Shown one piece after another: positions 1-64,000 of a DNA stretch of 64,000 nucleotides. Numbering within the stretch: position 1 is the stretch's first letter; the number at the start of each line of letters is the position of its first letter. A model generated the notes under the pieces. That model had not been told where the DNA came from. It saw only the letters and a list, made by a program, of their open reading frames with translations, and did no database searches. This stretch comes from an uncultured Bacteroidia bacterium (GTDB lineage: Bacteria > Bacteroidota > Bacteroidia > Bacteroidales > Prolixibacteraceae). Both the position numbers and the translations under genes were made by a program. The stretch covers positions 1 to 64,000 of the forward strand of contig CAIUAN010000057.1 in the NCBI GenBank assembly GCA_903897145.1. The letters are read 5' to 3'.

Positions 1-87
1 AACATCACGCCGAAGAATAAATTCTTTAACTATAACTATGAGCCACCATCCATCAGCTGACCGACCAATTAATCGGCTGTCGAATTT

Positions 88-111
88 GTGCCTTCGTGCC
101 TTTGTGGCGAG
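88..111. repeat. Short repeat-like motif (GTGCCTT..GTGCCTTT)
   Basis: This intergenic segment contains two near-tandem copies of GTGCCTT followed by TGTGGCGAG. It resembles the low-complexity 'cttcgtgcctttgtggc' strings I have seen scattered through Bacteroidota genomes; that is from memory. The rest of the stretch from 1 to 196 shows no gene. A weak -7-like TACCTTTA at 166-173 may serve the next gene. Confidence 0.3.
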
Positions 112-196
112 AATTTTTATTGTTTTTTTTCAGGTGTTATTCCTTCAAATAGCATAAAATTTAACTACCTTTAAATTGTAATTTATCTATCAAATT

Positions 197-1597
197 ATGA
201 AAATAAAATTCCTTGGCGCTGCGCGGGAGGTAACCGGCAGCAAGACCCTCATCACTCTTGACAACGGGAAAAAGATCTTACTCGATTGCGGGATGTTTCA
301 AGGTAAGGGTCAAGAGACTGATCTGATGAACCGCAATCTTGGCTTCGAGCCTTCCGAGATTGATCATATTATCCTTTCACATGCGCACATCGATCACTCT
401 GGTTTAATTCCTTACGCCTATCGATTGGGATTTAGAGGATCGGTGATCTGCACAAATGCCACGCGAGACCTCTGTGCGATAATGCTGGCCGACAGTGGGC
501 ACATCCAAGAGAGCGATACCGAGATGCACAATAAGAAAAGGGAAAGGCAAGGATTAGAACCGGTGAAACCTATCTATGTCAAACAAGATGCGATCGATTG
601 CATGGAACTTTTTATAGGAACAGCCCACAACAGGAAATTCTATATCAATGAAGACTTAAAAGTTCGATTTACAACAACAGGTCATTTGCTTGGTGCTGGT
701 GCTTCAGTAATAGAGATCACCGAAAACGGGAAGGTTACCAAAATTGGATACACGGGTGACATTGGGCGATCAACAAGTCGAATTCTTAAATCTCCAGAGC
801 CATTTGCTCAAGTCGATTATTTAATCACTGAAGCGACTTATGGCGATCGTTTGCACCCGCATTTCAAAGCTGCCGAAGAGGATTTACTTCGGATTGTAAG
901 AGAGGCATGCGTTGTACGTGGCGGCAAATTAATCATCCCATCATTTGCCATTGGCCGGACACAAGAGCTAGTCTACTCACTAAATAATTTCTTTAACGAA
1001 GGACGATTACCCAAAGTGCAAATTTATGTGGACAGTCCTTTAGCTGTCAATGCAACAGATATCTTCAGAGTTCATCCTGAATGTTTCAATGCGGATGTCA
1101 TAAAAGTACTAGAATCTGACGATGATGTTTTTGGGTTTAACTCATTGCATTACATCAAAACTTCTCAGGAATCGAAGAAGTTAAATATGATCAAGAAGCC
1201 GTGTGTTATTATCTCTTCATCTGGCATGATGGAAGCAGGGCGTATCAAACATCACTTAGCAAATAACATCTCAAATCCTAAGAATACAATTCTATGCGTT
1301 GGATATTGCGCACCTCGGACTTTAGGTGCAAGAATTATGAAAGGGGATCCTGTTGTGTCAATTTTTGGAACAAAATATGCGGTGAATGCCACCATTGAGC
1401 GAATTGAAGCTTTTAGTGGACATGGGGATTATAATGAGATGCTTGATTTCCTAAAATGCCAAGATCCACAAAAGATTAAAAAGACTTTCCTCGTCCATGG
1501 CGATTATGATGCTCAACAGTTTTACAAAGAGCGGATGACAGAGGCTGGATTTGGGGATATTGAGATTCCTGAATCAGGGCATGAATTTGATCTTTAA
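197..1597 (+). CDS. Beta-CASP metallo-beta-lactamase RNase/nuclease
   Basis: This is a predicted zinc-dependent nuclease of the metallo-beta-lactamase/beta-CASP family, which includes mRNA-processing enzymes such as CPSF73-like and YSH1-like proteins. The zinc motif HAHIDH is at residues 62-67. Later motifs include the beta-CASP glycine/serine region SSSGMMEAGR near residue 345, SGHGD near 413 and LVHGD near 432, in a C-terminal RMMBL segment. At 466 residues it has the full family length. There is no signal peptide, so it should act in the cytoplasm. It stands alone, and the gap to the next gene carries a separate promoter. The family call is firm; whether the substrate is RNA is inferred. 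Confidence 0.9.
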   Translation: MKIKFLGAAREVTGSKTLITLDNGKKILLDCGMFQGKGQETDLMNRNLGFEPSEIDHIILSHAHIDHSGLIPYAYRLGFRGSVICTNATRDLCAIMLADSGHIQESDTEMHNKKRERQGLEPVKPIYVKQDAIDCMELFIGTAHNRKFYINEDLKVRFTTTGHLLGAGASVIEITENGKVTKIGYTGDIGRSTSRILKSPEPFAQVDYLITEATYGDRLHPHFKAAEEDLLRIVREACVVRGGKLIIPSFAIGRTQELVYSLNNFFNEGRLPKVQIYVDSPLAVNATDIFRVHPECFNADVIKVLESDDDVFGFNSLHYIKTSQESKKLNMIKKPCVIISSSGMMEAGRIKHHLANNISNPKNTILCVGYCAPRTLGARIMKGDPVVSIFGTKYAVNATIERIEAFSGHGDYNEMLDFLKCQDPQKIKKTFLVHGDYDAQQFYKERMTEAGFGDIEIPESGHEFDL

Positions 1598-1656
1598 ATC
1601 TGACGCCAAAGGATAAAAAATATTTAAACTAGCCGATGCAAATCCAAGTATCGTAT

Positions 1657-1664
1657 TACTTTTG
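1657..1664 (+). promoter_or_regulatory. -7 promoter box TACTTTTG for the DUF4197 gene
   Basis: The box matches the Bacteroidota consensus TAnnTTTG. It lies 24 bases before the ATG at 1688. An in-frame TTG at 1667 would begin before the expected transcription start, so the box argues for the ATG. No clear -33 TTTG is seen. Confidence 0.55.
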
Positions 1665-1687
1665 CTTTGAATCACAATCAAACTCAA

Positions 1688-2458
1688 ATGCAAAAAGTTA
1701 GTGTCTTAATTATTGTCCTTTCTATTTTATGTCTTAATTCACCAGCCCAACTGAGTAAATTAGCGAATAAAATCACCAACAAAGTCATTCCACTCTCGAA
1801 TGCAGAAATCACGGATGGACTTAAAGAAGCATTAAAAATCGGAACAGATAGTGCAACTGCTCGCTTGTCTGCCGTCGATGGCTACCTTAAAGATGCGACT
1901 GTTAAGATTAGTCTACCACCTGAAGCAAAACCAATTGTCGATAATATTGCCTTAATTCCTGGAGGGTCTGATTTACTTGCTGAGATTGTAGTTCGCATCA
2001 ATCGAGTTGCTGAAAATGCAGCCAAGGACGCAGCTCCTATTTTTACTCATGCGATTCAAGAAATGGACCTTGCCAATGCGATGGAAATTCTAAAAGGTTC
2101 AGAAAATGCGGCAACGATTTATTTTGAACAGAAGACTAGCCAGCAACTTTCAGATCTCTATCGCCCTAAAATACAAGAATCCTTAAGTAAGAATCTAGTC
2201 GCAGGAATTTCGACTCAACAATCGTGGAGTGATATAACCAAAACTTGGAATCAGATTGCTGACACACCTATTGGAAAGATGACGGGAATGAAATCGGTTG
2301 TGATAAATCTCGAAGATTACATTCTGCAACAAGCCTTAAAAGGATTATTTTTAAAAATTGCAGCACGCGAAAAGAGCATCCGTATGGATGCAAATGCCAG
2401 AGGATCTGATCTTCTTAAACGTGTATTTAATTCTCAAAATAGCAAATTATTGAACTAA
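1688..2458 (+). CDS. DUF4197 family secreted protein
   Basis: A 256-residue protein of unknown function that matches my recollection of DUF4197 along its whole length: a GLKEAL segment, DGYLKD, LPPEAK, NRVAENAA near residue 125 and a C-terminal IRMDANARGSDLLKRVF. An N-terminal signal peptide (about residues 1-20, ending SPAQ) predicts export to the periplasm. The start is placed at ATG 1688 rather than the upstream in-frame TTG, because of the promoter at 1657-1664. Only 19 bases separate it from the GH92 gene, so the two may be co-transcribed, although there is no evident functional link. Confidence 0.8.
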   Translation: MQKVSVLIIVLSILCLNSPAQLSKLANKITNKVIPLSNAEITDGLKEALKIGTDSATARLSAVDGYLKDATVKISLPPEAKPIVDNIALIPGGSDLLAEIVVRINRVAENAAKDAAPIFTHAIQEMDLANAMEILKGSENAATIYFEQKTSQQLSDLYRPKIQESLSKNLVAGISTQQSWSDITKTWNQIADTPIGKMTGMKSVVINLEDYILQQALKGLFLKIAAREKSIRMDANARGSDLLKRVFNSQNSKLLN

Positions 2459-2477
2459 CTTATTTTAAAATATTCGC

Positions 2478-4781
2478 ATGAGAAATCTATTTCTAATCTT
2501 CTTTATATGGCAATCCCTTCAAGCTAATGCACAGCATAAGTCGTTTGCAGATTACGTAAATCCATTTATTGGAGCAAGCACGAATGTTGACAAAGCGGAG
2601 GCGGTGCATGGATTGGGCAAAACTTTCCCCGGCGCCACCACACCTTTTGGCATGGTCCAGGTTAGTCCAAATACGATTACTGGAGGCGATAATGGGCCAG
2701 GCTACAGTTACGAGCACACAACGATAGAAGGATTTGCCTTTACCCAGATGAGTGGTATTGGATGGTATGGTGACTTGGGTAATTTCTTAGTCATGCCTAC
2801 CACGGGAGAGTTAAAAACATCATCTGGAAGGGCCGATCATCCGGGCGAAGGTTACCGCTCGCGCTATGCAAAAGACAGTGAAATAGCAAAAGCTGATTAT
2901 TATGCAGCAACGCTCACCGATTACTCAATTAGAGCGGAGGCCTCAGCAGCTCCACACAGTGGAATACTCCGTTTTACATTTCCCAAGAACGACCATTCAC
3001 GAATACAGATCGATCTAGCTCGCAGAGTTGGGGGAACCTCAACGGAACAATTCATCAAAGTAATTGATGAGCACACTATTCAAGGATGGATGAAATGCAC
3101 TCCCGATGGAGGTGGATGGGGAAATGGAAGTGGCAAGGCTGATTACACGGTCTATTTCTATGCCCAGTTTAGTAAACCATTGAAGAATTTCGGTGTCTGG
3201 AGTGCAGCCATTCCTGAGAAGCAAAATCGCAGACGGCAATACATCGAAAGCGACAGCTTTCGTGAACTTGTCGCTAAAGCCTCAGTAGAAAAAGGGTGTA
3301 GAGAGAAGAGAGGGAAACACCTTGGATTCTACTCTGAATTTTCAAGTGAGAAAGGGGAAGCAGTAATCTTAAAATCAGGAATTTCATTTGTCAGTATTGA
3401 AGGGGCAAAAAATAATCTCGAGACCGAGATAACTGATTATAATTTTGATCGAATAAAAGACCAAGGAAAGCAGTTATGGAACAAGGCATTGAGCAAGATA
3501 TCAGTAACAGATGAAAACGAAGAGAATAAAACAATCTTCTATACAGCTCTGTACCATACCATGATTGATCCACGGTGCTTTACCGATCTCGATGGAAGTT
3601 ATCCTGGAGGTGATGGCAAGATTCACAAAACAGATAAGTTTGTCAAACGAACAATATTTAGTGGCTGGGACGTTTTCCGAAGCCAGTTTCCATTGCAGAC
3701 GATTATCAATCCAAAGGTTGTAAGCGACATGGTCAACTCGTTAGTAGAACTTGCCGACGAAAGTGGAATGAAATACCTCGAGAGATGGGAATTTCTAAAT
3801 GCCTATAGTGGCTGCATGATTGGGAATCCAGCCGTTGCGGTTATGGTTGATGCTTACAATAAAGGGATACGCAACTTCGATATCGACAAGGGGTATCTTT
3901 ACGCAAAAAATAGCTGTGAGAAGTTTGGGAATGGCTCCCGAGGATACTCAAATTCGATCTCCGAAACGCTTGAATACTCTTATTTTGATTGGTGTTTATC
4001 AATCTTTGCCGATAGTCTGGGAAAGAAAGATGATGCCACATTATATGGCAATCGCGCGAAGAATTACAAAAATAGTTTCGATCCTTCAGTTAACTGGTTT
4101 CGGCCTCACAATGACGACGGCACTTGGGTAACTTGGCCCAAACAAGGGCGCTTAAGGCAAGATTACGGCTGCGTAGAAAGTAATCCATATCAGCAAGGGT
4201 GGTTTGTACCTCACGATATACCTGGCTTGTGCGATCTTCTTGGAGGGAAAGAAAAAACTTTGGCTGACCTAACTGAACTGTTCCGCAATGTTCCTGAGAG
4301 TATGATGTGGAATAACTACTACAACCAAGCTAACGAGCCAGTGCATCATATTCCATTTATTTTTAATCGATTAGGTGCTCCTTGGCAGACTCAATTCTGG
4401 AGTCGTCAGATCTGCAAACGGGCTTATCACAATACAGTTGAAGGATTAGTAGGCAATGAAGATGTGGGTCAAATGTCGGCCTGGTATGTATTGGCGGCAA
4501 GTGGATTACACCCCGTTTGTCCAGGCGAAACTCGCTACGAAATTACAAGTCCAGTTTTCAAAAGTGTTCAACTAAACCTCGATGCATCCTATGCCAAAGG
4601 AAAGTCTTTCACAATTATTGCTAAGAACAATTCGGCAATAAATATCTATATCCAATCAGCAAGACTCAATAACAAACCATATAATAAATCTTGGATTGAT
4701 CATAAAACCATCACCAATGGAGGAGTGCTTGAATTAATAATGGGTGATAAACCAAATAAAAACTGGGGGATTAATTTATAA
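2478..4781 (+). CDS. GH92 family alpha-mannosidase-like glycoside hydrolase
   Basis: GH92 enzymes are calcium-dependent exo-alpha-mannosidases acting on N-glycans and yeast mannan. This 767-residue protein has a signal peptide (cleavage after about residue 19, ANAQ) and the diagnostic start DYVNPFIG at residues 25-32. It also has GGGWGNGSGKADYTVYFYA, then ESNPYQQGWFVPHD in the acid-residue region and GNEDVGQMSAWYVL near residue 660 in the catalytic-base region. The usual EGNAWQY is replaced by ESNPYQQ, so linkage specificity could differ from characterised mannosidases. It is the first of four tightly spaced secreted carbohydrate-active genes. The family is clear; the substrate is inferred. 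Confidence 0.9.
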   Translation: MRNLFLIFFIWQSLQANAQHKSFADYVNPFIGASTNVDKAEAVHGLGKTFPGATTPFGMVQVSPNTITGGDNGPGYSYEHTTIEGFAFTQMSGIGWYGDLGNFLVMPTTGELKTSSGRADHPGEGYRSRYAKDSEIAKADYYAATLTDYSIRAEASAAPHSGILRFTFPKNDHSRIQIDLARRVGGTSTEQFIKVIDEHTIQGWMKCTPDGGGWGNGSGKADYTVYFYAQFSKPLKNFGVWSAAIPEKQNRRRQYIESDSFRELVAKASVEKGCREKRGKHLGFYSEFSSEKGEAVILKSGISFVSIEGAKNNLETEITDYNFDRIKDQGKQLWNKALSKISVTDENEENKTIFYTALYHTMIDPRCFTDLDGSYPGGDGKIHKTDKFVKRTIFSGWDVFRSQFPLQTIINPKVVSDMVNSLVELADESGMKYLERWEFLNAYSGCMIGNPAVAVMVDAYNKGIRNFDIDKGYLYAKNSCEKFGNGSRGYSNSISETLEYSYFDWCLSIFADSLGKKDDATLYGNRAKNYKNSFDPSVNWFRPHNDDGTWVTWPKQGRLRQDYGCVESNPYQQGWFVPHDIPGLCDLLGGKEKTLADLTELFRNVPESMMWNNYYNQANEPVHHIPFIFNRLGAPWQTQFWSRQICKRAYHNTVEGLVGNEDVGQMSAWYVLAASGLHPVCPGETRYEITSPVFKSVQLNLDASYAKGKSFTIIAKNNSAINIYIQSARLNNKPYNKSWIDHKTITNGGVLELIMGDKPNKNWGINL

Positions 4782-4839
4782 TCAAAAATTTAAATTTGTC
4801 TGTTTAACTATAAAGTCTGCTTTTCAAAACCTAAAATCA

Positions 4840-7389
4840 ATGAAAAATATTTTCACATTCATTAATCTTAAAACGAATAGGGCTTCTTTAGTACTGGGAA
4901 GTTTACTGATGATTTTTACGACAGGGGAGAAAGCGATGGGGACAACACCTGTTTCGGGATCCAAAAACTTAAGGGCTCCTGCCTATCCCCTAGTTACCAT
5001 AGATCCTTACACTAGTGCTTGGTCAACTACCGATCATTTATACGATAAAGAAGTAACCCACTGGACTGGCAAGCGCTTCGGATTAATTGGTGCACTGCGC
5101 GTTGATGGCAAAGTATACCGGTTCATGGGCAAAGAGGAGAATCCACGAAATGCAATTCTTCCAATGGCGAATGAAGGTGCCTGGGAAGGAAAATACCAAT
5201 TCAGTAAGCCCGCAGATGGCTGGGAAAAACTTGACTTTGACGCATCGAATTGGAAGGTTGGGAAAGGGGCATTTGGTTCCTCGGGAATGCCTGCAATGTC
5301 AACGCTTTGGAACACTCCAGATATCTGGGTACGACGTGAGTTTTCGATTAATAAGACTTTGCCTGAAGTTCCGATTTACATCATTTATTCACATGATGAG
5401 AATTTGGAATTATACTTAAACGGACACAAGCTTGTCGATACAGGCTATGCTTACAAAAACAATGTGGCACTACTATTGGATCCACAAATGCTTAAATTTC
5501 TCCATCAAAACGGAAAAAATGTAATCGCAGCTCACTGTGCAAACAAGGTTGGAGGCGCCTATGTCGATTTTGGGATTTATAGAGAGAATGACAAGACGTC
5601 AGCCCTTGCGATAGCAGCTCTGCAAAAATCTGTCGAGTTATCGGCAACCCAGACTCATTATGATTTTACATGCGGACCGGTTGACCTTAAACTCACTTTT
5701 ATCTCCCCTCTTTTACTTGACAATTTGGATGTGCTTTCACGACCGATAAATTATATCGCCTATGAGACAAAAGCTACAGATCAGAAGTCGCATAATGTTC
5801 AAATCTATTTTGAAGCGACTCCTGAATGGGCCGTCGATAATATCTCACAAGAGGTTTCAACAGAGCAAGGAAAAACTGAAACACTTACCTATCTAAAAAC
5901 TGGAACTACTCAACAACCAATTCTAGAAAAGAAAGGCGATGACCTTCGCATTGACTGGGGCTATCTATATTTATGCGGTCAGACCTCTCCACAGATGAGT
6001 TATGCCAAGGGGGATTACATTCAAACTAAGAAGGATTTTGTTGCTACTGGCAAGATTACAAGCAATTCAGAGACGAAGTTGATTACCCATATGGAAAAGA
6101 AAATGGACGTCTTAGCCTGTGTTGAGGAACTTGGAAACGTATCTTCAAAAGCAGTAACAGGGAAAATAATGCTTGGGTACGATGATCTTTATTCGATTCA
6201 ATATTTTGGCGATAATCGAATGGCATGGTGGAGAAAGGATGGGAAAGTGACTATGGCAAATGCGCTTGAGGCTGCCAATTCTGAGTTCGATGTGATCAGG
6301 AAGGCTTGTGCTAAATTTGACAATCAACTATGGAATGATGCCGTGAAAGCTGGGGGAGAAAAGTATGCAGAGCTGTGTATTCTTGCTTATCGCCAAGCTA
6401 TTGCAGCGCATAAATTAATTAAGGATAAAGAGGGGAATACCCTGTTCTTCTCCAAAGAGAATTTCAGCAATGGATCTATTGGAACCGTAGATGTCACCTA
6501 TCCTTCGGCACCGCTATTTCTGCTTTACAATCCAGAATTACTGAAAGGAATGCTTACCCCAATTTTTTACTTTTCGGAGAGCGGCAAATGGACTAAACCT
6601 TTTGCCGCGCATGACAACGGAACCTATCCATTAGCTAACGGACAGACGTATGGTGGCGACATGCCTGTTGAAGAATCTGGGAATATGATCATTTTAACCA
6701 CAGCCATTGCCCTTGCTGATGGAAATGCCAGCTATGCAGAAAAGCATTGGAAAACATTAACGACCTGGGCAGAATACTTGTTAAAGAATGGTCTGAATCC
6801 AGAGAATCAGTTATGCACCGACGATTTTGCAGGTCATATTGCACACAACACAAATCTTTCCATTAAGGCTATAACAGGAATTGCAGGGTATGGAAAGTTA
6901 GCTGAGATGTTAGGAAAAAAAGAAATCGCAGAGCAGTATTCCAAACAAGCCAAGGAGATGGCTGCAAAATGGATTGAAATGGCTAATGACGGCGACCATT
7001 ATCGGTTAACCTTCGACAAACCCGGAACATGGAGTCAGAAATACAACCTTGTGTGGGATAAAATTTTAAAGCTCAACAACTTTCCAAAAGAGGTATACGA
7101 GAAAGAGATCGCCTACTACTTAACCAAACAAAATCAATTTGGCTTGCCACTTGACAATAGAAAAAACTACACCAAATCAGACTGGATTATGTGGACCGCA
7201 ACGTTAGCTAGTGACAAGGAAACATTTCAAAAATTCATCGATCCGGAGCATAAATTCTTCAATGAAACAACTGACCGGGTGCCAATGACAGATTGGTACC
7301 AAACGACCAATTTACATCAAGTTGGAATGCAAGCAAGATCTGTGGTTGGTGGATATTTCATTAAAATGCTAGAACAAAAAAATAAATAA
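4840..7389 (+). CDS. Glutaminase-like DUF4964/DUF5127/DUF4965/DUF1793 protein
   Basis: An 849-residue exported protein of the GtaA-like 'glutaminase A' architecture common in Bacteroidota. The N-terminal RAPAYPLVTIDPYTSAWS is the DUF4964 signature. It is followed by a beta-galactosidase-type jelly-roll insert (about residues 95-250, with WVRREF and LYLNGHKL), DUF5127/DUF4965 segments and a C-terminal six-hairpin-type region with GYGKLAEMLGKKE and LTKQNQFGLPLDNR. The start is set at ATG 4840, which gives a plausible signal peptide. A longer frame from GTG 4744 would overlap the GH92 gene and lacks one. Glutaminase activity is known only for fungal relatives; the setting suggests glycan or glycopeptide processing. 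Confidence 0.85.
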   Translation: MKNIFTFINLKTNRASLVLGSLLMIFTTGEKAMGTTPVSGSKNLRAPAYPLVTIDPYTSAWSTTDHLYDKEVTHWTGKRFGLIGALRVDGKVYRFMGKEENPRNAILPMANEGAWEGKYQFSKPADGWEKLDFDASNWKVGKGAFGSSGMPAMSTLWNTPDIWVRREFSINKTLPEVPIYIIYSHDENLELYLNGHKLVDTGYAYKNNVALLLDPQMLKFLHQNGKNVIAAHCANKVGGAYVDFGIYRENDKTSALAIAALQKSVELSATQTHYDFTCGPVDLKLTFISPLLLDNLDVLSRPINYIAYETKATDQKSHNVQIYFEATPEWAVDNISQEVSTEQGKTETLTYLKTGTTQQPILEKKGDDLRIDWGYLYLCGQTSPQMSYAKGDYIQTKKDFVATGKITSNSETKLITHMEKKMDVLACVEELGNVSSKAVTGKIMLGYDDLYSIQYFGDNRMAWWRKDGKVTMANALEAANSEFDVIRKACAKFDNQLWNDAVKAGGEKYAELCILAYRQAIAAHKLIKDKEGNTLFFSKENFSNGSIGTVDVTYPSAPLFLLYNPELLKGMLTPIFYFSESGKWTKPFAAHDNGTYPLANGQTYGGDMPVEESGNMIILTTAIALADGNASYAEKHWKTLTTWAEYLLKNGLNPENQLCTDDFAGHIAHNTNLSIKAITGIAGYGKLAEMLGKKEIAEQYSKQAKEMAAKWIEMANDGDHYRLTFDKPGTWSQKYNLVWDKILKLNNFPKEVYEKEIAYYLTKQNQFGLPLDNRKNYTKSDWIMWTATLASDKETFQKFIDPEHKFFNETTDRVPMTDWYQTTNLHQVGMQARSVVGGYFIKMLEQKNK

Positions 7390-7392
7390 CAG

Positions 7393-8739
7393 ATGAAAAT
7401 TACCCTTCTTACTTATTGTCTTCTTCTTGTAACGATCGTAGTTCATGGAAGCACCAAAAACAACAAGCAAAATAAGTTGATGGGTGAGCGATTCCTTACT
7501 TTGAACACCGTTATTCGTGTGAATCAAATTGAGGTTGCAAGAGATCGGAATGTGGGTCACGACGAGCGCAAAGATCATACTCCTGAGCGGGTTATAAAGT
7601 TCAGGAATGCCATTGAAAAAGGGTTTCCTGGAGCCCGAATTACATGGGCCTTCAGTTGGCTTGCCCTTCATGATACCACGTCGAATTATCGCCAAATCAG
7701 AGAGCTTGTAGTAGGGTATCACCTAAGATACAAGGATGAGATCACCTTTATTCCAGGGGCCTATTTTGCCAATGCCTATAACTCGACAGAGCAAGTGAAT
7801 AAAGACTTACACGAAGGTTTAGCTAAAGTATCTGAAATTGTAGGGCACGGCTATCGCCCAAACAGCGTAGTGGCAGGGTTTCTTTCAGCTCCTAACCTTG
7901 AATATCTTGCCAAAGAAGAGAATATTCATGTCTGTCAAGGTAATATCTGGAGCCAGTATGCCATAGACAACCAAGACGGGGAAGGATCGATCTGTTATCC
8001 TTATTACCCATCAAAAGAACATTTTTGCAAACCGGCTCAAGGGGCTGATGATTTTATAGACTGTGTAAATCTAGATGGGTGGTCGATGGATTTTTTAGCT
8101 GCACGCAGAGCAGGAGGCGCAGGAAGTGGATTCAATAGCAGAATGGGTGTCGGTCCGATTGAAACACTTCGCAAATATGGAGAAGAGATTGGCGTGAAAG
8201 AGATGGTCCATTCAACGGCCCTACAATTTGACAAAGGATTTGAGTTGAATGGCTTTGCTTGGGTGACCAATTGCTGGGAGTTATGCTTACCAATTGAGGT
8301 ATCTGGACTTACAAAATGGCTCACAGAGACCAAACAACGATGGCCAGGAGTGAAGCTTATTACGCAAGGCGAGTTTGGACTTATCTGGAGAAAACACTAC
8401 AAAGAGAACAGTTTTAAGTATCAATTTGAGGAAGTTGGATCAGGCATTGGGGGCTCAGATTCAGGAAAGAGGATTCGTTGGTTTATGAATAAAAGCTATA
8501 GACTCTCCTTATTAAGAGATGAAAGTAAAAAGGACGAAGAGATGGTCATTGATTTTACCCGATATGATTTAAAAGCTGCAGAACCCACTTCAGGGAGTAC
8601 TCGAAATTGGTCTTTAATGGGCGAGATTAATCAGAAGCAAATTCGGCCTCAGGATAAGCCAGTTAAAATTCAAGATTTAGGGAATGAAGGCAAATCCCTA
8701 ATCAAAAGAATCAATCCCGAATTAATAAAAAACAAGTAA
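7393..8739 (+). CDS. DUF3863/DUF3864 secreted protein
   Basis: A 448-residue protein with a signal peptide (about 1-20) that I recognise as DUF3863 followed by a short DUF3864 tail. Visible features are LNTVIRVNQIEVARDR near the mature N-terminus and DHTPERVIKFRNAIEKGFPGAR. A PNSVVAGFLSAPNLEYLAKE stretch follows, which recalls polysaccharide-deacetylase or GH57-like barrels. Histidines and acidic residues are frequent in the first half. Its function is unknown. It starts three bases after the preceding stop codon and ends eleven bases before the GH95-like gene, so it belongs to the same operon and probably to the same degradative pathway. Confidence 0.75.
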   Translation: MKITLLTYCLLLVTIVVHGSTKNNKQNKLMGERFLTLNTVIRVNQIEVARDRNVGHDERKDHTPERVIKFRNAIEKGFPGARITWAFSWLALHDTTSNYRQIRELVVGYHLRYKDEITFIPGAYFANAYNSTEQVNKDLHEGLAKVSEIVGHGYRPNSVVAGFLSAPNLEYLAKEENIHVCQGNIWSQYAIDNQDGEGSICYPYYPSKEHFCKPAQGADDFIDCVNLDGWSMDFLAARRAGGAGSGFNSRMGVGPIETLRKYGEEIGVKEMVHSTALQFDKGFELNGFAWVTNCWELCLPIEVSGLTKWLTETKQRWPGVKLITQGEFGLIWRKHYKENSFKYQFEEVGSGIGGSDSGKRIRWFMNKSYRLSLLRDESKKDEEMVIDFTRYDLKAAEPTSGSTRNWSLMGEINQKQIRPQDKPVKIQDLGNEGKSLIKRINPELIKNK

Positions 8740-8750
8740 AATTTTCAAGA

Positions 8751-11048
8751 ATGAAGTTCCTAAGCGGCATTAGTATTCTAACTATATTAATAGGAATAAG
8801 CACAAATTCATTTTCAACTCCACTACCCAAGTACAACCTAAAATTTTCAAGCCTTGCATCTACTTGGGACGAAGGTATTCCGCTTGGAAATGCGATGTTA
8901 GGAGCGCTAATCTGGCAAAAGGGGGATCATCTAAGATTCTCACTAGACCGTGCCGACTTATGGGACTTAAGACCAATCGCCAATCTATCGAAACCAGAGT
9001 TCAGCTTTAAGTGGGTACAAAAACAGGTTAAAGAGAATAACTACAAGGTCGTGCAGCAAATGTTCGATGCTCCTTATGAGCAGCTTCCTGCCCCATCGAA
9101 AATCCCAGGAGCAGCTCTTGAATTTGACACCAAAGGATTCGGAAAAGTTTTGCAAGTCCAGCTAACCCTTGCGACAGCAATATGCGAAACAAAATGGGAA
9201 AATGGAACTACTCTGCAGACTTTTGTCCATGCCTCACAACCAGGAGGATGGTTTAAATTTGAAAATGTGACCAGTGATTTTATTCCGGTATTATTGGCAC
9301 CCGAATATGGGAAAACTACCGGAGTAAAGAATGAGGACTCCGTAGCAGGACAAGATTTAATACGACTGGGATACGAACAAGGCAAAATCATTTCGCTGCC
9401 AAATCAATTAACCTACAGGCAAAAGGGGAATAATGGTTTTGAATACGAAGTGTCAGTATCGTGGAAATTTGCAAACCATAGCTTAGTAGGCTTTTGGACG
9501 ATCACCTCAACAGAATCAGAAAAGAATTCGCACAAAACAGCAGGAATGCTAACGCAAGAAACACTAAAAATATCAACGTTTAAAGATTCATTTTCAGCAC
9601 ATACACATTGGTGGAGTAGCTATTGGATGAAATCTTCCATCACACTACCCGACACCATTCTTGAACGACAATGGGATTTAGAACAGTATAAATTTGGATC
9701 GGCAGCACGTGCCGATGCGCCACCAATCTCATTACAAGCAGTTTGGACTGCCGACAATGGTAAGCTACCACCCTGGAAAGGAGATTTTCATCACGATTTA
9801 AATACACAACTAAGCTACTGGCCTGCCTATTCAGCAAACCACCTCGATCTGGAAGAGGGGTATCTAAACTGGCTTTGGAAATATCGTGAGACATTTAAAA
9901 AGTATACAAAAACATACTTTGGTACTTCGGGGATGAATGTTCCTGGAGTTACGACCCTAACTGGAGAGCCAATGGGCGGATGGATACAATACTCTTTCGG
10001 TCCAACGGTAGGTTGCTGGTTATCGCAACATTTTTACCTCCATTGGATCTACTCGAAGGATGAGCAGTTTTTGCGTGAAAGAGCATACCCTTGGATCAGT
10101 GATGTAGCCGATTACCTTGATCAAATTTCAGTAAAGGATATTAATGGGATTCGCAAATTACCCATTAGCTCCAGCCCTGAAATACATGACAACTCTATCA
10201 AAGCTTGGTTTGGACAAACAACAAATTACGATCTATCCTTTATCCGTTGGACATTCGAAAAGGCCGCAGAACTTGCTCATGCTGTAGGCAAGTCAGGGGA
10301 GGCACAAAAATGGGAGACTATTCTAAAAGAGTGGCCAACTTTTGCCTTGGATAATGCAGGCGGATTAGCCTTTGCTCCCGGTGAGCCTTATGTAGAATCA
10401 CACCGCCATTTTTCACATCTTGTAGGATATCATCCATTAGGGGTTATCGACTGGTCGAAAGGAGAGAAAGATCAAGCCATTATTCGTGCAACGCTCGAGA
10501 ACCTAGAAAAAACTGGACCTGACTGGTGGTGCGGATATACTTATAGCTGGCTAGGCAACCTCTATGCACGTGCTTTTATGGGAGATAAAGCAGCGCAGAC
10601 ACTTCGTATTTTCTCTGAAAATTTCTGTCTGCCTAACAGCTTTCATGTCAATGGTGAGCAACATGACAAGGGGTATTCAAAAATGAAATATCGCCCCTTT
10701 ACCCTAGAAGGAAACTTTGCATTTGCAGCAGGCGTGCAAGAGATGCTTATTCAAAGTCATACCGGCATTATTCACCTTTTCCCTGCCATACCTAAAGCTT
10801 GGCAAGATGCAAACTTTACCTCCTTACGCACTGTTGGAGCCTTTCTAATTTCGGCTCAGCAGAAAAAAGGAGATGTTGTTTCGGTTACGATTAGATCAGA
10901 AAAAGGTGGAGTCTGCAAACTAAAAAATCCTTTTAAAGACTTCAACTTTAACGCAAAATACAGCTGGAAGGGGAAAATAGATAAGACGAACGATCTTTTA
11001 TCAATCGAATTTCCTAAAAATGGAATATTGACTTTAACAAGGGAATAA
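8751..11048 (+). CDS. GH95-like (alpha/alpha)6 glycoside hydrolase
   Basis: A 765-residue exported enzyme related to GH95, a family of alpha-L-fucosidases and alpha-L-galactosidases. It shows the N-terminal beta-domain pattern DEGIPLGNAMLGALIW, DLNTQLSYWPAYSANHLDLEEG in the barrel, SSSPE near residue 480, and HRHFSHLVGYHP near residue 555. GH95 normally has an asparagine pair (N-x-N) just before the Q/E-x-x-YWP motif; here the first position is aspartate (DLN). The specificity or mechanism may therefore differ. It ends the four-gene glycan block and runs tail-to-tail, two bases apart, into the efflux operon. Confidence 0.75.
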   Translation: MKFLSGISILTILIGISTNSFSTPLPKYNLKFSSLASTWDEGIPLGNAMLGALIWQKGDHLRFSLDRADLWDLRPIANLSKPEFSFKWVQKQVKENNYKVVQQMFDAPYEQLPAPSKIPGAALEFDTKGFGKVLQVQLTLATAICETKWENGTTLQTFVHASQPGGWFKFENVTSDFIPVLLAPEYGKTTGVKNEDSVAGQDLIRLGYEQGKIISLPNQLTYRQKGNNGFEYEVSVSWKFANHSLVGFWTITSTESEKNSHKTAGMLTQETLKISTFKDSFSAHTHWWSSYWMKSSITLPDTILERQWDLEQYKFGSAARADAPPISLQAVWTADNGKLPPWKGDFHHDLNTQLSYWPAYSANHLDLEEGYLNWLWKYRETFKKYTKTYFGTSGMNVPGVTTLTGEPMGGWIQYSFGPTVGCWLSQHFYLHWIYSKDEQFLRERAYPWISDVADYLDQISVKDINGIRKLPISSSPEIHDNSIKAWFGQTTNYDLSFIRWTFEKAAELAHAVGKSGEAQKWETILKEWPTFALDNAGGLAFAPGEPYVESHRHFSHLVGYHPLGVIDWSKGEKDQAIIRATLENLEKTGPDWWCGYTYSWLGNLYARAFMGDKAAQTLRIFSENFCLPNSFHVNGEQHDKGYSKMKYRPFTLEGNFAFAAGVQEMLIQSHTGIIHLFPAIPKAWQDANFTSLRTVGAFLISAQQKKGDVVSVTIRSEKGGVCKLKNPFKDFNFNAKYSWKGKIDKTNDLLSIEFPKNGILTLTRE

Positions 11049-11050
11049 AT

Positions 11051-12355
11051 CTACCACCACCGAAGACCCGCGAGACGACAAAGATCCATGCGAGAAAGTA
11101 GCAGATTGTATTCAAACTGCAACTTACTTAACTGAGCATCGCTAAGATTTGAAACAGCGGTTAACAGATCAAGGTTTGTAATCACGCCAAATTTATAGCG
11201 ATCAGCAGCTAGCTCATTGGCCAATTTAGCTTGTTTGATAAGTCCATCAGCTGACGAGAGCTTTTTCTGATTCTTCTGAATGTCATCAAGTGCATTTAGC
11301 AGATCCTTGTTAAGCGTTGCCTTTTGTGTCTCAAGAGCGTGCTGCGTTGCATCTCTTGTGATAACCGCCATTTTCTGATGAAAACCAGGTCGTCCAGCTG
11401 ATAATATTGGGATTGTTACACCTAAGCCAACGAAATAATTAAAGTTAACCACATCAATATTCGGCATAAAACCATTCTTATATCCTGCTCCAGCAAGTAA
11501 GTTTACACTGGGTAGTTTACTCCGTTCGGCCGTAAGGATATCCCATCCAGCCAATTTTAACTTCGCATCAGCAATTCGAATATCCATGTTATTATGCGAC
11601 GCGATTGCCGAGATAGAATCAGAGAGATAACTAAATGATGTGGCATTAAAACCAAGATCCTTGATATACTCTTGACCACTATTCCCAGTAAGCATATCTA
11701 GTAGATTATATTGTTTGCTCAGCTGAGACTTTAATTCGGTATAGAAATTTACAGCGTTATTATATTTAACGTCTGTGGAGACCTGATCATAATTTAAGGC
11801 ATCGCCATTTTTTACTCGCACAGCAATCTGTTGCTTAGTGGCCGTGATTAGGTTTAATTGTTCTTGCTGAACGGCGATACTCTTATTCAGAAAAATAATT
11901 GAATAGTAAACTTGTGCTATCTGATATGCAAGATTAATCTTAAAACCCTCTAAATTATCTTTTGAAACCTCCAGCTCACCTTTTGCTTTATTTAAGGCAG
12001 AGCTTAAACGAAAGTCGATTATAGGTTGGGCTAAGGAAATGGATGCATTGTAGTTATCTGTCGGTTGAATTCTCACTTCTTGTATTTGTCCAGAAGCAGA
12101 TGGGATCTGAAAGGCAGGGGTTGGAAATTGTTGACGATAGGATAGATCGCCCATGGCAGTAGGCAAAATAGCTGTTCTATCAAGCTGAACTTTCGTCTCA
12201 CTCAGACTGATCAATTGTTTCATCTCGGCTACCTTCGGATATTTTTCAAACGATTGATCCACAAGATGTTTTAAATCTGCGGGCACCATTAGATCCTGAG
12301 CGAAGCTTGAATTAGCCAGTGATAAAATTGCGAGTATAAAAAACAAGGTTTTCAT
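11051..12355 (-). CDS. TolC-family outer-membrane efflux protein
   Basis: A 434-residue outer-membrane channel component that would join the EmrA- and EmrB-type proteins encoded directly upstream. The start at 12355 gives a clear signal peptide (MKTLFFILAILSLANSS, cleavage near residue 19). A longer frame to 12472 would overlap the transporter gene and lacks one. Two TolC-like internal repeats are visible: long amphipathic helices such as QEQLNLITATKQQIAVRVKNGD, and later IKQAKLANELAADRYKFGVITNLDLL. The motif RYKFGV..LDLL is typical of the family. It is the third gene of the operon. Confidence 0.88.
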   Translation of the reverse strand: MKTLFFILAILSLANSSFAQDLMVPADLKHLVDQSFEKYPKVAEMKQLISLSETKVQLDRTAILPTAMGDLSYRQQFPTPAFQIPSASGQIQEVRIQPTDNYNASISLAQPIIDFRLSSALNKAKGELEVSKDNLEGFKINLAYQIAQVYYSIIFLNKSIAVQQEQLNLITATKQQIAVRVKNGDALNYDQVSTDVKYNNAVNFYTELKSQLSKQYNLLDMLTGNSGQEYIKDLGFNATSFSYLSDSISAIASHNNMDIRIADAKLKLAGWDILTAERSKLPSVNLLAGAGYKNGFMPNIDVVNFNYFVGLGVTIPILSAGRPGFHQKMAVITRDATQHALETQKATLNKDLLNALDDIQKNQKKLSSADGLIKQAKLANELAADRYKFGVITNLDLLTAVSNLSDAQLSKLQFEYNLLLSRMDLCRLAGLRWW

Positions 12356-12392
12356 AATAGGTCGAATTATGTTGAGTATTATATAATAATCA

Positions 12393-13955
12393 TTAGACTT
12401 CCTCCGCTGCATGCAAGGTTTCTTTACTTGCTTTAGGTGCACTTTTAGCGAGGAAGATAAGTGGGAAAGCAATCATAATAAATATTGTTACGTAGATAAA
12501 GGCATCTAAATAGCTTCGTAGATAGACTTGTTTCATCATCGTAAGTTCCATAATCTGATAGGTCTGCTGTGGAAGATTCGCCGCAACAGGAAGTTTTGCT
12601 TGTAGACCTTGATAAATCTGAGAATAACGTTCTGCAAACTGAGGACTTCCATTATAGATATTACTAACTAGATCAACGCGATGAATGGCTGTTCGGTGAG
12701 CGATATAATTATTTACGATTGCAATACCAAAAGATCCGCCTATCTGGCGCATCATATTGTTAAGCGCCACCCCTTGTGGTATATCTCTTGGTTTTAGTCC
12801 GGCAACAGCCATTGCATTTAAAGGGACAAATAGGAGCGCTAACCCAGCGCCTCTAATCATCAATGGCAAAGTAAAGAACCCTGATGACACATTCTGATCG
12901 GCTTGCGACATCAGCAATCCAAAACCCATGAGGGTAATAAATCCAAATGCCACAAATATTTGAGGTTTAGTACCTTGCTGTAGTTTTTTTCCAATAAGAG
13001 GCATGAAAATAAGAGACAAGACAGATGCTGGCAATAGCGCTATTCCAGTCTCATAAGCCGTGTAACCTAAAACGCGCTGCAACATCAGCGGGAAAATAAA
13101 TACCGATGTATAAAGAATAAATCCCACAAAGAAAGTTAGAATAGCGGTAATCATCAGGTTTCGATCTTTAAAGATCCGCAAGTTCACCACCGGCTCTTTT
13201 ACCTTGAATTCCCACCAAATAAACGTTATTAATCCAACTGCAGCTACAAGTGCCAAACCAATAATTAATCTGGAGTCGAACCAATCTTCTGTTTCTCCTC
13301 GCTCAAGGACATACTGCAACGCACCGATACCAATAGTGAGCAAGAAGATTCCTGACCAGTCGATGCTAGGCTTCACATCCACTTTAGGGGTCCTTGGGAC
13401 AAAATTATAAGCCAATATACTAGCTACGATTCCAAAGGGGATATTGATGTAAAATATCAATGGCCATGAATAGCTATCAATAATTAATCCTCCCACTGTA
13501 GGTCCTAATGTAGGACCTAAGACAACTCCCATTCCAAACAAGGCAGCAGCCATGCCACGGTCCTTGCCAGTGAAATTCTCAAATAGTATGGCTTGCGAAG
13601 TCGAAAGCAAGGCGCCACCACCTAAGCCCTGAACAAAGCGCCAAAAAACAATCTCCCATAGTGAGGTTGACGTTCCACATAAGATTGAGGCAACAGTAAA
13701 TAATGCAATTGAAAACATGTAATATCTCAATCGACCAAAGTAGGCTGCTAAAAATCCCGTCAACGGAATAATTATCACATTGGCAATGGCATACGAGGTA
13801 ATAACCCAAGCTATATCCTCAATAGACGCACCAAGGTTACCAGCCATTTGGTTTAAGGCCACATTAACGATCGAGGTATCTATCAGCTCCATGATGGCAG
13901 CTGAAATGGTCGTTATCGCAATAAAAATCTTGGCCGTCTTACTTAGGGATTCCAT
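12393..13955 (-). CDS. emrB: EmrB-type DHA2 drug:H+ antiporter (MFS, 14 TM)
   Basis: A 520-residue inner-membrane transporter of the DHA2 branch of the major facilitator superfamily. The first helix carries MELIDTSIVNVALNQM around residues 22-37, the EmrB signature with the membrane-embedded Asp. It is followed by the motif-A-like loop GFLAAYFGRLRYY and the motif-C region GMGVVLGPTLGPTVGG. About fourteen hydrophobic segments can be counted. It lies seven bases downstream of the EmrA-type gene and upstream of the TolC-type gene, giving a complete tripartite pump. The substrate is unknown, and no MarR or TetR regulator sits beside the operon. Confidence 0.9.
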   Translation of the reverse strand: MESLSKTAKIFIAITTISAAIMELIDTSIVNVALNQMAGNLGASIEDIAWVITSYAIANVIIIPLTGFLAAYFGRLRYYMFSIALFTVASILCGTSTSLWEIVFWRFVQGLGGGALLSTSQAILFENFTGKDRGMAAALFGMGVVLGPTLGPTVGGLIIDSYSWPLIFYINIPFGIVASILAYNFVPRTPKVDVKPSIDWSGIFLLTIGIGALQYVLERGETEDWFDSRLIIGLALVAAVGLITFIWWEFKVKEPVVNLRIFKDRNLMITAILTFFVGFILYTSVFIFPLMLQRVLGYTAYETGIALLPASVLSLIFMPLIGKKLQQGTKPQIFVAFGFITLMGFGLLMSQADQNVSSGFFTLPLMIRGAGLALLFVPLNAMAVAGLKPRDIPQGVALNNMMRQIGGSFGIAIVNNYIAHRTAIHRVDLVSNIYNGSPQFAERYSQIYQGLQAKLPVAANLPQQTYQIMELTMMKQVYLRSYLDAFIYVTIFIMIAFPLIFLAKSAPKASKETLHAAEEV

Positions 13956-13962
13956 CTATAGC

Positions 13963-15012
13963 TTAAAGAGGGACAGAAACTACCACACTCATACCCGCAC
14001 GAAGAATATCTTTAACTTTCTCCTCATCCAAGATCTCGATGCGAACAGGCACTCGCTGTGTAACCTTAATAAAATTACCCGTTGCATTGTCTGGAGGAAG
14101 AAGCGAAAAGCGAGCACCAGTAGCATCTGATACTGAAATGATTTTGCCTTGAACTTCTAGCTTTGGATATCCATCAATCTTAAGATGAACAATTTTGCCA
14201 AGGATAATATTTTTTAATTGACTCTCTTTGAAATTGGCTACAACCCAATGGCTTTGGCTATTCACAAGCGCAAGAACAGGAGTTCCAGCTTGAATAAACT
14301 GACCTTCATCGATATTCCGTTTTCCAATCTTACCATCAGAGATGGCATAAATATGACAATAAGAGAGTTTTAAACGTTGCTGGTTGATTCGTGAATTTTT
14401 TGTCTCAGCCTGAGCTTGAGCTTTCTTTACTTGTGCATTTAAAACTCCAATTCGAGTTTGTGCAACTTTCAAATCTATCTTACTTGCGTCAAGAAGTTTC
14501 GTTGCAACATCATAATTAGATTGACTATCATCCAATTGTCTTTTAGTACTTGCATTGCCCTCAAAAAGGCTTTTCTCACGACTAAGATCAGACGTTGCTT
14601 TGGCATATCGCACTTTCACAACCTCTAAACTTCCTTTTGCCGCCGATAACAAAGCTGAGGCATTGTTTAGTGATGCCTTTGTATTTTCGATTTCTGTTAG
14701 AGCTTCTGCATAGTCCGCTTCCATCTCTTGAAGTTGCAGATTCAGTTCAGTGGAATCAACATCCATCAATAACTGACCTTTTTTCACTAAAGCATAATCA
14801 TCGGTATAGATCTTATTCACATATCCAGATACCCTAGAAAGAATTGGTGCTACGCGCATCTCAACTTGGGCGTTATCCGTATCTTCATGATTGATGGCAT
14901 ACCACACTTGTTTGACTAAGAATGAAAGACCTAAGATTATCACCGTGCCGATGATAATTCGAGGTACTATACTTTTGCTTTTTGGAGATTCATTATTTCC
15001 TGAAGGATTCAT
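13963..15012 (-). CDS. emrA: EmrA-type membrane fusion protein (HlyD family)
   Basis: A 349-residue periplasmic adaptor. One transmembrane anchor lies at about residues 17-38. It is followed by the EmrA hallmark HEDTDNAQVE, a biotinyl-lipoyl-like half (SRVSGYVNKIYTDDYALVKKG), a long coiled-coil hairpin (about 85-205) and the second lipoyl half (SYCHIYAISDGKIGKRNIDEGQFI). It is the first gene of the three-gene efflux operon. On the coding strand a TATATTTA lies upstream as a possible -7 box. Confidence 0.9.
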   Translation of the reverse strand: MNPSGNNESPKSKSIVPRIIIGTVIILGLSFLVKQVWYAINHEDTDNAQVEMRVAPILSRVSGYVNKIYTDDYALVKKGQLLMDVDSTELNLQLQEMEADYAEALTEIENTKASLNNASALLSAAKGSLEVVKVRYAKATSDLSREKSLFEGNASTKRQLDDSQSNYDVATKLLDASKIDLKVAQTRIGVLNAQVKKAQAQAETKNSRINQQRLKLSYCHIYAISDGKIGKRNIDEGQFIQAGTPVLALVNSQSHWVVANFKESQLKNIILGKIVHLKIDGYPKLEVQGKIISVSDATGARFSLLPPDNATGNFIKVTQRVPVRIEILDEEKVKDILRAGMSVVVSVPL

Positions 15013-15125
15013 ATTTCTAAATTATTTAAAAGAAGGTGTAAATATAATAACTATACAAGTGGGAAGGTTTTTCTATGCAGTAATTTAACACTATGATAAC
15101 AAACTCCCTATGATTCAGCAGTAAA

Positions 15126-16538
15126 TCAATGTTTAGAGTAAGCCAATTTAAGAGCCTGAGTGGTGGTGTAATACTTCACTAGCGTATTCGGCGCTTCCCA
15201 TGCTGGCAATTTCCCCGCCTTGAGATATTCAAGATATTTTGCGGTAACCTGAGCAAAGTGAGCCTCATGACCAATCTTTAAAGATTCTGGGACTACGATT
15301 TTCCAAGTACCTGATTTTATTTTCTCAAGTGCTAATCCCAGCTGAGGAAGGTTTGCCAACGCTACGACTATCTGTTTCTCCAAATTGATTAAATCAGTTC
15401 CCACTTTAGCGTGAATATAAAGGGTGGGGTCATATTTCTGCTCTTTGCCTTGAATAATTTCAAGGTCTGATAAAGTCCCACGCAGAATCGAATAATGGGT
15501 ATCCCCGGCTCCTTCCGATGCTTTATAGTCCCAGATCGCAGTAACTTTCGCCACGCTATTTTTAATTTTATAAACGATCGTCCCATTTGCAAATACAGCT
15601 AGTTTATCTGCTTTAACATCCTTTAAAAGATAGTCAGGGAAGTCGGCAAGCTTCGTAACTTCAGAAAACTCAGACTTCGAGAATTGAGTCGGCCACCGTT
15701 TTGCGTCTAAAATCTGAATATCACTTTTATGCAAAATCTGATCCGGGAAGCATTCCCATTGCACCAAGTCTACCAGATGAGTTGTTACATCCACAATCCC
15801 TTCACCTTGCTGTTTGACATCAAAAAACCATCCTGGTCGAACCAACGTGTTTCCAGAGACATTTTTATAAAAATAATGAACACTTGTCATTTCAACTGCA
15901 GGTTTTTCCAACGACCCAGTCTCAAGAGCGCCAAAAATATCAGACCTCAGAGAAAGCTCACGTTGAATGGCCGTGGTAACCGAATAACGCTCAGTCATAA
16001 TATCATAAAGGAGAACCCCATTTTTCTGTGCCGTCGCAAATGATTTTTCTAAAGATGGAAATTGGTCGGCGGTAATCACCATTGGCTTATCAGCAAGCAC
16101 ATTCAATCCTGCATTTACTGACTTCGCAATATAATCGCCTTTGATCCGGTTATTGCCTGATACCACAACTACATTACCCCGTTTTTCAGAAATCATTTTA
16201 TCTAAATAGTCCTCGCCAATATAGCACGTCTCTTTCCATACCGTAGGATTTTCAGGTCGTGTATTGTAACCTTCAATTCGTTTAAGATGTTCATCCAGAT
16301 CTTTCCCTTTAGGAGCATAGATATAAACCTCTGGACTAACTTGATCGTAATTATTCTTTTGAACTAATGCGGCATGAAAATGACCTGGATCAAGAGTGAT
16401 CAGTTTTACCTCACCCTTGGCTCCATTAAAAGCGCTGGGCTTCGACTTATTTTCGGAACCAGTAGCTCCCTCTGCACTTATGGAGCTTAAAATAACTGGG
16501 AAAGCAGCAATCATAATTAACACGTATAAACTCTTCAT
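15126..16538 (-). CDS. Secreted Gfo/Idh/MocA-type oxidoreductase
   Basis: A 470-residue protein with a signal peptide (about 1-24) and a Gfo/Idh-type Rossmann fold ending in the 'putative oxidoreductase C-terminal' domain. The EKP-like motif appears as LADKPMVI near residue 149, and HLVDLVQWECFP near residue 262 corresponds to the substrate-binding helix. Most family members are cytoplasmic and NAD(P)-dependent; exported members presumably carry a tightly bound cofactor. The double DUF1080 gene is upstream on the same strand. DUF1080 proteins act on 3-keto-glycosides and Gfo/Idh enzymes can create the 3-keto group, so the two plausibly work in one oxidative deglycosylation route. Confidence 0.8.
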   Translation of the reverse strand: MKSLYVLIMIAAFPVILSSISAEGATGSENKSKPSAFNGAKGEVKLITLDPGHFHAALVQKNNYDQVSPEVYIYAPKGKDLDEHLKRIEGYNTRPENPTVWKETCYIGEDYLDKMISEKRGNVVVVSGNNRIKGDYIAKSVNAGLNVLADKPMVITADQFPSLEKSFATAQKNGVLLYDIMTERYSVTTAIQRELSLRSDIFGALETGSLEKPAVEMTSVHYFYKNVSGNTLVRPGWFFDVKQQGEGIVDVTTHLVDLVQWECFPDQILHKSDIQILDAKRWPTQFSKSEFSEVTKLADFPDYLLKDVKADKLAVFANGTIVYKIKNSVAKVTAIWDYKASEGAGDTHYSILRGTLSDLEIIQGKEQKYDPTLYIHAKVGTDLINLEKQIVVALANLPQLGLALEKIKSGTWKIVVPESLKIGHEAHFAQVTAKYLEYLKAGKLPAWEAPNTLVKYYTTTQALKLAYSKH

Positions 16539-16735
16539 AAATTAGTTCTGATTTTTATATTTTTCAAAATAATCCTTCATATTCATTTCTTGCGCCCCCA
16601 TAAATGGCCATCAGATCGGTCAACCAATACATAAAGCTCCGCCGATGACCGAGAAATCATCCATCAACTAGCATTAAACCTGACGACCAGGGTTATACTT
16701 AAAGGAATAAAGCACGTCGCAAAGAGAGTATAAGA

Positions 16736-18100
16736 CTATAATTCTTTAACCTTTACATTACGAAATGAGACTTGATCGCCATGATCTTGAAGCAGAATAT
16801 AACCATCCTCATATTCGCCAAATTTAGGCACCTTGCTAAACTTGCTCTTGGCAATGACAGCCTTAAACTCTGGTGAACCTTTGGTGATCTCCACAACTTT
16901 AACCCCATTTAAGAAATGAGTCACTCGTACACCATTCACTTCAATTCGAGCTCTATTCCATTGGCCAACAGCATTTACCCTTTTTACTGGCTGAGCAGCG
17001 TCAAAACGTTTTGAATTCGCGGTGACCAGATCGTATAGCGAACCAACGGTGCGGTTTCCATCAATACCTTCTTTCGCATCCGGATGCCGTAAATCATCTA
17101 AAACTTGAAATTCAAAGCCCACGGTATTAAGCTTATTGGGTTCACTTTGAATAAAATATTTAATCCCACTATTAGCCCCTTCGGTAAGTTTAAAGTCTAC
17201 TTCTAAAATAAAGTTCCTGTATTTTTTTGTTGTTACGATATCTCCTCCGCGTAAACTTTTTACTTTATTCGGACTAATAGCTCCATCCTCGATCGTCCAT
17301 CCTTTAGAAGGAAAATTGGCCACGCCTGCACCTCTCCATCCCTCTGTCGTTTTACCATCCCAGAGCAGCTTCCAGCCGTTCGACACTTCATTCGGCGTTA
17401 AGGTATTGTTTAAATAACTTACTTCTCGAACTGATTTATCCATCGGCTTACGGTATTTCTCGAGATCATTTGTCATGATTCGAATATCTTTCCAGCAGAT
17501 CGTGCGGCCTTCTTTCGCGGCATCTTTACCAATGCCATGAACTTGAAGTGCTATAAATCCAGAGGGTGTCATATCATCCACAAGATTGGCGCAAGGGACA
17601 CCGTTCATCCAAGTTCGAATTGAATTTCCGATAGCTTCTACACGAACGGCATTCCACCCTCCGCGCTTGTAACATTTTTTGGCTGGCTGATTATATTCAA
17701 GTGGGTATAGCCATCCACGACGCGACTCATCATAAATACCTGCCGACCAAGCACGAGGTGAGTCATCACATTCAACTTGATAACCATGTACATGCTCAAT
17801 ATTATGAACCATTTGCTCAGAACGGATCTGGACGCCCGAATTAAGACCCGTGTCCATCTTAATCTTATATTCGAGAATAAAGTCTCCGTAATTCTTTTTA
17901 GTCGCTAGAAAGGTATTTCCAGTGTTTACTTTCGAATGGCCAACGATCTCGCCTTTAACAACTGAATATTCGGCAGCTCCATCTAATTTCTGCCAACCGT
18001 CAAGGGTTTTGCCATTAAAGAGACTTTCCCATTTCCCTTGCCCTGCAAATAATACACTTGACAGAACCGTAAATACTAGAATTAGTGTTATTTTTTTCAT
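16736..18100 (-). CDS. Tandem DUF1080 (3-keto-glycoside hydrolase-like) protein
   Basis: A 454-residue exported protein (signal peptide about 1-19) made of two DUF1080 domains. The first begins at WESLFNGKTLDGWQ (residues 24-37) and the second at GWKLLWDGKTTEGWRG near residue 242. Each carries the family pattern of a concanavalin-like sandwich, for example LNSGVQIRSE in the first and ANSGIKYFIQSE in the second. Pfam names the family '3-keto-disaccharide hydrolase'. The neighbouring Gfo/Idh oxidoreductase supports a role in oxidative cleavage of glycosides. A 197-base gap with no visible gene separates the two. Confidence 0.85.
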   Translation of the reverse strand: MKKITLILVFTVLSSVLFAGQGKWESLFNGKTLDGWQKLDGAAEYSVVKGEIVGHSKVNTGNTFLATKKNYGDFILEYKIKMDTGLNSGVQIRSEQMVHNIEHVHGYQVECDDSPRAWSAGIYDESRRGWLYPLEYNQPAKKCYKRGGWNAVRVEAIGNSIRTWMNGVPCANLVDDMTPSGFIALQVHGIGKDAAKEGRTICWKDIRIMTNDLEKYRKPMDKSVREVSYLNNTLTPNEVSNGWKLLWDGKTTEGWRGAGVANFPSKGWTIEDGAISPNKVKSLRGGDIVTTKKYRNFILEVDFKLTEGANSGIKYFIQSEPNKLNTVGFEFQVLDDLRHPDAKEGIDGNRTVGSLYDLVTANSKRFDAAQPVKRVNAVGQWNRARIEVNGVRVTHFLNGVKVVEITKGSPEFKAVIAKSKFSKVPKFGEYEDGYILLQDHGDQVSFRNVKVKEL

Positions 18101-18513
18101 ATTTTAAAAGTTTTAGAAGCAGTTAGTTCAGCACGGATTAACATATTATTGTTCAGCACTATGCTAGGCTCATGCAGATGGTATTAGTAAGCAGTTTGTG
18201 TCTAGGTTAGTCTTACAAAAATAGCAAAATACTCATTGCTCTAACCGGATATGGATAAGAATATGATTGTGCAAATGCATTCTGAAAACGCAGGCCATAA
18301 ACCAGAAACTGAAAGACAAATTGATTCAATTTTACTTCATCAAAATAGCGACTGTAATTACCAATTCTAAATTTCAAGGTTAACTTAATAAAACTTACCT
18401 TTGGAGAATCATTAAAAAAGGTATTGACTTAACACTAAACTGAATTGTCTTGACTTAAGATGAGTTAAGTTTAAGTTCGTAACATACAACTGAATTTAAA
18501 GATAGAAAACGTT
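18101..18513. promoter_or_regulatory. Divergent promoter region between DUF1080 and rfbA
   Basis: This 413-base gap holds no gene that I can support. On the minus strand TATTTTTG (18223-18216) is a good -7 box for the DUF1080 gene. On the plus strand TACCTTTG (18396-18403) serves rfbA. The rfbA leader contains the direct repeat TTGACTTAA (18424-18432 and 18450-18458), and the inverted partner TTAAGT occurs twice at 18465-18476. These could form a small hairpin or a protein-binding site. Confidence 0.5.
18372..18403 (+). promoter_or_regulatory. Promoter of rfbA (TTTC / TACCTTTG)
   Basis: A -7 box TACCTTTG at 18396-18403 has a -33-like TTTC at 18372-18375, 20 bases upstream, close to the Bacteroidota consensus TTTG-N19-21-TAnnTTTG. 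It leaves a leader of about 100 bases before rfbA. Confidence 0.6.
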
Positions 18514-19389
18514 ATGAAAGGAATCATACTTGCAGGAGGCTCAGGAACGCGACTTTATCCTATTACCAAAGGTGTTTCAAAGCAGCTGTTGCCCGTATAT
18601 GATAAACCAATGGTTTATTATCCGCTGTCAACATTGATGTTATCGGGTATTCGGGATATTTTACTGATCTCTACGCCAGAAGATATTGGCATGTATGAAC
18701 GTCTTTTGGGCGATGGTCAAGAGTGGGGAATTCAGATTAGCTACAAAGTACAACCATCTCCTGATGGACTTGCTCAAGCATTTCTGCTTGGAGAAGAGTT
18801 TATTGGCTCTGATGATGTCTGTCTGGTGTTAGGCGATAATATTTTTTATGGTTATGGATTCTCTGGCATGCTTCACGAATCTGTTGAAATCGTCAAGAAG
18901 GACAAAAAGGCTGTAATATTTGGCTATGTGGTTTCTGACCCTGAGCGATATGGGGTAGCGGAGATTGATTCGTTAGGAAATGTCTTATCGCTGGAGGAGA
19001 AACCAGCAAAACCTAAATCAAATTATGCCGTTGTTGGTCTCTATTTCTATCCTAACTCAGTGATTCAGGTTGCTAAAAATATTAAGCCATCGGCTAGAGG
19101 TGAGTTAGAAATTACCACCGTGAACCAGGTATATATGAATGAAAAGAGTTTAAAACTCTCGACCATGGGCCGTGGATTTGCATGGCTGGATACTGGAACA
19201 CATGCTTCACTCATCCAAGCCTCTAACTTTATTGAAACGATTGAGACTCGTCAAGGGCTGAAGGTTGCTTGTCCTGAAGAGATCGCTTTTAACAACAAAT
19301 GGATCACTAAAGAGGAGCTTATTGTCTTAGCACAACCGATGGCAAAAAACCAATACGGACAATATTTACTGCGTCTAGCAGCAGATTAA
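18514..19389 (+). CDS. rfbA: Glucose-1-phosphate thymidylyltransferase
   Basis: This enzyme makes dTDP-glucose from glucose-1-phosphate and dTTP, the first step of dTDP-L-rhamnose synthesis. At 291 residues it has the normal RfbA length. The nucleotide-binding motif [11 protein letters not shown] is at residues 8-18, followed by [26 protein letters not shown] near residue 108 and the C-terminal [13 protein letters not shown]. It is followed 22 bases later by rfbC. The two other rhamnose genes (rfbB, rfbD) are not in this window. Confidence 0.95.
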
Positions 19390-19411
19390 AACGACAAGAA
19401 ACAACTAAATT

Positions 19412-19957
19412 ATGAAAATTACGCCAACTTCAATTCCTGATGTTTTGCTGATTGAGCCATTAATCAGAGGTGATCATCGTGGTTATTTCTTCGAGTCTTT
19501 TCGGCAAGACGAGTTCGAAAAATATGCTGGCAAAATAAATTTCGTTCAAGACAACCAATCAAAGTCTGAATATGGGGTTTTAAGAGGATTACACTTTCAA
19601 AAACCTCCATTTACGCAAGCCAAGCTTGTCCAATGTCTTCAAGGGGAAGTGCTAGATGTCGCCGTTGATCTAAGAATTGGCTCTCCAACGCATGGCATGT
19701 CAGTCGCTGCTCGTCTTTCGGAAGACAATCACCACCAGCTATTTATCCCTAGAGGATTTGCTCATGGATTTATCGTCCTCAGCGAGACCGCTATCTTCTC
19801 TTACAAATGCGATAATTATTATGACGCAGCCTCGGATGGCGGCTTAATATGGAATGATCCAACGGCTAATATTAATTGGATCTTAAGCGAGGAAGTCATA
19901 AAACTTTCAGAAAAAGATCAAAAGTTACCTAACATAGCTGCGATCACCTGTTTTTGA
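19412..19957 (+). CDS. rfbC: dTDP-4-dehydrorhamnose 3,5-epimerase
   Basis: This cupin-fold epimerase acts third in dTDP-L-rhamnose synthesis. Its 181 residues match the family. Visible motifs are VQDNQSKSEYGVLRGLHFQ with the catalytic His61, VAVDLRIGSPTHG, FIPRGFAHGF and SYKCDNYY with the probable catalytic Tyr131. It is co-directional with rfbA and probably transcribed with it. No terminator is obvious after the stop codon. Confidence 0.95.
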   Translation: MKITPTSIPDVLLIEPLIRGDHRGYFFESFRQDEFEKYAGKINFVQDNQSKSEYGVLRGLHFQKPPFTQAKLVQCLQGEVLDVAVDLRIGSPTHGMSVAARLSEDNHHQLFIPRGFAHGFIVLSETAIFSYKCDNYYDAASDGGLIWNDPTANINWILSEEVIKLSEKDQKLPNIAAITCF

Positions 19958-20004
19958 GCTGAATAATTTTAGGATATCTCCTCTCCCATTTTAAATTTTT
20001 GGTG

Positions 20005-20012
20005 TAAGTTTG
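20005..20012 (+). promoter_or_regulatory. -7 box TAAGTTTG for the PBP1A gene
   Basis: The box matches TAnnTTTG 22 bases before the ATG at 20035. No well-spaced -33 TTTG is present, so confidence is moderate. Confidence 0.45.
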
Positions 20013-20034
20013 TAGCATTCAAAACTATCTATCT

Positions 20035-22389
20035 ATGAGTGGTTCTGCACCATCGTTAAAAAAATATCTTAAAATACTTTGGAGTCTGTTTGGCGCTGGT
20101 GTGGTGATGGTTATCATCTTATTCACCCTAATCGTCAATGGGAATCTTGGCTTTATGCCCTCGCTGACCGAGCTTGAGAATATCGAAAGCTCATTAGCGT
20201 CTGAGGTCTACTCTTGCGATAGTGTTGTGATTCGTAAATTTTTCTACAAAGAAAATAGGACTTATGTGCCTTATGAGCAGATCAGTCCAAACGTTATTAA
20301 GGCACTTATTGCTACTGAAGACGAGCGATTTTACAGCCATTCAGGGATTGATATTCGTGGTTTATTAAGGGTAGCAAAAGGTGTGATTGTAAGTGATGAA
20401 AGTTCAGGTGGAGGAAGTACAATTAGTCAGCAATTGGCAAAAATGCTGTTCCCGCGCGAGGAGATGGAGCATAAGATAACCTTAGCATTTCGAAAATTCC
20501 GAGAGTGGGTTATTGCGGTTAAGTTGGAGCGAAACTTCACTAAAGAAGAGATATTAACAATGTATCTCAATAAATTTGACTTTCTAAATCTTGCAGTTGG
20601 AATTAAATCTGCTGCACAGATCTACTTTGGAACGACCCCTGATCAGCTTAACATAGAGCAGGCAGCCATGCTCATTGGGATGGCTAAGAATCCTTCATTG
20701 TTTAATCCCGTCAGACGCCCAGAGCTCGTTCGGCAAAGGCGTAATGTAGTCCTTGATCAGATGCGAAAATATGGAGCTATCTCCAAACAATCGTATGCTT
20801 CATTAAAAGCAAAGCCCTTAAATCTAAGTTACCACAAGGAGGATTTTAAGTCTAGCACAGGAATTTATTTTACCGAATACCTTCGAACAGCGCTGATGGC
20901 GCAGAAGCCGGATCGGAAAAAATATGGAGCTTGGCAAAACCAGCAGTTCCAAGAAGACTCAACAGAATGGGTTACCAATCCTTTATATGGCTGGTGTAAT
21001 AAGCATCCTAAGCCGGACGGCAAACCTTACAACATTCACTCTGATGGACTGAAGATTTATTCAACGATTGACATGCGGATGCAGAAATATGCCGAATATG
21101 CGATCAAGCAACATCTAAGCGTTGAGATACAACCGGTATTCAATCAGCGTATTAAAACTTTGCGCAACCGGCCATTCCCGAATTCTATGTCTGATGAAGA
21201 GGCCAATAATCTTTTAAATTTTGCCGTCAAACAAAGCGAGCGTTACCACCAGATGAAAAGCGAAGGACTTAAGTCAGAGGAGATCTTTGCGGCATTCAAA
21301 AAGCCTGTTGAGATGACCGTTTTTAGCTGGAAAAAAGGGGAAGTCGATACCACGATGACGCCATTAGACTCAGTGCGCTATTCTCTTGGATTTCTGCGAT
21401 CTGCTATGATGACCATGGAGCCAAAGACCGGTCATGTGAAAGCCTACGTTGGAGGTCCTAACTACAAATATTTCATGTACGACATGGTCAAGCTGGGCAA
21501 GAGGCAGGTAGGCTCGACCGTTAAGCCATTCTTATACACCTTAGCTATGCAGAATGGCTATTCCCCTTGCACCATGGTCCCCAATGCAGAACAGACTTTT
21601 TACCTGCCAGATGGAACTTCGTGGACAGCAAAAAATTCTGGAGTGACCGATTTTGATGGTCAGATGGTTACGCTGAAATGGGGATTAGCAAATTCGGTTA
21701 ATCAAGTTTCAGGATGGGTGATGAAGCAGTTTAATCCGGAGTCGATGGCCAACATGATGCGAAATTTAGGGATTACAAGCCATATCGATGCGGTCCCATC
21801 TATGTTTTTAGGAACCTCAGATGTTAGCATTTATGAAATGGTTGGAGCTTACGGAACATTCGCAAACCATGGCGTATATACTAAACCGATCTTTGTCACA
21901 CGCATTGAAGATAAGAATGGGAATGTGTTGGCTCGATTCTCGCCAGACCATCATGATGCTATTGATCCCAAAACAGCCTACCTGATGCTTAATCTGATGG
22001 AAGGTGTGGTAAACGAAGGAACTAGCCAGCGGCTGCGACGAGAAGGATTAATCTACGGCAATCTAACGGCGGATATTGCAGGGAAGACTGGGACCACACA
22101 AAATCAATCAGATGGTTGGTTTATGGGTATCACACCTGAACTAGTGACTGGTGTTTGGACCGGAGGTGATTTTAGAGCGATCCATTTCGAAGGTCTTACG
22201 ATGGGACAAGGTGCAAATATGGCCTTACCCGTTTATGGTTATTTCATGAACAAACTTTACCGCGATCGCTCGTTGGGCTATTCAGAAGAGACCCGTTTTG
22301 ATGTTCCTGAAGGGTTCAGAATGGATCTAGATTGTTCCAAAGTGATGAAAGATAAAGAAACCCAAAAGGGAGACAACGATTTCTTTTAA
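20035..22389 (+). CDS. Class A penicillin-binding protein (PBP1A type)
   Basis: A bifunctional peptidoglycan synthase of 784 residues. One transmembrane helix lies at about 13-35. The glycosyltransferase (GT51) domain carries ATEDERFYSHSG with catalytic Glu95, and GGSTISQQLAK around residue 127. The transpeptidase domain has STVK at 494-497 (active-site Ser494), SVN at 554-556 and KTGTT at 684-688. All key residues are present, so the enzyme should be active. It faces the periplasm. It runs tail-to-tail with ispG, 24 bases apart. Confidence 0.95.
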   Translation: MSGSAPSLKKYLKILWSLFGAGVVMVIILFTLIVNGNLGFMPSLTELENIESSLASEVYSCDSVVIRKFFYKENRTYVPYEQISPNVIKALIATEDERFYSHSGIDIRGLLRVAKGVIVSDESSGGGSTISQQLAKMLFPREEMEHKITLAFRKFREWVIAVKLERNFTKEEILTMYLNKFDFLNLAVGIKSAAQIYFGTTPDQLNIEQAAMLIGMAKNPSLFNPVRRPELVRQRRNVVLDQMRKYGAISKQSYASLKAKPLNLSYHKEDFKSSTGIYFTEYLRTALMAQKPDRKKYGAWQNQQFQEDSTEWVTNPLYGWCNKHPKPDGKPYNIHSDGLKIYSTIDMRMQKYAEYAIKQHLSVEIQPVFNQRIKTLRNRPFPNSMSDEEANNLLNFAVKQSERYHQMKSEGLKSEEIFAAFKKPVEMTVFSWKKGEVDTTMTPLDSVRYSLGFLRSAMMTMEPKTGHVKAYVGGPNYKYFMYDMVKLGKRQVGSTVKPFLYTLAMQNGYSPCTMVPNAEQTFYLPDGTSWTAKNSGVTDFDGQMVTLKWGLANSVNQVSGWVMKQFNPESMANMMRNLGITSHIDAVPSMFLGTSDVSIYEMVGAYGTFANHGVYTKPIFVTRIEDKNGNVLARFSPDHHDAIDPKTAYLMLNLMEGVVNEGTSQRLRREGLIYGNLTADIAGKTGTTQNQSDGWFMGITPELVTGVWTGGDFRAIHFEGLTMGQGANMALPVYGYFMNKLYRDRSLGYSEETRFDVPEGFRMDLDCSKVMKDKETQKGDNDFF

Positions 22390-22413
22390 TTGAGAATACG
22401 GAGGCACTACAAA

Positions 22414-24267
22414 TCAGTTAGGTGATTTCCATTCACCATATTCCATAATAATTTGCTTAAGCTCCTCGACTGCATCTTCTGTCTTGACATGTCGCTTAAT
22501 TAATTTCTGACCTTTATAAAGGTTTACTTTCCCTTTCCCAGAACCAACGTAGCCATAGTCGATATCCCCCATCTCACCTGGACCATTCACGACACAACCC
22601 ATTACGCCAATCTTCAAATTTTTCAGATGGTTAAAATTAGTCTTGATGTCTGAAAGGGTATCACGAATATTAAATAGCGTGCGCCCGCATCCAGGACAAG
22701 AAATAAATTCGGTTTTAGTTACGCGCATTCGGCTAGCTTGTAAGATGCCAAAAGCTAAATTCTTTAACTCATTATAGCCAATATTGCCCTCGTTGTCTAG
22801 AAGAATACCATCGCCATAACCATCTATAAATAAGCCGCCTAAATCGGTAGATGCTTTAAGCAAAAGGTTCTCATAATTATTCTCTTTATAAACGCGATGC
22901 AGAATAACCGGACATTTACAGATATGAGCATCTAACTCCATAAAAAAAGCTCGCATCTCTGCAAAACAATTCAGGTTGTCGCTCTCCATAATCAAGATGG
23001 CTTTGCGCTCGCGCTTAAGCTTCTCAACAATCTCTGGATTCTCTTTTTTGAAAAGATCATATTCACGCTTGTTGACCCGAATAAAACGCATTTGCCCCGT
23101 ATAATTATCATTAAATAGATAATCCTCAAGAGATAAAACTTGGTATGATTTGGAATTACGGTCAGTTATTGACTTCCCATCGAAAAAATATTCCGGCTCT
23201 GCACCAGAATTAAGCGTTCGGATCTCCTCGCGTGTGTATTTATTCAGGCTACCAATAACTACCGCCGGCTTTTTATCCCCAATATCATTCACGGGACGAG
23301 TTGACCGCCGTTCATATTCAAAAGGATTTGTTTGAGCAACAAGAGGCGCCGCAATTGGAGCATGATTCTCTCGACCTCTAAACAGATCGACTAATTTACG
23401 GGCAAAAAGAATCTCTGCCGCTGGATCTTCAGTAAGCGAGACTCGAACCGTGTCACCGATGCCGTCAGCCAATAGTGCACCTGAACCAACAGCCGATTTT
23501 ATGCGACCATCCTCACCTTCGCCAGCTTCAGTAACGCCAATATGAAACGGATAATTCATCTCCTCTTTTCGCATCTGGTGTTTCATCAGTCGTACGGTAT
23601 AAACCATGGTGCGCGTATTGCTTGACTTGATGGAGATAACGATATTATGATAATCCTCGCGCTTGCAAATCCGGAGAAATTCCATTACTGACTCGACAAT
23701 TCCAGCAGAGGTATCACCATAACGGCTCATGATACGATCGGATAGCGACCCTTGATTTGCGCCAATTCGCAAGGCGGTGCCGCGCTCTTTGCACTCTCGA
23801 ATAAACGGAATAAACCGTTCTTCAATAGTGATTAATTCTTTTCTATATTCCTCATCCGTATAAAGTACATGCTCAAAATTAGCACGTTTATCGTAGAAAT
23901 TACCGGGATTAATTCTTACTTTTCGAACATATTTAATGGCAATGTCAGCAGCAGATGGATTGAAATGAATATCTGCAACCAAGGGATTTGGATATCCTTG
24001 GCGATCTAATTCAGCACGAATATTCTTTAGATTCTCAGCCTCTCGAGTTCCCTGTACTGTCAATCTCACAAAATCGGCACCTGCATCAATGATCTGCCTC
24101 ACCTGCTCAACAGTTTTTTCAGTGTCTTTTGTGTCGGTATCAGTCATCGACTGTAATCGAATGGGATATTGACCACCAAGGGCTACCATCCCAATTTTTA
24201 CAATTGCAGTATCTTGTCGTTTAAACCGTAAAAGGGAATCGACGAAATCAAAATTTTGGTTTTTCAT
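22414..24267 (-). CDS. ispG: 4-hydroxy-3-methylbut-2-enyl diphosphate synthase, long form
   Basis: This is the iron-sulfur enzyme of the MEP isoprenoid pathway. The N-terminal TIM barrel is recognisable (IRLQSMTDTDTKDTEKTV, ADIHFNPSAADIA, VRINPGNF). The C-terminal [4Fe-4S] domain has ISCPGCGRTLFN and GVMGCVVNGPGE. At 617 residues it is about 240 longer than the E. coli enzyme, with the extra domain in the middle (about residues 300-520). This is the three-domain form found in Bacteroidota, Chlamydiae and plants. It is transcribed alone from a promoter near 24306. Confidence 0.95.
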   Translation of the reverse strand: MKNQNFDFVDSLLRFKRQDTAIVKIGMVALGGQYPIRLQSMTDTDTKDTEKTVEQVRQIIDAGADFVRLTVQGTREAENLKNIRAELDRQGYPNPLVADIHFNPSAADIAIKYVRKVRINPGNFYDKRANFEHVLYTDEEYRKELITIEERFIPFIRECKERGTALRIGANQGSLSDRIMSRYGDTSAGIVESVMEFLRICKREDYHNIVISIKSSNTRTMVYTVRLMKHQMRKEEMNYPFHIGVTEAGEGEDGRIKSAVGSGALLADGIGDTVRVSLTEDPAAEILFARKLVDLFRGRENHAPIAAPLVAQTNPFEYERRSTRPVNDIGDKKPAVVIGSLNKYTREEIRTLNSGAEPEYFFDGKSITDRNSKSYQVLSLEDYLFNDNYTGQMRFIRVNKREYDLFKKENPEIVEKLKRERKAILIMESDNLNCFAEMRAFFMELDAHICKCPVILHRVYKENNYENLLLKASTDLGGLFIDGYGDGILLDNEGNIGYNELKNLAFGILQASRMRVTKTEFISCPGCGRTLFNIRDTLSDIKTNFNHLKNLKIGVMGCVVNGPGEMGDIDYGYVGSGKGKVNLYKGQKLIKRHVKTEDAVEELKQIIMEYGEWKSPN

Positions 24268-24298
24268 ACCCCCGATAAGTTTGGAAAGAAAGCTTTGG

Positions 24299-24306
24299 CA
24301 AATTTA
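24299..24306 (-). promoter_or_regulatory. -7 box TAAATTTG for ispG (minus strand)
   Basis: Read on the minus strand this is TAAATTTG, matching TAnnTTTG, 31 bases before the ispG start. A TTG lies about 25 bases further upstream, a little beyond the ideal spacing. Confidence 0.5.
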
Positions 24307-24372
24307 TGCTTTATTTCGGATATTTATGTTCCAATAATCATACAATATTGAATCTGATTCACGATTTTAGAT

Positions 24373-24380
24373 TAGATTTG
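24373..24380 (+). promoter_or_regulatory. -7 box TAGATTTG for gldA
   Basis: The box matches TAnnTTTG and lies 16 bases before the ATG at 24397. An in-frame TTG at 24388 would sit almost on the expected transcription start, so the ATG is the better start. Confidence 0.55.
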
Positions 24381-24396
24381 TTTAAAATTGATTCGT

Positions 24397-25317
24397 ATGT
24401 CTGTCAAGCTCGACTTAGTAACAAAATTATACGGCACTCAAAAAGCACTTGATCAGGTCTCTGTCAAAGTGAACTCGGGCGAAATCGTTGGCTTGCTTGG
24501 GCCTAATGGAGCAGGGAAATCAACGATCATGAAAATTATCACGGGTTATCTTCAGCCTGATGAAGGATCTGTTGAAGTCAATGGACTTGCAGTAAAAGAA
24601 AACAGTCTTGCCATCCGAAAACAGATTGGATACCTTCCAGAAAACAATCCACTGTATAGTGATCTTTATGTGAGCGAATATCTAGAATATGTAGCGGGTC
24701 TATATGCCATTCAAGGGATTCGATCAAAAGTAAAAGATATGATTCATTTAACAGGTCTAGAACGAGAGCAGCATAAAAAGATCAATGAGCTATCAAAAGG
24801 TTACCGACAAAGAATTGGCATTGCTCAAGCCTTAATTCATGATCCAGCGGTTCTAATTCTTGATGAACCTACGTCTGGCTTAGATCCAACCCAGATTGTA
24901 GAGATTCGCCAATTGATTCGAAATATCAGTGTCAATAAAACTGTCATCCTCTCGACACATATCATGCAAGAAGTTGAGGCATTATGCGACCGGATTATCA
25001 TTATTAATCAAGGAAAAATCGTAGCCTCTGACTCGCCCGCAAATATCAAAGCGTTTGGGAATAATGAGACTAAACTTTATATCGTGGAGTTTCTTGAGCC
25101 CGTCAAGGACAAATTACTTTTGAAGATTCCTGGTGTCTTGGAAGTTAAATCAGCTGCCGACAACTCCTTTGTTATAAAAGGAGGAACAGACGATCTCCGT
25201 CCATATATTTTCAAATTTGCCGTCGAGCAAAAACTAACAATCCTAACGCTATCAAGACAAGAGTCAAGTTTAGAAAAAGAATTTATGCGAATAACTGGCG
25301 CTTCAAATAATAATTAG
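24397..25317 (+). CDS. gldA: GldA-type ABC transporter ATP-binding protein
   Basis: A 306-residue cytoplasmic ATPase. The N-terminus (KLYGTQKALDQVSV) resembles GldA, the ATPase of the GldAFG transporter linked to gliding and type IX secretion in Bacteroidota. It has Walker A GPNGAGKST near residue 36, signature LSKGYRQRIG near 132, Walker B LILDEPTSGLDP near 153 and the H-loop STHIMQE. The membrane subunits gldF and gldG are not adjacent, so the complex must be completed elsewhere or the protein pairs with another permease. The start was moved to ATG 24397 because of the promoter at 24373-24380. Confidence 0.75.
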   Translation: MSVKLDLVTKLYGTQKALDQVSVKVNSGEIVGLLGPNGAGKSTIMKIITGYLQPDEGSVEVNGLAVKENSLAIRKQIGYLPENNPLYSDLYVSEYLEYVAGLYAIQGIRSKVKDMIHLTGLEREQHKKINELSKGYRQRIGIAQALIHDPAVLILDEPTSGLDPTQIVEIRQLIRNISVNKTVILSTHIMQEVEALCDRIIIINQGKIVASDSPANIKAFGNNETKLYIVEFLEPVKDKLLLKIPGVLEVKSAADNSFVIKGGTDDLRPYIFKFAVEQKLTILTLSRQESSLEKEFMRITGASNNN

Positions 25318-25430
25318 TTGCCGCGACAATCTTTTTAATATCTGCTATTTAGCAATGAATTTAACCTTCACATGCCTAAATTAACCAGTGAACAACGCCT
25401 TAATTGAGCTGCTAAATTTAGTTGCCTAAA

Positions 25431-25463
25431 TTTGGCAATTACACTCAAAAACAATTATCTTTG
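25431..25463 (+). promoter_or_regulatory. Strong promoter of metK (TTTG-N21-TATCTTTG)
   Basis: A -33 TTTG at 25431-25434 and a -7 TATCTTTG at 25456-25463, 21 bases apart, fit the Bacteroidota consensus exactly. An imperfect inverted repeat (TTGCC/GGCAA, 25422-25438) overlaps the -33 element. Transcription would start near 25470, giving a leader of about 145 bases. Confidence 0.75.
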
Positions 25464-25470
25464 TAGAATT

Positions 25471-25522
25471 ATTAGTGGATAAATTTGATTGATTGCAACC
25501 ACGGAAAAAAATGCTAAAGCAA
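25471..25522 (+). ncRNA. SAM-II-like riboswitch aptamer in the metK leader
   Basis: The leader has the ordered features I associate with the SAM-II pseudoknot. A P1 stem GTGG (25475-25478) pairs with CCAC (25499-25502). The enclosed loop holds TTTGATTGATTGCAA, and after P1 come an A-rich linker and ATGCTAAAG (25511-25519), which can pair back into the loop (GCA with TGC, TTT with AAA). SAM-II riboswitches sense S-adenosylmethionine and occur in Alphaproteobacteria and Bacteroidota. Placement directly before the SAM synthetase gene is strong support. The call is from motif recall, not a covariance search. Confidence 0.65.
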
Positions 25523-25572
25523 AATCTTGGATTCTTTCCTATCAATCAACTATATCCCCATTTGCTTTTTTT
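25516..25572 (+). terminator. Attenuator-type terminator after the SAM-II-like aptamer
   Basis: GCAAAAT (25519-25525), or the longer AAAGCAAA from 25516, pairs with ATTTGC/TTTGCTTT (25560-25568) and runs into seven T residues (25566-25572). The large loop contains ATCAATCAA (25541-25549), the exact complement of TTGATTGAT (25485-25493) inside the aptamer. The pairing TTGATTGAT:ATCAATCAA would exclude both the aptamer and the terminator. This gives a plausible SAM-off switch for metK. Confidence 0.55.
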
Positions 25573-25612
25573 CACCTTGCTTTGAGTAATCAGAGTAGCA
25601 AATAATTTTACT

Positions 25613-26902
25613 ATGGGATATCTATTTACCTCCGAATCGGTGTCAGAAGGACACCCAGACAAAGTAGCCGATCAAATTTCAGATGCCATTCTTGACGAAT
25701 TTCTAGCTTTTGATCTCAACGCAAAAGTAGCCTGCGAAACGCTGGTGACTACGGGACAGGTTATCTTAGCCGGAGAGATTAAATCAACCACCTATGTCGA
25801 TGTGCGAGAAGTCGCAAGACGAGTCATTAACCGAATTGGATATACGAAAGCAGAATATCAATTTGATGGTGATTCATGTGGTGTTTTAACCGCTTTGCAT
25901 GAGCAATCGCCAGATATAAATCGTGGTGTAGACAAAACAGATCGCGAAAACCAGGGAGCTGGTGACCAAGGAATGATGTTCGGATATGCCTCTTCTGAGA
26001 CCGAAAATTACATGCCATTATCGCTCGATCTTTCACATATTTTATTGCAAGAATTAGCCGCTATACGTCGTGCAGGCAAAGTGATGACCTATCTGCGTCC
26101 CGACTCGAAATCGCAAGTAACAATCGAATATGCAGAGAACAACAAACCCATCAAGGTGCATACCATTGTTGTCTCAACTCAGCACGATGAGTTTCTTTCT
26201 CCAAGTGATTCTTCACCTGAGACACAAGCAAAAACCGATCAAGCCATGTGTGACAAGATCAAAGCAGATGTGCAGCAATATCTTATTCCAGCAGTTATCG
26301 CAAAGCTTCCGGCGTCAACACAAAAACTATTTGCCCCAGGATATATCCTTTTTGTTAATCCAACAGGAAAATTTGTTATTGGTGGTCCACATGGAGATAC
26401 TGGGTTAACAGGCCGTAAAATTATTGTCGACACCTACGGTGGCAAAGGGGCACATGGAGGAGGAGCTTTTTCGGGGAAAGACCCATCAAAGGTTGACCGC
26501 TCAGCAGCTTATGCCGCACGTCATATTGCAAAAAATATGGTGGCAGCCGGCATTGCCGATGAGATATTAGTGCAATTAGCTTATGCTATTGGCGTAGCTC
26601 AACCGGTGAATATATATGTAAATACGTACGGTACGGCAAAAATTTCGCTAACCGATGGAGCCATCGCCGATAAGATTGCTGCACTCTTCGACCTACGGCC
26701 ATACGCCATTGAAGAGCGCTTAAAACTTCGTAATCCAATCTATGAAGAGACAGCGGCTTATGGTCATATGGGTCGCACACCACAAACGATTACAAAGGTT
26801 TATAAATCACCATATTTTGGCAATATCACTAAAGAAGTAGAACTATTTACTTGGGAAAAGCTTGATTATACCGAGAAGATAAAAGCTGCATTTGGCCTTT
26901 AA
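25613..26902 (+). CDS. metK: S-adenosylmethionine synthetase
   Basis: The enzyme makes SAM from methionine and ATP. All signatures are present: SEGHPDK (residues 11-17), [12 protein letters not shown] near 119, and [20 protein letters not shown] around 278. At 429 residues it is slightly longer than the E. coli enzyme (about 384), as is common in Bacteroidota. It is monocistronic: its own promoter and an apparent SAM-II riboswitch lie upstream, and a strong hairpin terminator (26912-26949) follows. It is therefore probably repressed by its product. Confidence 0.97.
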
Positions 26903-26911
26903 ACCATAACC

Positions 26912-26949
26912 AAAAGACCCGATAGATTTAAAATTTATCGGGTCTTTTT
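26912..26949. terminator. Bidirectional terminator between metK and ftcD
   Basis: Perfect 13-bp arms AAAAGACCCGATA (26912-26924) and TATCGGGTCTTTT (26936-26948) are flanked by A and T tracts, so the hairpin can end transcription from either side. The last codons and the stop of ftcD lie inside the right arm. Confidence 0.85.
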
Positions 26950-27993
26950 AGTTAAAACATACTCAATGATTCGCTCTTCTGGAATGAATGGTGCGAGCTC
27001 GTTGAGCCCTAAAGATTGAATCGCCTTTTCAATCAGCATTTGATCTGAGCGATTGATTGAAAGATTCTCCTTTTGGTTAAAATATCGCCCCGCTTCTAGC
27101 AATGCATCTAAAGGAATTAATCCAATAAGTTCAGAACCTGTTGCAGTTAACCCTTTGCCTTTCGCGCATCGCCTCACCTCCTCAAAGACTTGATATAGCT
27201 TGGTTTTTTTATAATCTAAAAGATTCATAGAGACTTGAGCCACTCCATATTCTTCGATAAACCAACCAATGGCCCGAATATTTTTTAACGTGCCCGGAAT
27301 TCGAATGGGCTTACCCATTTTATCTAATTCAAATGCGCCGTGTATAGACTCTTCTACTCTTTTCAAATAACCAGATTCCCTAACCTCTCCAGCAATAGCA
27401 TTTGCTAATTCTATTGACGACGTATTTAAATTAATGTTGTAAGCAATGAGCAGATTCCGTGCTCCAATAATCGTTAGACCTGAAGCTTCATTTAGTGTTG
27501 TCGGTCCAAAATCAGGCTGCCATTCTTTGAGCTGCAGCTTATAGACTAATCCTTCATATTCACCAGACCGACAGTTCGCTAAACTTCTCCTGTGATCACT
27601 AAATGCAGCAGACTCGTAACAGTAGATCGGTATTGACAATTCATCTCCTACCCGGCGAGCAAGAGCACGAGCATATTCAGCGGTCTCATCAATAGTGATC
27701 CCAGAAATAGGAACTAGGGGACATACATCAGTCGCACCAATTCGAGGATGCTCACCAATATGAAGACGCATATCAATTAGCTCAGCCGCACATTTAATTG
27801 CTTGAAAAGCAGCCTCGACGACTAAATCTGGAGGTCCTGCAAAGGTAACTACTGTGCGATTTGCGGCATAACCCGAATCCACATGAAGAAGTGCAACACC
27901 AGCAATACGCTCAATAGAGGCAGTAATTTTATCGATAACCGTCTGATCTCGACCTTCTGAAAAGTTAGGAACACACTCTAGAATCCGCTGCAT
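26935..27993 (-). CDS. ftcD: Glutamate formimidoyltransferase
   Basis: It transfers the formimino group of N-formimino-glutamate to tetrahydrofolate, in histidine breakdown. The 352-residue protein holds the N- and C-subdomains of the formiminotransferase but no cyclodeaminase domain. Motifs are CVPNFSEGRD (residues 7-16) and GEHPRIGATDVCPLVPI near 99. No hut genes are in view. It lies 45 bases downstream of a deoxynucleoside kinase and is probably the last gene of the GH3-ligase/kinase/ftcD operon. Its stop codon lies within the metK terminator. Confidence 0.92.
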   Translation of the reverse strand: MQRILECVPNFSEGRDQTVIDKITASIERIAGVALLHVDSGYAANRTVVTFAGPPDLVVEAAFQAIKCAAELIDMRLHIGEHPRIGATDVCPLVPISGITIDETAEYARALARRVGDELSIPIYCYESAAFSDHRRSLANCRSGEYEGLVYKLQLKEWQPDFGPTTLNEASGLTIIGARNLLIAYNINLNTSSIELANAIAGEVRESGYLKRVEESIHGAFELDKMGKPIRIPGTLKNIRAIGWFIEEYGVAQVSMNLLDYKKTKLYQVFEEVRRCAKGKGLTATGSELIGLIPLDALLEAGRYFNQKENLSINRSDQMLIEKAIQSLGLNELAPFIPEERIIEYVLTKKTR

Positions 27994-28038
27994 GACCCTG
28001 TTATATAGATTGAAAATATCTCAGGTAAAAACTACAGT

Positions 28039-28707
28039 TTAGAATAGTCCATGCAGACGTGCATCAATGCGATCAATGACTTTACTTAAGTCCTCTTTGT
28101 TGTCAGCAAAATTCAACTCATCCACATTAATTACGATAATTTTGCTCGATTGATAACGTGTTGCCCAAGCTTCATAGCGCTGATTCAATTGTTTTAGATA
28201 ATCCAGTCGGATGGTATTTTCATAATCGCGACCTCTTTTTTGAATTTGCTGAACTAAGGTTGGAATTGATGCCCTTAGGTAAATAATCAGATCGGGTGGC
28301 TGGATTAATTTACCCATCAGGTCGAAAACACTGTGATAAGTTTCAAAATCACGAGTACTCATCAGTCCCATATTGTGCAAGTTAGGGGCAAATATCTCGG
28401 CATCTTCATAGATTGTACGATCTTGAATAACTGTTTTCCCTGAATTTCGGAATTCGAGAATCTGACTGAACCGTTTATTTAAAAAGTAAACTTGCAGATT
28501 GAATGACCAGCGTTGCATGTCATGATAAAAATCATTCAGGTATGGATTACCATCTACATCTTCATAATGTGCTTCCCAGCCATAATGTTTGGCTAAGATG
28601 CCCGTCAAGGTTGTTTTGCCTGATCCAATATTTCCTGCAATTGCAATATGCATTGGAGTACTTGGCTTTTTAACCTGCTTCTTTTGCTTTGCTGAGACTT
28701 CTTTCAT
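28039..28707 (-). CDS. Deoxynucleoside kinase (dNK family)
   Basis: A 222-residue kinase that would phosphorylate deoxynucleosides in salvage. The P-loop GNIGSGKTT lies at residues 25-33. The DRT/DRS-type motif appears as VIQDRTIYEDAEIF near residue 94, and the LID region as IQKRGRDYE near 157. The basic N-terminal 18 residues are unusual. The start is supported by a one-base overlap (TGATG) with the upstream stop codon, though Met19 is a possible alternative. It is coupled to the GH3-type gene. Confidence 0.88.
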   Translation of the reverse strand: MKEVSAKQKKQVKKPSTPMHIAIAGNIGSGKTTLTGILAKHYGWEAHYEDVDGNPYLNDFYHDMQRWSFNLQVYFLNKRFSQILEFRNSGKTVIQDRTIYEDAEIFAPNLHNMGLMSTRDFETYHSVFDLMGKLIQPPDLIIYLRASIPTLVQQIQKRGRDYENTIRLDYLKQLNQRYEAWATRYQSSKIIVINVDELNFADNKEDLSKVIDRIDARLHGLF

Positions 28708-30245
28708 CAGCGTTGTAATTTTAGTTCCATATCCGTATGTATCTCTAATAAGCTATCTAAAAATTCCCTGTTATTCGATAATCGAGGAACCTTATTTTGA
28801 CCACCAACTTTGCCTCTTTCACGCATCCACTGTAAGAAAGTTCCCTTGCAGACCGCTAAAACATGGGGCATCTCTAAGGTTGCATTTCGATGCCTTTTAG
28901 CTTCATAGTCGGAATTTAGATTTTGTAATTCCTGATCTAGAATAGCGGTAAATCTAATCATTTCATCGGGAAGTTCCGTAAATTCTATCAACCATTGATG
29001 AGCTCCTTTCGATTGGCTCTCCGTCATAAAAATTGGACCAGCAGAATAATCACTGATAATGGCCCCTGTTGCATCACAAGCAGCTTTAATGGCTCGTTCC
29101 GCATTATCTATAATAATCTCTTCACCAAAAGCATTAATAAAATGCTTTGTCCGACCTGTTATCCTAATCTTATAGGGGTTCTTCGATGTGAAAACAAGCG
29201 TATCTCCTATCAAATAGCGCCAAAGTCCACCAGTTGTTGAGATGACCATTGCATAATTCACGCCAAGTTCAACTTCCCAAAGGGGAATCGTTACCGGATG
29301 CTCTTCTTCAGTATGACCAGCAAGGATAAATTCATAAAATACCCCATAGTCCAACATTAAAAGCATATCTGTTGATTCTGGATCATTCTGAATAGCAAAA
29401 AAACCTTCGGAAGCATTATAAGTCTCCAAGTAATGCATCTTTGCCGATGGGATGAGACGTTTATACTGCTCCTTATAAGGTTCAAATGAAACGCCTCCAT
29501 GAACAAAAAGTTCAAGATTCGGCCAAATCTCTGTGATATCTGATTTACCCGTATAATCTAAAACATAATGCAACAAGACTAAAAACCAAGACGGGACGCC
29601 CGCTAAAGAGGTAACATTCGTATGGAGAGCTGTCTTTGTGATCTGCGCAATCTTCTCTTCAAACTCGGATATTAAGGCTATCTCAGTTGGTGGGGTGCGA
29701 TGAAAATCAGTCCAAAAAGGGAGATTTTCAATCATAATAGCAGAAAGATCGCCGTAATAAGCCTTATCTGTTGGATTTGCCAATTGATGACTACCACCTA
29801 AAGTTAAGCTTTTGCCTGAAAGGAGTGAAGCACCTGGATTATTATGATAATAGATGGCAAGAACATCTTTCCCACCTCTAAAATGACAATCGTCAAGAGA
29901 TTCTTTTGAAACAGGAATAAACTTACTCTTCGCATTTGTCGTACCTGACGATTTTGCAAACCATTTCACAACACCTGGCCAGAGGACATTCTTCTCCCCT
30001 TGAACCATTCGATGAATCAGAGGTTCGATAGACTCATACCGACTAACAGGGACATTTTCTTTGTAACATTCCCAAGTTTTGGTAGAGCCATATTTGTATT
30101 TCTCACCCCACTCAGTCCCCTTGGCCGAATGCAAAAGATTAAATAACACCTCCTGCTGTATATCCTGAGCATGCTCCCGATAGAGATCTATCTCATAAAT
30201 GCGCTTGTAGTTTATCCAGTTAATAATTGAATTAACAATAGTCAT
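28707..30245 (-). CDS. GH3 auxin-responsive-promoter family acyl-adenylate ligase
   Basis: A 512-residue member of the ANL-like GH3 family, named after plant enzymes that conjugate amino acids to hormones. The adenylate motif FAKSSGTTNAKSKFIP lies near residue 92, with LETYNASEGFFAIQ near 273 and YLIGDTLVFTSKNPYKIRITGRTKHFINAFGEE in the C-terminal half (given here as two adjacent motifs). Bacterial members have no firm substrate. It is the first gene of a three-gene operon with a deoxynucleoside kinase and ftcD; the grouping does not reveal a pathway. Confidence 0.88.
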   Translation of the reverse strand: MTIVNSIINWINYKRIYEIDLYREHAQDIQQEVLFNLLHSAKGTEWGEKYKYGSTKTWECYKENVPVSRYESIEPLIHRMVQGEKNVLWPGVVKWFAKSSGTTNAKSKFIPVSKESLDDCHFRGGKDVLAIYYHNNPGASLLSGKSLTLGGSHQLANPTDKAYYGDLSAIMIENLPFWTDFHRTPPTEIALISEFEEKIAQITKTALHTNVTSLAGVPSWFLVLLHYVLDYTGKSDITEIWPNLELFVHGGVSFEPYKEQYKRLIPSAKMHYLETYNASEGFFAIQNDPESTDMLLMLDYGVFYEFILAGHTEEEHPVTIPLWEVELGVNYAMVISTTGGLWRYLIGDTLVFTSKNPYKIRITGRTKHFINAFGEEIIIDNAERAIKAACDATGAIISDYSAGPIFMTESQSKGAHQWLIEFTELPDEMIRFTAILDQELQNLNSDYEAKRHRNATLEMPHVLAVCKGTFLQWMRERGKVGGQNKVPRLSNNREFLDSLLEIHTDMELKLQR

Positions 30246-30338
30246 GTATGCTCGTCAGGTTAGGTATTCAGTTGAAATTTATTATCTTTCGAAAATATAG
30301 AATGCTCAATGAGAACCGAAAACTAAGTTTTATTTCTA

Positions 30339-30346
30339 CAAATTTA
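30339..30346 (-). promoter_or_regulatory. -7 box TAAATTTG for the GH3-type operon
   Basis: Read on the minus strand this matches TAnnTTTG. It lies about 94 bases upstream of the start at 30245. No clear -33 element was seen. Confidence 0.4.
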
Positions 30347-30451
30347 GAATATTATTCTCAAGAAATACGGATCGAGGCGTACTCAAATAGCAGGGAAGGC
30401 AAATGACCGAACTTTCAAACGCATTCAGATAATTAACTAAAATAAATTAAG

Positions 30452-30988
30452 GTGAATTCACTGGATATTGTACTTATCATAATCCTCTGTGCTGCAGGAA
30501 TTAACGGATTCATAAAAGGATTTTTCGTGGAACTTGCTTCCATCGTCGCCTTAATTCTTGGCATTTGGCTGGCGGTTGAATTTTCAGAACTTGTTTTAAA
30601 ATGGATCTCAAAGTTATTGGATTGGAATACCGACGTTCTTCGAATCATGTCCTTTGTGTTAATATTTATCTTTGTGGTTATTGTGGTGCACCTTGTGGCT
30701 AACGCAACAGAGAAATTTGTCCGAGCCATCGCACTGAGTATCTTTAGTCGAATTGGTGGTGCAATCCTTGCAGCCCTTAAAGCTGCCTTTATAGTAAGCA
30801 TTTTCATGATGCTGATTCAGAAAATAGAGTTGCATACCCGAACCTTAATCTCTCCTAAACTGAAGACCGAGTCGAAACTTTATACTCCAATTGAGAATAT
30901 AGCTCCAGGCGTTATGCCGTTCCTAAAAGCTGAACATATCAATATTTTTGAATTCCAAATTAAGCCATCCACAAAAAGCGAGACCTAA
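30452..30988 (+). CDS. CvpA family membrane protein
   Basis: A 178-residue inner-membrane protein with four hydrophobic helices (about residues 3-20, 24-48, 63-87 and 101-123). The first helices carry the CvpA pattern [21 protein letters not shown]. coli CvpA is linked to colicin V production and to bile/envelope stress. The likely start is GTG 30452, with AAGG upstream. The hydrophilic C-terminus has no recognised domain. It is followed by tyrS, which has its own promoter. Confidence 0.85.
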
Positions 30989-31060
30989 ACGAGGATAAAA
31001 GCTCCACTTATATTACCGGAAAGTGCCCCATTTCAAGATGCAGACAGCTCGAAAAAAATG

Positions 31061-31068
31061 TATCTTTG
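31061..31068 (+). promoter_or_regulatory. -7 box TATCTTTG for tyrS
   Basis: A perfect TAnnTTTG. It overlaps an in-frame TTG at 31066, which therefore cannot be the translation start. Transcription should begin near 31075, leaving about 70 bases before ATG 31144. Confidence 0.6.
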
Positions 31069-31143
31069 CCCATGATCGTTTTTATCCCAATGCATAAAAG
31101 AGGATTTAAGCGAATTAGCAAAACTTTAAAATCAACTAACACG

Positions 31144-32439
31144 ATGAATTTTGTTGAAGAATTGACCTGGCGGGGAATGATTCATGATATGATGCCCGGA
31201 GTCGAAGAGCAATTAAAAAAAGAGATCACTTCAGCTTACGTAGGAATTGATCCGACAGCAGACTCCTTACATATCGGACACCTTGTTGGCGTGATGATGT
31301 TGAAACATTTTCAACTCAGCGGACATAAACCGATCGTTTTAGTTGGTGGCGCAACAGGTATGATTGGCGACCCATCGGGCAAATCACAAGAACGCAATTT
31401 GCTAGATGAAAGCACCTTGCGTCACAATCAAGAGTGTTTGAAAGTTCAAATTTCAAAGTTCTTAGACTTCGATTCCAAGGCCGCGAATGGAGCTGAGATG
31501 GTAAACAACTACGACTGGATGAAGTCGTTTACTTTCCTTGATTTTATCCGTGATATTGGAAAGCATATTACGGTTAACTATATGATGGCTAAGGATTCAG
31601 TCAAAAAAAGACTCGATTCCGACAGCGGAGCCGCTGGAATGTCGTTTACCGAATTTACTTATCAGTTAGTTCAAGGAACAGACTTCCTGCATCTATATCA
31701 AGAAAAAAATTGCAAGTTACAGATGGGTGGCTCCGACCAATGGGGGAATATCACCACTGGGACTGAGCTAATCCGCAGAAAAGCAGGCGGCGAAGCTTGG
31801 GCACTCACCTGTCCTCTAATAAAAAAAGCCGATGGCACCAAGTTTGGCAAAACTGAATCAGGGAATGTGTGGCTCGATCCTGAGCGGACATCACCATATC
31901 AATTTTATCAGTTCTGGCTGAATACCTCCGATGCGGATGCGGAGAAATATATTAAGATATTCACCATTCTCTCACAAGATACCATCAAAGAGCTTATTGC
32001 AGCTCATCAAGAAGCACCACATCAACGTCAGCTTCAGAAAGTTCTCGCTAAAGAGGTAACCTGTATGGTCCATTCAGAAGGTGATTATGGGATTGCGGTG
32101 GAGGCATCCGAGATTTTGTTTGGAAAGGGTACCGAAGAGAGTCTGCGAAAACTGGATGAAGCAACTTTTCTGTCTGTTTTCGAAGGTGTTCCTCAGTGCG
32201 AGATATCAGCTGCCGAGCTAAACTCAGGGATTAATATCATTGATTTACTAGCTGAAAAAACCGATGTTTTTCCGTCTAAGGGTGAAGCCCGCAGGACCAT
32301 TGCTGGAGGTGGAGTATCGCTGAATAAATCCAAGATAGAAAGTCCAGACGATGTTATCGGTTCAGATAAGCTTATTGCTAGTAAATATTTACTGATTCAA
32401 AAAGGGAAGAAGAACTATTTCCTACTTATTTCGAAATAA
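31144..32439 (+). CDS. tyrS: Tyrosyl-tRNA synthetase
   Basis: A class I aminoacyl-tRNA synthetase of 431 residues. It has HIGH at residues 43-46, a KFGKT motif in place of KMSKS near residue 232, [13 protein letters not shown] and [11 protein letters not shown] for tyrosine binding, and a C-terminal S4 RNA-binding domain ([10 protein letters not shown]). The start at ATG 31144 fits the family's N-terminus ([11 protein letters not shown]). The frame open further upstream lies over the promoter. It converges on the PfkB gene, 33 bases away. Confidence 0.96.
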
Positions 32440-32472
32440 TTCATTCCTCGCAGAACAGTACGACCGCGATTT

Positions 32473-33453
32473 TTAGAGCAACGCTATTTGCGCTTTAACG
32501 TAGGTCCAACGGTGTTCTTCTAAGTCAGCACCCATCACTTCAATAACCTCTCTGGCCATCAGTGCGCCTATTTGGGCACATTTCTCAAGATCATAGGCAT
32601 GGGCTAATCCGGCAAGAAATCCGGCAGCAAAGAAGTCGCCAGCGCCAGTGGTGTCTAATACTTCAGCTCCCAATGCAGGAACATGCCATTTCTGTATACC
32701 TTGCTGAATAAATGCACCCTCTTTGCCAACTTTAACGACTGCAATATCACAACGCGACGCAATATGTTCGAGTGCTAATTCAGGATGCAGACCGGTAAAC
32801 GATTTAGCTTCCTCTTCGTTGGCAAAGACGATATCCACGTAATTGTCTACCAGTTCATTCAAGATCTCAAGGTTTGCCTCAACGACATTAAAGCTAGCAA
32901 GATCTAGTGCCACGGTAAGACCAGCAGATTTTGCTGCGGAGGCAGCAGCCATAATTAGGGCATGATTAAAGACGAGATAACCCTCTATAAAAAAAAGGGT
33001 ATAACCCTCAAATAGTTCAGGTGAGATATCAGAAGGGTCCATCTCGATCGCTGCACCCAGATAGGTTGCAAAAGTTCGTTCTCCATCTTGACTCACAAAA
33101 CCTACTGCGCAACCTGTTGGCAGCGTTGAAGCTTTAAGCAAGGACGAAACGCATCGTTTATCGAGCTTTGATTTAAATAAGCCGCCAAGATCATCGTTTC
33201 CCACAGAACCTAAGTAACCGCAAGAAACACCGATCTCGGCAATCCCTTGAATTGCATTGGCGACCGAACCACCAGTGGCGACTTTAATTTCAAGATGAGC
33301 GATCTCTTGCTGGATCCGAGCCGATAGTTCACCATCGACAAGAACCATTCCACCTTTAGGAAGTCCTAAGCGACTGATTAGCTGATCGTCGTTTGTACGC
33401 ACCAAGATATCTACTAAGGCATTTCCAATGCCCAGAATTTTTAATTTACCCAT
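32473..33453 (-). CDS. PfkB family carbohydrate/nucleoside kinase (adenosine-kinase-like)
   Basis: A 326-residue ribokinase-fold kinase. Motif 1 is KVATGGSVANAIQGIAEIG near residue 57. Motif 2, LDTTGAGDFFAAGFLAGLA near residue 265, holds the catalytic aspartate and anion hole. The N-terminal pattern GIGNALVDILV and the overall length resemble adenosine kinases and related sugar kinases. The substrate cannot be decided from sequence. It is transcribed away from tRNA-Asn; TATATTTG on its coding strand (33488-33481) is a likely -7 box. Confidence 0.9.
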   Translation of the reverse strand: MGKLKILGIGNALVDILVRTNDDQLISRLGLPKGGMVLVDGELSARIQQEIAHLEIKVATGGSVANAIQGIAEIGVSCGYLGSVGNDDLGGLFKSKLDKRCVSSLLKASTLPTGCAVGFVSQDGERTFATYLGAAIEMDPSDISPELFEGYTLFFIEGYLVFNHALIMAAASAAKSAGLTVALDLASFNVVEANLEILNELVDNYVDIVFANEEEAKSFTGLHPELALEHIASRCDIAVVKVGKEGAFIQQGIQKWHVPALGAEVLDTTGAGDFFAAGFLAGLAHAYDLEKCAQIGALMAREVIEVMGADLEEHRWTYVKAQIALL

Positions 33454-33480
33454 CTGAATAATTTATTTCAATATTTTCTA

Positions 33481-33488
33481 CAAATATA
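33481..33488 (-). promoter_or_regulatory. -7 box TATATTTG for the PfkB kinase
   Basis: This matches TAnnTTTG on the minus strand, 27 bases before the start at 33453. It is divergent from the tRNA promoter. Confidence 0.5.
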
Positions 33489-33511
33489 TTTCCGATTTCT
33501 TAAAATCTTAC

Positions 33512-33519
33512 TATTTTTG
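33512..33519 (+). promoter_or_regulatory. -7 box TATTTTTG for tRNA-Asn
   Basis: This matches TAnnTTTG, 32 bases before the 5' end of the tRNA. The -33 element is not clear. Confidence 0.5.
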
Positions 33520-33551
33520 CAACTCTTTAGAAAATAAACTAAAGAAAAAAT

Positions 33552-33625
33552 TCCTTAGTAGCTCAGTTGGTTAGAGCGGCGGACTGTTAATCCGTAGGTC
33601 GTAGGTTCAAGTCCTACCTGAGGAG
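33552..33625 (+). tRNA. tRNA-Asn (GTT)
   Basis: A complete 74-base cloverleaf. The acceptor stem TCCTTAG (33552-33558) pairs with CTGAGGA (33618-33624), with one G-U pair. The D arm is GCTC/GAGC, and the anticodon stem GCGGA/TCCGT encloses CTGTTAA with anticodon GTT at 33586-33588. The T arm is GTAGG/CCTAC around TTCAAGT, and the discriminator base is G33625. CCA is not encoded. A terminator hairpin follows seven bases later. Downstream are decayed copies of the tRNA's own 3' half (see the repeat entries). Confidence 0.97.
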
Positions 33626-33631
33626 CTTAAA

Positions 33632-33658
33632 AGAGAGATCGAAAGGTCTCTTTTTTTG
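33632..33658 (+). terminator. Terminator of tRNA-Asn (copy 1)
   Basis: AGAGAGATC (33632-33640) pairs with GGTCTCTTT (33645-33653) around a GAAA tetraloop and runs into a seven-T tract. The same hairpin recurs at 33733-33757 and 34203-34228. Confidence 0.85.
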
Positions 33659-33665
33659 TTTTTAT

Positions 33666-33840
33666 TTGGTTAGAGCGGGCCGTAGGTCCAAGGTTCATCC
33701 CGATAGCTATCGGGATACCTGAGGAGCTTAAAAGAGAGATCGAAAGGTCTCTTTTTTGTTTTTATTTGGTTAGAGCGGGCCGTAGGTCCTAGGTTCATCC
33801 CGATAGCTATCGGGACAATAATTATCGAGATATCTGAGGA
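33666..33840 (+). repeat. Two decayed tandem copies of the tRNA-Asn 3' region
   Basis: Copy A (33666-33765) and copy B (from 33766) begin with the same TTGGTTAGAGCGG as the tRNA D arm and are offset by exactly 100 bases. Both lack about a dozen bases spanning the anticodon. In both, the right half of the T arm is replaced by the palindrome TCCCGATAGCTATCGGGA (33698-33715 and 33798-33815). Copy A then resumes the tRNA acceptor end and the terminator. Copy B continues into TATCGAGATATCTGAGGA, a mutated acceptor end. Neither copy can fold into a tRNA. Confidence 0.9.
33733..33757 (+). terminator. Duplicated tRNA terminator (copy 2)
   Basis: This has the same AGAGAGATC-GAAA-GGTCTCTTT hairpin as copy 1, with a slightly shorter T tract. 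It belongs to repeat copy A. Confidence 0.75.
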
Positions 33841-33889
33841 ACAAGTATTAAAGTCATATTTAAGCTGGCCATTTTTTGTACCTTTATGC

Positions 33890-34177
33890 ATGTCCTATGC
33901 CGTTTACATCCTATACAGCAAGAGCTTGGATCGCTTTTATATTGGCCAAACTAAAGATCTCAATAAACGACTTGCGTTCCATTTAGAAAAAAAATTTCAA
34001 GGGTCATTTACAAGCAAAGCAAATGATTGGGGATTATTTCAAACCATATCTTGCGAATCAAGGTTTCAAGCGATACAAATTGAATGTCATATTAAAAAAA
34101 TGAAAAGCCGCCAATACATTCAAAATATTAAAGAATACCCTGAAATTTCTGATAAATTAAAAAATAAATATCACTAA
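33890..34177 (+). CDS. Small GIY-YIG nuclease (UPF0213/URI-like)
   Basis: A 95-residue single-domain GIY-YIG endonuclease. The two core strands are VYIL (residues 5-8) and YIG (17-19). The conserved Arg27 and His31 follow in LNKRLAFHLEKK, and the metal-binding Glu is probably Glu65 in AIQIECHIKKMKSRQ. This composition fits an active nuclease. No DNA-binding domain is attached. The gene is inserted in the tRNA-Asn tail repeats: copy B lies just upstream, and its TAA stop is followed immediately by TATCGGGATACCTGAGGAG of another copy. TACCTTTA (33879-33886) is a possible -7 box. Related small genes are frequent in Bacteroidota and have no assigned role. Confidence 0.88.
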   Translation: MSYAVYILYSKSLDRFYIGQTKDLNKRLAFHLEKKFQGSFTSKANDWGLFQTISCESRFQAIQIECHIKKMKSRQYIQNIKEYPEISDKLKNKYH

Positions 34178-34238
34178 TATCGGGATACCTGAGGAGCTTA
34201 AAAGAGAGATCGAAAGGTCTCTTTTTTTGTTTTTATTA
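34178..34238 (+). repeat. Fourth partial copy of the tRNA tail and terminator
   Basis: The sequence from the half palindrome TATCGGGAT through ACCTGAGGAGCTTAAAAGAG and the hairpin to GTTTTTATT is the same as 33708-33767 except for one extra T. It begins one base after the stop codon of the GIY-YIG gene, so it marks the right edge of the insertion. Confidence 0.88.
34203..34228 (+). terminator. Duplicated tRNA terminator (copy 3), serves the GIY-YIG gene
   Basis: This is the same AGAGAGATC-GAAA-GGTCTCTTT hairpin and T7 tract as copy 1. It now lies 25 bases after the GIY-YIG stop codon, so it would end that transcript. Confidence 0.8.
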
Positions 34239-34306
34239 AAGCATTGATAGACTTCAGAGGTAACTCCTCAAACGCGGATTTCTGAACGGGCTAAAACCAA
34301 GAGTAG

Positions 34307-34930
34307 TTAAAGTGCATCCCCCGATACATACCTTCGTATGATATGTTCAATCATGGCATTCTCGTCAGGGTCGTATTTTGAGTTTAAGTTCCCCCCTGCC
34401 ATAAAGGCTAGACCTTGCCAGAGAAAAGCATTAAATCCACCTCGATACGATTTAATTAAATCATAGGGCGTCTTCCCAGTTTCACGGTGAATGAGCTTAA
34501 GAAGCAACCGGCCCTGTTCTACATTTAATGTTTTAAGCGAATCGAAATATGTTTTGTGCACATAGTGCTGATAATCTTTAATATACTTTTTTCGTTGCGC
34601 CTGATCGGTGTAAACACTCTCATACAACTGGTTCACAATTTTAAGTTCTGAACTTACAATCAAAGCCAACGGGTAGGCTTTCCGAACATCTGCTTCCAGA
34701 CGGTCATATTTCTTTTTATCCTTTTTGTCCTTAAAATGGTATGGGCCAAGGATCTCTACCGAGCTCAGATTAAGATGAAGAATACTGTCGTGTGACGGAA
34801 AATGAAAGTCCGTAATTGTGGAATCCTTTAACAACGATTGAACTTGAGAGTCAATAGAAACAGAATTCTCGCCGAACAAGATCTGTCCGTTAAGGATAAA
34901 GAGCGCAAAACAAAGGAAAATCTTTAACAT
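34307..34930 (-). CDS. DUF4294 family protein
   Basis: A 207-residue exported protein (signal peptide about 1-20) of unknown function with the DUF4294 pattern. This comprises YDRLEADVRKAYPLALIVS near residue 79, a long helical middle, HRETGKTPYDLIKSYRGG near 150 and FMAGGNLNSKYDPDENAMIE near 180. The family is confined to Bacteroidota as far as I recall. It carries its own promoter (34960-34967) and is not clearly linked to its neighbours. Confidence 0.8.
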   Translation of the reverse strand: MLKIFLCFALFILNGQILFGENSVSIDSQVQSLLKDSTITDFHFPSHDSILHLNLSSVEILGPYHFKDKKDKKKYDRLEADVRKAYPLALIVSSELKIVNQLYESVYTDQAQRKKYIKDYQHYVHKTYFDSLKTLNVEQGRLLLKLIHRETGKTPYDLIKSYRGGFNAFLWQGLAFMAGGNLNSKYDPDENAMIEHIIRRYVSGDAL

Positions 34931-34959
34931 TGAAATCTATTAAATCTTTAGGGAATTCT

Positions 34960-34967
34960 CAAAGGTA
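34960..34967 (-). promoter_or_regulatory. -7 box TACCTTTG for the DUF4294 gene
   Basis: This matches TAnnTTTG on the minus strand, 29 bases before the start. A TTG lies 23 bases further upstream, slightly over the usual spacing. Confidence 0.55.
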
Positions 34968-35067
34968 GACAATTATTAAGGTTATATCTGCAACTAAACG
35001 AAGCGTGTTCGATTTAACATAAAGTTTTATAAAGGCATCGATTTAAATAAATAGAAAGAATATTTGT

Positions 35068-35075
35068 TACTTTTG
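35068..35075 (+). promoter_or_regulatory. -7 box TACTTTTG for the Wzi-like gene
   Basis: This matches TAnnTTTG and leaves a leader of about 145 bases before ATG 35228. I saw no convincing riboswitch in that leader. Confidence 0.5.
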
Positions 35076-35227
35076 AGTAGTGCTAAATTTAAAGGAATGA
35101 GATAGAATTAAATTTGCTTCTTGAGGATTAGTTTTAGTTAGCTTGTCAAGCAATTATAAGAGTTAAAGGATCATAATCTATTTAACCTATCACAGGATTT
35201 TCCCTTAAATTAAATCTCCCATATTCA

Positions 35228-36625
35228 ATGAAATCAATTAGATATAGAACTATTATCGGGCTGTTATTGATTACATTGATCGATCCCTTATTCGCACAAG
35301 AAAAGATGGGATTTAGCCCTCATGTAACCTTCGGAGAGACCACACTTTTAAGTTCCGGAAAGGATCTTCCATTTTGGATGTCATCGAATCAAAACGGAAC
35401 AATCACTCTTCATAATCCTAGCTATCAGCTATTTCAGGCAGGGATAAAAAGGGAGTTGGAGCGCGACTCCTTAAAAAAATGGGGGTATACCTACGGAGGC
35501 CATCTGGCCTATGGATTGGCTGGAAAATCTGATTTTCAGCCGAATCAATACTGGATCGGAGTGCGTTATCGCTCGCTTATTCTAAAAGCAGGGGCTGAAG
35601 CAGAACCGATCATTTATGGAGGTCTCTCTTCGACAAATGGAAACATGGATAACTCGGGAAATTCTCGACCAGTTCCTGGACTTCGGCTATCGACCAAAGG
35701 ATATATCCCTTTCCTAATCGCAAAAAAATGGCTCACTTACCGGTTTCTCTATGAAGAAGGTGTTATTTCTCCGGATAAACAGGCCGTAACCAATGCCCAT
35801 TTACACCATAAGAACTTTTACCTCAGAAGTCGTATCTCACCCTCCTTAACACTTGACTTAGGCATTGAGCACTATGTTTGGTGGGGAGGAAACTCTGCAG
35901 TCTTTGGCCCACAGCCAGGCTGGGACGAATATTTCAGGTATATTCTTGCTCGTGCAGGCAGCAAAAATGCCACTTTAAACGATCAGGGAAATGAAGCAGG
36001 GAATGGGCTAGGGATATACAATCTTGTGCTAACAAAAGATTGGACGACTTGTCTTGTCACATTCTATTGGAATCACCCATTTGAAGTGCCCTCAGATACA
36101 GGCCTAACGAATTTCCCGGATGGACTATTTGGCATCCATGTGGGGAAAAAAGATAAGTCATCTTTCATTACTGATTTTGTTTATGAATTTATGCGCACAA
36201 ATGGTCGAATAGCAGCTGATCCTAATGGAAACAGTGGAAGTTCCGATTATTTTATTCATTGGGTATACAGATCTGGTTTCACCTATTTCCAGCGTATGAT
36301 GGGAAGCCCGCTATTTGTCCCTAAAATTGGTGCTGATGGAATATCAACTGGATTTGAAAGCAACATGATGTGGATGCATCATCTGGGCTTAGGAGGTAGT
36401 TTAGGAAATGGTTTCACTTGGAAATCACTCCTAACGGTATCTCGAAACTTTGGATCCCGCTATATACTATATTCAACACCTCTTGATGAATGCTCGCTTC
36501 TATTCGAAACGATTTACACAACATCAAAACTTCCATTTGCATTAAAAGCAGGAGTAGCCGGTGATTTTGGAAGTCGTTTTGAAAATAGAACTGGGTTATT
36601 TCTAGGAATTAACTTCCATATTTAA
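35228..36625 (+). CDS. Wzi family capsule-assembly outer-membrane protein
   Basis: A 465-residue predicted outer-membrane beta-barrel with a signal peptide (about 1-24, ending LFAQ). It matches the 'capsule assembly Wzi' family: HVTFGETTLLSSGKDLPFWMSSNQNG at the start of the barrel, YWIGVRYRSLILKAG, GLRLSTKGYIPF, and a C-terminal strand ending in FHI, typical of barrels. E. coli Wzi is a lectin-like surface protein that anchors capsule. No capsule synthesis genes adjoin it here; rfbA-rfbC are 15 kb away. The family call is good; a role in capsule is inferred. Confidence 0.8.
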   Translation: MKSIRYRTIIGLLLITLIDPLFAQEKMGFSPHVTFGETTLLSSGKDLPFWMSSNQNGTITLHNPSYQLFQAGIKRELERDSLKKWGYTYGGHLAYGLAGKSDFQPNQYWIGVRYRSLILKAGAEAEPIIYGGLSSTNGNMDNSGNSRPVPGLRLSTKGYIPFLIAKKWLTYRFLYEEGVISPDKQAVTNAHLHHKNFYLRSRISPSLTLDLGIEHYVWWGGNSAVFGPQPGWDEYFRYILARAGSKNATLNDQGNEAGNGLGIYNLVLTKDWTTCLVTFYWNHPFEVPSDTGLTNFPDGLFGIHVGKKDKSSFITDFVYEFMRTNGRIAADPNGNSGSSDYFIHWVYRSGFTYFQRMMGSPLFVPKIGADGISTGFESNMMWMHHLGLGGSLGNGFTWKSLLTVSRNFGSRYILYSTPLDECSLLFETIYTTSKLPFALKAGVAGDFGSRFENRTGLFLGINFHI

Positions 36626-36675
36626 TTGGCATGAATTATGAATTGAAAAAATATAAAATAATTAATTAAATCGAT

Positions 36676-37761
36676 ATGAAAATTGTAGTTGGATTCTTAC
36701 TTTGCATTAGTCTTGCAATTCTTGTCTCACCTAAATTATATGCTTCTGAAAAAGTGGTCATTGCATATTATTCAGGCAGCATTCAGAAGCTTGATTCCTT
36801 TGATGCTCGCGGGTTCACGCACTTGATTTATTGCTTTGGACACCTCCAAGATCATAAACTTACCCTTCATAAACCACAAGATACTCTGCTAATTCAGAAA
36901 ATGGTCTCATTAAAAAAAAGAAATAACAAGCTTAAAGTGCTGGTATCACTAGGTGGATGGGGTGGCTGTGCCCCGTGTTCTGAAGGGTTTAGCACATCTT
37001 CGGGTCGGTCCGAATTCGCAAATTCTGTGTTGGCTCTAATAACCAATTTAAAAATTGATGGGATAGACTTAGACTGGGAATACCCAGCTATCGAGGGAGT
37101 TCCAGGTCATCGATTCTCCCCAGATGATAAGCCAAATTTTACCGAATTGATCCGCACGCTAAGACAAGTTCTTGGCAAAGAACGGATTATTACCTTCGCC
37201 GCTGGTGGGTCCGATAGTTACCTAAACAACTCAGTTGATTGGAACTCGGTAATGCCATTAGTTGATTACGTAAATTTAATGACGTATGATTTTTATGGTG
37301 GTTACTCTAAAACAACAGGACATCATACGGCACTTTTCAGTACATCTAATCAAAACCAGTCAACCGATCATTGTGTTAAATCCCTTATTGGAAAAGGCAT
37401 TGATCAAAGAAAACTAATCATTGGAGCTGCCTTCTATGGCCGGATATGGAAAGGTGTATCTGCCCAAGATCATGGACTTTACCAATCAGGAAAATTTAAA
37501 ACATATGTTAGTTACAAAGATATTTCAATAGCTCTATCCGAAAAGGCAGGCTATACCCAATATTGGGATTCCGTCGCTAAGGCACCCTATGCCTACAATG
37601 CAACCGCCAAAACTTTTGCAACCTTCGACAACAAACAGTCAATCGAGGCAAAAACCGACTATGTGAATCAAAATAACTTAGGAGGAATCATGTTCTGGCA
37701 GTTGGGTGATGACAAGCCTAAACATGGGCTAATTGAGGTGATTAATAAAACCTTAAAATAA
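36676..37761 (+). CDS. GH18 chitinase-like glycoside hydrolase
   Basis: A 361-residue exported TIM-barrel enzyme (signal peptide about 1-23). The catalytic motif DGIDLDWE lies at residues 128-135 with the acid Glu135 intact. KVLVSLGGWGG (about 87-97) and VNLMTYDFYGGYS near residue 202 are the other GH18 landmarks. The tail GGIMFWQLGDD fits barrel strand 8. There is no carbohydrate-binding module. It would cleave chitin or other GlcNAc-containing polymers. It lies 50 bases after the Wzi-like gene and could be co-transcribed. Confidence 0.92.
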   Translation: MKIVVGFLLCISLAILVSPKLYASEKVVIAYYSGSIQKLDSFDARGFTHLIYCFGHLQDHKLTLHKPQDTLLIQKMVSLKKRNNKLKVLVSLGGWGGCAPCSEGFSTSSGRSEFANSVLALITNLKIDGIDLDWEYPAIEGVPGHRFSPDDKPNFTELIRTLRQVLGKERIITFAAGGSDSYLNNSVDWNSVMPLVDYVNLMTYDFYGGYSKTTGHHTALFSTSNQNQSTDHCVKSLIGKGIDQRKLIIGAAFYGRIWKGVSAQDHGLYQSGKFKTYVSYKDISIALSEKAGYTQYWDSVAKAPYAYNATAKTFATFDNKQSIEAKTDYVNQNNLGGIMFWQLGDDKPKHGLIEVINKTLK

Positions 37762-37765
37762 CTCC

Positions 37766-39325
37766 TTAATTAGCTAATAAACGGTCCATAAGTCGATCTT
37801 CAAAAGCCGTTAGTGCCGCTTTTGACCCTTCGCCCATGGCGATAACAATTTGCTTAAAGGGAACACTAGACACATCACCAGCCGCATAAATCCCCGGCAC
37901 GCCAGTTCGGCAATGTGCATCAATCAAAATCTCACCCGACTGATTCAATTCAACTAGCTCGCGAAACAATTGGCTATTTGGGATAAGACCAATTTGAACA
38001 AATACCCCATCAATGTTTAGCTGCTCCAGGGTGCTATCGGCGCGATTTCTGAAGTTTAATGCATTAACCTTGGCCCCATCGCCGGAAATAGAAACCGTCT
38101 CAACTCCAGTCCGAATTCGCACGTTTGGCAACGAATTTAACTTGTCCTGAAGAATTTGATCCCCTTTCAGTTCGTTCATATATTCAATCACCGTAACTTC
38201 ACTGGCAAGAGTGGAAAGATCAATAGCTGCTTCGAGACCAGAATTACCACCTCCAACAACAGCGACTTTTTTTCCCTTATAAAATGGGCCATCACAATGG
38301 GCACAAAAAGCAACTCCAGAGCCAATGTATTGTTGTTCGCCTGGAATATTCAATCGCCTCCAACTGGCCCCCGTAACTATAATTAAGGCGGGAGCCACTA
38401 ACTTCTCACCCATCGAGGTTGTCAATTGCTTCTGCCCGTCCACAAGCTCAACAAGTTCAATCTTTCGATTTTCTAGAATATCAACTGAATAATCTGCCAA
38501 ATGCATTTGCATATTAGCAACTAGATGACTACCAGTGGTCTGCGACACAGAAATCATATTTTCGATACCCATAGTTTCAGCAACCTGACCACCAACATGG
38601 TCGGCAACAAGTGCGACCTTTAACCCCTTACGCGCTGAATAAATAGCTGCAGAAACTCCAGCAGGACCACCGCCAGCTACTAATACATCATACTGTTTAA
38701 TTTCAGACGAAATTGGCTGCGGAACACTTCCGAGCTTTTCTTCAAGCTTCGCTAGCAATTCACCAAAAGATGAACGACCAACATGAAAAAGTTCGCCATT
38801 CAGATAAACAGAAGGCACTGCCTGAATATTTAATCGCTCTACCTCCTCCGCATACAATCCACCATCAATAATCTCATGATGCAATAAGGGATTGATAATC
38901 GCCATCGCATTTAAAGCCTGAGCAACATCTGGACAGTTCGTGCAACTCAAAGAGATGTAGCTTTGCAAATGAACCTTACCAGAAAGAGACTGAACACGGC
39001 GAGTTATCACCTCATCGGGAAGATTTTTTCCAATGCCATCCATGTTTAGTATAGCTAGCAATAGGGTGCTAAATTCGTGGCCAGCAGGAATGGCACGAAA
39101 ACGAATCGAGGATGGCTGGCCATTTTGGAGCAAGCTAAATGCCAATGCCTCGCCATCTATAACAAGGCACTCTAGTTGTTCTGAACATCCCGCAACTTCT
39201 TCCAAAAAATCGACAAGTTCTTGCCGTTTAGGATTTAAGACGTTTACTTCTACCAACAACGTAAATTTGGATTTTAATTTCTCAAATAGTGAGCGGACTT
39301 GGTCTTTTAATGCTTGATCTAACAT
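37766..39325 (-). CDS. ahpF: Alkyl hydroperoxide reductase subunit F
   Basis: A flavoprotein that transfers electrons from NADH to AhpC. Of its 519 residues, the N-terminal half is a double thioredoxin-like domain with CTNC (Cys128/Cys131). The rest is a thioredoxin-reductase-like module with FAD motif GGGPAGVSA (218-226), the redox centre CAHC (Cys341/Cys344), NAD motif VGGGNSGLEAA and the C-terminal GIYAAGDVS. All redox cysteines are in place. It follows ahpC after a 60-base gap, probably in one operon under OxyR. Confidence 0.95.
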   Translation of the reverse strand: MLDQALKDQVRSLFEKLKSKFTLLVEVNVLNPKRQELVDFLEEVAGCSEQLECLVIDGEALAFSLLQNGQPSSIRFRAIPAGHEFSTLLLAILNMDGIGKNLPDEVITRRVQSLSGKVHLQSYISLSCTNCPDVAQALNAMAIINPLLHHEIIDGGLYAEEVERLNIQAVPSVYLNGELFHVGRSSFGELLAKLEEKLGSVPQPISSEIKQYDVLVAGGGPAGVSAAIYSARKGLKVALVADHVGGQVAETMGIENMISVSQTTGSHLVANMQMHLADYSVDILENRKIELVELVDGQKQLTTSMGEKLVAPALIIVTGASWRRLNIPGEQQYIGSGVAFCAHCDGPFYKGKKVAVVGGGNSGLEAAIDLSTLASEVTVIEYMNELKGDQILQDKLNSLPNVRIRTGVETVSISGDGAKVNALNFRNRADSTLEQLNIDGVFVQIGLIPNSQLFRELVELNQSGEILIDAHCRTGVPGIYAAGDVSSVPFKQIVIAMGEGSKAALTAFEDRLMDRLLAN

Positions 39326-39385
39326 GGCTTAAGCGGATTAAGCAGAGAGCCCCTTGGGTACTCCCTGCTGGTTGATTGACTACAA

Positions 39386-39949
39386 TTAAATCTTGCCGAC
39401 TAAATCGATACTTGGTTTTAATGTTTCGGCGCCCTGCTTCCAATTAGCTGGACAAACTTCATTTGGATGATTTTCTACAAATTGAAGAGCTTGAAGTCGG
39501 CGTAACAACTCGTCTGCATTACGACCAATGTTACCCGCCACCACTTCGTAAGCCACGATTTCACCTCGGGGATTAACGATGAAGGTTCCACGTTCAGCTA
39601 TGCCCATATCTTCAATCATCACGTCAAATCCACGAGCTAATGCACCAGTAGGATCAGCTAACATCGGATAGTTGATCTTTTTAATGGTATCAGAAGCATC
39701 ATGCCATGCTTTGTGAACGAAATGCGTGTCGCAAGAGACCGAATAGATCTCACAATTTGCAACCTTAAACTCATTATACTTCGTTGCAAGATCTTCTAAT
39801 TCGGTAGGGCATACGAAAGTAAAATCGGCTGGATAAAAGAAAAATACAGACCATTTACCCAATACATCATTTTTGCTTACCTCTTTAAATCCATTGTTTA
39901 CAAAAGCTTGGACAGTAAAGTCCACCACTGATTTTCCAATTTGTGACAT
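39386..39949 (-). CDS. ahpC: Alkyl hydroperoxide reductase subunit C (peroxiredoxin)
   Basis: A typical 2-Cys peroxiredoxin of 187 residues. The peroxidatic Cys47 is in FTFVCPTELEDL and the resolving Cys166 in NEVCPANW. It reduces hydrogen peroxide and organic peroxides with electrons from AhpF. A near-consensus promoter and a large inverted repeat lie just upstream, between it and divergent oxyR, so peroxide induction is likely. Confidence 0.96.
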   Translation of the reverse strand: MSQIGKSVVDFTVQAFVNNGFKEVSKNDVLGKWSVFFFYPADFTFVCPTELEDLATKYNEFKVANCEIYSVSCDTHFVHKAWHDASDTIKKINYPMLADPTGALARGFDVMIEDMGIAERGTFIVNPRGEIVAYEVVAGNIGRNADELLRRLQALQFVENHPNEVCPANWKQGAETLKPSIDLVGKI

Positions 39950-39996
39950 AATTTTTTTTTAAATGATTAATAACTTGTTTGTGTTGTTTAATGATG

Positions 39997-40027
39997 CAAA
40001 AATAGAGAGGGCACATTATTTATCCAA
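39997..40027 (-). promoter_or_regulatory. Promoter of ahpC (TTG-N20-TATTTTTG, minus strand)
   Basis: On the minus strand the -7 box TATTTTTG (40004-39997) has TTG (40027-40025) 20 bases upstream, an excellent Bacteroidota-type promoter. The inverted repeat at 40030-40059 abuts the -33 element, the position expected for an activator. Confidence 0.7.
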
Positions 40028-40029
40028 CT

Positions 40030-40059
40030 GATAAAATTTATATAGTTATAAATTTTATC
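40030..40059. promoter_or_regulatory. Probable OxyR operator (13-bp inverted repeat)
   Basis: GATAAAATTTATA (40030-40042) and its exact reverse complement (40047-40059) are separated by TAGT. The site lies between ahpC and oxyR, immediately upstream of the ahpC -33 element. LysR-type regulators bind such AT-rich dyads, and the ATA/TAT spacing recalls the OxyR ATAG-N7-CTAT pattern loosely. Confidence 0.65.
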
Positions 40060-40094
40060 TATATATTTACAGCACGAATTCAATTACCTAAGGA

Positions 40095-41018
40095 ATGACT
40101 CTTCAACAACTAGACTATTTAATTGCTCTTGACCAGACCCGTCATTTTGGTCAGGCTGCAGAGCAATGCGAGGTAACTCAGCCGACGTTGAGTGCCATGC
40201 TTCAGAAGTTAGAGGACGAATTAGGTTGTCGTCTTTTCGATCGTAGCCGTTATCCTATTATTCCTACGAGTGCTGGAGTGCTGGTTATTCGGCAGGCTCG
40301 GATAATTTTGTATCATGTGCGGCAGCTTGGCGAGCAGGTTCAAGGTTTAAAAGGTGAATTATCTGGTGCGCTTTCGATTGCTATAATCCCAACCGTTGCG
40401 CCTTATTTATTGCCTCAGATTCTTTCAGCTTTCAGAAAAAATTATCCAGATATTGCACTTAAGGTATCAGAAACACGCACCGAATCGATCATTCAACAAC
40501 TTCATAGTGCACAAGTAGACATGGCTATTTTAGCCACCCCCTTAAACGACGAGAAGTTACTTGAAGTACCGCTTTACTACGAGAAATTTGCAGCCTACAT
40601 CTCGCCTAATGAACCGATATATCAGAAGAAAGAGATCTCAACGTTAGAGATTCCTCTCGATCATTTATGGATTTTAGAAGAAGGACATTGTCTTCGCAAT
40701 CAAGTGCTCAACTTTTGTAAAACTAAGTCACATCCCTCGGCGTATGAAGCGGGTAGCATTGACACCTTGGTTAAGATTGTTGATCTAAATGGCGGCTATA
40801 CCTTCATACCAGAATTGCATATTGATCTTTTAAATGACATACAGCAAAAGAACTTACGACCGATTGTTCGGCCGGAGGCTACGCGCGAGATCTCACTTGT
40901 TATTCGACATGATTATGTTCGTGAAGGACTCATGAATGCAGTAGCTGAAGCCATTAAACAAATTATTCCAGCGCACATGTTAGATGCTCGACTTAAGAAA
41001 TTTGCGATTAAACTTTAA
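40095..41018 (+). CDS. oxyR: Peroxide-sensing LysR regulator OxyR
   Basis: A 307-residue LysR-type regulator with an N-terminal winged helix-turn-helix (residues 1-60, GQAAEQCEVTQPTLSAMLQKLE). Its sensor domain carries the two redox cysteines in GHCLRNQVLNFC. These fall at residues 199 and 208, the same numbers as in E. coli OxyR, so disulfide sensing should be intact. It is divergent from ahpCF with a shared inverted repeat. A good AAGGA ribosome-binding site precedes the ATG. Confidence 0.95.
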   Translation: MTLQQLDYLIALDQTRHFGQAAEQCEVTQPTLSAMLQKLEDELGCRLFDRSRYPIIPTSAGVLVIRQARIILYHVRQLGEQVQGLKGELSGALSIAIIPTVAPYLLPQILSAFRKNYPDIALKVSETRTESIIQQLHSAQVDMAILATPLNDEKLLEVPLYYEKFAAYISPNEPIYQKKEISTLEIPLDHLWILEEGHCLRNQVLNFCKTKSHPSAYEAGSIDTLVKIVDLNGGYTFIPELHIDLLNDIQQKNLRPIVRPEATREISLVIRHDYVREGLMNAVAEAIKQIIPAHMLDARLKKFAIKL

Positions 41019-41428
41019 CACAACATACGGCCAGCTAACAATCGTATTTGAGCCTTCAAAACCAATGTTTAGCATGAAATATATTTTAAAATTTGAAGCT
41101 TCTGGTTTGTTAATCGTCCTTTGTATAATTTATTAGCACTAATATCCTGAAAGATGGTTGCTATTTTGGATCCTTTTTCTCGTTCCAGAACTATCCTTCT
41201 TAATCTTTTCAATTAGTAGTCAGAAAAAGTTAGTATTTTAATATCTATTTTGGTGGTGCAAATCATGGGATAGAATTTTCTCTAATTCATCACCTCCATC
41301 TCCTGATCGGCTAATTCCTAAAATTTTACTATTTTGCATTCCTAAACTAGAATCTAGTTGAGCGACTTATAAACCTTTTCAAACTTCAGGATAATCCAAA
41401 CGGAAAGTCTGACTAAGAACAACCCATT
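41019..41428. other. Gene-free AT-rich region upstream of the acyl-CoA ligase
   Basis: This 410-base gap has no supportable gene. It contains CTATTTTG three times, about 84 bases apart (41161, 41245, 41329), each resembling a one-base-short version of the -7 box. A small dyad AACTAG-AAT-CTAGTT (41345-41359) lies 70 bases before the ligase start and could be an operator. Confidence 0.4.
41345..41359. promoter_or_regulatory. Small inverted repeat upstream of the acyl-CoA ligase
   Basis: AACTAG and CTAGTT flank AAT, a perfect six-base dyad. It might bind a repressor or form a weak hairpin; nothing in the sequence decides between these. Confidence 0.3.
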
Positions 41429-43066
41429 ATGAGCAACTTAATCGTCAAAACGGCATCGGCCTATGAATATCCACTACTCATTAAACAACTCTACTTGGCT
41501 CCACTAGCCAATAATCCAAATCAAGAGATTGTTTATCGCGATCAGCTTACCCTTACCTATAAAACATGGCAAGAGCGAGTACACCGCTTAGCAAATGCCC
41601 TGGCTGCAATTGGCGTTAAAGAGGGAAATACGGTTGCCGTGATGGACTGGGATTCACACCGATACCTTGAGGCTTATTATGCAGTGCCTATGATGGGTGC
41701 TGTTCTTCATACGATCAATGTCCGTCTTTCACCGGAGCAGATGATCTACACCATTGAGCATGCCGAAGACGATGTCATCATTTGTCATGCCGACTTTATT
41801 CCGTTATTGGAATCGATAAAAGGGCGCATCCAAGAAGGGCGTAAATTTATCCTCATTGACGAAGGAGGAGAAGTTGTAAACCAACATTTTCAATTTGAAG
41901 GAGAATATGAAAAATTGCTTACAGAAGCCTCCCCAACATATCATTTCCCTGATTTTGATGAAAATACACGGGCGACAACGTTCTATACAACAGGGACCAC
42001 CGGACTCCCAAAAGGGGTCTACTTCTCACACAGACAACTAGTCCTTCATACGCTTACGACTACGGCAGCCCTTGCAGCCCCAGCTTCACAAGGTCGATTC
42101 CATCGCGACTCGGTATATATGCCTATAACGCCTATGTTCCACGTGCATGCATGGGGTGTTCCTTATGTGGCAACCTTCTTAGGGACCAAGCAGGTCTATC
42201 CTGGAAAATATGTCCCAGCGATGCTTTTAAAATTGCTCACTGCGCACAAAGTAACCTTCAGTCATTGTGTTCCTACAATCTTAAATATGCTACTTAAAGA
42301 GCCAACTTCCAAAGAGTTTGATCTTTCAAACTGGACCTGTATCATCGGGGGAGCAGCATTGCCAAAAGCATTAGCCATTGAAGCCCTCAAACGTGGTATC
42401 GACATATTTGCAGGTTATGGGATGTCTGAGACTTGTCCAATTTTATCACTTGCTCAAATATCAGTCGAAGAAGAAGGACTGACCTTCGAAGAGCAAGCTG
42501 ATATCCGATGCAGAACAGGATATCCAGTAGGTTTAGCACAAATGCGTGTGGTAGACACAGAAGGGAAAGACGTTGCCCATGATGATAAATCATCGGGGGA
42601 GATTATCGTTCGCTCACCTTATCTAACACAAGGATATCTTAAAGATCATGTTCATTCAGAAAAACTTTGGGAAGGTGGCTGGATGCATACCAACGATGTG
42701 GCGGTTGTCAATAGCAAGGGTAGCATCCGCATTACCGATCGAACCAAAGATGTAATCAAGGTTGGTGGGGAGTGGCTCAGCTCGCTCGAAATTGAAGATG
42801 TAATTGCAAAGCACGAAGGCGTTTTAGAGGTCGCAGTCATTGGATGCCCCGACACCAACTGGGGCGAGGTGCCACTAGCCATTATCGTTGCAAAAGACTC
42901 AATTCAGTTCGAAGACCGCGAGATCATTCAAATCGTTAAAGCAAGTGTCGACAATGGCGTCTTGCCACGCGAAGCTATCACTTTAAAAGTGAAACGAACC
43001 GATTCAATTGACAAAACAAGCGTAGGAAAAATTAATAAAGTAGCGCTCCGAACACGATTCTTATAA
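41429..43066 (+). CDS. Fatty-acyl-CoA synthetase (AMP-forming ligase)
   Basis: A 545-residue ANL-family enzyme that would activate medium- or long-chain fatty acids to CoA thioesters. The P-loop-like YTTGTTGLPKGV lies near residue 189. GYGMSETCPILS near 330, DIRCRTGYPVG, WMHTNDVAV and ITDRTKDVIKVGGEWLSSLEIED near 435-457 are the family's A3-A8 motifs. The catalytic lysine is in KTSVGKINKV near the C-terminus. It resembles AlkK/FadD3-type ligases. It is monocistronic and ends three bases before the convergent DUF4838 gene. Confidence 0.9.
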   Translation: MSNLIVKTASAYEYPLLIKQLYLAPLANNPNQEIVYRDQLTLTYKTWQERVHRLANALAAIGVKEGNTVAVMDWDSHRYLEAYYAVPMMGAVLHTINVRLSPEQMIYTIEHAEDDVIICHADFIPLLESIKGRIQEGRKFILIDEGGEVVNQHFQFEGEYEKLLTEASPTYHFPDFDENTRATTFYTTGTTGLPKGVYFSHRQLVLHTLTTTAALAAPASQGRFHRDSVYMPITPMFHVHAWGVPYVATFLGTKQVYPGKYVPAMLLKLLTAHKVTFSHCVPTILNMLLKEPTSKEFDLSNWTCIIGGAALPKALAIEALKRGIDIFAGYGMSETCPILSLAQISVEEEGLTFEEQADIRCRTGYPVGLAQMRVVDTEGKDVAHDDKSSGEIIVRSPYLTQGYLKDHVHSEKLWEGGWMHTNDVAVVNSKGSIRITDRTKDVIKVGGEWLSSLEIEDVIAKHEGVLEVAVIGCPDTNWGEVPLAIIVAKDSIQFEDREIIQIVKASVDNGVLPREAITLKVKRTDSIDKTSVGKINKVALRTRFL

Positions 43067-43069
43067 ACC

Positions 43070-45628
43070 TTACGGCGCCTCTTTAATCATGCGATGAAAG
43101 GCTTTGGTCTTTTGCAAAAAGTCGGTATCCATCCAATTGACAACCTTCTCGCGCTCCACAATGCGACTAAACTTTTCGTAAGTGCCATCTTCCCGCGCAA
43201 GCTTTGGCATCCGAATACATTTCATATACAGCACCCCAAGAGAAGCTAGCTCAACACGGTTGATCTGTTCTTGATTGCTTGCTGCTTTCTCGGCTTTCTC
43301 AAAGATTGACAAGGACTGCATCATGAAATCATTCGTAAACAGGGTATTCTCACACGATAGATTAGGGGTGATATGCACATCTTTAGTCACAAGCCCTTGC
43401 ACCAGATTAAAATATTGACGAACATAGGTTGCGGCATGACCATAATAACCAGAAAAGAAATCAGAGAGTAGCTCTTCATAATTAAGATCAGGATTCCAAA
43501 GTAATTTGGCAAAGACATACGCTCGAAGCTCGGCAAATTCACCGCCATCTGATTGAAAATTAGCTTCTTCCATAACCCCTATGGCATTATTTTGCTGAAA
43601 AGCTTTGATGTTCGCTTGTAGGATATTGAAATTAGGAAATGGCGAAAGATAATCGGCATAGCTAACCACGTAGTCCCAGATATACATGCTTGGAGCTATC
43701 TCTCTCCAGTGCTCGAGATCTTCGACAAAAGAGGCGTTCTGCGCACATGAGTGGAGGTCATGCGAGAAACAACATTCGATGCTGCACAAACGGATCACCA
43801 CATTCTTGCGCGGTTTAATGTGAAGCGGTGGTTTACGGGTATAGACATAAGCCAACGTACCAATAAACTTATCAGGAAATTCACTCTTGACAGCATCTGC
43901 CACTTGATTTACAAACCAAACCATCGTGCCCGATTCGCTTCCTTCCGCTTTCGCGATTGCCGCACATTTATCGCACGTACAATAACCCGAACAATCATTT
44001 TGCGAAACATCATAAATAAGATACTCCGGATTCTTGCGCATCACATCTTTAATATTCTCAATCGTTATCTTGAGAACATCTGGATTAGTCAAACAGAGCT
44101 GAGCACTTTCGGCTGTTCGCTTTCCATTAATCAAACTAAAATATTCGGGATGGGAGGCGAAATAAGTCGCGGGTGGAACAAGTACATTAAAGGTATGAAC
44201 ACCCCAATAACCTTCTACACCTCCGTGCTGATCGCGACCACCCATGGCACCGTTTATCCGGTTGTGCGAAGCATATAATGGCTTAAAAGCATCAAAATAG
44301 AAATCATTACGCACCCGAATGCCTGGCTTTTCGGTGTTGTAAAGAGAGTCGAACTGATAACTATCACGCTGCGGAATATCTGTAACTCGAGAGGTATACC
44401 AGCGAACGCCTAACTCACGCTCCAAGAATGAAAATACCCCATACATCGTGCCGCGCTGACTGCCGCCATAGATCAGAATATCACCTTCTACATTCTTATA
44501 GACAAACGACTCATCATCTTTAGCTGGAGCGGCCTCAACACCTAACGAATGGGCGAGATTATTATACCCGATGCTAATTCGACCGCCCTGATGAGCTTCA
44601 TTGGTAGATTTAATGGGAATCAACACTCCACTACTGGTTTGAATACATTGCTGAAGCTCCTTGGCAGCAAACTGCTCAGATTCTGAGGCATTCGCGCCTA
44701 AGACAATCGCATACGTTGAAGTATGATTTTCAAATAACTTAAATGCTTGGTGATTTCCAACTAAAAGATCTTGCTGAATCTGCCATTTTTGTCCACTCTT
44801 CAGTTTAATATCGATTGTTGCTTCAACAGACCGATATGATTTAGATGCTAAAGCTATTCGCTTAAAAAATTCACCACTTAAAGTCTCCTTGAATAAGGAT
44901 TTACCTTGATCTTTAACCTCCAGATGAATTGATTCTAAGAGTGGAGTAATTTGTTTTAAGTCAGCTAATGAAGTTAATCCGATTGTCCCATCTTGCTGAT
45001 AATTCAAAAATAATGGACTCTCTTTTTCTTTTAACACAGAATTTTCAAAAGGCAGAAACCGCAATGCTACTCGCCATAATCCACCCTTATCTTCGATTTT
45101 AAACAAGATGGTATTCTTCCCTTTATTCAATAATACAGGGAGAATATTCTGATCTTTATAAATTCCGCGATTAGGAGCATAGTCCCAAATCAATTGTCCA
45201 TTGACCCATAATCGACCGCCATCATTACTCCCGAAGGCGAGTTTCCAAAACCCCGTTTCGGGGGCAATCACCTCCGTGTAGGCATATCCGCAGACCGGCT
45301 CTTTTGTAGAAATTGCCTGATCTAAATTTAGTGTTTCTTCTGGAGAGGCATAAAATTTCCACGTATTACTGCCGCCTTTAAATCGGACCGCATCACCCAC
45401 TTGAACTTTTAAATGCTGTTCTCCGCCACTCTTCTTCAGAAAATCGGTCTGGAAACCAGTACAATGGGCGAACACATCATCATTCTTGACCAAATCAAAT
45501 GGTCCGCAAAGGAGCCATTGTGTAACCCATGCACCTTCCACTATTGGCTTTGGCTTTAAACTCTGCGCCTTTAATGTCATCGAAAAAACGACCATTAATA
45601 AAGCAAGGAGAACAGGTACTCGTTTCAT
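43070..45628 (-). CDS. DUF4838 family secreted glycan-active protein
   Basis: An 852-residue exported protein (signal peptide about 1-22). It begins with a PA14/jelly-roll-like region (SNDGGRLWVNGQLIWDY). Next comes an alpha-glucuronidase-type N-domain (VLGANASESEQFAAKELQ, then TMYGVFSFLERELGVRW), and then DUF4838 with VSQNDCSGYCTCDKCAAI and a cysteine-rich IRLCSIECCFSH. Related architectures occur in hexosaminidase and glucuronidase families (GH20/GH67-like), so hydrolase activity is plausible but unproven. It is downstream of the PQQ dehydrogenase gene on the same strand, 72 bases away. Confidence 0.82.
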   Translation of the reverse strand: MKRVPVLLALLMVVFSMTLKAQSLKPKPIVEGAWVTQWLLCGPFDLVKNDDVFAHCTGFQTDFLKKSGGEQHLKVQVGDAVRFKGGSNTWKFYASPEETLNLDQAISTKEPVCGYAYTEVIAPETGFWKLAFGSNDGGRLWVNGQLIWDYAPNRGIYKDQNILPVLLNKGKNTILFKIEDKGGLWRVALRFLPFENSVLKEKESPLFLNYQQDGTIGLTSLADLKQITPLLESIHLEVKDQGKSLFKETLSGEFFKRIALASKSYRSVEATIDIKLKSGQKWQIQQDLLVGNHQAFKLFENHTSTYAIVLGANASESEQFAAKELQQCIQTSSGVLIPIKSTNEAHQGGRISIGYNNLAHSLGVEAAPAKDDESFVYKNVEGDILIYGGSQRGTMYGVFSFLERELGVRWYTSRVTDIPQRDSYQFDSLYNTEKPGIRVRNDFYFDAFKPLYASHNRINGAMGGRDQHGGVEGYWGVHTFNVLVPPATYFASHPEYFSLINGKRTAESAQLCLTNPDVLKITIENIKDVMRKNPEYLIYDVSQNDCSGYCTCDKCAAIAKAEGSESGTMVWFVNQVADAVKSEFPDKFIGTLAYVYTRKPPLHIKPRKNVVIRLCSIECCFSHDLHSCAQNASFVEDLEHWREIAPSMYIWDYVVSYADYLSPFPNFNILQANIKAFQQNNAIGVMEEANFQSDGGEFAELRAYVFAKLLWNPDLNYEELLSDFFSGYYGHAATYVRQYFNLVQGLVTKDVHITPNLSCENTLFTNDFMMQSLSIFEKAEKAASNQEQINRVELASLGVLYMKCIRMPKLAREDGTYEKFSRIVEREKVVNWMDTDFLQKTKAFHRMIKEAP

Positions 45629-45700
45629 AGATAAATGTTTTGGATCCGAAAATCAGAATAAAATTTGGAGTTATGTCCTTGGGAAAAAGGTTAAATAAGT

Positions 45701-47923
45701 TTAAGGCAAAGAGAAGGCGATATACGCATCGCCCGATTTGCTGCCAATCTTGCCGCCACCGCAACCAATAACAACATATTGTTTGCCGTCGATCAGATAG
45801 GTTGCAGGGGTAGCATATCCCGGTGCAGGGAGCTGAGCTTGCCAAATTAGCTTGCCTGTATTTTTATCAAAGGCGTGCAATTTTGCATCTTTTGAAGCCG
45901 CAATAAACACAAGTCCACCCTTGGTTACCAATGGACCACCATAACATTCGGTGCCTGTGATTGGAATCCCCTTTTTGGTTAGCTCTGGATATTCGCCCAG
46001 CGGCACTTTCCACAAGAGCTTTCCACTATTAAGATCCATGGCATTCAGTGTACCCCAAGGTGGCTTGATGCCCGGATAACCAAGTTTATCTTCAAACCGG
46101 ATATAGCCTGTCATAGCATAAGGGATATCATCAAGAATGGAATACTTTTTTGGCGGATTTTGATTGGCCACTGTTTCGGGAGTTGCGACTGGCTGATCGG
46201 TTTTCGTCGATTCTTGCAGCAAGAAATCCAACAATGCTTTCAGTTCATTGGGAGCAATCTGCTTAAAAGCGGGCATCATGTTTTTGCCACTTGCTAAAAG
46301 TGCAGTGATCTGCTCGCTCGAATATTTCTTCCCAATATTGACCAATGAGGGAAAAGAGCTCCCATTACCCTTGAGTTCAGGGCCATGACAGGCGATGCAA
46401 TAATTTCCATAGACTGTTTGACCTAGACCTTTAAAGTTTTTACTATCGGATCTTACCTTGTCAACCATCGTCAAGGCCCATGGCATCTCGCTGCTGTTGA
46501 CATATAAGATGGCCGAGTTTGGATCGACAGCGGCGCCGCCCCATTCACCTCCCCCATCAAAACCCGGGAATATCATGGAGCCTGACTTACTTGGCGGATC
46601 GAAAAGCTTATGATATTTAATTTTCTTAAATTGGGCTAACATCTCCTCATGGCTCTCCGGTGAGATATCTGTAACATCTTCTTCATTAAAAGTCTGTCGA
46701 GCAAATGGCTCAGGAAGAGTTGGGATTGGCTGAGTAGGCCAGGCCTCTTCCCCGGGAAGATCAGATGCCGGAAAAGGTTTTTCTACGATTGGGAATATAG
46801 GCTTGCCATTGGTGCGATCAAATAAAAAGATAAATCCATGTTTGGTAATCTGGGCTACAGCATCAATGGATTTGCCATCTTTATTTATAGTTACTAAATT
46901 CGGATTAGCGGCTAAATCTCGATCCCACAGATCATGGTGCACAACCTGGTAATGCCAGATATATTTCCCTGTTAAGGCATCTAAAGCCAAAAGTGAGTTG
47001 GCATATAAATTCTGACCCTTTCGAATCCCTCCGTAAAAATCACCTCCAACTGATCCGGTTGGAACATATACAATCCCGCGCTTCTCATCAATAGACATCC
47101 CCGACCAGTTGTTGGCAGAGCCGAGTTTTTTATACGCCTCCTTATCGGGCCACGTCTCATAGTTTAGTTCACCTGGATGAGGAATGGTATGGAACTTCCA
47201 CCTTAACTTACCGGTCCGAACATCAAATGCGCGTATCGTTCCGGGCGCTGCATCGGCATCTTCCCCAACACGCATGCCGATTATTAATACATCTTTATAG
47301 ATAATTCCAGGGGTGGTATTACTAACATATGGATCATGGGTGCCAGTTTCTCGATCGAGATTCTGGGATAAATCTAAGACTCCATTTTCACCAAAAGAAT
47401 GGATTTGCGTACCATCTTGAACATTAATGGCGTAAACTTTTGCACCTACACCATAGATAATTCGCTTATTATCGCCATTTTCATCTTGCCAATAGGTCAT
47501 GCCACGAGCAATCTTAAAATACGAAGACTGCCGTTTCTTCGCTATTATGTCGGCCACTGCAGGATCAAAAATCCATTTTTGTTTTCCCGTTGCAGCATCC
47601 AACGCAAATAATTTCACCCGTGGTGTCAACCCATATAATATGCCGTCGACCATGATTGGATTGCACTGAATCTGGCTGTGGTTAGCGGTATCTCTATCTC
47701 CGGAAGAGAAGGTCCAGGCGACCTGGAGCTTCGACACATTGCTTAAATTAATTTGGTCGTTAGAGGAGTAGCGGATTCCATCTTTAGAGCCTGCATAGGT
47801 TCTCCAGCCGCTATAGTCAACAGTTGATTTTTTGAGGTTTTTAAAGGAGAAAAAGAGAATGGCAAATGCCAAAATTCCGACTAAGAAAAGAAAATTTAGA
47901 TTGCGCTTTTGACCTTTACCCAT
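45701..47923 (-). CDS. PQQ-dependent dehydrogenase with internal cytochrome c domain
   Basis: A 740-residue quinoprotein anchored by an N-terminal helix (about 10-28) and facing the periplasm. It has the eight-bladed propeller pattern (WRTYAGSKDG, repeated A-x-D-x-x-TGK-x-x-W such as ALDAATGKQKWIFD and ALDALTGKYIWHYQ). A haem-binding CIACH (residues 509-513), with a probable Met ligand near 548, is inserted before the last blades. This is like membrane glucose or alcohol dehydrogenases and would pass electrons to the respiratory chain. It lies eleven bases after the Old Yellow Enzyme gene. The substrate, probably a sugar or alcohol, is unknown. Confidence 0.9.
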   Translation of the reverse strand: MGKGQKRNLNFLFLVGILAFAILFFSFKNLKKSTVDYSGWRTYAGSKDGIRYSSNDQINLSNVSKLQVAWTFSSGDRDTANHSQIQCNPIMVDGILYGLTPRVKLFALDAATGKQKWIFDPAVADIIAKKRQSSYFKIARGMTYWQDENGDNKRIIYGVGAKVYAINVQDGTQIHSFGENGVLDLSQNLDRETGTHDPYVSNTTPGIIYKDVLIIGMRVGEDADAAPGTIRAFDVRTGKLRWKFHTIPHPGELNYETWPDKEAYKKLGSANNWSGMSIDEKRGIVYVPTGSVGGDFYGGIRKGQNLYANSLLALDALTGKYIWHYQVVHHDLWDRDLAANPNLVTINKDGKSIDAVAQITKHGFIFLFDRTNGKPIFPIVEKPFPASDLPGEEAWPTQPIPTLPEPFARQTFNEEDVTDISPESHEEMLAQFKKIKYHKLFDPPSKSGSMIFPGFDGGGEWGGAAVDPNSAILYVNSSEMPWALTMVDKVRSDSKNFKGLGQTVYGNYCIACHGPELKGNGSSFPSLVNIGKKYSSEQITALLASGKNMMPAFKQIAPNELKALLDFLLQESTKTDQPVATPETVANQNPPKKYSILDDIPYAMTGYIRFEDKLGYPGIKPPWGTLNAMDLNSGKLLWKVPLGEYPELTKKGIPITGTECYGGPLVTKGGLVFIAASKDAKLHAFDKNTGKLIWQAQLPAPGYATPATYLIDGKQYVVIGCGGGKIGSKSGDAYIAFSLP

Positions 47924-47934
47924 TGCAAAATAGA

Positions 47935-48999
47935 TTATAATTTAGCCCGAGCATATTGATTTGGCCAGCTGAGTTCGTCGCCAAGCTCTTTAGCTGCCTT
48001 CAAAGGGAAATAAGGTTCCCTCAACGATTCGCGACCAAAGAGAACAAGATCAGCCTCCTGATTATTTAAGATTTCCTCTGCCTGAGTAGGCTCAGTAATT
48101 AACCCTACCGTACCCGTTAATAATCCTGTTTTGCTTTTAATCTTAGCCGAAAATGGCACCTGATAGCCTGGACCTACAGGGATTTGCTGATGTTTCACTA
48201 GACCTCCAGAAGAGCAGTCGATTAAATCAACACCCAGCGATTTTAGGATAGCACACAGCTGAAGTGCTTCTGTTAGATCCCAGCCATCTGCAGCCCAATC
48301 TGTTGCAGAGATGCGAACAAAAAGAGGTAATTTTTTCGGCCAAACAGCTTGTACGGCTGCGATAATCTCCATGCATAACCGAATCCGATTTACAAAGCTT
48401 CCACCATATTTATCGGTCCGTTTATTGCTTAATGGGGAGAAAAACTGATGAATCAGATATCCGTGAGCAGCATGAATCTCCAGTACGCGATAGCCTGTCT
48501 CTAAAGCTCTAGCCGCGGCAACTTTAAAATCATTAACGACCTTCTCAAGCTCTTTTAAGGTAAGTTCAGAGGGTGCTTCGTCATCCGGATTAAATGTAAG
48601 GGGCGAAGAGGAAACAGTCTGCCAGCCTCCATCTTTTTGCTTAACCTGCAGGCCTCCCTCCCAGGGCAATGAACAACTTGCCTTGCGGCCTGCATGAGCG
48701 ATCTGAATACCAGCAACAGCCCCTTGAGCATGAATAAAAGCGGTAATCTGTTTTAATTTATCTACATGGTCATAATGATATAAACCTAAATCACCCTCCG
48801 TGATCCGACCCTCTGGAGAGACAGCGGTAGCCTCTTGAATAACCAAGCCAGCACCTCCAACAGCCCTGCTTCCAAGGTGGACCAAATGCCAATCGTTGGC
48901 ATAACCATCGACGGCAGTATACTGACACATCGGCGAGATGACAATTCGATTTCTTAACTCAACCGACTTAATTGTTAAAGGAGAGAATAAGTTTGACAT
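47935..48999 (-). CDS. Old Yellow Enzyme family NADH:flavin oxidoreductase (YqjM-like)
   Basis: A 354-residue FMN-dependent ene-reductase. It has the N-terminal LFSPLTIKSVELRNRIVISPMCQY with the YqjM-class cysteine at residue 25, HAAHGYLIHQFFSPLSNKRTDKYGGS with the substrate-binding His pair near 175, and RISATDWAADGWDL. It should reduce activated C=C bonds with NAD(P)H in the cytoplasm. It is the first gene of an operon with the PQQ dehydrogenase and perhaps the DUF4838 gene. Confidence 0.92.
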   Translation of the reverse strand: MSNLFSPLTIKSVELRNRIVISPMCQYTAVDGYANDWHLVHLGSRAVGGAGLVIQEATAVSPEGRITEGDLGLYHYDHVDKLKQITAFIHAQGAVAGIQIAHAGRKASCSLPWEGGLQVKQKDGGWQTVSSSPLTFNPDDEAPSELTLKELEKVVNDFKVAAARALETGYRVLEIHAAHGYLIHQFFSPLSNKRTDKYGGSFVNRIRLCMEIIAAVQAVWPKKLPLFVRISATDWAADGWDLTEALQLCAILKSLGVDLIDCSSGGLVKHQQIPVGPGYQVPFSAKIKSKTGLLTGTVGLITEPTQAEEILNNQEADLVLFGRESLREPYFPLKAAKELGDELSWPNQYARAKL

Positions 49000-49076
49000 A
49001 GTTCTATATCTTTCAGATTAAAAGTTAAAGCATTTAAGCAAAAAGAGACATTTGATAAAGCTCCATAGAATAGGAT

Positions 49077-49109
49077 CAAAAGTATCAAATTTTATTAATA
49101 ATCAACAAA
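49077..49109 (-). promoter_or_regulatory. Promoter of the Old Yellow Enzyme operon (TTTG-N21-TACTTTTG)
   Basis: On the minus strand a -33 TTTG (49109-49106) and a -7 TACTTTTG (49084-49077) are separated by 21 bases, a full match to the Bacteroidota consensus. The leader is about 70 bases. It shows that this operon can start independently of the mannosidase gene upstream. Confidence 0.7.
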
Positions 49110-49142
49110 TCAACGAAATAGACTCTAAATTAAAAACTCAAA

Positions 49143-52100
49143 TTAATTTTCAGATTTCCTCAAGGCATATGGTTTCGACTCCGAGAAATCATCAGAAAGT
49201 GGTTGCAATACCTTGAGCTCATCACGCGTATTTTGAGCCGCCGTGATCGCAAATATCTTGATCTTATTATTTGCTGGCAAGGTAATAGTCTTAGCATGAG
49301 CTGGCACATATACAGCATACTTAAAAATATAAGAATAACTATACGGCTCGTTTCGTGTTGGATAACCGAAATGCCAATGGGAGGCATACCAAGCGATGTT
49401 ATCGTATTTTAAATACGGCTCCTTAATGCTGCGCACGGTATATCCGTCTAGATCAAACTGCCGATCGTAATGTTGACCGATAAAACCTCTCCAATTGGCA
49501 ATAGTAAGATTAGATTCTAGTCCATCAGCATTAAATCGACCAGAAGTTTCCTCTGTCGCTGAAGCTAAAATATAGACCTTATTATAATCTCCCTCTGGCA
49601 ACTTCAACGTCTGACCATTGCAACTCACCACGTTCTTTTGCAAATCTTGAACACTGCCCATCTTAAATCGTACACCTTCGCTAACGATCTCCGAAGGGAC
49701 AAGTTCAGCAGGGTAGTTGCAAACATTACCATGATCGGTAGGATCGTAAACCGGCATCATATTTCCATCGGTCCGGTTGATGTCGAAGCTAACCACATCC
49801 TGATCATAGTCAAGCTTCACCGGCTCCTGCTTAATCACTTGCTGACTTTGAGTGGCAAGCTTAAAAGCAAATGATCGGATGGTATAATGTGACAGATCAA
49901 AATTCAAGCTTTTGCCTGAAATTGATGCAATGCCAATCTTCTGTTCTTGACCGTTTACCTCATACGCCTCAACAATGGAAGAAGGGAATTTCAAACTCAC
50001 ATCCGACTGATCATGACCAGTTAATTCATTAACACGGACAATATAATAGTCGCTATTTTCGGCCTTTTTAAGGGCCATAACCCCAACTTTAGGTGTATTA
50101 AGCGATAACATCGAGAATGAAGAACCTTTAGCACCAGTATGTTTTGGTGTTTCAACCGCTACGAGAGGCTTATTTAAGAATTCAGCTTGCCAAGGAGTCT
50201 CACTTTCTGACCAATCGCCTGAATGGCTATATAAGCCATATTTTACTTGTTGAATTCCCCAGTCTTGAGTGGTTTGATAAAGCCATGTTGGACAAAGATT
50301 AGCTGCCGGTGTAAAAAGCAACGTCAGACGAACCGTATTTTGATCAGGTTTATCAGAGCCATATTTACAATCTTCCAACACTGACACCCCAAATTTGCCC
50401 GATTTATCGGTTAAGTCGAACCATTGTTTTGCTGGCACTTCGAATTTCTTCTCATGATTCGTATTGCGTTGAACTGCGCCAGCGCTTAAGTTGTAGGTCG
50501 CATTTTCGTTTGAAGCGACAAGAGGAAATGAAGCTTTCAGACTCACCCCTGTCGACTGCCAATCGATGGCATTAGCAACCTCAACACGCTTACCTGCCTG
50601 ACCAGCCGATAAGCTTACGATTTGGGTAATGGCAGAATTTTGTCCTTTGCGTGTGACCTCAAAAGCTACTCGGACTGGACCACTCTCGACCATTTTAATC
50701 GTTACATCCTTGTTCATAAATGCAAACGGCGGCTTTTGACGGTCGTACCAGAACATATTCCAAGCCGGCTCTTTGGTTGGAATTTCGTGCTGAAATTCTA
50801 ATCGTGAAGGTTTTGAAAGAATCTCATGATTCCCTTTTTTATCAAATACACTTGAGATATCTCCATCGTCGTTTAACTTAACTTTATAATATTCGTTGTC
50901 CAATGTGTTTGGCTCGATGGCTAAGGTTGACGTATTAAGAGCAGAAGCGTTTGCCGATTCTTGCACATCAAAAACTGATAATCCCATAGCTGGCAGTTTG
51001 GCTAAGAAGATAAATTTTACTCGATTCGCTTTTCGTGAGATGATCTGAACGGCAACCTCTTTTCCTTTAGAATCAAAGACACGGAGATGTGCCGGTGTAT
51101 TTACAAATTCAAGCTCTGCCGTGCAGACGTCTTCCCGCTCAATGGCTACCGGATTATAAACCGAGATAGCCCTCCCTTTAGTTTGAGTATTCAACTGTTG
51201 TGACACGCCACCTAAGGCATCTTTCAACACTTGCGAAAAACCATTTTGCGCAATAAACTCATCATTCCAAGCTAGTTTAAACGCACTTGGAATAGCTGTT
51301 CCAGTAACCACATCGTGCATCTGACTCCCCAGCACTAATTCCCAAGCATTATTCAGTTTTTCAAAAGGGTAGTTTGTGCCATTTAAGTAGTTATCCATGG
51401 TTGCCATTTGCTCTGAAGCAGAAGCTAAAATTTCATTCTTCCGGTTCATCCGTTTCATATAAGATTCAGATGAAAGCGATCCCGCGCTATGTTCTACCAA
51501 TAAAAGGTCCCCTACGAAGACCGGTAATTTTTTTCGAATCTCCGGAGTAATATCTTTATACATCTGGTCCGATGAACTTAGGATAACTTTGATTTTGCTG
51601 TCTGGATTATTCAAACTTGCTTCAGCATTGATGACATCTCTTTCACGCAGACCTCCGCCCATATCACCACAGCCATAGTAGCGATAGTCGAACGATACTC
51701 CATACTTTTTAAAATCATCCAAAAGACGATTATCCCAATACTTATCAATATCTAAACGTGGCATCAGATCGCCATCGTAGTCGGTGGCATCTAAAACAGA
51801 GACCAATCCTTTCCCATCTGGACCATTCCAAACCCCTACATTAAAAGGCAAAGGAAGTGCCCGAGCAAGATTTGGAACCGTTAATTTCTGGGTTGAAAAT
51901 CCAATCATTCCTGCATGGTGGAGTACAGAGGGTAAGTTTGCCACAAAACCGAAGCAATCGGGCAGCATATAATCGACACTCTCTTTATTAAATTCTTTGC
52001 GGAAAAAGTTATTACCATAAAGCACATGGCGCAAAACCGATTCTGAAGACGAAATATTAACCTCCGCTTCATCAATAGACGATCCAGCAACATACCATCT

Positions 52101-52421
52101 TCCTTTGGCAATATATCCTTTCAGTTTAGCATACAGTTCGGGATGGTAATCCTTCATCATATGATAGCGCCTTGCTCCTGTAAAATTGAAAACATAATCG
52201 GGGTATTTATCCAATAAACGGAAATTCTCCTCCATGGTATTTTTCACATATTCACTTACCGTTGTTTTATAGTCCCATTCATATTGGGTGTCTAAATGGG
52301 TGTAACCTACGGCATAGAGAACTCGTTGGTTTGCAATATCATATTTTGGTCGACGCTCTAGAGGTTGCGCGAAGATTAAGGCAGGAACCAACAACAGAAG
52401 GAGGAGCAATTTTTGTTTCAT
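49143..52421 (-). CDS. GH38 family alpha-mannosidase
   Basis: A 1092-residue exported enzyme (signal peptide about 1-18, ending IFAQ). The zinc ligands His42 and Asp44 are in HLDTQYEWD, and the probable nucleophile Asp155 is in LPDCFGF. AGSSIDEAEVN near residue 112, QMHDVVTGTAIPSAF around 365 and the long C-terminal beta-domains complete the GH38 pattern. It would remove alpha-mannose from N-glycans or mannans in the periplasm, complementing the GH92 enzyme at the other end of the window. It is larger than most bacterial GH38 enzymes, with extra C-terminal beta-sandwich sequence (about 830-1092). Confidence 0.92.
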   Translation of the reverse strand: MKQKLLLLLLLVPALIFAQPLERRPKYDIANQRVLYAVGYTHLDTQYEWDYKTTVSEYVKNTMEENFRLLDKYPDYVFNFTGARRYHMMKDYHPELYAKLKGYIAKGRWYVAGSSIDEAEVNISSSESVLRHVLYGNNFFRKEFNKESVDYMLPDCFGFVANLPSVLHHAGMIGFSTQKLTVPNLARALPLPFNVGVWNGPDGKGLVSVLDATDYDGDLMPRLDIDKYWDNRLLDDFKKYGVSFDYRYYGCGDMGGGLRERDVINAEASLNNPDSKIKVILSSSDQMYKDITPEIRKKLPVFVGDLLLVEHSAGSLSSESYMKRMNRKNEILASASEQMATMDNYLNGTNYPFEKLNNAWELVLGSQMHDVVTGTAIPSAFKLAWNDEFIAQNGFSQVLKDALGGVSQQLNTQTKGRAISVYNPVAIEREDVCTAELEFVNTPAHLRVFDSKGKEVAVQIISRKANRVKFIFLAKLPAMGLSVFDVQESANASALNTSTLAIEPNTLDNEYYKVKLNDDGDISSVFDKKGNHEILSKPSRLEFQHEIPTKEPAWNMFWYDRQKPPFAFMNKDVTIKMVESGPVRVAFEVTRKGQNSAITQIVSLSAGQAGKRVEVANAIDWQSTGVSLKASFPLVASNENATYNLSAGAVQRNTNHEKKFEVPAKQWFDLTDKSGKFGVSVLEDCKYGSDKPDQNTVRLTLLFTPAANLCPTWLYQTTQDWGIQQVKYGLYSHSGDWSESETPWQAEFLNKPLVAVETPKHTGAKGSSFSMLSLNTPKVGVMALKKAENSDYYIVRVNELTGHDQSDVSLKFPSSIVEAYEVNGQEQKIGIASISGKSLNFDLSHYTIRSFAFKLATQSQQVIKQEPVKLDYDQDVVSFDINRTDGNMMPVYDPTDHGNVCNYPAELVPSEIVSEGVRFKMGSVQDLQKNVVSCNGQTLKLPEGDYNKVYILASATEETSGRFNADGLESNLTIANWRGFIGQHYDRQFDLDGYTVRSIKEPYLKYDNIAWYASHWHFGYPTRNEPYSYSYIFKYAVYVPAHAKTITLPANNKIKIFAITAAQNTRDELKVLQPLSDDFSESKPYALRKSEN

Positions 52422-52658
52422 GGAGTATTAATTTTCAGAATGTAAACAAAGGAGATAATGCCTGAATAAATTTGATTACAGAAGTTATTTCCGATCAAAT
52501 AAAACAGAAGATATCCACATGCAAAGGAAATTAAATAAACAGCAATTTCGCGCAAAATATTAACCCGTATTGATAGTTTTTTAGCTCCTTTTAAAGCGAC
52601 CTAAACAGCTATCAGAACAAGATTATTGTGATTAGCGCCTTACCAATTGCGCAAAGGG

Positions 52659-53807
52659 TTAAATCGCTGGAGGTGCCCAAATGGTGCAGCCAATGTAACG
52701 TTCTGGACCTGTATTCTTATCTTGGAAATAGTAGACAACCACAACTTTCCCATCGGCGCGTTGGACTGCACGAGGATAACCCATATCGCGACCAGAGCCA
52801 TCAGCGCGCAGAACAATTACGTTACTCCACGACCGGCCCATATCGCTGCTTAAGCGCGCACAGATGCTAAAGGGCTTCTTCCGACTTCCATAAAGCAGGC
52901 AGATTCTTCCATCTTTAAGTTTAACAACCGCAGGCGGATTTCCTTCGCCAGTATCCTCAACTGGATTGATTAAGCGCTCCCAGCTCTTGCAATTATCACT
53001 CGACAAATAGGCAGAGATAAAGGTATTATTTCGAACAGCCACAAAAACTTCATCTTTTGAAATGCGGACAGAAGCGGGCATAATTGAATAGCCCTCTTTA
53101 GGCTCAGGTCCAACCCAAGACACAAAATTCCAACGCTTGCCGCCATCGGTTGTTTTTACACACATCACGCGACCTTCCTTCCCATCAACCTTCGCTACCG
53201 AGACAAATAAGGTACAGGCGCTTTTTCCTTCCACAATATAATCTGTACGAGCAGCAGTTCCTAGGGTATTGAAGTAAGGCAGGATACTCGGTTTTTTCCA
53301 ATGATGTCCTCGGTCGTAAGAGTACCAATAACGTGATTCTCCACCATCTGTATTTGACATCCGAAGGGTAAACGCTAAATTGGGATTCTCAAAATTAATC
53401 CCCTTGCAGGCAACTGGCTTCTGAATCTTAGCGTCGGTTCGCTCAATGCCATGATAGCTCCCCTTGTTCGGAATAAACAAAGCACCTTTATCGTTCTTTC
53501 CCGGGTCCTCAATCTTCCAGGTCTCTCCTCCATCTAACGACCGAGCAAGCAGATGAACCTCTGCCTTCTGACGATCTATGTTATGCTTCTCTGATCCTAA
53601 ATCTTTATAATATCCTTTGGCAAAGCCAACTAGAATCTCATCACCCCAGTTCCATATCCCAAAGTTTGCAGGCCAACCGCCAAACATCCCCTTTTCATAA
53701 TAAACCTTGAGATTACGAACCTCTTTGTCCGTTTTTTGTCCAAAAACAGCTACACAGGAGCCGCTGAAAAGGAATATCGCAAATGCGAAAATCAGTCGTC
53801 GTTTCAT
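52659..53807 (-). CDS. BNR-repeat sialidase-superfamily protein
   Basis: A 382-residue exported six-bladed propeller with at least five Asp-box repeats (S/T-x-D-x-G-x-x-W): SLDGGETW, SYDRGHHW, TTDGGKRW, SSDNCKSW (Cys in place of Gly) and SSDMGRSW. I do not see a clear sialidase FRIP arginine motif, so sialidase activity is uncertain; it may act on another sugar. The start is ATG 53807, because an in-frame codon at 53822 is only TTG. The gene stands beside the GH38 mannosidase on the same strand, 237 bases away. Confidence 0.82.
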   Translation of the reverse strand: MKRRLIFAFAIFLFSGSCVAVFGQKTDKEVRNLKVYYEKGMFGGWPANFGIWNWGDEILVGFAKGYYKDLGSEKHNIDRQKAEVHLLARSLDGGETWKIEDPGKNDKGALFIPNKGSYHGIERTDAKIQKPVACKGINFENPNLAFTLRMSNTDGGESRYWYSYDRGHHWKKPSILPYFNTLGTAARTDYIVEGKSACTLFVSVAKVDGKEGRVMCVKTTDGGKRWNFVSWVGPEPKEGYSIMPASVRISKDEVFVAVRNNTFISAYLSSDNCKSWERLINPVEDTGEGNPPAVVKLKDGRICLLYGSRKKPFSICARLSSDMGRSWSNVIVLRADGSGRDMGYPRAVQRADGKVVVVYYFQDKNTGPERYIGCTIWAPPAI

Positions 53808-53869
53808 AAAAATTCTTCGCAAGTAGTTAGTTCATCTTAAGTCTAAAGTTTAGTTAGGCTTTAGCAATT

Positions 53870-53877
53870 CAAATTTA
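53870..53877 (-). promoter_or_regulatory. -7 box TAAATTTG for the BNR-repeat gene
   Basis: This matches TAnnTTTG on the minus strand, 62 bases before ATG 53807. No clear -33 element was found. It is divergent from the DoxX promoter. Confidence 0.45.
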
Positions 53878-53912
53878 AACTTAAATCTGAATTAACGGAA
53901 ACATCTGAATCA

Positions 53913-53944
53913 AAAACATTATATGTTGCAACATATAATGTTTT
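53913..53944. promoter_or_regulatory. 32-bp perfect palindrome: probable MarR operator
   Basis: Each 16-base half reads AAAACATTATATGTTG, and the second half is its exact reverse complement, with the centre at 53928/53929. It covers the -33 TTG of the DoxX-MarR promoter. Its position and symmetry suit autorepression by the MarR protein encoded in the same operon. Confidence 0.75.
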
Positions 53945-53956
53945 AACTTATATTTG
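53926..53956 (+). promoter_or_regulatory. Promoter of the DoxX-MarR operon (TTG-N20-TATATTTG)
   Basis: The -7 box TATATTTG is at 53949-53956 and TTG at 53926-53928, 20 bases apart. The -33 element lies at the centre of the palindrome, so a bound repressor would block it. Confidence 0.7.
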
Positions 53957-53996
53957 TCGCGAAATAAATAATTCATTCATTTTTAAATAAATTAAT

Positions 53997-54356
53997 ATGT
54001 CAAAAGAAATTTCAAAACCGAAAAAGATTACCGCATGGGTAATTGCCGGATTATTAACAGGTTTATTTTTATTTAGTGCTGCAGGGAAATTCTTACATCC
54101 GGAGCAATTGGATGGAATTAAATTAGGTGACTGGAGAGTAATTATTGCACTTGGCGAGATTGCATCTGTCTTGTTATTCCTTTATCCAAGGACTAATCTT
54201 TACGGAACAGTTTTATTGTCTTCATATATGGGAGGTGCCATTATTGTGCATATGACAACTGCTCAAAGCATTGTGTTTCCAACAGTGGTTCTTTTATTAG
54301 TTTGGACTGTAGGGTATTTAAGAAATCCAGGCATCTGCAACTGCAAAAAAGCGTGA
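53997..54356 (+). CDS. DoxX-like small membrane protein
   Basis: A 119-residue integral membrane protein with four hydrophobic helices (about 13-31, 47-64, 68-87 and 90-107) and the DoxX/MauE-like motif FSAAGKFLHPEQL near residue 25. It ends in a short cysteine pair (CNC). DoxX proteins are linked to thiol redox or oxidative stress in some bacteria. Its stop codon overlaps the MarR start (GTGA), and a MarR-type palindrome covers the promoter, so it is probably the regulated output of that MarR protein. Confidence 0.82.
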   Translation: MSKEISKPKKITAWVIAGLLTGLFLFSAAGKFLHPEQLDGIKLGDWRVIIALGEIASVLLFLYPRTNLYGTVLLSSYMGGAIIVHMTTAQSIVFPTVVLLLVWTVGYLRNPGICNCKKA

Positions 54357-54802
54357 GCATAGAAGAAGAATTAAAGGGTCGATTTCGGAACGAATACCAC
54401 AAAGGCCTGATCAACTTGAGTTATACGGTTAAGCAGTTAAGCTATAATTTTTTACAATCTTTAAAAAAGCATAAGCTAGCTGAATCACAATATAATATCT
54501 TGAGGGTTTTGCGTGGTTTTCGTTCTGAAGGGGCCGTTTCAATTGGATTTTTAAAGGAACGGATGCTCGACAAGCATTCGGATGTGAGTCGGCTTGTCGA
54601 TAAGTTACATGAACGAGGTTTAATCGACCGGACTGAAAACAAAGAGGATCGAAGACAAAAGGCCATTATAATCACGCCAAAAGGTCTCGAACTATTATCC
54701 GCGATGGATGAGTGTGAAGAAAAAGTAGATAAGTTATTGGGCCGCCTAGACCCAGAAGAGATCTTGGTATTAAATAAGCTATTGGATAAGATTAGAGGCT
54801 AA
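54353..54802 (+). CDS. MarR family transcriptional regulator
   Basis: A 149-residue winged-helix regulator. The recognition helix and wing are DKHSDVSRLVDKLHERGLIDRTENKEDRRQ (given as one region, about residues 76-105), followed by the conserved IIITPKGLELL. I place the start at GTG 54353, whose GTGA overlaps the DoxX TGA stop. This gives translational coupling and a normal family length. A longer frame from a TTG at 54302 would run 55 bases into the DoxX gene. The likely target is its own promoter palindrome at 53913-53944. The ligand is unknown. Confidence 0.9.
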   Translation: MSIEEELKGRFRNEYHKGLINLSYTVKQLSYNFLQSLKKHKLAESQYNILRVLRGFRSEGAVSIGFLKERMLDKHSDVSRLVDKLHERGLIDRTENKEDRRQKAIIITPKGLELLSAMDECEEKVDKLLGRLDPEEILVLNKLLDKIRG

Positions 54803-54831
54803 TTACTTTTAGTCCAATACTCTCGGATATT

Positions 54832-55047
54832 TTAATCCTCGTACTCATCTGTTAACGCATACCAACCAAATATGGTTAGTCCGGTTACGATCAGCGGAAG
54901 GAGGATGAAGAATATGATAATCCCAAATACCAGATCATCCTGTTTGCCAGAAGTTAGCTTACTTCCAAAAATTCCGATAAAGTAGTAGGAAATAGCCATC
55001 GCCAGAATAATCCATACAATACCTAAATATTTTTTTAATGTATTCAT
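54832..55047 (-). CDS. Small two-helix membrane protein beside an MFS transporter
   Basis: A 71-residue protein with two transmembrane segments (about residues 7-25 and 40-64) and an acidic end (TDEYED). The start at ATG 55047 (MNTLKKYLGIVWII) is preferred to a longer frame that runs into the transporter gene. It lies eleven bases after the MFS gene and is surely co-transcribed. Small proteins like this (DUF6814-like, from memory) often accompany MFS symporters in Bacteroidota and may be accessory subunits; that role is inferred. Confidence 0.7.
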   Translation of the reverse strand: MNTLKKYLGIVWIILAMAISYYFIGIFGSKLTSGKQDDLVFGIIIFFILLPLIVTGLTIFGWYALTDEYED

Positions 55048-55058
55048 ACGCTTAATTA

Positions 55059-56843
55059 TTAATCGTGAAGTGTATTGATTTTGCGATCTATGTAGATCAT
55101 TCCAATGATAAAGCAAACAGCTGCAATTCCAATAGGATACCAAAGACCTTCTAAATAAAATTCTGGGTTTCCAACGTTTTTCGCTGTTGTCACAAAATAG
55201 GTTGAGATAGCTGGCAACAATCCGCCAAATATTCCATTACCAACGTGATAAGGTAATGACATCGAGGTATATCTAATCTTTACCGGAAACATCTCAACAA
55301 GGAATGCCGCAATCGGACCATAAACCATCGTCACAAATAGTACCTGAATAAAGACCAAGAAAACTAAATACCATTTTACGTTGCTTGTAATATTTTTGGT
55401 CAAGATAACATTACCGATCTTACTTTTGCCAAATTCATGACTTTTATGAATTGTTTTGGCATCTGCAAACTGCCGAAGCGATCCACAATGGATCGTATCA
55501 ACTCCTGCAGGAGTATCACCTGCTTTTAAACTATTCTTCAGCTTTACGCTATTGTGAATAACATCTCCATTTGAGTTCTTGGCATCGTATTTTAGCCAGA
55601 CTTCCTTCTTGGCATTTTTATTTAAATCAAAGGCTAATGCTTTATCCAAGAATAACGTATCTGTTTTTGTGTAGTGAAAGATGGCCCCACTTGAGAATAG
55701 GGAGTCTGTTTTTGTAACGATAAATACTTTCGAATTTTTAATAGATGGATCTGCCTTATCCGATTCGGTTAGAATTGAAGCTACTGGACTATCAATTACT
55801 TTGCACCCTTCCGAGACTAGGCTATTCCCTGATTCTTTCATTGTTTTGGCATCAGTCAGCAAATACATCTCGCGGTAGATCGGCCGATATAAAAAGACAG
55901 CCAACAAGAGGCCGGTCATCATGATTGCTTTGCGACCGATCTTATCACTTAACCAGCCAAACAATACAAAGAAAGGGGTACCGAGTAACAATGCAATCAC
56001 TAACAAGGTATCAACCTGTGACGAGTCAATATTTTGAACAGTCTTCATAAAACTCATGGCATAAAACTGTCCGGTATACCACACAACTCCTTGTCCCATT
56101 GTGGCTCCAAATAGAGCCAATAGAATAAATTTTAGATTTAAGCGGTTATTAAAACTCTCTTTTAATGGATTTAGCGATGTCTTTCCTTCTGTCTTCGCTT
56201 TGGCAAATGCTGGAGATTCGTCCATATTTTTGCGAATGACATAGGAGATAATTACCATAAATATTGAGATCCAAAAGGGAACTCTCCAGCCCCATTCTTC
56301 AAAAGCCTCCTTCGATAAGAGTCCTTTGGTTAGCAGGATTACTAGCAACGATAGGAAGAGTCCTGCTGTTGCTGTAATTTGTATCCATGATGTCCAGTAA
56401 CCTTTTTGGTTTTTGGGAGCGTGCTCTGCCACATAGGTTGCAGCTCCACCATATTCACCACCTAAGGCTAGACCTTGAAGTAATCTTAATAGCAACACGA
56501 GCAAAGGAGCCAAATAACCGATCGTTTGATAACTTGGAATACAGCCAATTAAGAATGTAGCCCCACCCATAATTAAAAGTGTAACCATGAAAGTATACTT
56601 GCGCCCAATTAAGTCACCAAGTCTGCCGAAGAATAGGGCTCCAAAAGGTCGAACGACAAAGCCGGCTGCAAAGGTAGCAAGTGTCGATAAGAATGCCGCC
56701 GTCGGATTGTCCGTCGGAAAGAATTTTGTCGATAACACAACAGCTAAGCTTCCAAAAATATAGAAGTCATACCACTCAATCATTGTTCCAAGCGAAGAGG
56801 CTGTTATGACTTTCCAGATCCCTTTTGTTGTTTTTTCACTCAT
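55059..56843 (-). CDS. MFS metabolite:H+ symporter (MHS family) with large loop insertion
   Basis: A 594-residue inner-membrane transporter like ShiA/ProP/KgtP. The first helix has ASSLGTMIEWYDFYIFG (15-31), and RPFGALFFGRLGDLIGRK (65-82) and RLLQGLALGGEYGGAATY (120-137) are MHS signatures. The second half repeats FGWLSDKIGRK at 295-305. Residues about 325-488 are a soluble insertion of about 160 residues with no recognised domain. It interrupts the usual helix succession after the eighth helix, and the family normally has only a short loop there. The substrate is probably an organic acid or osmolyte. A small membrane protein follows in the operon. Confidence 0.9.
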   Translation of the reverse strand: MSEKTTKGIWKVITASSLGTMIEWYDFYIFGSLAVVLSTKFFPTDNPTAAFLSTLATFAAGFVVRPFGALFFGRLGDLIGRKYTFMVTLLIMGGATFLIGCIPSYQTIGYLAPLLVLLLRLLQGLALGGEYGGAATYVAEHAPKNQKGYWTSWIQITATAGLFLSLLVILLTKGLLSKEAFEEWGWRVPFWISIFMVIISYVIRKNMDESPAFAKAKTEGKTSLNPLKESFNNRLNLKFILLALFGATMGQGVVWYTGQFYAMSFMKTVQNIDSSQVDTLLVIALLLGTPFFVLFGWLSDKIGRKAIMMTGLLLAVFLYRPIYREMYLLTDAKTMKESGNSLVSEGCKVIDSPVASILTESDKADPSIKNSKVFIVTKTDSLFSSGAIFHYTKTDTLFLDKALAFDLNKNAKKEVWLKYDAKNSNGDVIHNSVKLKNSLKAGDTPAGVDTIHCGSLRQFADAKTIHKSHEFGKSKIGNVILTKNITSNVKWYLVFLVFIQVLFVTMVYGPIAAFLVEMFPVKIRYTSMSLPYHVGNGIFGGLLPAISTYFVTTAKNVGNPEFYLEGLWYPIGIAAVCFIIGMIYIDRKINTLHD

Positions 56844-57126
56844 ATGTAAAATTCTTTTCTTAATAAAAAATTAGCGTTTAAGCTTATAGATGATAGATCT
56901 CTTTCACCTATTTAATCATCACGCTTATTGTCATCACCTTTCCTAATCAGACAGTTAATAGAATATTCTTTCTGATTGGAAGTATTTAATTAGGTGGGGT
57001 AAATTATAACTTATTTTTAAGACGTCAAAGCTTTGTGAAAATCTTATCCAGTATGCAAATCCGACGTAAGAGTTAGTTGGGAGTGATGGGTCGTGTAAAA
57101 AATAAACCTATCTCATTTATATATTT

Positions 57127-57915
57127 TTATCGCCCTCGGTTATATCCTCCGCCACCACCTGAGCCTCCAAAACCTTGACTGTTTGGATCTATGTCCTCAT
57201 TAAGTCCCGGATGTTTAGCGCCCCCAACGGTAATTGGCTTAGGTATCTTTTTGGTTTTAAAGATTGGGAATCGATAAGACATAGTAATCGAGAAATCAAA
57301 TGGTGTTCCATTTCCCGTCTTGCCCAGACCAGGAATTATATATGGCTGGATATTCTGATCGTTTGTAACCACAAGGGGAAACTTTGCGCGGAGAGACCAC
57401 CCAAAAAAGAAATTAGGCAGCAGTTCGCCTTTCATGCCAAACACTAATTCTCCCCAGTGGGCACTCATGGGGTGGTTACTCAAAGAACCAACCTTCGTTC
57501 CCCAATAATTAGAAGAAACAATACTATCGGTCTGCTGATTAAACATGGCATAGCCATAGCGAAAACCAACAAAAACAAAATCATGATCTTTTAAGGACTC
57601 AAACTTAACAATACTCATGTCAACACCTAGTCGTCCATATGCACCACTATTTTTATAGTGAAAAGATGAATGTTTATCGTCAAACCATTGCATCCCCGTC
57701 TCAAAAGTTGGGAAGAGGTTTCCTTTATAAGGAATATCAGCTTGAAGCTCCCATCCCGTGCGATTACCAGTTGAAATAGCGGGGAGTAAGAACCGCGAAA
57801 TATCAACCCCAATGCGAGGACCCTCATAGCGCCAAGCCTCTGCCTTGGTTTGCGCTAAAGCAGAAGTGCTACTAATGACTAGCGCTATTAAAATAGATAT
57901 TAATATTCTGATCAT
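57127..57915 (-). CDS. DUF6048 family protein
   Basis: A 262-residue exported protein (signal peptide about 1-21, ALAQ) with alternating beta-strand sequence that suggests a small outer-membrane barrel. It ends in a glycine-rich tail (SGGGGGYNRGR) after GFGGSG. I recognise it as DUF6048, usually paired with DUF6452 in Bacteroidota. Its first 44 bases overlap the end of the DUF6452 gene in another frame, so translation is probably coupled. Function unknown. Confidence 0.75.
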   Translation of the reverse strand: MIRILISILIALVISSTSALAQTKAEAWRYEGPRIGVDISRFLLPAISTGNRTGWELQADIPYKGNLFPTFETGMQWFDDKHSSFHYKNSGAYGRLGVDMSIVKFESLKDHDFVFVGFRYGYAMFNQQTDSIVSSNYWGTKVGSLSNHPMSAHWGELVFGMKGELLPNFFFGWSLRAKFPLVVTNDQNIQPYIIPGLGKTGNGTPFDFSITMSYRFPIFKTKKIPKPITVGGAKHPGLNEDIDPNSQGFGGSGGGGGYNRGR

Positions 57916-58360
57916 TTATTGACTTAAGTATAGATTGAGAGTTAACCTTAGCATCTTTTATTCGTATGGAGTCAATCCCCTTTGATCGTCTAAACCCTGC
58001 AAGAGTATAGGCTGGCGCAAATCCGCAATATTCTGAAATAAAACTAATAATCATTTTATGGCGAACAAAAAGGGTATCGATCTTTCCGTTCACGGTAAAA
58101 ATAAATCCTGTTGAATCAGCAGACAAAGACAATGGTAGGGGAACTCTTTTGGTTAAAGAAGTAGTCGAGTCTGTAAATAGAGTATTGCCCACATCATTTC
58201 GGTTTATGCCTCGAATGCGCATGGAATTAATATTCTTAAACCCGCTCACAGAAAAAGAGCTGATCATCAGGGTGTCTACAGAATCGTAACACCTGTTTTC
58301 ATCCGTGCACGACTCTAAAGAGAGCAATAGCAGCAGAAAACCGATCAGACCAAATCTCAT
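57872..58360 (-). CDS. DUF6452 family lipoprotein
   Basis: A 162-residue putative lipoprotein: the hydrophobic N-terminus ends in LSLESC with Cys18 as the likely lipidation site. The rest is strand-rich with two further cysteines (Cys24 and Cys112), which could form a disulfide. It overlaps the DUF6048 gene by 44 bases, and the two form an operon from the promoter at 58384-58391. Function unknown; the pair may build one envelope complex. Confidence 0.75.
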   Translation of the reverse strand: MRFGLIGFLLLLLSLESCTDENRCYDSVDTLMISSFSVSGFKNINSMRIRGINRNDVGNTLFTDSTTSLTKRVPLPLSLSADSTGFIFTVNGKIDTLFVRHKMIISFISEYCGFAPAYTLAGFRRSKGIDSIRIKDAKVNSQSILKSINDQNINIYFNSASH

Positions 58361-58383
58361 TTTAAAATTAATTTGTTAGATTG

Positions 58384-58391
58384 CAAAGTTA
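58384..58391 (-). promoter_or_regulatory. -7 box TAACTTTG for the DUF6452/DUF6048 operon
   Basis: This matches TAnnTTTG on the minus strand, 23 bases before the start. The region is divergent to the BFD-like gene. Confidence 0.55.
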
Positions 58392-58416
58392 AAAAAATAA
58401 ACATTCTTACTAGGAT

Positions 58417-58653
58417 ATGCGCGCACAACGATTAGTCTGTCTTTGCAATCAAGTTACGGCTCAAGAAATTCTTGCCATTTTAAAAGCTGGAGCTCGAACG
58501 ACAGCCGACGTGCAAGAATTCACGATGGCTGGAACTGGCTGTACACGATGCGTAAGAGAGATTGATGCACTAGTCTTTCGCTATAAGTCGACTCAAAAGA
58601 AAGATCCGCAGTTAAGAATAGATTTCGAAGAACCTAAGGACAAAAGAAGTTGA
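58417..58653 (+). CDS. BFD-like [2Fe-2S] ferredoxin
   Basis: A 78-residue protein of the bacterioferritin-associated-ferredoxin type. The four cluster ligands are Cys8, Cys10, Cys42 and Cys45 (CLC then GCTRC), with the helix-turn-helix-like DVQEFTMAGTGC before the second pair. BFD proteins release iron from bacterioferritin; related domains sit in nitrite reductases. No ferritin gene is nearby, so the partner is unknown. It ends six bases from the convergent pepE. Confidence 0.85.
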   Translation: MRAQRLVCLCNQVTAQEILAILKAGARTTADVQEFTMAGTGCTRCVREIDALVFRYKSTQKKDPQLRIDFEEPKDKRS

Positions 58654-58659
58654 ATTTTA

Positions 58660-59364
58660 TTAAAGCAGAAAGTTGAGATCGTCGTCACTCGTTAGCTCTC
58701 GGGGCGCGATGCCCTTGCGAAATAACCGAGCACTAAATTGACCTATTAACTCGAGTTTATTCTGATCTAATTTAAGCATGGTCCCTTCCCGAAGTCCGAT
58801 TACATTGATCCCATCATTTAATTCAATAAACTCCTCTATTCGCTGCTCGCGTGTCTCTCCGCCATGTCCTTGAGGATGACTATCAAGATAATGCGGATTT
58901 ATTTGGAATGAAACTAAATTCAAGCAATTAAATCCTTTCGGATCGACAACAGGCATATCATTGGTGGTCCGTAATGTTGGGCAGGCAATATTCGCTCCAG
59001 CACTCCATCCGATGTAAGGCATTCCGGCGATGACTCGTTCTCGAATGACACCCATTAAATTAGTATCATTTAGAGTTCGAACTAACTGCCATGTATTTCC
59101 ACCTCCAACTACTATAGCCTCAGCCTCTTGGATTGCTTTAATCGGATCAGCAAAATGATGAATTGATCGAATCTGGTGACCAATCTCAGCAAAACGCTCC
59201 TTAACTTTGGACTCATAAAGATCAAATGAGAAGGAAACTGCGGCATATGGAATAAATAAAATAGTTGATTTTTTTGACCCTAAAAACTTAAGAATCTCCA
59301 TTTTTGGATATTCAAGATAGGGCTCTCCGGGCATCGTTGAGTTACTAATTAGCAGAAGTTTCAT
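58660..59364 (-). CDS. pepE: Alpha-aspartyl dipeptidase (peptidase E)
   Basis: A 234-residue serine peptidase of family S51 that cleaves Asp-X dipeptides. The nucleophile Ser121 is in IGWSAGANIACPT, the glycine-rich VVGGGNTWQL is at about 85-94, and FQINPHYLD near residue 150 carries the probable catalytic His. The start is ATG 59364 (MKLLLISNSTMPGEPYL), which matches the E. coli enzyme's N-terminus and length (229). The frame extends upstream without reason. Confidence 0.93.
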   Translation of the reverse strand: MKLLLISNSTMPGEPYLEYPKMEILKFLGSKKSTILFIPYAAVSFSFDLYESKVKERFAEIGHQIRSIHHFADPIKAIQEAEAIVVGGGNTWQLVRTLNDTNLMGVIRERVIAGMPYIGWSAGANIACPTLRTTNDMPVVDPKGFNCLNLVSFQINPHYLDSHPQGHGGETREQRIEEFIELNDGINVIGLREGTMLKLDQNKLELIGQFSARLFRKGIAPRELTSDDDLNFLL

Positions 59365-59523
59365 AAAAATATTAATTTTGACGCTGCAAATAAGCAAAAA
59401 AAAATTGCAGAAAGAAGTCCAGCCGAAGTTTATTATGTTGGTATTCTTGATGATGGAATTAAAAATAGAATCTATTTTTCAATTTATTTGACGAGTTGAA
59501 AATCTAAGAATAAGGAAGAAACT

Positions 59524-61047
59524 ATGGAACAAAAGCCGATAAAAAAAGTATTAATCGCCAATCGTGGAGAGATAGCTGTTCGGATCATGCGTACCTGTCG
59601 TGAGATGGGAATTAAGACCGTAGCTATTTTCAGCGATGCTGATCGTTTGTCGATGCATGTTAAATATGCAGATGAAGCCTATAATATCGGGGCAGCTCCC
59701 TCATCGGAAAGCTACCTTAACATGGATAAAGTTTTAGCGACTGCAAAAAAATCAGGTGCTGATGCGATCCATCCTGGTTATGGATTTCTATCAGAAAATG
59801 CAACTTTTTCGCGTCGTTGTCGTGAATCTGGGATCACCTTTATCGGTCCATCACCAGAATCTATTGAGACGATGGGCGATAAAATTTCAGCGCGTAAAAA
59901 GATGATTTCAGCTGGTGTTCCTGTTGTTCCTGGAACAACGGACAAAGTTACCAATGAAGCAGAGGCTATTCGTCAAATAAAAGAAATTGGTCTGCCAGTA
60001 ATGATTAAAGCGTCAGCTGGCGGTGGTGGCCGGGGTATGCGTCTGGTGCATAAAGATTCTGAAGTTACTCATTTATTAAGGGCTGCCCGGTCAGAAGCGA
60101 AGACTGCCTTTGGTGACGATGCAGTTTATATTGAAAAATATGTAGACTCACCACACCATGTCGAATTCCAAGTTCTTTCAGACAGACATGGCAATACCGT
60201 TCATCTTTTTGAGCGGGAATGCTCGGTACAGCGTAGGCATCAGAAAGTTGTTGAAGAGACACCTTCGCCATTGCTGACACCTGAAGTGCGAGCAAAGATG
60301 GGTGCTTGCGCAGTGGCTGCAGCAAACGCTTGTAACTACGAAGGAGCAGGAACAATTGAGTTCATTATGGATGACCAATTGAATTTCTACTTCTTAGAAA
60401 TGAATACACGCTTACAAGTTGAACATCCAATCACAGAGCTCGTTGTTGGTGTTGACCTTGTAAAAGAACAGATAAGAATAGCGGAGGGAAAAGCACTCAC
60501 TATAAAGCAAGATGAGTTAACGCAAAATGGCCATGCCATCGAGTGCCGAATTATTGCAGAAGATACCGATAACAATTTCATGCCAAACCCAGGAACAATA
60601 ACGCATATCACTGAGCCATTAGGATTAGGCGTAAGATGTGATGGTTATGTTTATGAAGGCTATACGATTCCTATTCATTATGATTCCCTGATTAGCAAAT
60701 TAATCGTCTGGGGACCAACACGAGAAGAAGCTATCGAGCGGATGAGCCGCGCATTAGCCGAATATAAAATTGTAGGCGTTAAAACTACAATCCGTTTTCT
60801 AGAACGAATAATGGAAAATACTGATTTTAGAAGTGGGAAATACAACACCCATTTTATTGAAAAAAATCTCGCCTTTCTCTTAGCAGATAATCAAGAAAAT
60901 GCGAATGAAGAAGACATTGCTTTGATTGCTACTTTTGCAGAATATCTTTTCAGATTGGAAGACAGCAAAAAAACAACGGTTGCTTCGACAGGAAAAAAAG
61001 AGACGAATTGGAAAAGGCAACTTCGAAAATTTACTTCTAGAATCTAA
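59524..61047 (+). CDS. accC: Biotin carboxylase subunit of acyl-CoA carboxylase
   Basis: A 507-residue ATP-grasp enzyme that carboxylates biotin on the carrier protein encoded next door. Motifs are KVLIANRGEIAVRIMRTC (residues 8-25), the ATP lid KASAGGGGRGMR near 162, EMNTRLQVEHPITE near 294 and HAIECRI near 344. It is about 55 residues longer than E. coli AccC, with a charged tail after residue 450. First gene of a three-gene operon (carboxylase, carrier, carboxyltransferase). Confidence 0.94.
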   Translation: MEQKPIKKVLIANRGEIAVRIMRTCREMGIKTVAIFSDADRLSMHVKYADEAYNIGAAPSSESYLNMDKVLATAKKSGADAIHPGYGFLSENATFSRRCRESGITFIGPSPESIETMGDKISARKKMISAGVPVVPGTTDKVTNEAEAIRQIKEIGLPVMIKASAGGGGRGMRLVHKDSEVTHLLRAARSEAKTAFGDDAVYIEKYVDSPHHVEFQVLSDRHGNTVHLFERECSVQRRHQKVVEETPSPLLTPEVRAKMGACAVAAANACNYEGAGTIEFIMDDQLNFYFLEMNTRLQVEHPITELVVGVDLVKEQIRIAEGKALTIKQDELTQNGHAIECRIIAEDTDNNFMPNPGTITHITEPLGLGVRCDGYVYEGYTIPIHYDSLISKLIVWGPTREEAIERMSRALAEYKIVGVKTTIRFLERIMENTDFRSGKYNTHFIEKNLAFLLADNQENANEEDIALIATFAEYLFRLEDSKKTTVASTGKKETNWKRQLRKFTSRI

Positions 61048-61141
61048 CCTCTGGTTGTAAATTTTCAATTTTAGCGAAACAAAAAATATCAAATCTGTAT
61101 AAAGGCAGGATAACTGGAAAAGCTTTTAAAGACAAAAATAT

Positions 61142-61669
61142 ATGGAACTAGAACTCAAATTAAATAAGCGAAATGCTATCGTTAAAGAGATTAAACGAGA
61201 AGGAAATCTGCTTACGGTTTCTGTTGACGATGTAATCTATGAAGTAGATATCGTTAAAGTTAGGAATCATGAATTCTCGATCCTTTATAAAGGCAAATCA
61301 ATTAATATTGAAGTTGTTGAAAGCAAAGAACCTAAACACTTTAATGTTAAAAATTCGCATGCTAGGTATGAGATCGAGGTGATAGACAATGAGGCTCGCT
61401 ATCGTCAAAATAGAATGCAAGCTGGTCCAACCCAAGGCGACAACACGATCAGAAGCCCAATGCCAGGCAAAGTGGTAAAGGTATATGTCAAGCCAGGTGA
61501 TCACGTGGAAGCCGGGCAACCACTTATTGTCCTTTCAGCCATGAAAATGGAGAGCGAGTTTAAAGCAGGCAGCAAAGGAATCGTTCGGGAAGTCCCAGTT
61601 AAAGAAGGCGACACCGTAGACAACAATCAGTTGATGGTTGTTATAGATGGAGAAGAATTAGAATCGTGA
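61142..61669 (+). CDS. Biotin carboxyl carrier protein
   Basis: A 175-residue carrier. The C-terminal biotinyl domain begins at IRSPMPGKVVKVYVKPGD, and the biotinylation site is Lys135 in SAMKMESEF. The N-terminal 90 residues form a separate region without a recognised fold, as in carriers of propionyl-CoA carboxylases and decarboxylases. It lies between the biotin carboxylase and carboxyltransferase genes (94 and 47 bases apart). Confidence 0.92.
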   Translation: MELELKLNKRNAIVKEIKREGNLLTVSVDDVIYEVDIVKVRNHEFSILYKGKSINIEVVESKEPKHFNVKNSHARYEIEVIDNEARYRQNRMQAGPTQGDNTIRSPMPGKVVKVYVKPGDHVEAGQPLIVLSAMKMESEFKAGSKGIVREVPVKEGDTVDNNQLMVVIDGEELES

Positions 61670-61716
61670 TTTATCAATAACTAGAATAGGATATTCATTC
61701 AATTAATTGAGAAAAT

Positions 61717-63255
61717 ATGTCATCACATCAGAATAAAAATGAAAGGCTCGCGGAGCGTAATAAAGAAGCCGAAGCAGGCGGAGGACAAGATCGTATTGAT
61801 CGTCAACATGCTGCTGGCCGGAATACAGCACGTGAGCGAATTGCCATCTTAACAGACCCAGGATCATTTGTAGAGCTTGATAAATTTGTGGTCCATCGCT
61901 CACATGATTTTGGCATGGAAAAAAGCAAATTTCAAGGGGATGGAGTCGTAACTGGATATGGGAAAGTCGATGGTCGATTAGTCTATGTTTACGCACAAGA
62001 CTTCACCGTATTTGGAGGCTCTATGAGCCGAACCAATGCAAATAAGATATTAAAGATTATGGATCTTGCCATGAAAATGGGTGCTCCATTGATTGGACTA
62101 AATGATTCAGGTGGTGCACGTATTCAGGAAGGTATTGAAAGTTTAGCTGGATATGCCGACATTTTTTACCGTAACGTGATGAGCTCAGGGGTAATCCCTC
62201 AGATCTCTGCCATCCTAGGCCCTTGCGCTGGAGGAGCCGTATATTCCCCAGCAATAACCGACTTTATCATTATGGTTAAAGACACCAGCTACATGTTTGT
62301 AACTGGTCCTGAAGTTGTGAAAGCAGTAACGCATGAGGATGTAACCAAAGAAGAACTTGGTGGTGCTTCAACCCATCACTCTGTAAGTGGTGTGGCCCAT
62401 CTTACAGCCGACAGCGAAGAGCATGCCTTAATGATGATTCGTGAATTGGTTGGATATATCCCATCAAATAACCTAGAAGAGCCTCATCCCCACCCATTTA
62501 CCGATGATGTTAATCGTGAGGATGAAAGTTTAAATACGCTAATCCCTGAAGATCCAAATAAAGCATACGACATCAAAGAATTGATCCATAGCATTGTTGA
62601 TGATCATAACTTCTTTGAAATACAGCCTGCTTTTGCACCGAATATGATCATTGGATTTGCGCGCTTTGCAGGCCGAAGTGTTGGTATTGTAGCCAATCAG
62701 CCAAATAGCCTAGCTGGAGTACTTGACATCAACTCATCCGTAAAAAGCGCTCGATTTGTTCGCTTCTGCGATGCCTTTAATATCCCATTAGTAACCCTTG
62801 TCGATGTACCTGGATTCCTTCCTGGAACTTCGCAAGAATATGGTGGTATCATTCGTCATGGAGCCAAATTGCTTTATGCATATGCAGAAGCTACGGTACC
62901 TAAGATTACCATCATTACTCGTAAAGCTTATGGTGGTGCTTATGATGTGATGAGTAGCAAGCACATTGGTGGTGATGTTAACTATGCTTATCCAACTGCA
63001 GAAATTGCGGTGATGGGTGCCGACGGAGCAGTAAAAATTATCTCGCGCGAGAAAATGACCGAAGCTCAATTAGCCGACAAGATTGAAGAGTACCGCGATA
63101 CCTTTGCAAACCCTTATAAAGCGGCAGAGCTTGGCTATATCGACGAGGTAATCTTCCCTGCTCAAACACGTACTAAAATCATACAAGCATTGGAAATGAC
63201 ACAAAACAAACATATGTCAAACCCATTGAAAAAACATGGAAATATTCCATTGTAA
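61717..63255 (+). CDS. Acyl-CoA carboxylase carboxyltransferase subunit (propionyl-CoA type)
   Basis: A 512-residue crotonase-fold carboxyltransferase. It has [21 protein letters not shown] near residue 129, [18 protein letters not shown] near 166, the second-half [32 protein letters not shown] (one region near 366-395) and [18 protein letters not shown]. These are features of PccB/MmdA-type subunits. With the upstream genes it should make methylmalonyl-CoA from propionyl-CoA, though acetyl-CoA use cannot be excluded. A very strong bidirectional terminator follows. Confidence 0.93.
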
Positions 63256-63281
63256 GAAATTGATTTTCAAGATATAAATTC

Positions 63282-63320
63282 ATTAAAAAGCCCTGGATAG
63301 TTTATCCAGGGCTTTTTAAT
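63282..63320. terminator. Bidirectional terminator after the carboxylase operon
   Basis: Perfect 18-bp arms ATTAAAAAGCCCTGGATA (63282-63299) and the exact complement (63303-63320) flank a GTT loop, with A and T tracts on either side. It serves both converging genes. Confidence 0.92.
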
Positions 63321-63340
63321 TTTAGTGCTCTACCACAAAA

Positions 63341-64000
63341 TTAGTAGTCGAAGCTGCTTCCACCTAAAAACTCGCGAAGGACCGATGTTGGCGGGATCTC
63401 CTCCTCAGGATAGGAATCAAAATAGGAGCAAAAAATCAGTAGTCGAACCGCTTCAGAATATTCTGGAGTATCTTCTTTTACTTGTTTAAGCAGTGGATTC
63501 GCATGCCGTTTGATCACTGCAAGCTCATAAATAAGAGCCGAATTAAACATCACATCGGCATTCTCTTGAAACGGGAAGATATGCTTCTCCTCACCTCTTC
63601 GAACACTTGGCCATCGCTGAATAGTCGTTGAAGCATCACATGCTCGATATTTGCTATCACGAATGATTCGTCTTAATAGACGGTTATCGGTAGTAGGAAT
63701 ATAGGTATGTTCGTCGATCGAGATCTGTGTTAAGGCAGAAACAAAGACTCGAAAAGTTTTAGCCGTATCAATCTTTGGCGTGAGAAGCGGATTTAAGCCA
63801 TGTATGCCTTCGATAACCAAGATGTTGTCCTTGGTCATCTTCATCGTCTTTCCATTGAATTTTCGCTGTCCCGTTTCGAAATCGTACCGAGGCACTCTAA
63901 CCTCTTCGCCAGCCATCAGTTTCAACAAAAAATCATTTAAATAGGCCACGTCTATGGCCTCCAAGGCTTCAAAGTCATAATTGCCAGCTTCATCTACAGG
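63341..64000 (-). CDS. Nucleoside (uridine-like) kinase, C-terminal part, cut by window edge
   Basis: The frame stays open to the last base of the window, so only the C-terminal 219 residues are present. They match the phosphoribulokinase/uridine-kinase domain of the long Bacteroidota 'nucleoside kinase' proteins: VPRYDFETGQRKFNG, ILVIEGIHGLNPLLTP, RLLRRIIRDSKYRACDA and the C-terminal SYFDSYPEEEIPPTSVLREFLGGSSFDY region. In relatives the missing N-terminal part holds the TGS-like domain and the P-loop. It would act in pyrimidine salvage; the substrate is inferred. Confidence 0.85.
   Translation of the reverse strand, partial: PVDEAGNYDFEALEAIDVAYLNDFLLKLMAGEEVRVPRYDFETGQRKFNGKTMKMTKDNILVIEGIHGLNPLLTPKIDTAKTFRVFVSALTQISIDEHTYIPTTDNRLLRRIIRDSKYRACDASTTIQRWPSVRRGEEKHIFPFQENADVMFNSALIYELAVIKRHANPLLKQVKEDTPEYSEAVRLLIFCSYFDSYPEEEIPPTSVLREFLGGSSFDY

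Follow-up and report, generated by a model that had tools for sequence, protein, structure and literature searches.

The question raised by this locus is why a small nuclease gene should stand among repeated ends of a tRNA gene, and whether the arrangement is the product of a mobile element. The locus covers positions 33552-34232 of the window (the whole 64,000-nt stretch of DNA analysed here), is flanked by a pfkB-type kinase gene and a DUF4294 gene (Pfam), and has all its stranded features on the plus strand. It opens with an intact tRNA-Asn(GTT) at 33552-33626, which is the sole tRNA of the window according to ARAGORN, the only feature to pass an Rfam gathering score within positions 33000-34700, and the occupied tRNA gene by comparison with empty and occupied relatives. 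A terminator-like hairpin with a T-run (33627-33660) follows the tRNA and, as seen in the sequence and by repeat search, recurs after the tails described below. The tRNA and its terminator had been recognised in the first-pass annotation, which was made from the letters of the window and proposed a minimal element that uses a GIY-YIG nuclease to enter the tRNA while leaving it functional.

Two degenerate copies of the tRNA lie between the intact tRNA and the nuclease gene. Copy 1 (33666-33727), a solo tail with no nuclease gene of its own, carries the perfect palindrome TCCCGATAGCTATCGGGA (33698-33715, without strand) and ends with the acceptor strand and terminator; copy 2 (33766-33843) carries the palindrome again (33798-33815, likewise without strand) and is decayed 3' of it. 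Each unit of about 100 bp begins in the D-loop of the tRNA (position 16), lacks the anticodon arm and has the palindrome in place of the T-loop. The repeat search of the window returned two 64-nt copies spaced by 100 bp, and local alignment of the tRNA against the two tails gave scores of 52 and 45, compared with a maximum of 30.5 in 300 shuffles of the 614-bp stretch. The earlier description of two 3'-half copies without an anticodon, 100 bases apart, thus stands as to their number, spacing and missing arm; it does not stand as to their extent, the copies being more than 3' halves, with a D-loop start, a replaced T-loop and a decayed second member.

Beyond a decayed terminator (33844-33880), the position of which matches, in a by-eye comparison, that of the terminator separating the gene from the tRNA or tail in two related loci (L007 and L009), lies the single-domain GIY-YIG nuclease gene of 95 aa (33890-34177), identified by Pfam, alignments, a structure model and PDB matches. 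It is followed by a last tRNA end (34178-34197), consisting of the half palindrome TATCGGGA and the final 12 nt of the tRNA, and by a terminator (34198-34232). The tail and terminator had been expected one base past the stop codon; they are there, starting directly after the stop and in the middle of the palindrome. The last tail alone aligns with 12 nt of the tRNA at a score of 24, which is not significant by itself; together with the half palindrome and terminator it is a member, at 96%, of a 56-nt tail and terminator repeat found at 33607, 33708 and 34178 and matching the reference at 86-100%. No integrase was found by Pfam among the 10 neighbouring genes scanned (28.0-39.9 kb of the window), in agreement with the absence claimed at the outset, and Y1_Tnp was not found among 11 window genes scanned. 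As suggested by the comparisons below, we infer that the 3' part and 3' flank of the window tRNA-Asn probably came with the element.

The product of the gene carries the GIY-YIG domain PF01541 at residues 3-74 of 95 aa (Pfam, 7.3e-12), bearing out the annotation of the reading frame. In alignments of relatives, residues Y6, Y17, R27 and H31 are invariant and E65 is nearly so; the window protein therefore has the domain with Tyr, Tyr, Arg and Glu, which we take to be the catalytic residues, that defines the GIY-YIG superfamily. The AlphaFold2 model is a confident single domain (mean pLDDT 92) with a short helical stretch as its C-terminus and no separate DNA-binding domain. The closest PDB entries by sequence and fold are UPF0213, SLX1 and then I-TevI, with a best fold match at E 1.4e-3. 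Searches of phages and plasmids with the window protein (tblastn) returned no match at 1e-5, in PHROGs only the second protein of the same genome had a match, a weak one (1.9e-4) to a homing endonuclease family, and NCBIfam matches were weak and all under cut-off.

The same genome contains two further GIY-YIG genes, each adjoining tRNA-Val genes. At L002 the gene is bracketed by Val copies with TCCCGATTTTACATCGGGA in place of the anticodon arm, and at L003 the GIY-YIG gene is broken by an in-frame TAA. Exact CCCGATAGCTATCGGG sites number three in this genome, all of them within degenerate tRNA copies; two are those of the window, and the third (L006) is in a tRNA-Met copy, on its reverse strand; this copy was identified by eye from the tRNA-Met locus of a relative (G089), in which the intact tRNA is followed by two solo copies. 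Four Y1_Tnp matches were as well present in the genome.

Our comparative analysis revealed that the arrangement is far wider than first proposed and includes other isotypes, tandem arrays and a mirror form. With a profile of the window protein, relatives were detected in 116 of the 140 host-family genomes searched (E 1e-5) and in 190 of 296 phylum-wide genomes (E 1e-8). The loci taken from both sets were the best-scoring matches, chosen without prior view of their surroundings. At 77 of 86 separate loci of the family an intact tRNA lies on the same strand; in 71 it abuts the gene end or lies at most 300 bp upstream, and in 6 it is further upstream than 300 bp. A contig end cuts the locus in L030 and L095, which hold a degenerate copy only, and in another 5, and only two loci, L070 (a long frame) and L054, are without a tRNA. 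The gap between tRNA and gene has a median of 53.5 bp (66 loci). Phylum-wide, 27 of 28 loci are linked to a tRNA and the exception is at a contig edge (29 loci, with L145, a broken gene, left out of the count). A genome holds about 45 tRNAs, so that chance linkage is expected at well below 1%. The amino acids of the occupied tRNAs are twelve: Asn, Asp, Val, Met, Phe, Pro, His, Ser, Ala, Lys, Gly and Thr, with Lys and Thr at one locus each. Among 30 loci of lower-scoring small GIY-YIG genes from nine further genomes, 16 lie within 300 bp of a tRNA on the same strand, 2 are near a tmRNA gene and 12 have neither, and hence some small GIY-YIG genes belong outside the group.

These counts depend on several choices of loci. 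Genes with a profile match below 150 nt were dropped, which removed the broken copy L003 of the own genome. The survey of displaced-copy starts covers family loci only, without the repeat fetches L004, L005, L020, L021, L022 and L052, without L008 (the same gene as L009 on another contig, with an incomplete tRNA) and without L010-L019, which are from other genomes. The tree, palindrome, dN/dS, linkage and downstream-copy counts also exclude the re-fetched L056, L058, L060, L061, L063 and L068. ARAGORN labels some degenerate copies as tRNAs, namely L030 (as Cys), L034 (as Lys), L082 and L095.

A degenerate copy of the same isotype stands 3' of the gene in 59 of 66 loci by the 99% point of 330 shuffles, 57 of them exceeding all shuffles; tRNAs of other isotypes beat all shuffles in 77 of 353 pairings, which gauges the general similarity among tRNAs. 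By alignment this displaced copy begins anywhere within tRNA positions 2-64 and is often interrupted by a palindrome, and in 44 of 66 loci the alignment starts no later than the last base of the stop codon. TAG is the stop codon in 52 of 84 complete cases, and in many of these it corresponds to the TAG at tRNA positions 8-10 or to that in the D-loop. Downstream sequence lacks the 13-nt anticodon core of the intact tRNA in 64 of 66 loci, a count that takes in loci without a recognisable tail and tails that start past the core, and T-loop-type sequence was found downstream in 23 of 66 loci compared with 58 of 66 intact tRNAs.

Arrays of 2-7 genes consist of head-to-tail units of gene, tRNA copy and terminator, the largest having seven genes after tRNA-Asn in G114 (L059) and six after tRNA-His in G067 (L057); three-gene arrays occur in G037, G068 and G071, one gene of the last being apparently frameshifted. 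In the mirror form, on Nomurabacteria and Levybacteriota contigs, a tRNA-Asn 5' half with TCCGCCAGCTGGCGGA in its D-loop is followed by the GIY-YIG gene and then by an intact tRNA-Asn. The form recurs in Eudoraea at tRNA-Asp with the palindrome TCCCGAGTACTCGGGA, and in most tRNA-Pro loci of the host family the intact tRNA likewise lies 3' of the gene, with the stop codon within or just before the tRNA. The palindromes of the mirror form sit in the 5' pieces; thus the palindrome, where seen, marks the displaced piece on either side. The search for the protein and the tRNA repeats together, suggested when the locus was first described, has in this way found relatives that carry the gene with tRNA copies, an outcome in favour of the original proposal.

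The direction of events is given by occupied and empty alleles of one site, as in SegB-like homing elements. In the Val pair, the occupied locus of G062 is longer than the empty locus of G063 by 353 bp, with identities of 299/300 upstream, 76/76 in the tRNA and 293/300 downstream. In the Asn pair at the pfkB locus, the occupied G030 is longer than the empty G028 by 378 bp, with identities of 75/75 in the tRNA and 85/85 over the compared bases downstream; over the 250 bp upstream the two loci have diverged, with 156 matches among 254 columns of which 25 contain gaps, so that the Asn case stands on the downstream side. In both pairs the host-encoded CCA and terminator sit 3' of the displaced copy and the intact tRNA has another terminator, which means that the 3' flank of the intact tRNA arrived with the element, that the insertion point is within the tRNA and that the intact tRNA is a chimera. 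At the level of sequence, the pairs show insertion inside the tRNA gene with the tRNA left intact.

Occupancy of both sites is patchy. Of 22 relatives with the pfkB ortholog, the Asn site holds the gene in four (G089, G093, G079, G030), palindrome-bearing solo tails in two (G083, G094) and a truncated piece in one (G091); 13 are bare within the <=420 bp viewed, so that empty sites exist at the very tRNA-Asn locus where they had been sought, and two are uninformative, the contig ending before the tRNA in G090 and 46 bp after it in G024. At the site of the Val-TAC pair in genus g6 (14 of 30 loci examined), three genomes are empty (G063, G069, G070), seven hold one to three genes (G037, G039, G043, G061, G062, G068, G071), and G041 and G067 have neither tRNA nor gene in the locus examined. 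In G065 and G066 an unrelated insert of about 700 bp, with no Rfam and no plasmid match, lies 5' of the palindrome-bearing copy.

The nuclease itself appears to be bound to its target. On a quickly built tree with one gene from each of 114 loci (77 columns, 53 of 111 inner branches left open), the isotype label (105 rows, 15 states) requires 25 changes against a shuffled mean of 74.1 and a lowest value of 65 in 200 shuffles, whereas the genus label (112 rows, 37 states) requires 60 against 71.3, lowest 67; the GTDB family label (11 states) requires 24 against 27.7. With 25 versus 60 changes, the nuclease lineages track the occupied tRNA much more than the host genus, and several isotypes are split over more than one clade. 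The median dN/dS is 0.13 over 28 close pairs, within-array copies included, and within arrays it is 0.06-0.13 (L059, L064), 0.15 (L071) and 0.26 (L103). Tree and substitution rates together show a nuclease evidently under purifying selection and, by its lineages, specialised by isotype.

The reading that we consider probable is that of an intron-less, tRNA-homing GIY-YIG mobile element that would work like phage SegB. Its unit of about 0.35-0.45 kb would consist of a stand-alone GIY-YIG gene and the part of a tRNA needed for rebuilding the tRNA that it enters. The isotype-specialised nuclease would cut an unoccupied tRNA gene, and repair off an occupied copy, with homology on both sides within the tRNA, would copy in a new 3' half, the terminator and the nuclease gene; we infer this repair step from its product. 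That product, as displayed by the occupied and empty pairs, is an intact tRNA, the gene (its stop codon often inside the displaced tRNA copy) and then the displaced old copy running into the CCA and terminator of the host. The mirror form has a displaced 5' piece instead, and its intact tRNA lies 3' of the gene. The displaced copy loses its anticodon core and often gains an inverted repeat typical of its group, by which the recognised sequence would be erased. Repeated cutting and unequal recombination between tRNA copies may then give rise to the observed arrays and solo tails, as for SegB in T6. Taken together, the alignments document insertion with a rebuilt tRNA, displaced copies, arrays and isotype-bound lineages, and the comparison agrees with the original notion of a GIY-YIG gene as the sole recognised gene of an element that sits in a tRNA, duplicates tRNA sequence and leaves the tRNA intact. 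The presumed target is retained in the upstream intact tRNA, so that self-cutting must be limited in some way. The same puzzle is named in the SegB study (PMC13096335). Also weighing against the reading are the single-domain build of the protein, the dispersal of the same palindromes as REP-like repeats, the loci whose displaced copy has no perfect inverted repeat, the looser tRNA linkage of lower-scoring GIY-YIG genes, the lack of phage or plasmid matches to the window protein, and the shortness and poor resolution of the tree. The likeness of the protein to SLX1 suggests a structure-reading nuclease, which may be one way round the retained target arm.

The palindrome is the part of the element for which another origin has most to be weighed. 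The displaced copies of 48 of 72 loci contain a perfect inverted repeat whose right flank matches the tRNA, a few of them possibly by chance; in 24 of 72 no perfect inverted repeat was found. Which tRNA positions it replaces depends on the group. They are 29-45 at 10 of 14 Val-TAC loci (one of which has 29-44), 57-65 at 6 of 14 Asp loci, within about 58-64 at four Asn loci, 57-60 at 3 of 4 Phe loci, 46-52 at three Val-GAC loci, 51-65 at a single His locus and 28-44 at a single Ala locus. The T arm, named in the first-pass annotation as the site of cutting, is consequently not general, as the palindrome lies in the anticodon arm for Val-TAC and in the T-loop region for Asn, Asp and Phe. Palindromes of the type TCCCGA..TCGGGA occur in Asn, Asp, Val-TAC, Ala and His loci, TCCGnCAGCTGnCGGA in Val-GAC, TCCG[GC]CAGCTG[GC]CGGA in Met and others in Phe.

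Both palindrome types are also dispersed genome-wide as REP-like repeats, with arm motifs in 136 of 140 genomes and few reversed-control matches, and RAYT genes are present in 128 of 140. Palindrome counts rise with the numbers of both GIY-YIG and RAYT genes, a correlation that does not discriminate between nuclease and transposase as the cause. In G037, a palindrome at L229 is preceded by a dozen D-loop-like bases and another, at L250, lies 107 bp from a tRNA-Gly. The palindromes might accordingly be ordinary REP sequences spread by RAYT (Y1) transposases into unconstrained displaced copies, with the GIY-YIG gene uninvolved, an origin that we regard as possible rather than probable and that concerns the palindrome only, pure REP insertion being rejected for the element as a whole. 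Besides the dispersal of the motifs, it is in keeping with a partial correlation of 0.27 between palindrome count and RAYT with GIY fixed, with the fall of the partial correlation with GIY (RAYT fixed) from 0.56 to 0.25 after subtracting two palindromes per GIY gene, and with G037, where, among 37 palindromes lying elsewhere than in the Val array, not one has flanks that resemble tRNA beyond the level of shuffles. It does not sit easily with the group-typical positions in Val-TAC and Asp, with the paired differences of the Val-TAC stems (GAT/ATC, GAC/GTC, GGT/ACC, in a search that demanded perfect repeats), with the confinement of the three exact sites of the own genome to tRNA copies, or with the same palindrome in displaced tRNA pieces on two Patescibacteria contigs. 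Erasure of the recognised arm in the displaced copy is most likely what the palindrome accomplishes.

Vertical inheritance would account for the nuclease differently, as the partner of an old tRNA-nuclease pair that serves the host, perhaps in the upkeep of tRNA genes or in RNA processing, and that underwent local tandem duplication and sporadic loss without ever being mobile. The strong purifying selection and the very wide occurrence in family and phylum would suit such a pair, as would the 99% identity between the window protein and that of L007 at the same locus. We nevertheless consider it improbable, since near-identical flanks and the shifted CCA at occupied and empty sites indicate insertion and not plain loss, the orthologous Asn site is bare in 13 of 22 relatives, isotype fits the nuclease tree far better than genus does, and there are degenerate tRNA copies and one broken gene.

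Quite improbable, in our judgement, is a passenger or satellite unit inserted in trans by a tyrosine or serine integrase, with the tails as attL and attR and another role for the nuclease. Integrases classically leave such a footprint, a tRNA gene that has been entered and had its 3' end rebuilt, and the occupied and empty pairs are compatible with it. Neither the 353- and 378-bp inserts, which have room for little besides the nuclease gene, nor the 10 scanned neighbours in the window contain an integrase; the repeat is not an exact att core, its start varying from tRNA position 2 to 64 and a palindrome being frequent; the mirror form displaces the 5' side; and the isotype tree and the dN/dS bind the nuclease itself to the target. 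A tyrosine-integrase island is rejected because no integrase was found among those neighbours, a group I intron with a GIY-YIG gene because the tRNA is uninterrupted and no Rfam intron matches (at 33000-34700 of the window and in L057, L059, L171 and L172 only tRNAs pass gathering, with no self-splicing intron around the gene), an assembly artefact because many separate assemblies share the arrangement, and a defence system because PADLOC matches are weak (PDC-S14 over residues 2-50, 6e-5 at best).

The tRNA-homing element might be placed, more tentatively, in a new class of mobile elements, among the smallest autonomous ones, in which a single-domain, structure-reading GIY-YIG nuclease would recognise one arm of one tRNA isotype, home into the gene, rebuild the tRNA and leave a displaced copy with that arm swapped for a palindrome; its lineages would occupy about 12 isotypes across Bacteroidota, reach Patescibacteria and feed or share REP-like palindromes. 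A search of published open papers, judged by listings and abstracts, found no earlier description for bacterial chromosomes. If the homing reading is right, a tiny selfish nuclease occupies, or once occupied, many tRNA genes of Bacteroidota, numerous small 'hypothetical' GIY-YIG genes acquire a biological role, and the element partly shapes how the copy number of tRNAs and their flanks evolve in the phylum. The origin of the palindromic repeats of Bacteroidota would as well become testable, phage SegB would have a chromosomal counterpart in tRNA-linked GIY-YIG homing, and the group may be a source of compact nucleases with isotype-specific targets. The mode of action appears homing-endonuclease-like, and membership in the class of homing endonuclease elements is putative, the usual second domain being absent.

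Among known systems, the nearest in behaviour is SegB of phages T4 and T6, a free-standing GIY-YIG homing endonuclease in a tRNA cluster that cuts inside tRNA genes at the motif RAWTSGAAC and is required for tandem repeats of tRNA-Tyr and segB, through a short stretch of homology that the 5' end of the tRNA shares with the 3' end of the gene (PMC13096335, PMC2988022). The study finds no isotype preference for it (PMC13096335). The motif, in our own reading, looks like the reverse complement of a T-loop-type sequence. SegB shares with the window locus a GIY-YIG gene directly beside tRNA genes, the lack of an intron and the tandem repeats; it is phage-borne, whereas the window element is chromosomal, and the displaced pseudo-tRNA, the palindrome and the rebuilt tRNA are absent from the available SegB account. 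SegB is also longer than the window protein and has a DNA-binding part. Homing enzymes of the I-TevI type likewise have a separate DNA-binding part beside the catalytic domain, in contrast to the 95-aa window protein, which has no such separate domain.

By structure, the nearest solved relatives are UPF0213 or YhbQ-type proteins (PDB 1zg2, 1ywl), which are closest by sequence (4.3e-13) and by fold (1zg2) and of similar length, and for which we know of no established function. SLX1 comes next by sequence and fold; it is a eukaryotic repair enzyme with the partner SLX4 and is not known to be mobile, its GIY-YIG domain cuts branched DNA, and it is a possible model for action on tRNA or palindrome hairpins. 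Islands that integrate into tRNA genes by tyrosine integrases also keep the tRNA whole and duplicate its end; the element differs from them in having no integrase and no exact att core, in being far smaller and in occurring in 3'-side and 5'-side forms. REP/RAYT systems offer similar palindromes of 16-20 bp, dispersed in the same genomes. The RAYT protein is an HUH transposase unrelated to GIY-YIG, whereas in the element the palindrome lies within a tRNA copy and has a GIY-YIG nuclease gene as its neighbour.

The tRNA-Val locus of two comparison genomes (G065 and G066) carries an insert of about 700 bp that lacks the GIY-YIG gene and separates the intact tRNA-Val from a tRNA copy containing a palindrome (740-1400 of locus L171 in G065, and the same place in L172 of G066). 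It holds only three short ORFs; Rfam gave no match in either locus, and the L171 insert stretch had no match among plasmids. The insert is possibly a non-autonomous rider. In the window's genome, a decaying GIY-YIG gene interrupted by an in-frame TAA adjoins tRNA-Val (L003 1501-1740, contig C44). Solo tRNA-Met copies, located after or near tRNA-Met and bearing TCCCGATAGCTATCGGGA or a close form in place of the anticodon arm, were found in G089 (L053 1367-1660) and in the window's genome (L006 1450-1545 and 2815-2968), with no nuclease gene in the stretch read around them.

Small GIY-YIG genes also occur away from tRNA genes. One such gene (L054 1038-1262, reverse strand, contig C150 of G094) is flanked on both sides by a 14-bp inverted repeat, GCCCCGTTACAAAT / ATTTGTAACGGGGC, and, judged by eye, perhaps lies within an IS-like gene; together, gene and repeat may represent another kind of mini-element. 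Downstream of a tmRNA gene and on the same strand, GIY-YIG genes were located at a distance of about 260 bp in Eudoraea (L217) and about 323 bp in a Neomarinimicrobiota locus (L214). A GIY-YIG match within an open frame of 1205 aa was observed in a stretch without tRNA (L070, contig C79 of G132), and the phylum-wide profile search revealed comparable matches in long frames of G286 (717) and G418 (1339).

The TCCCGA-n-TCGGGA palindromes reached very high numbers in G002, G034 and G130 (157, 117 and 87 sites per genome, respectively), with 0, 2 and 9 sites for the reversed control pattern. These palindromes constitute a Bacteroidota REP-like family that deserves separate study.
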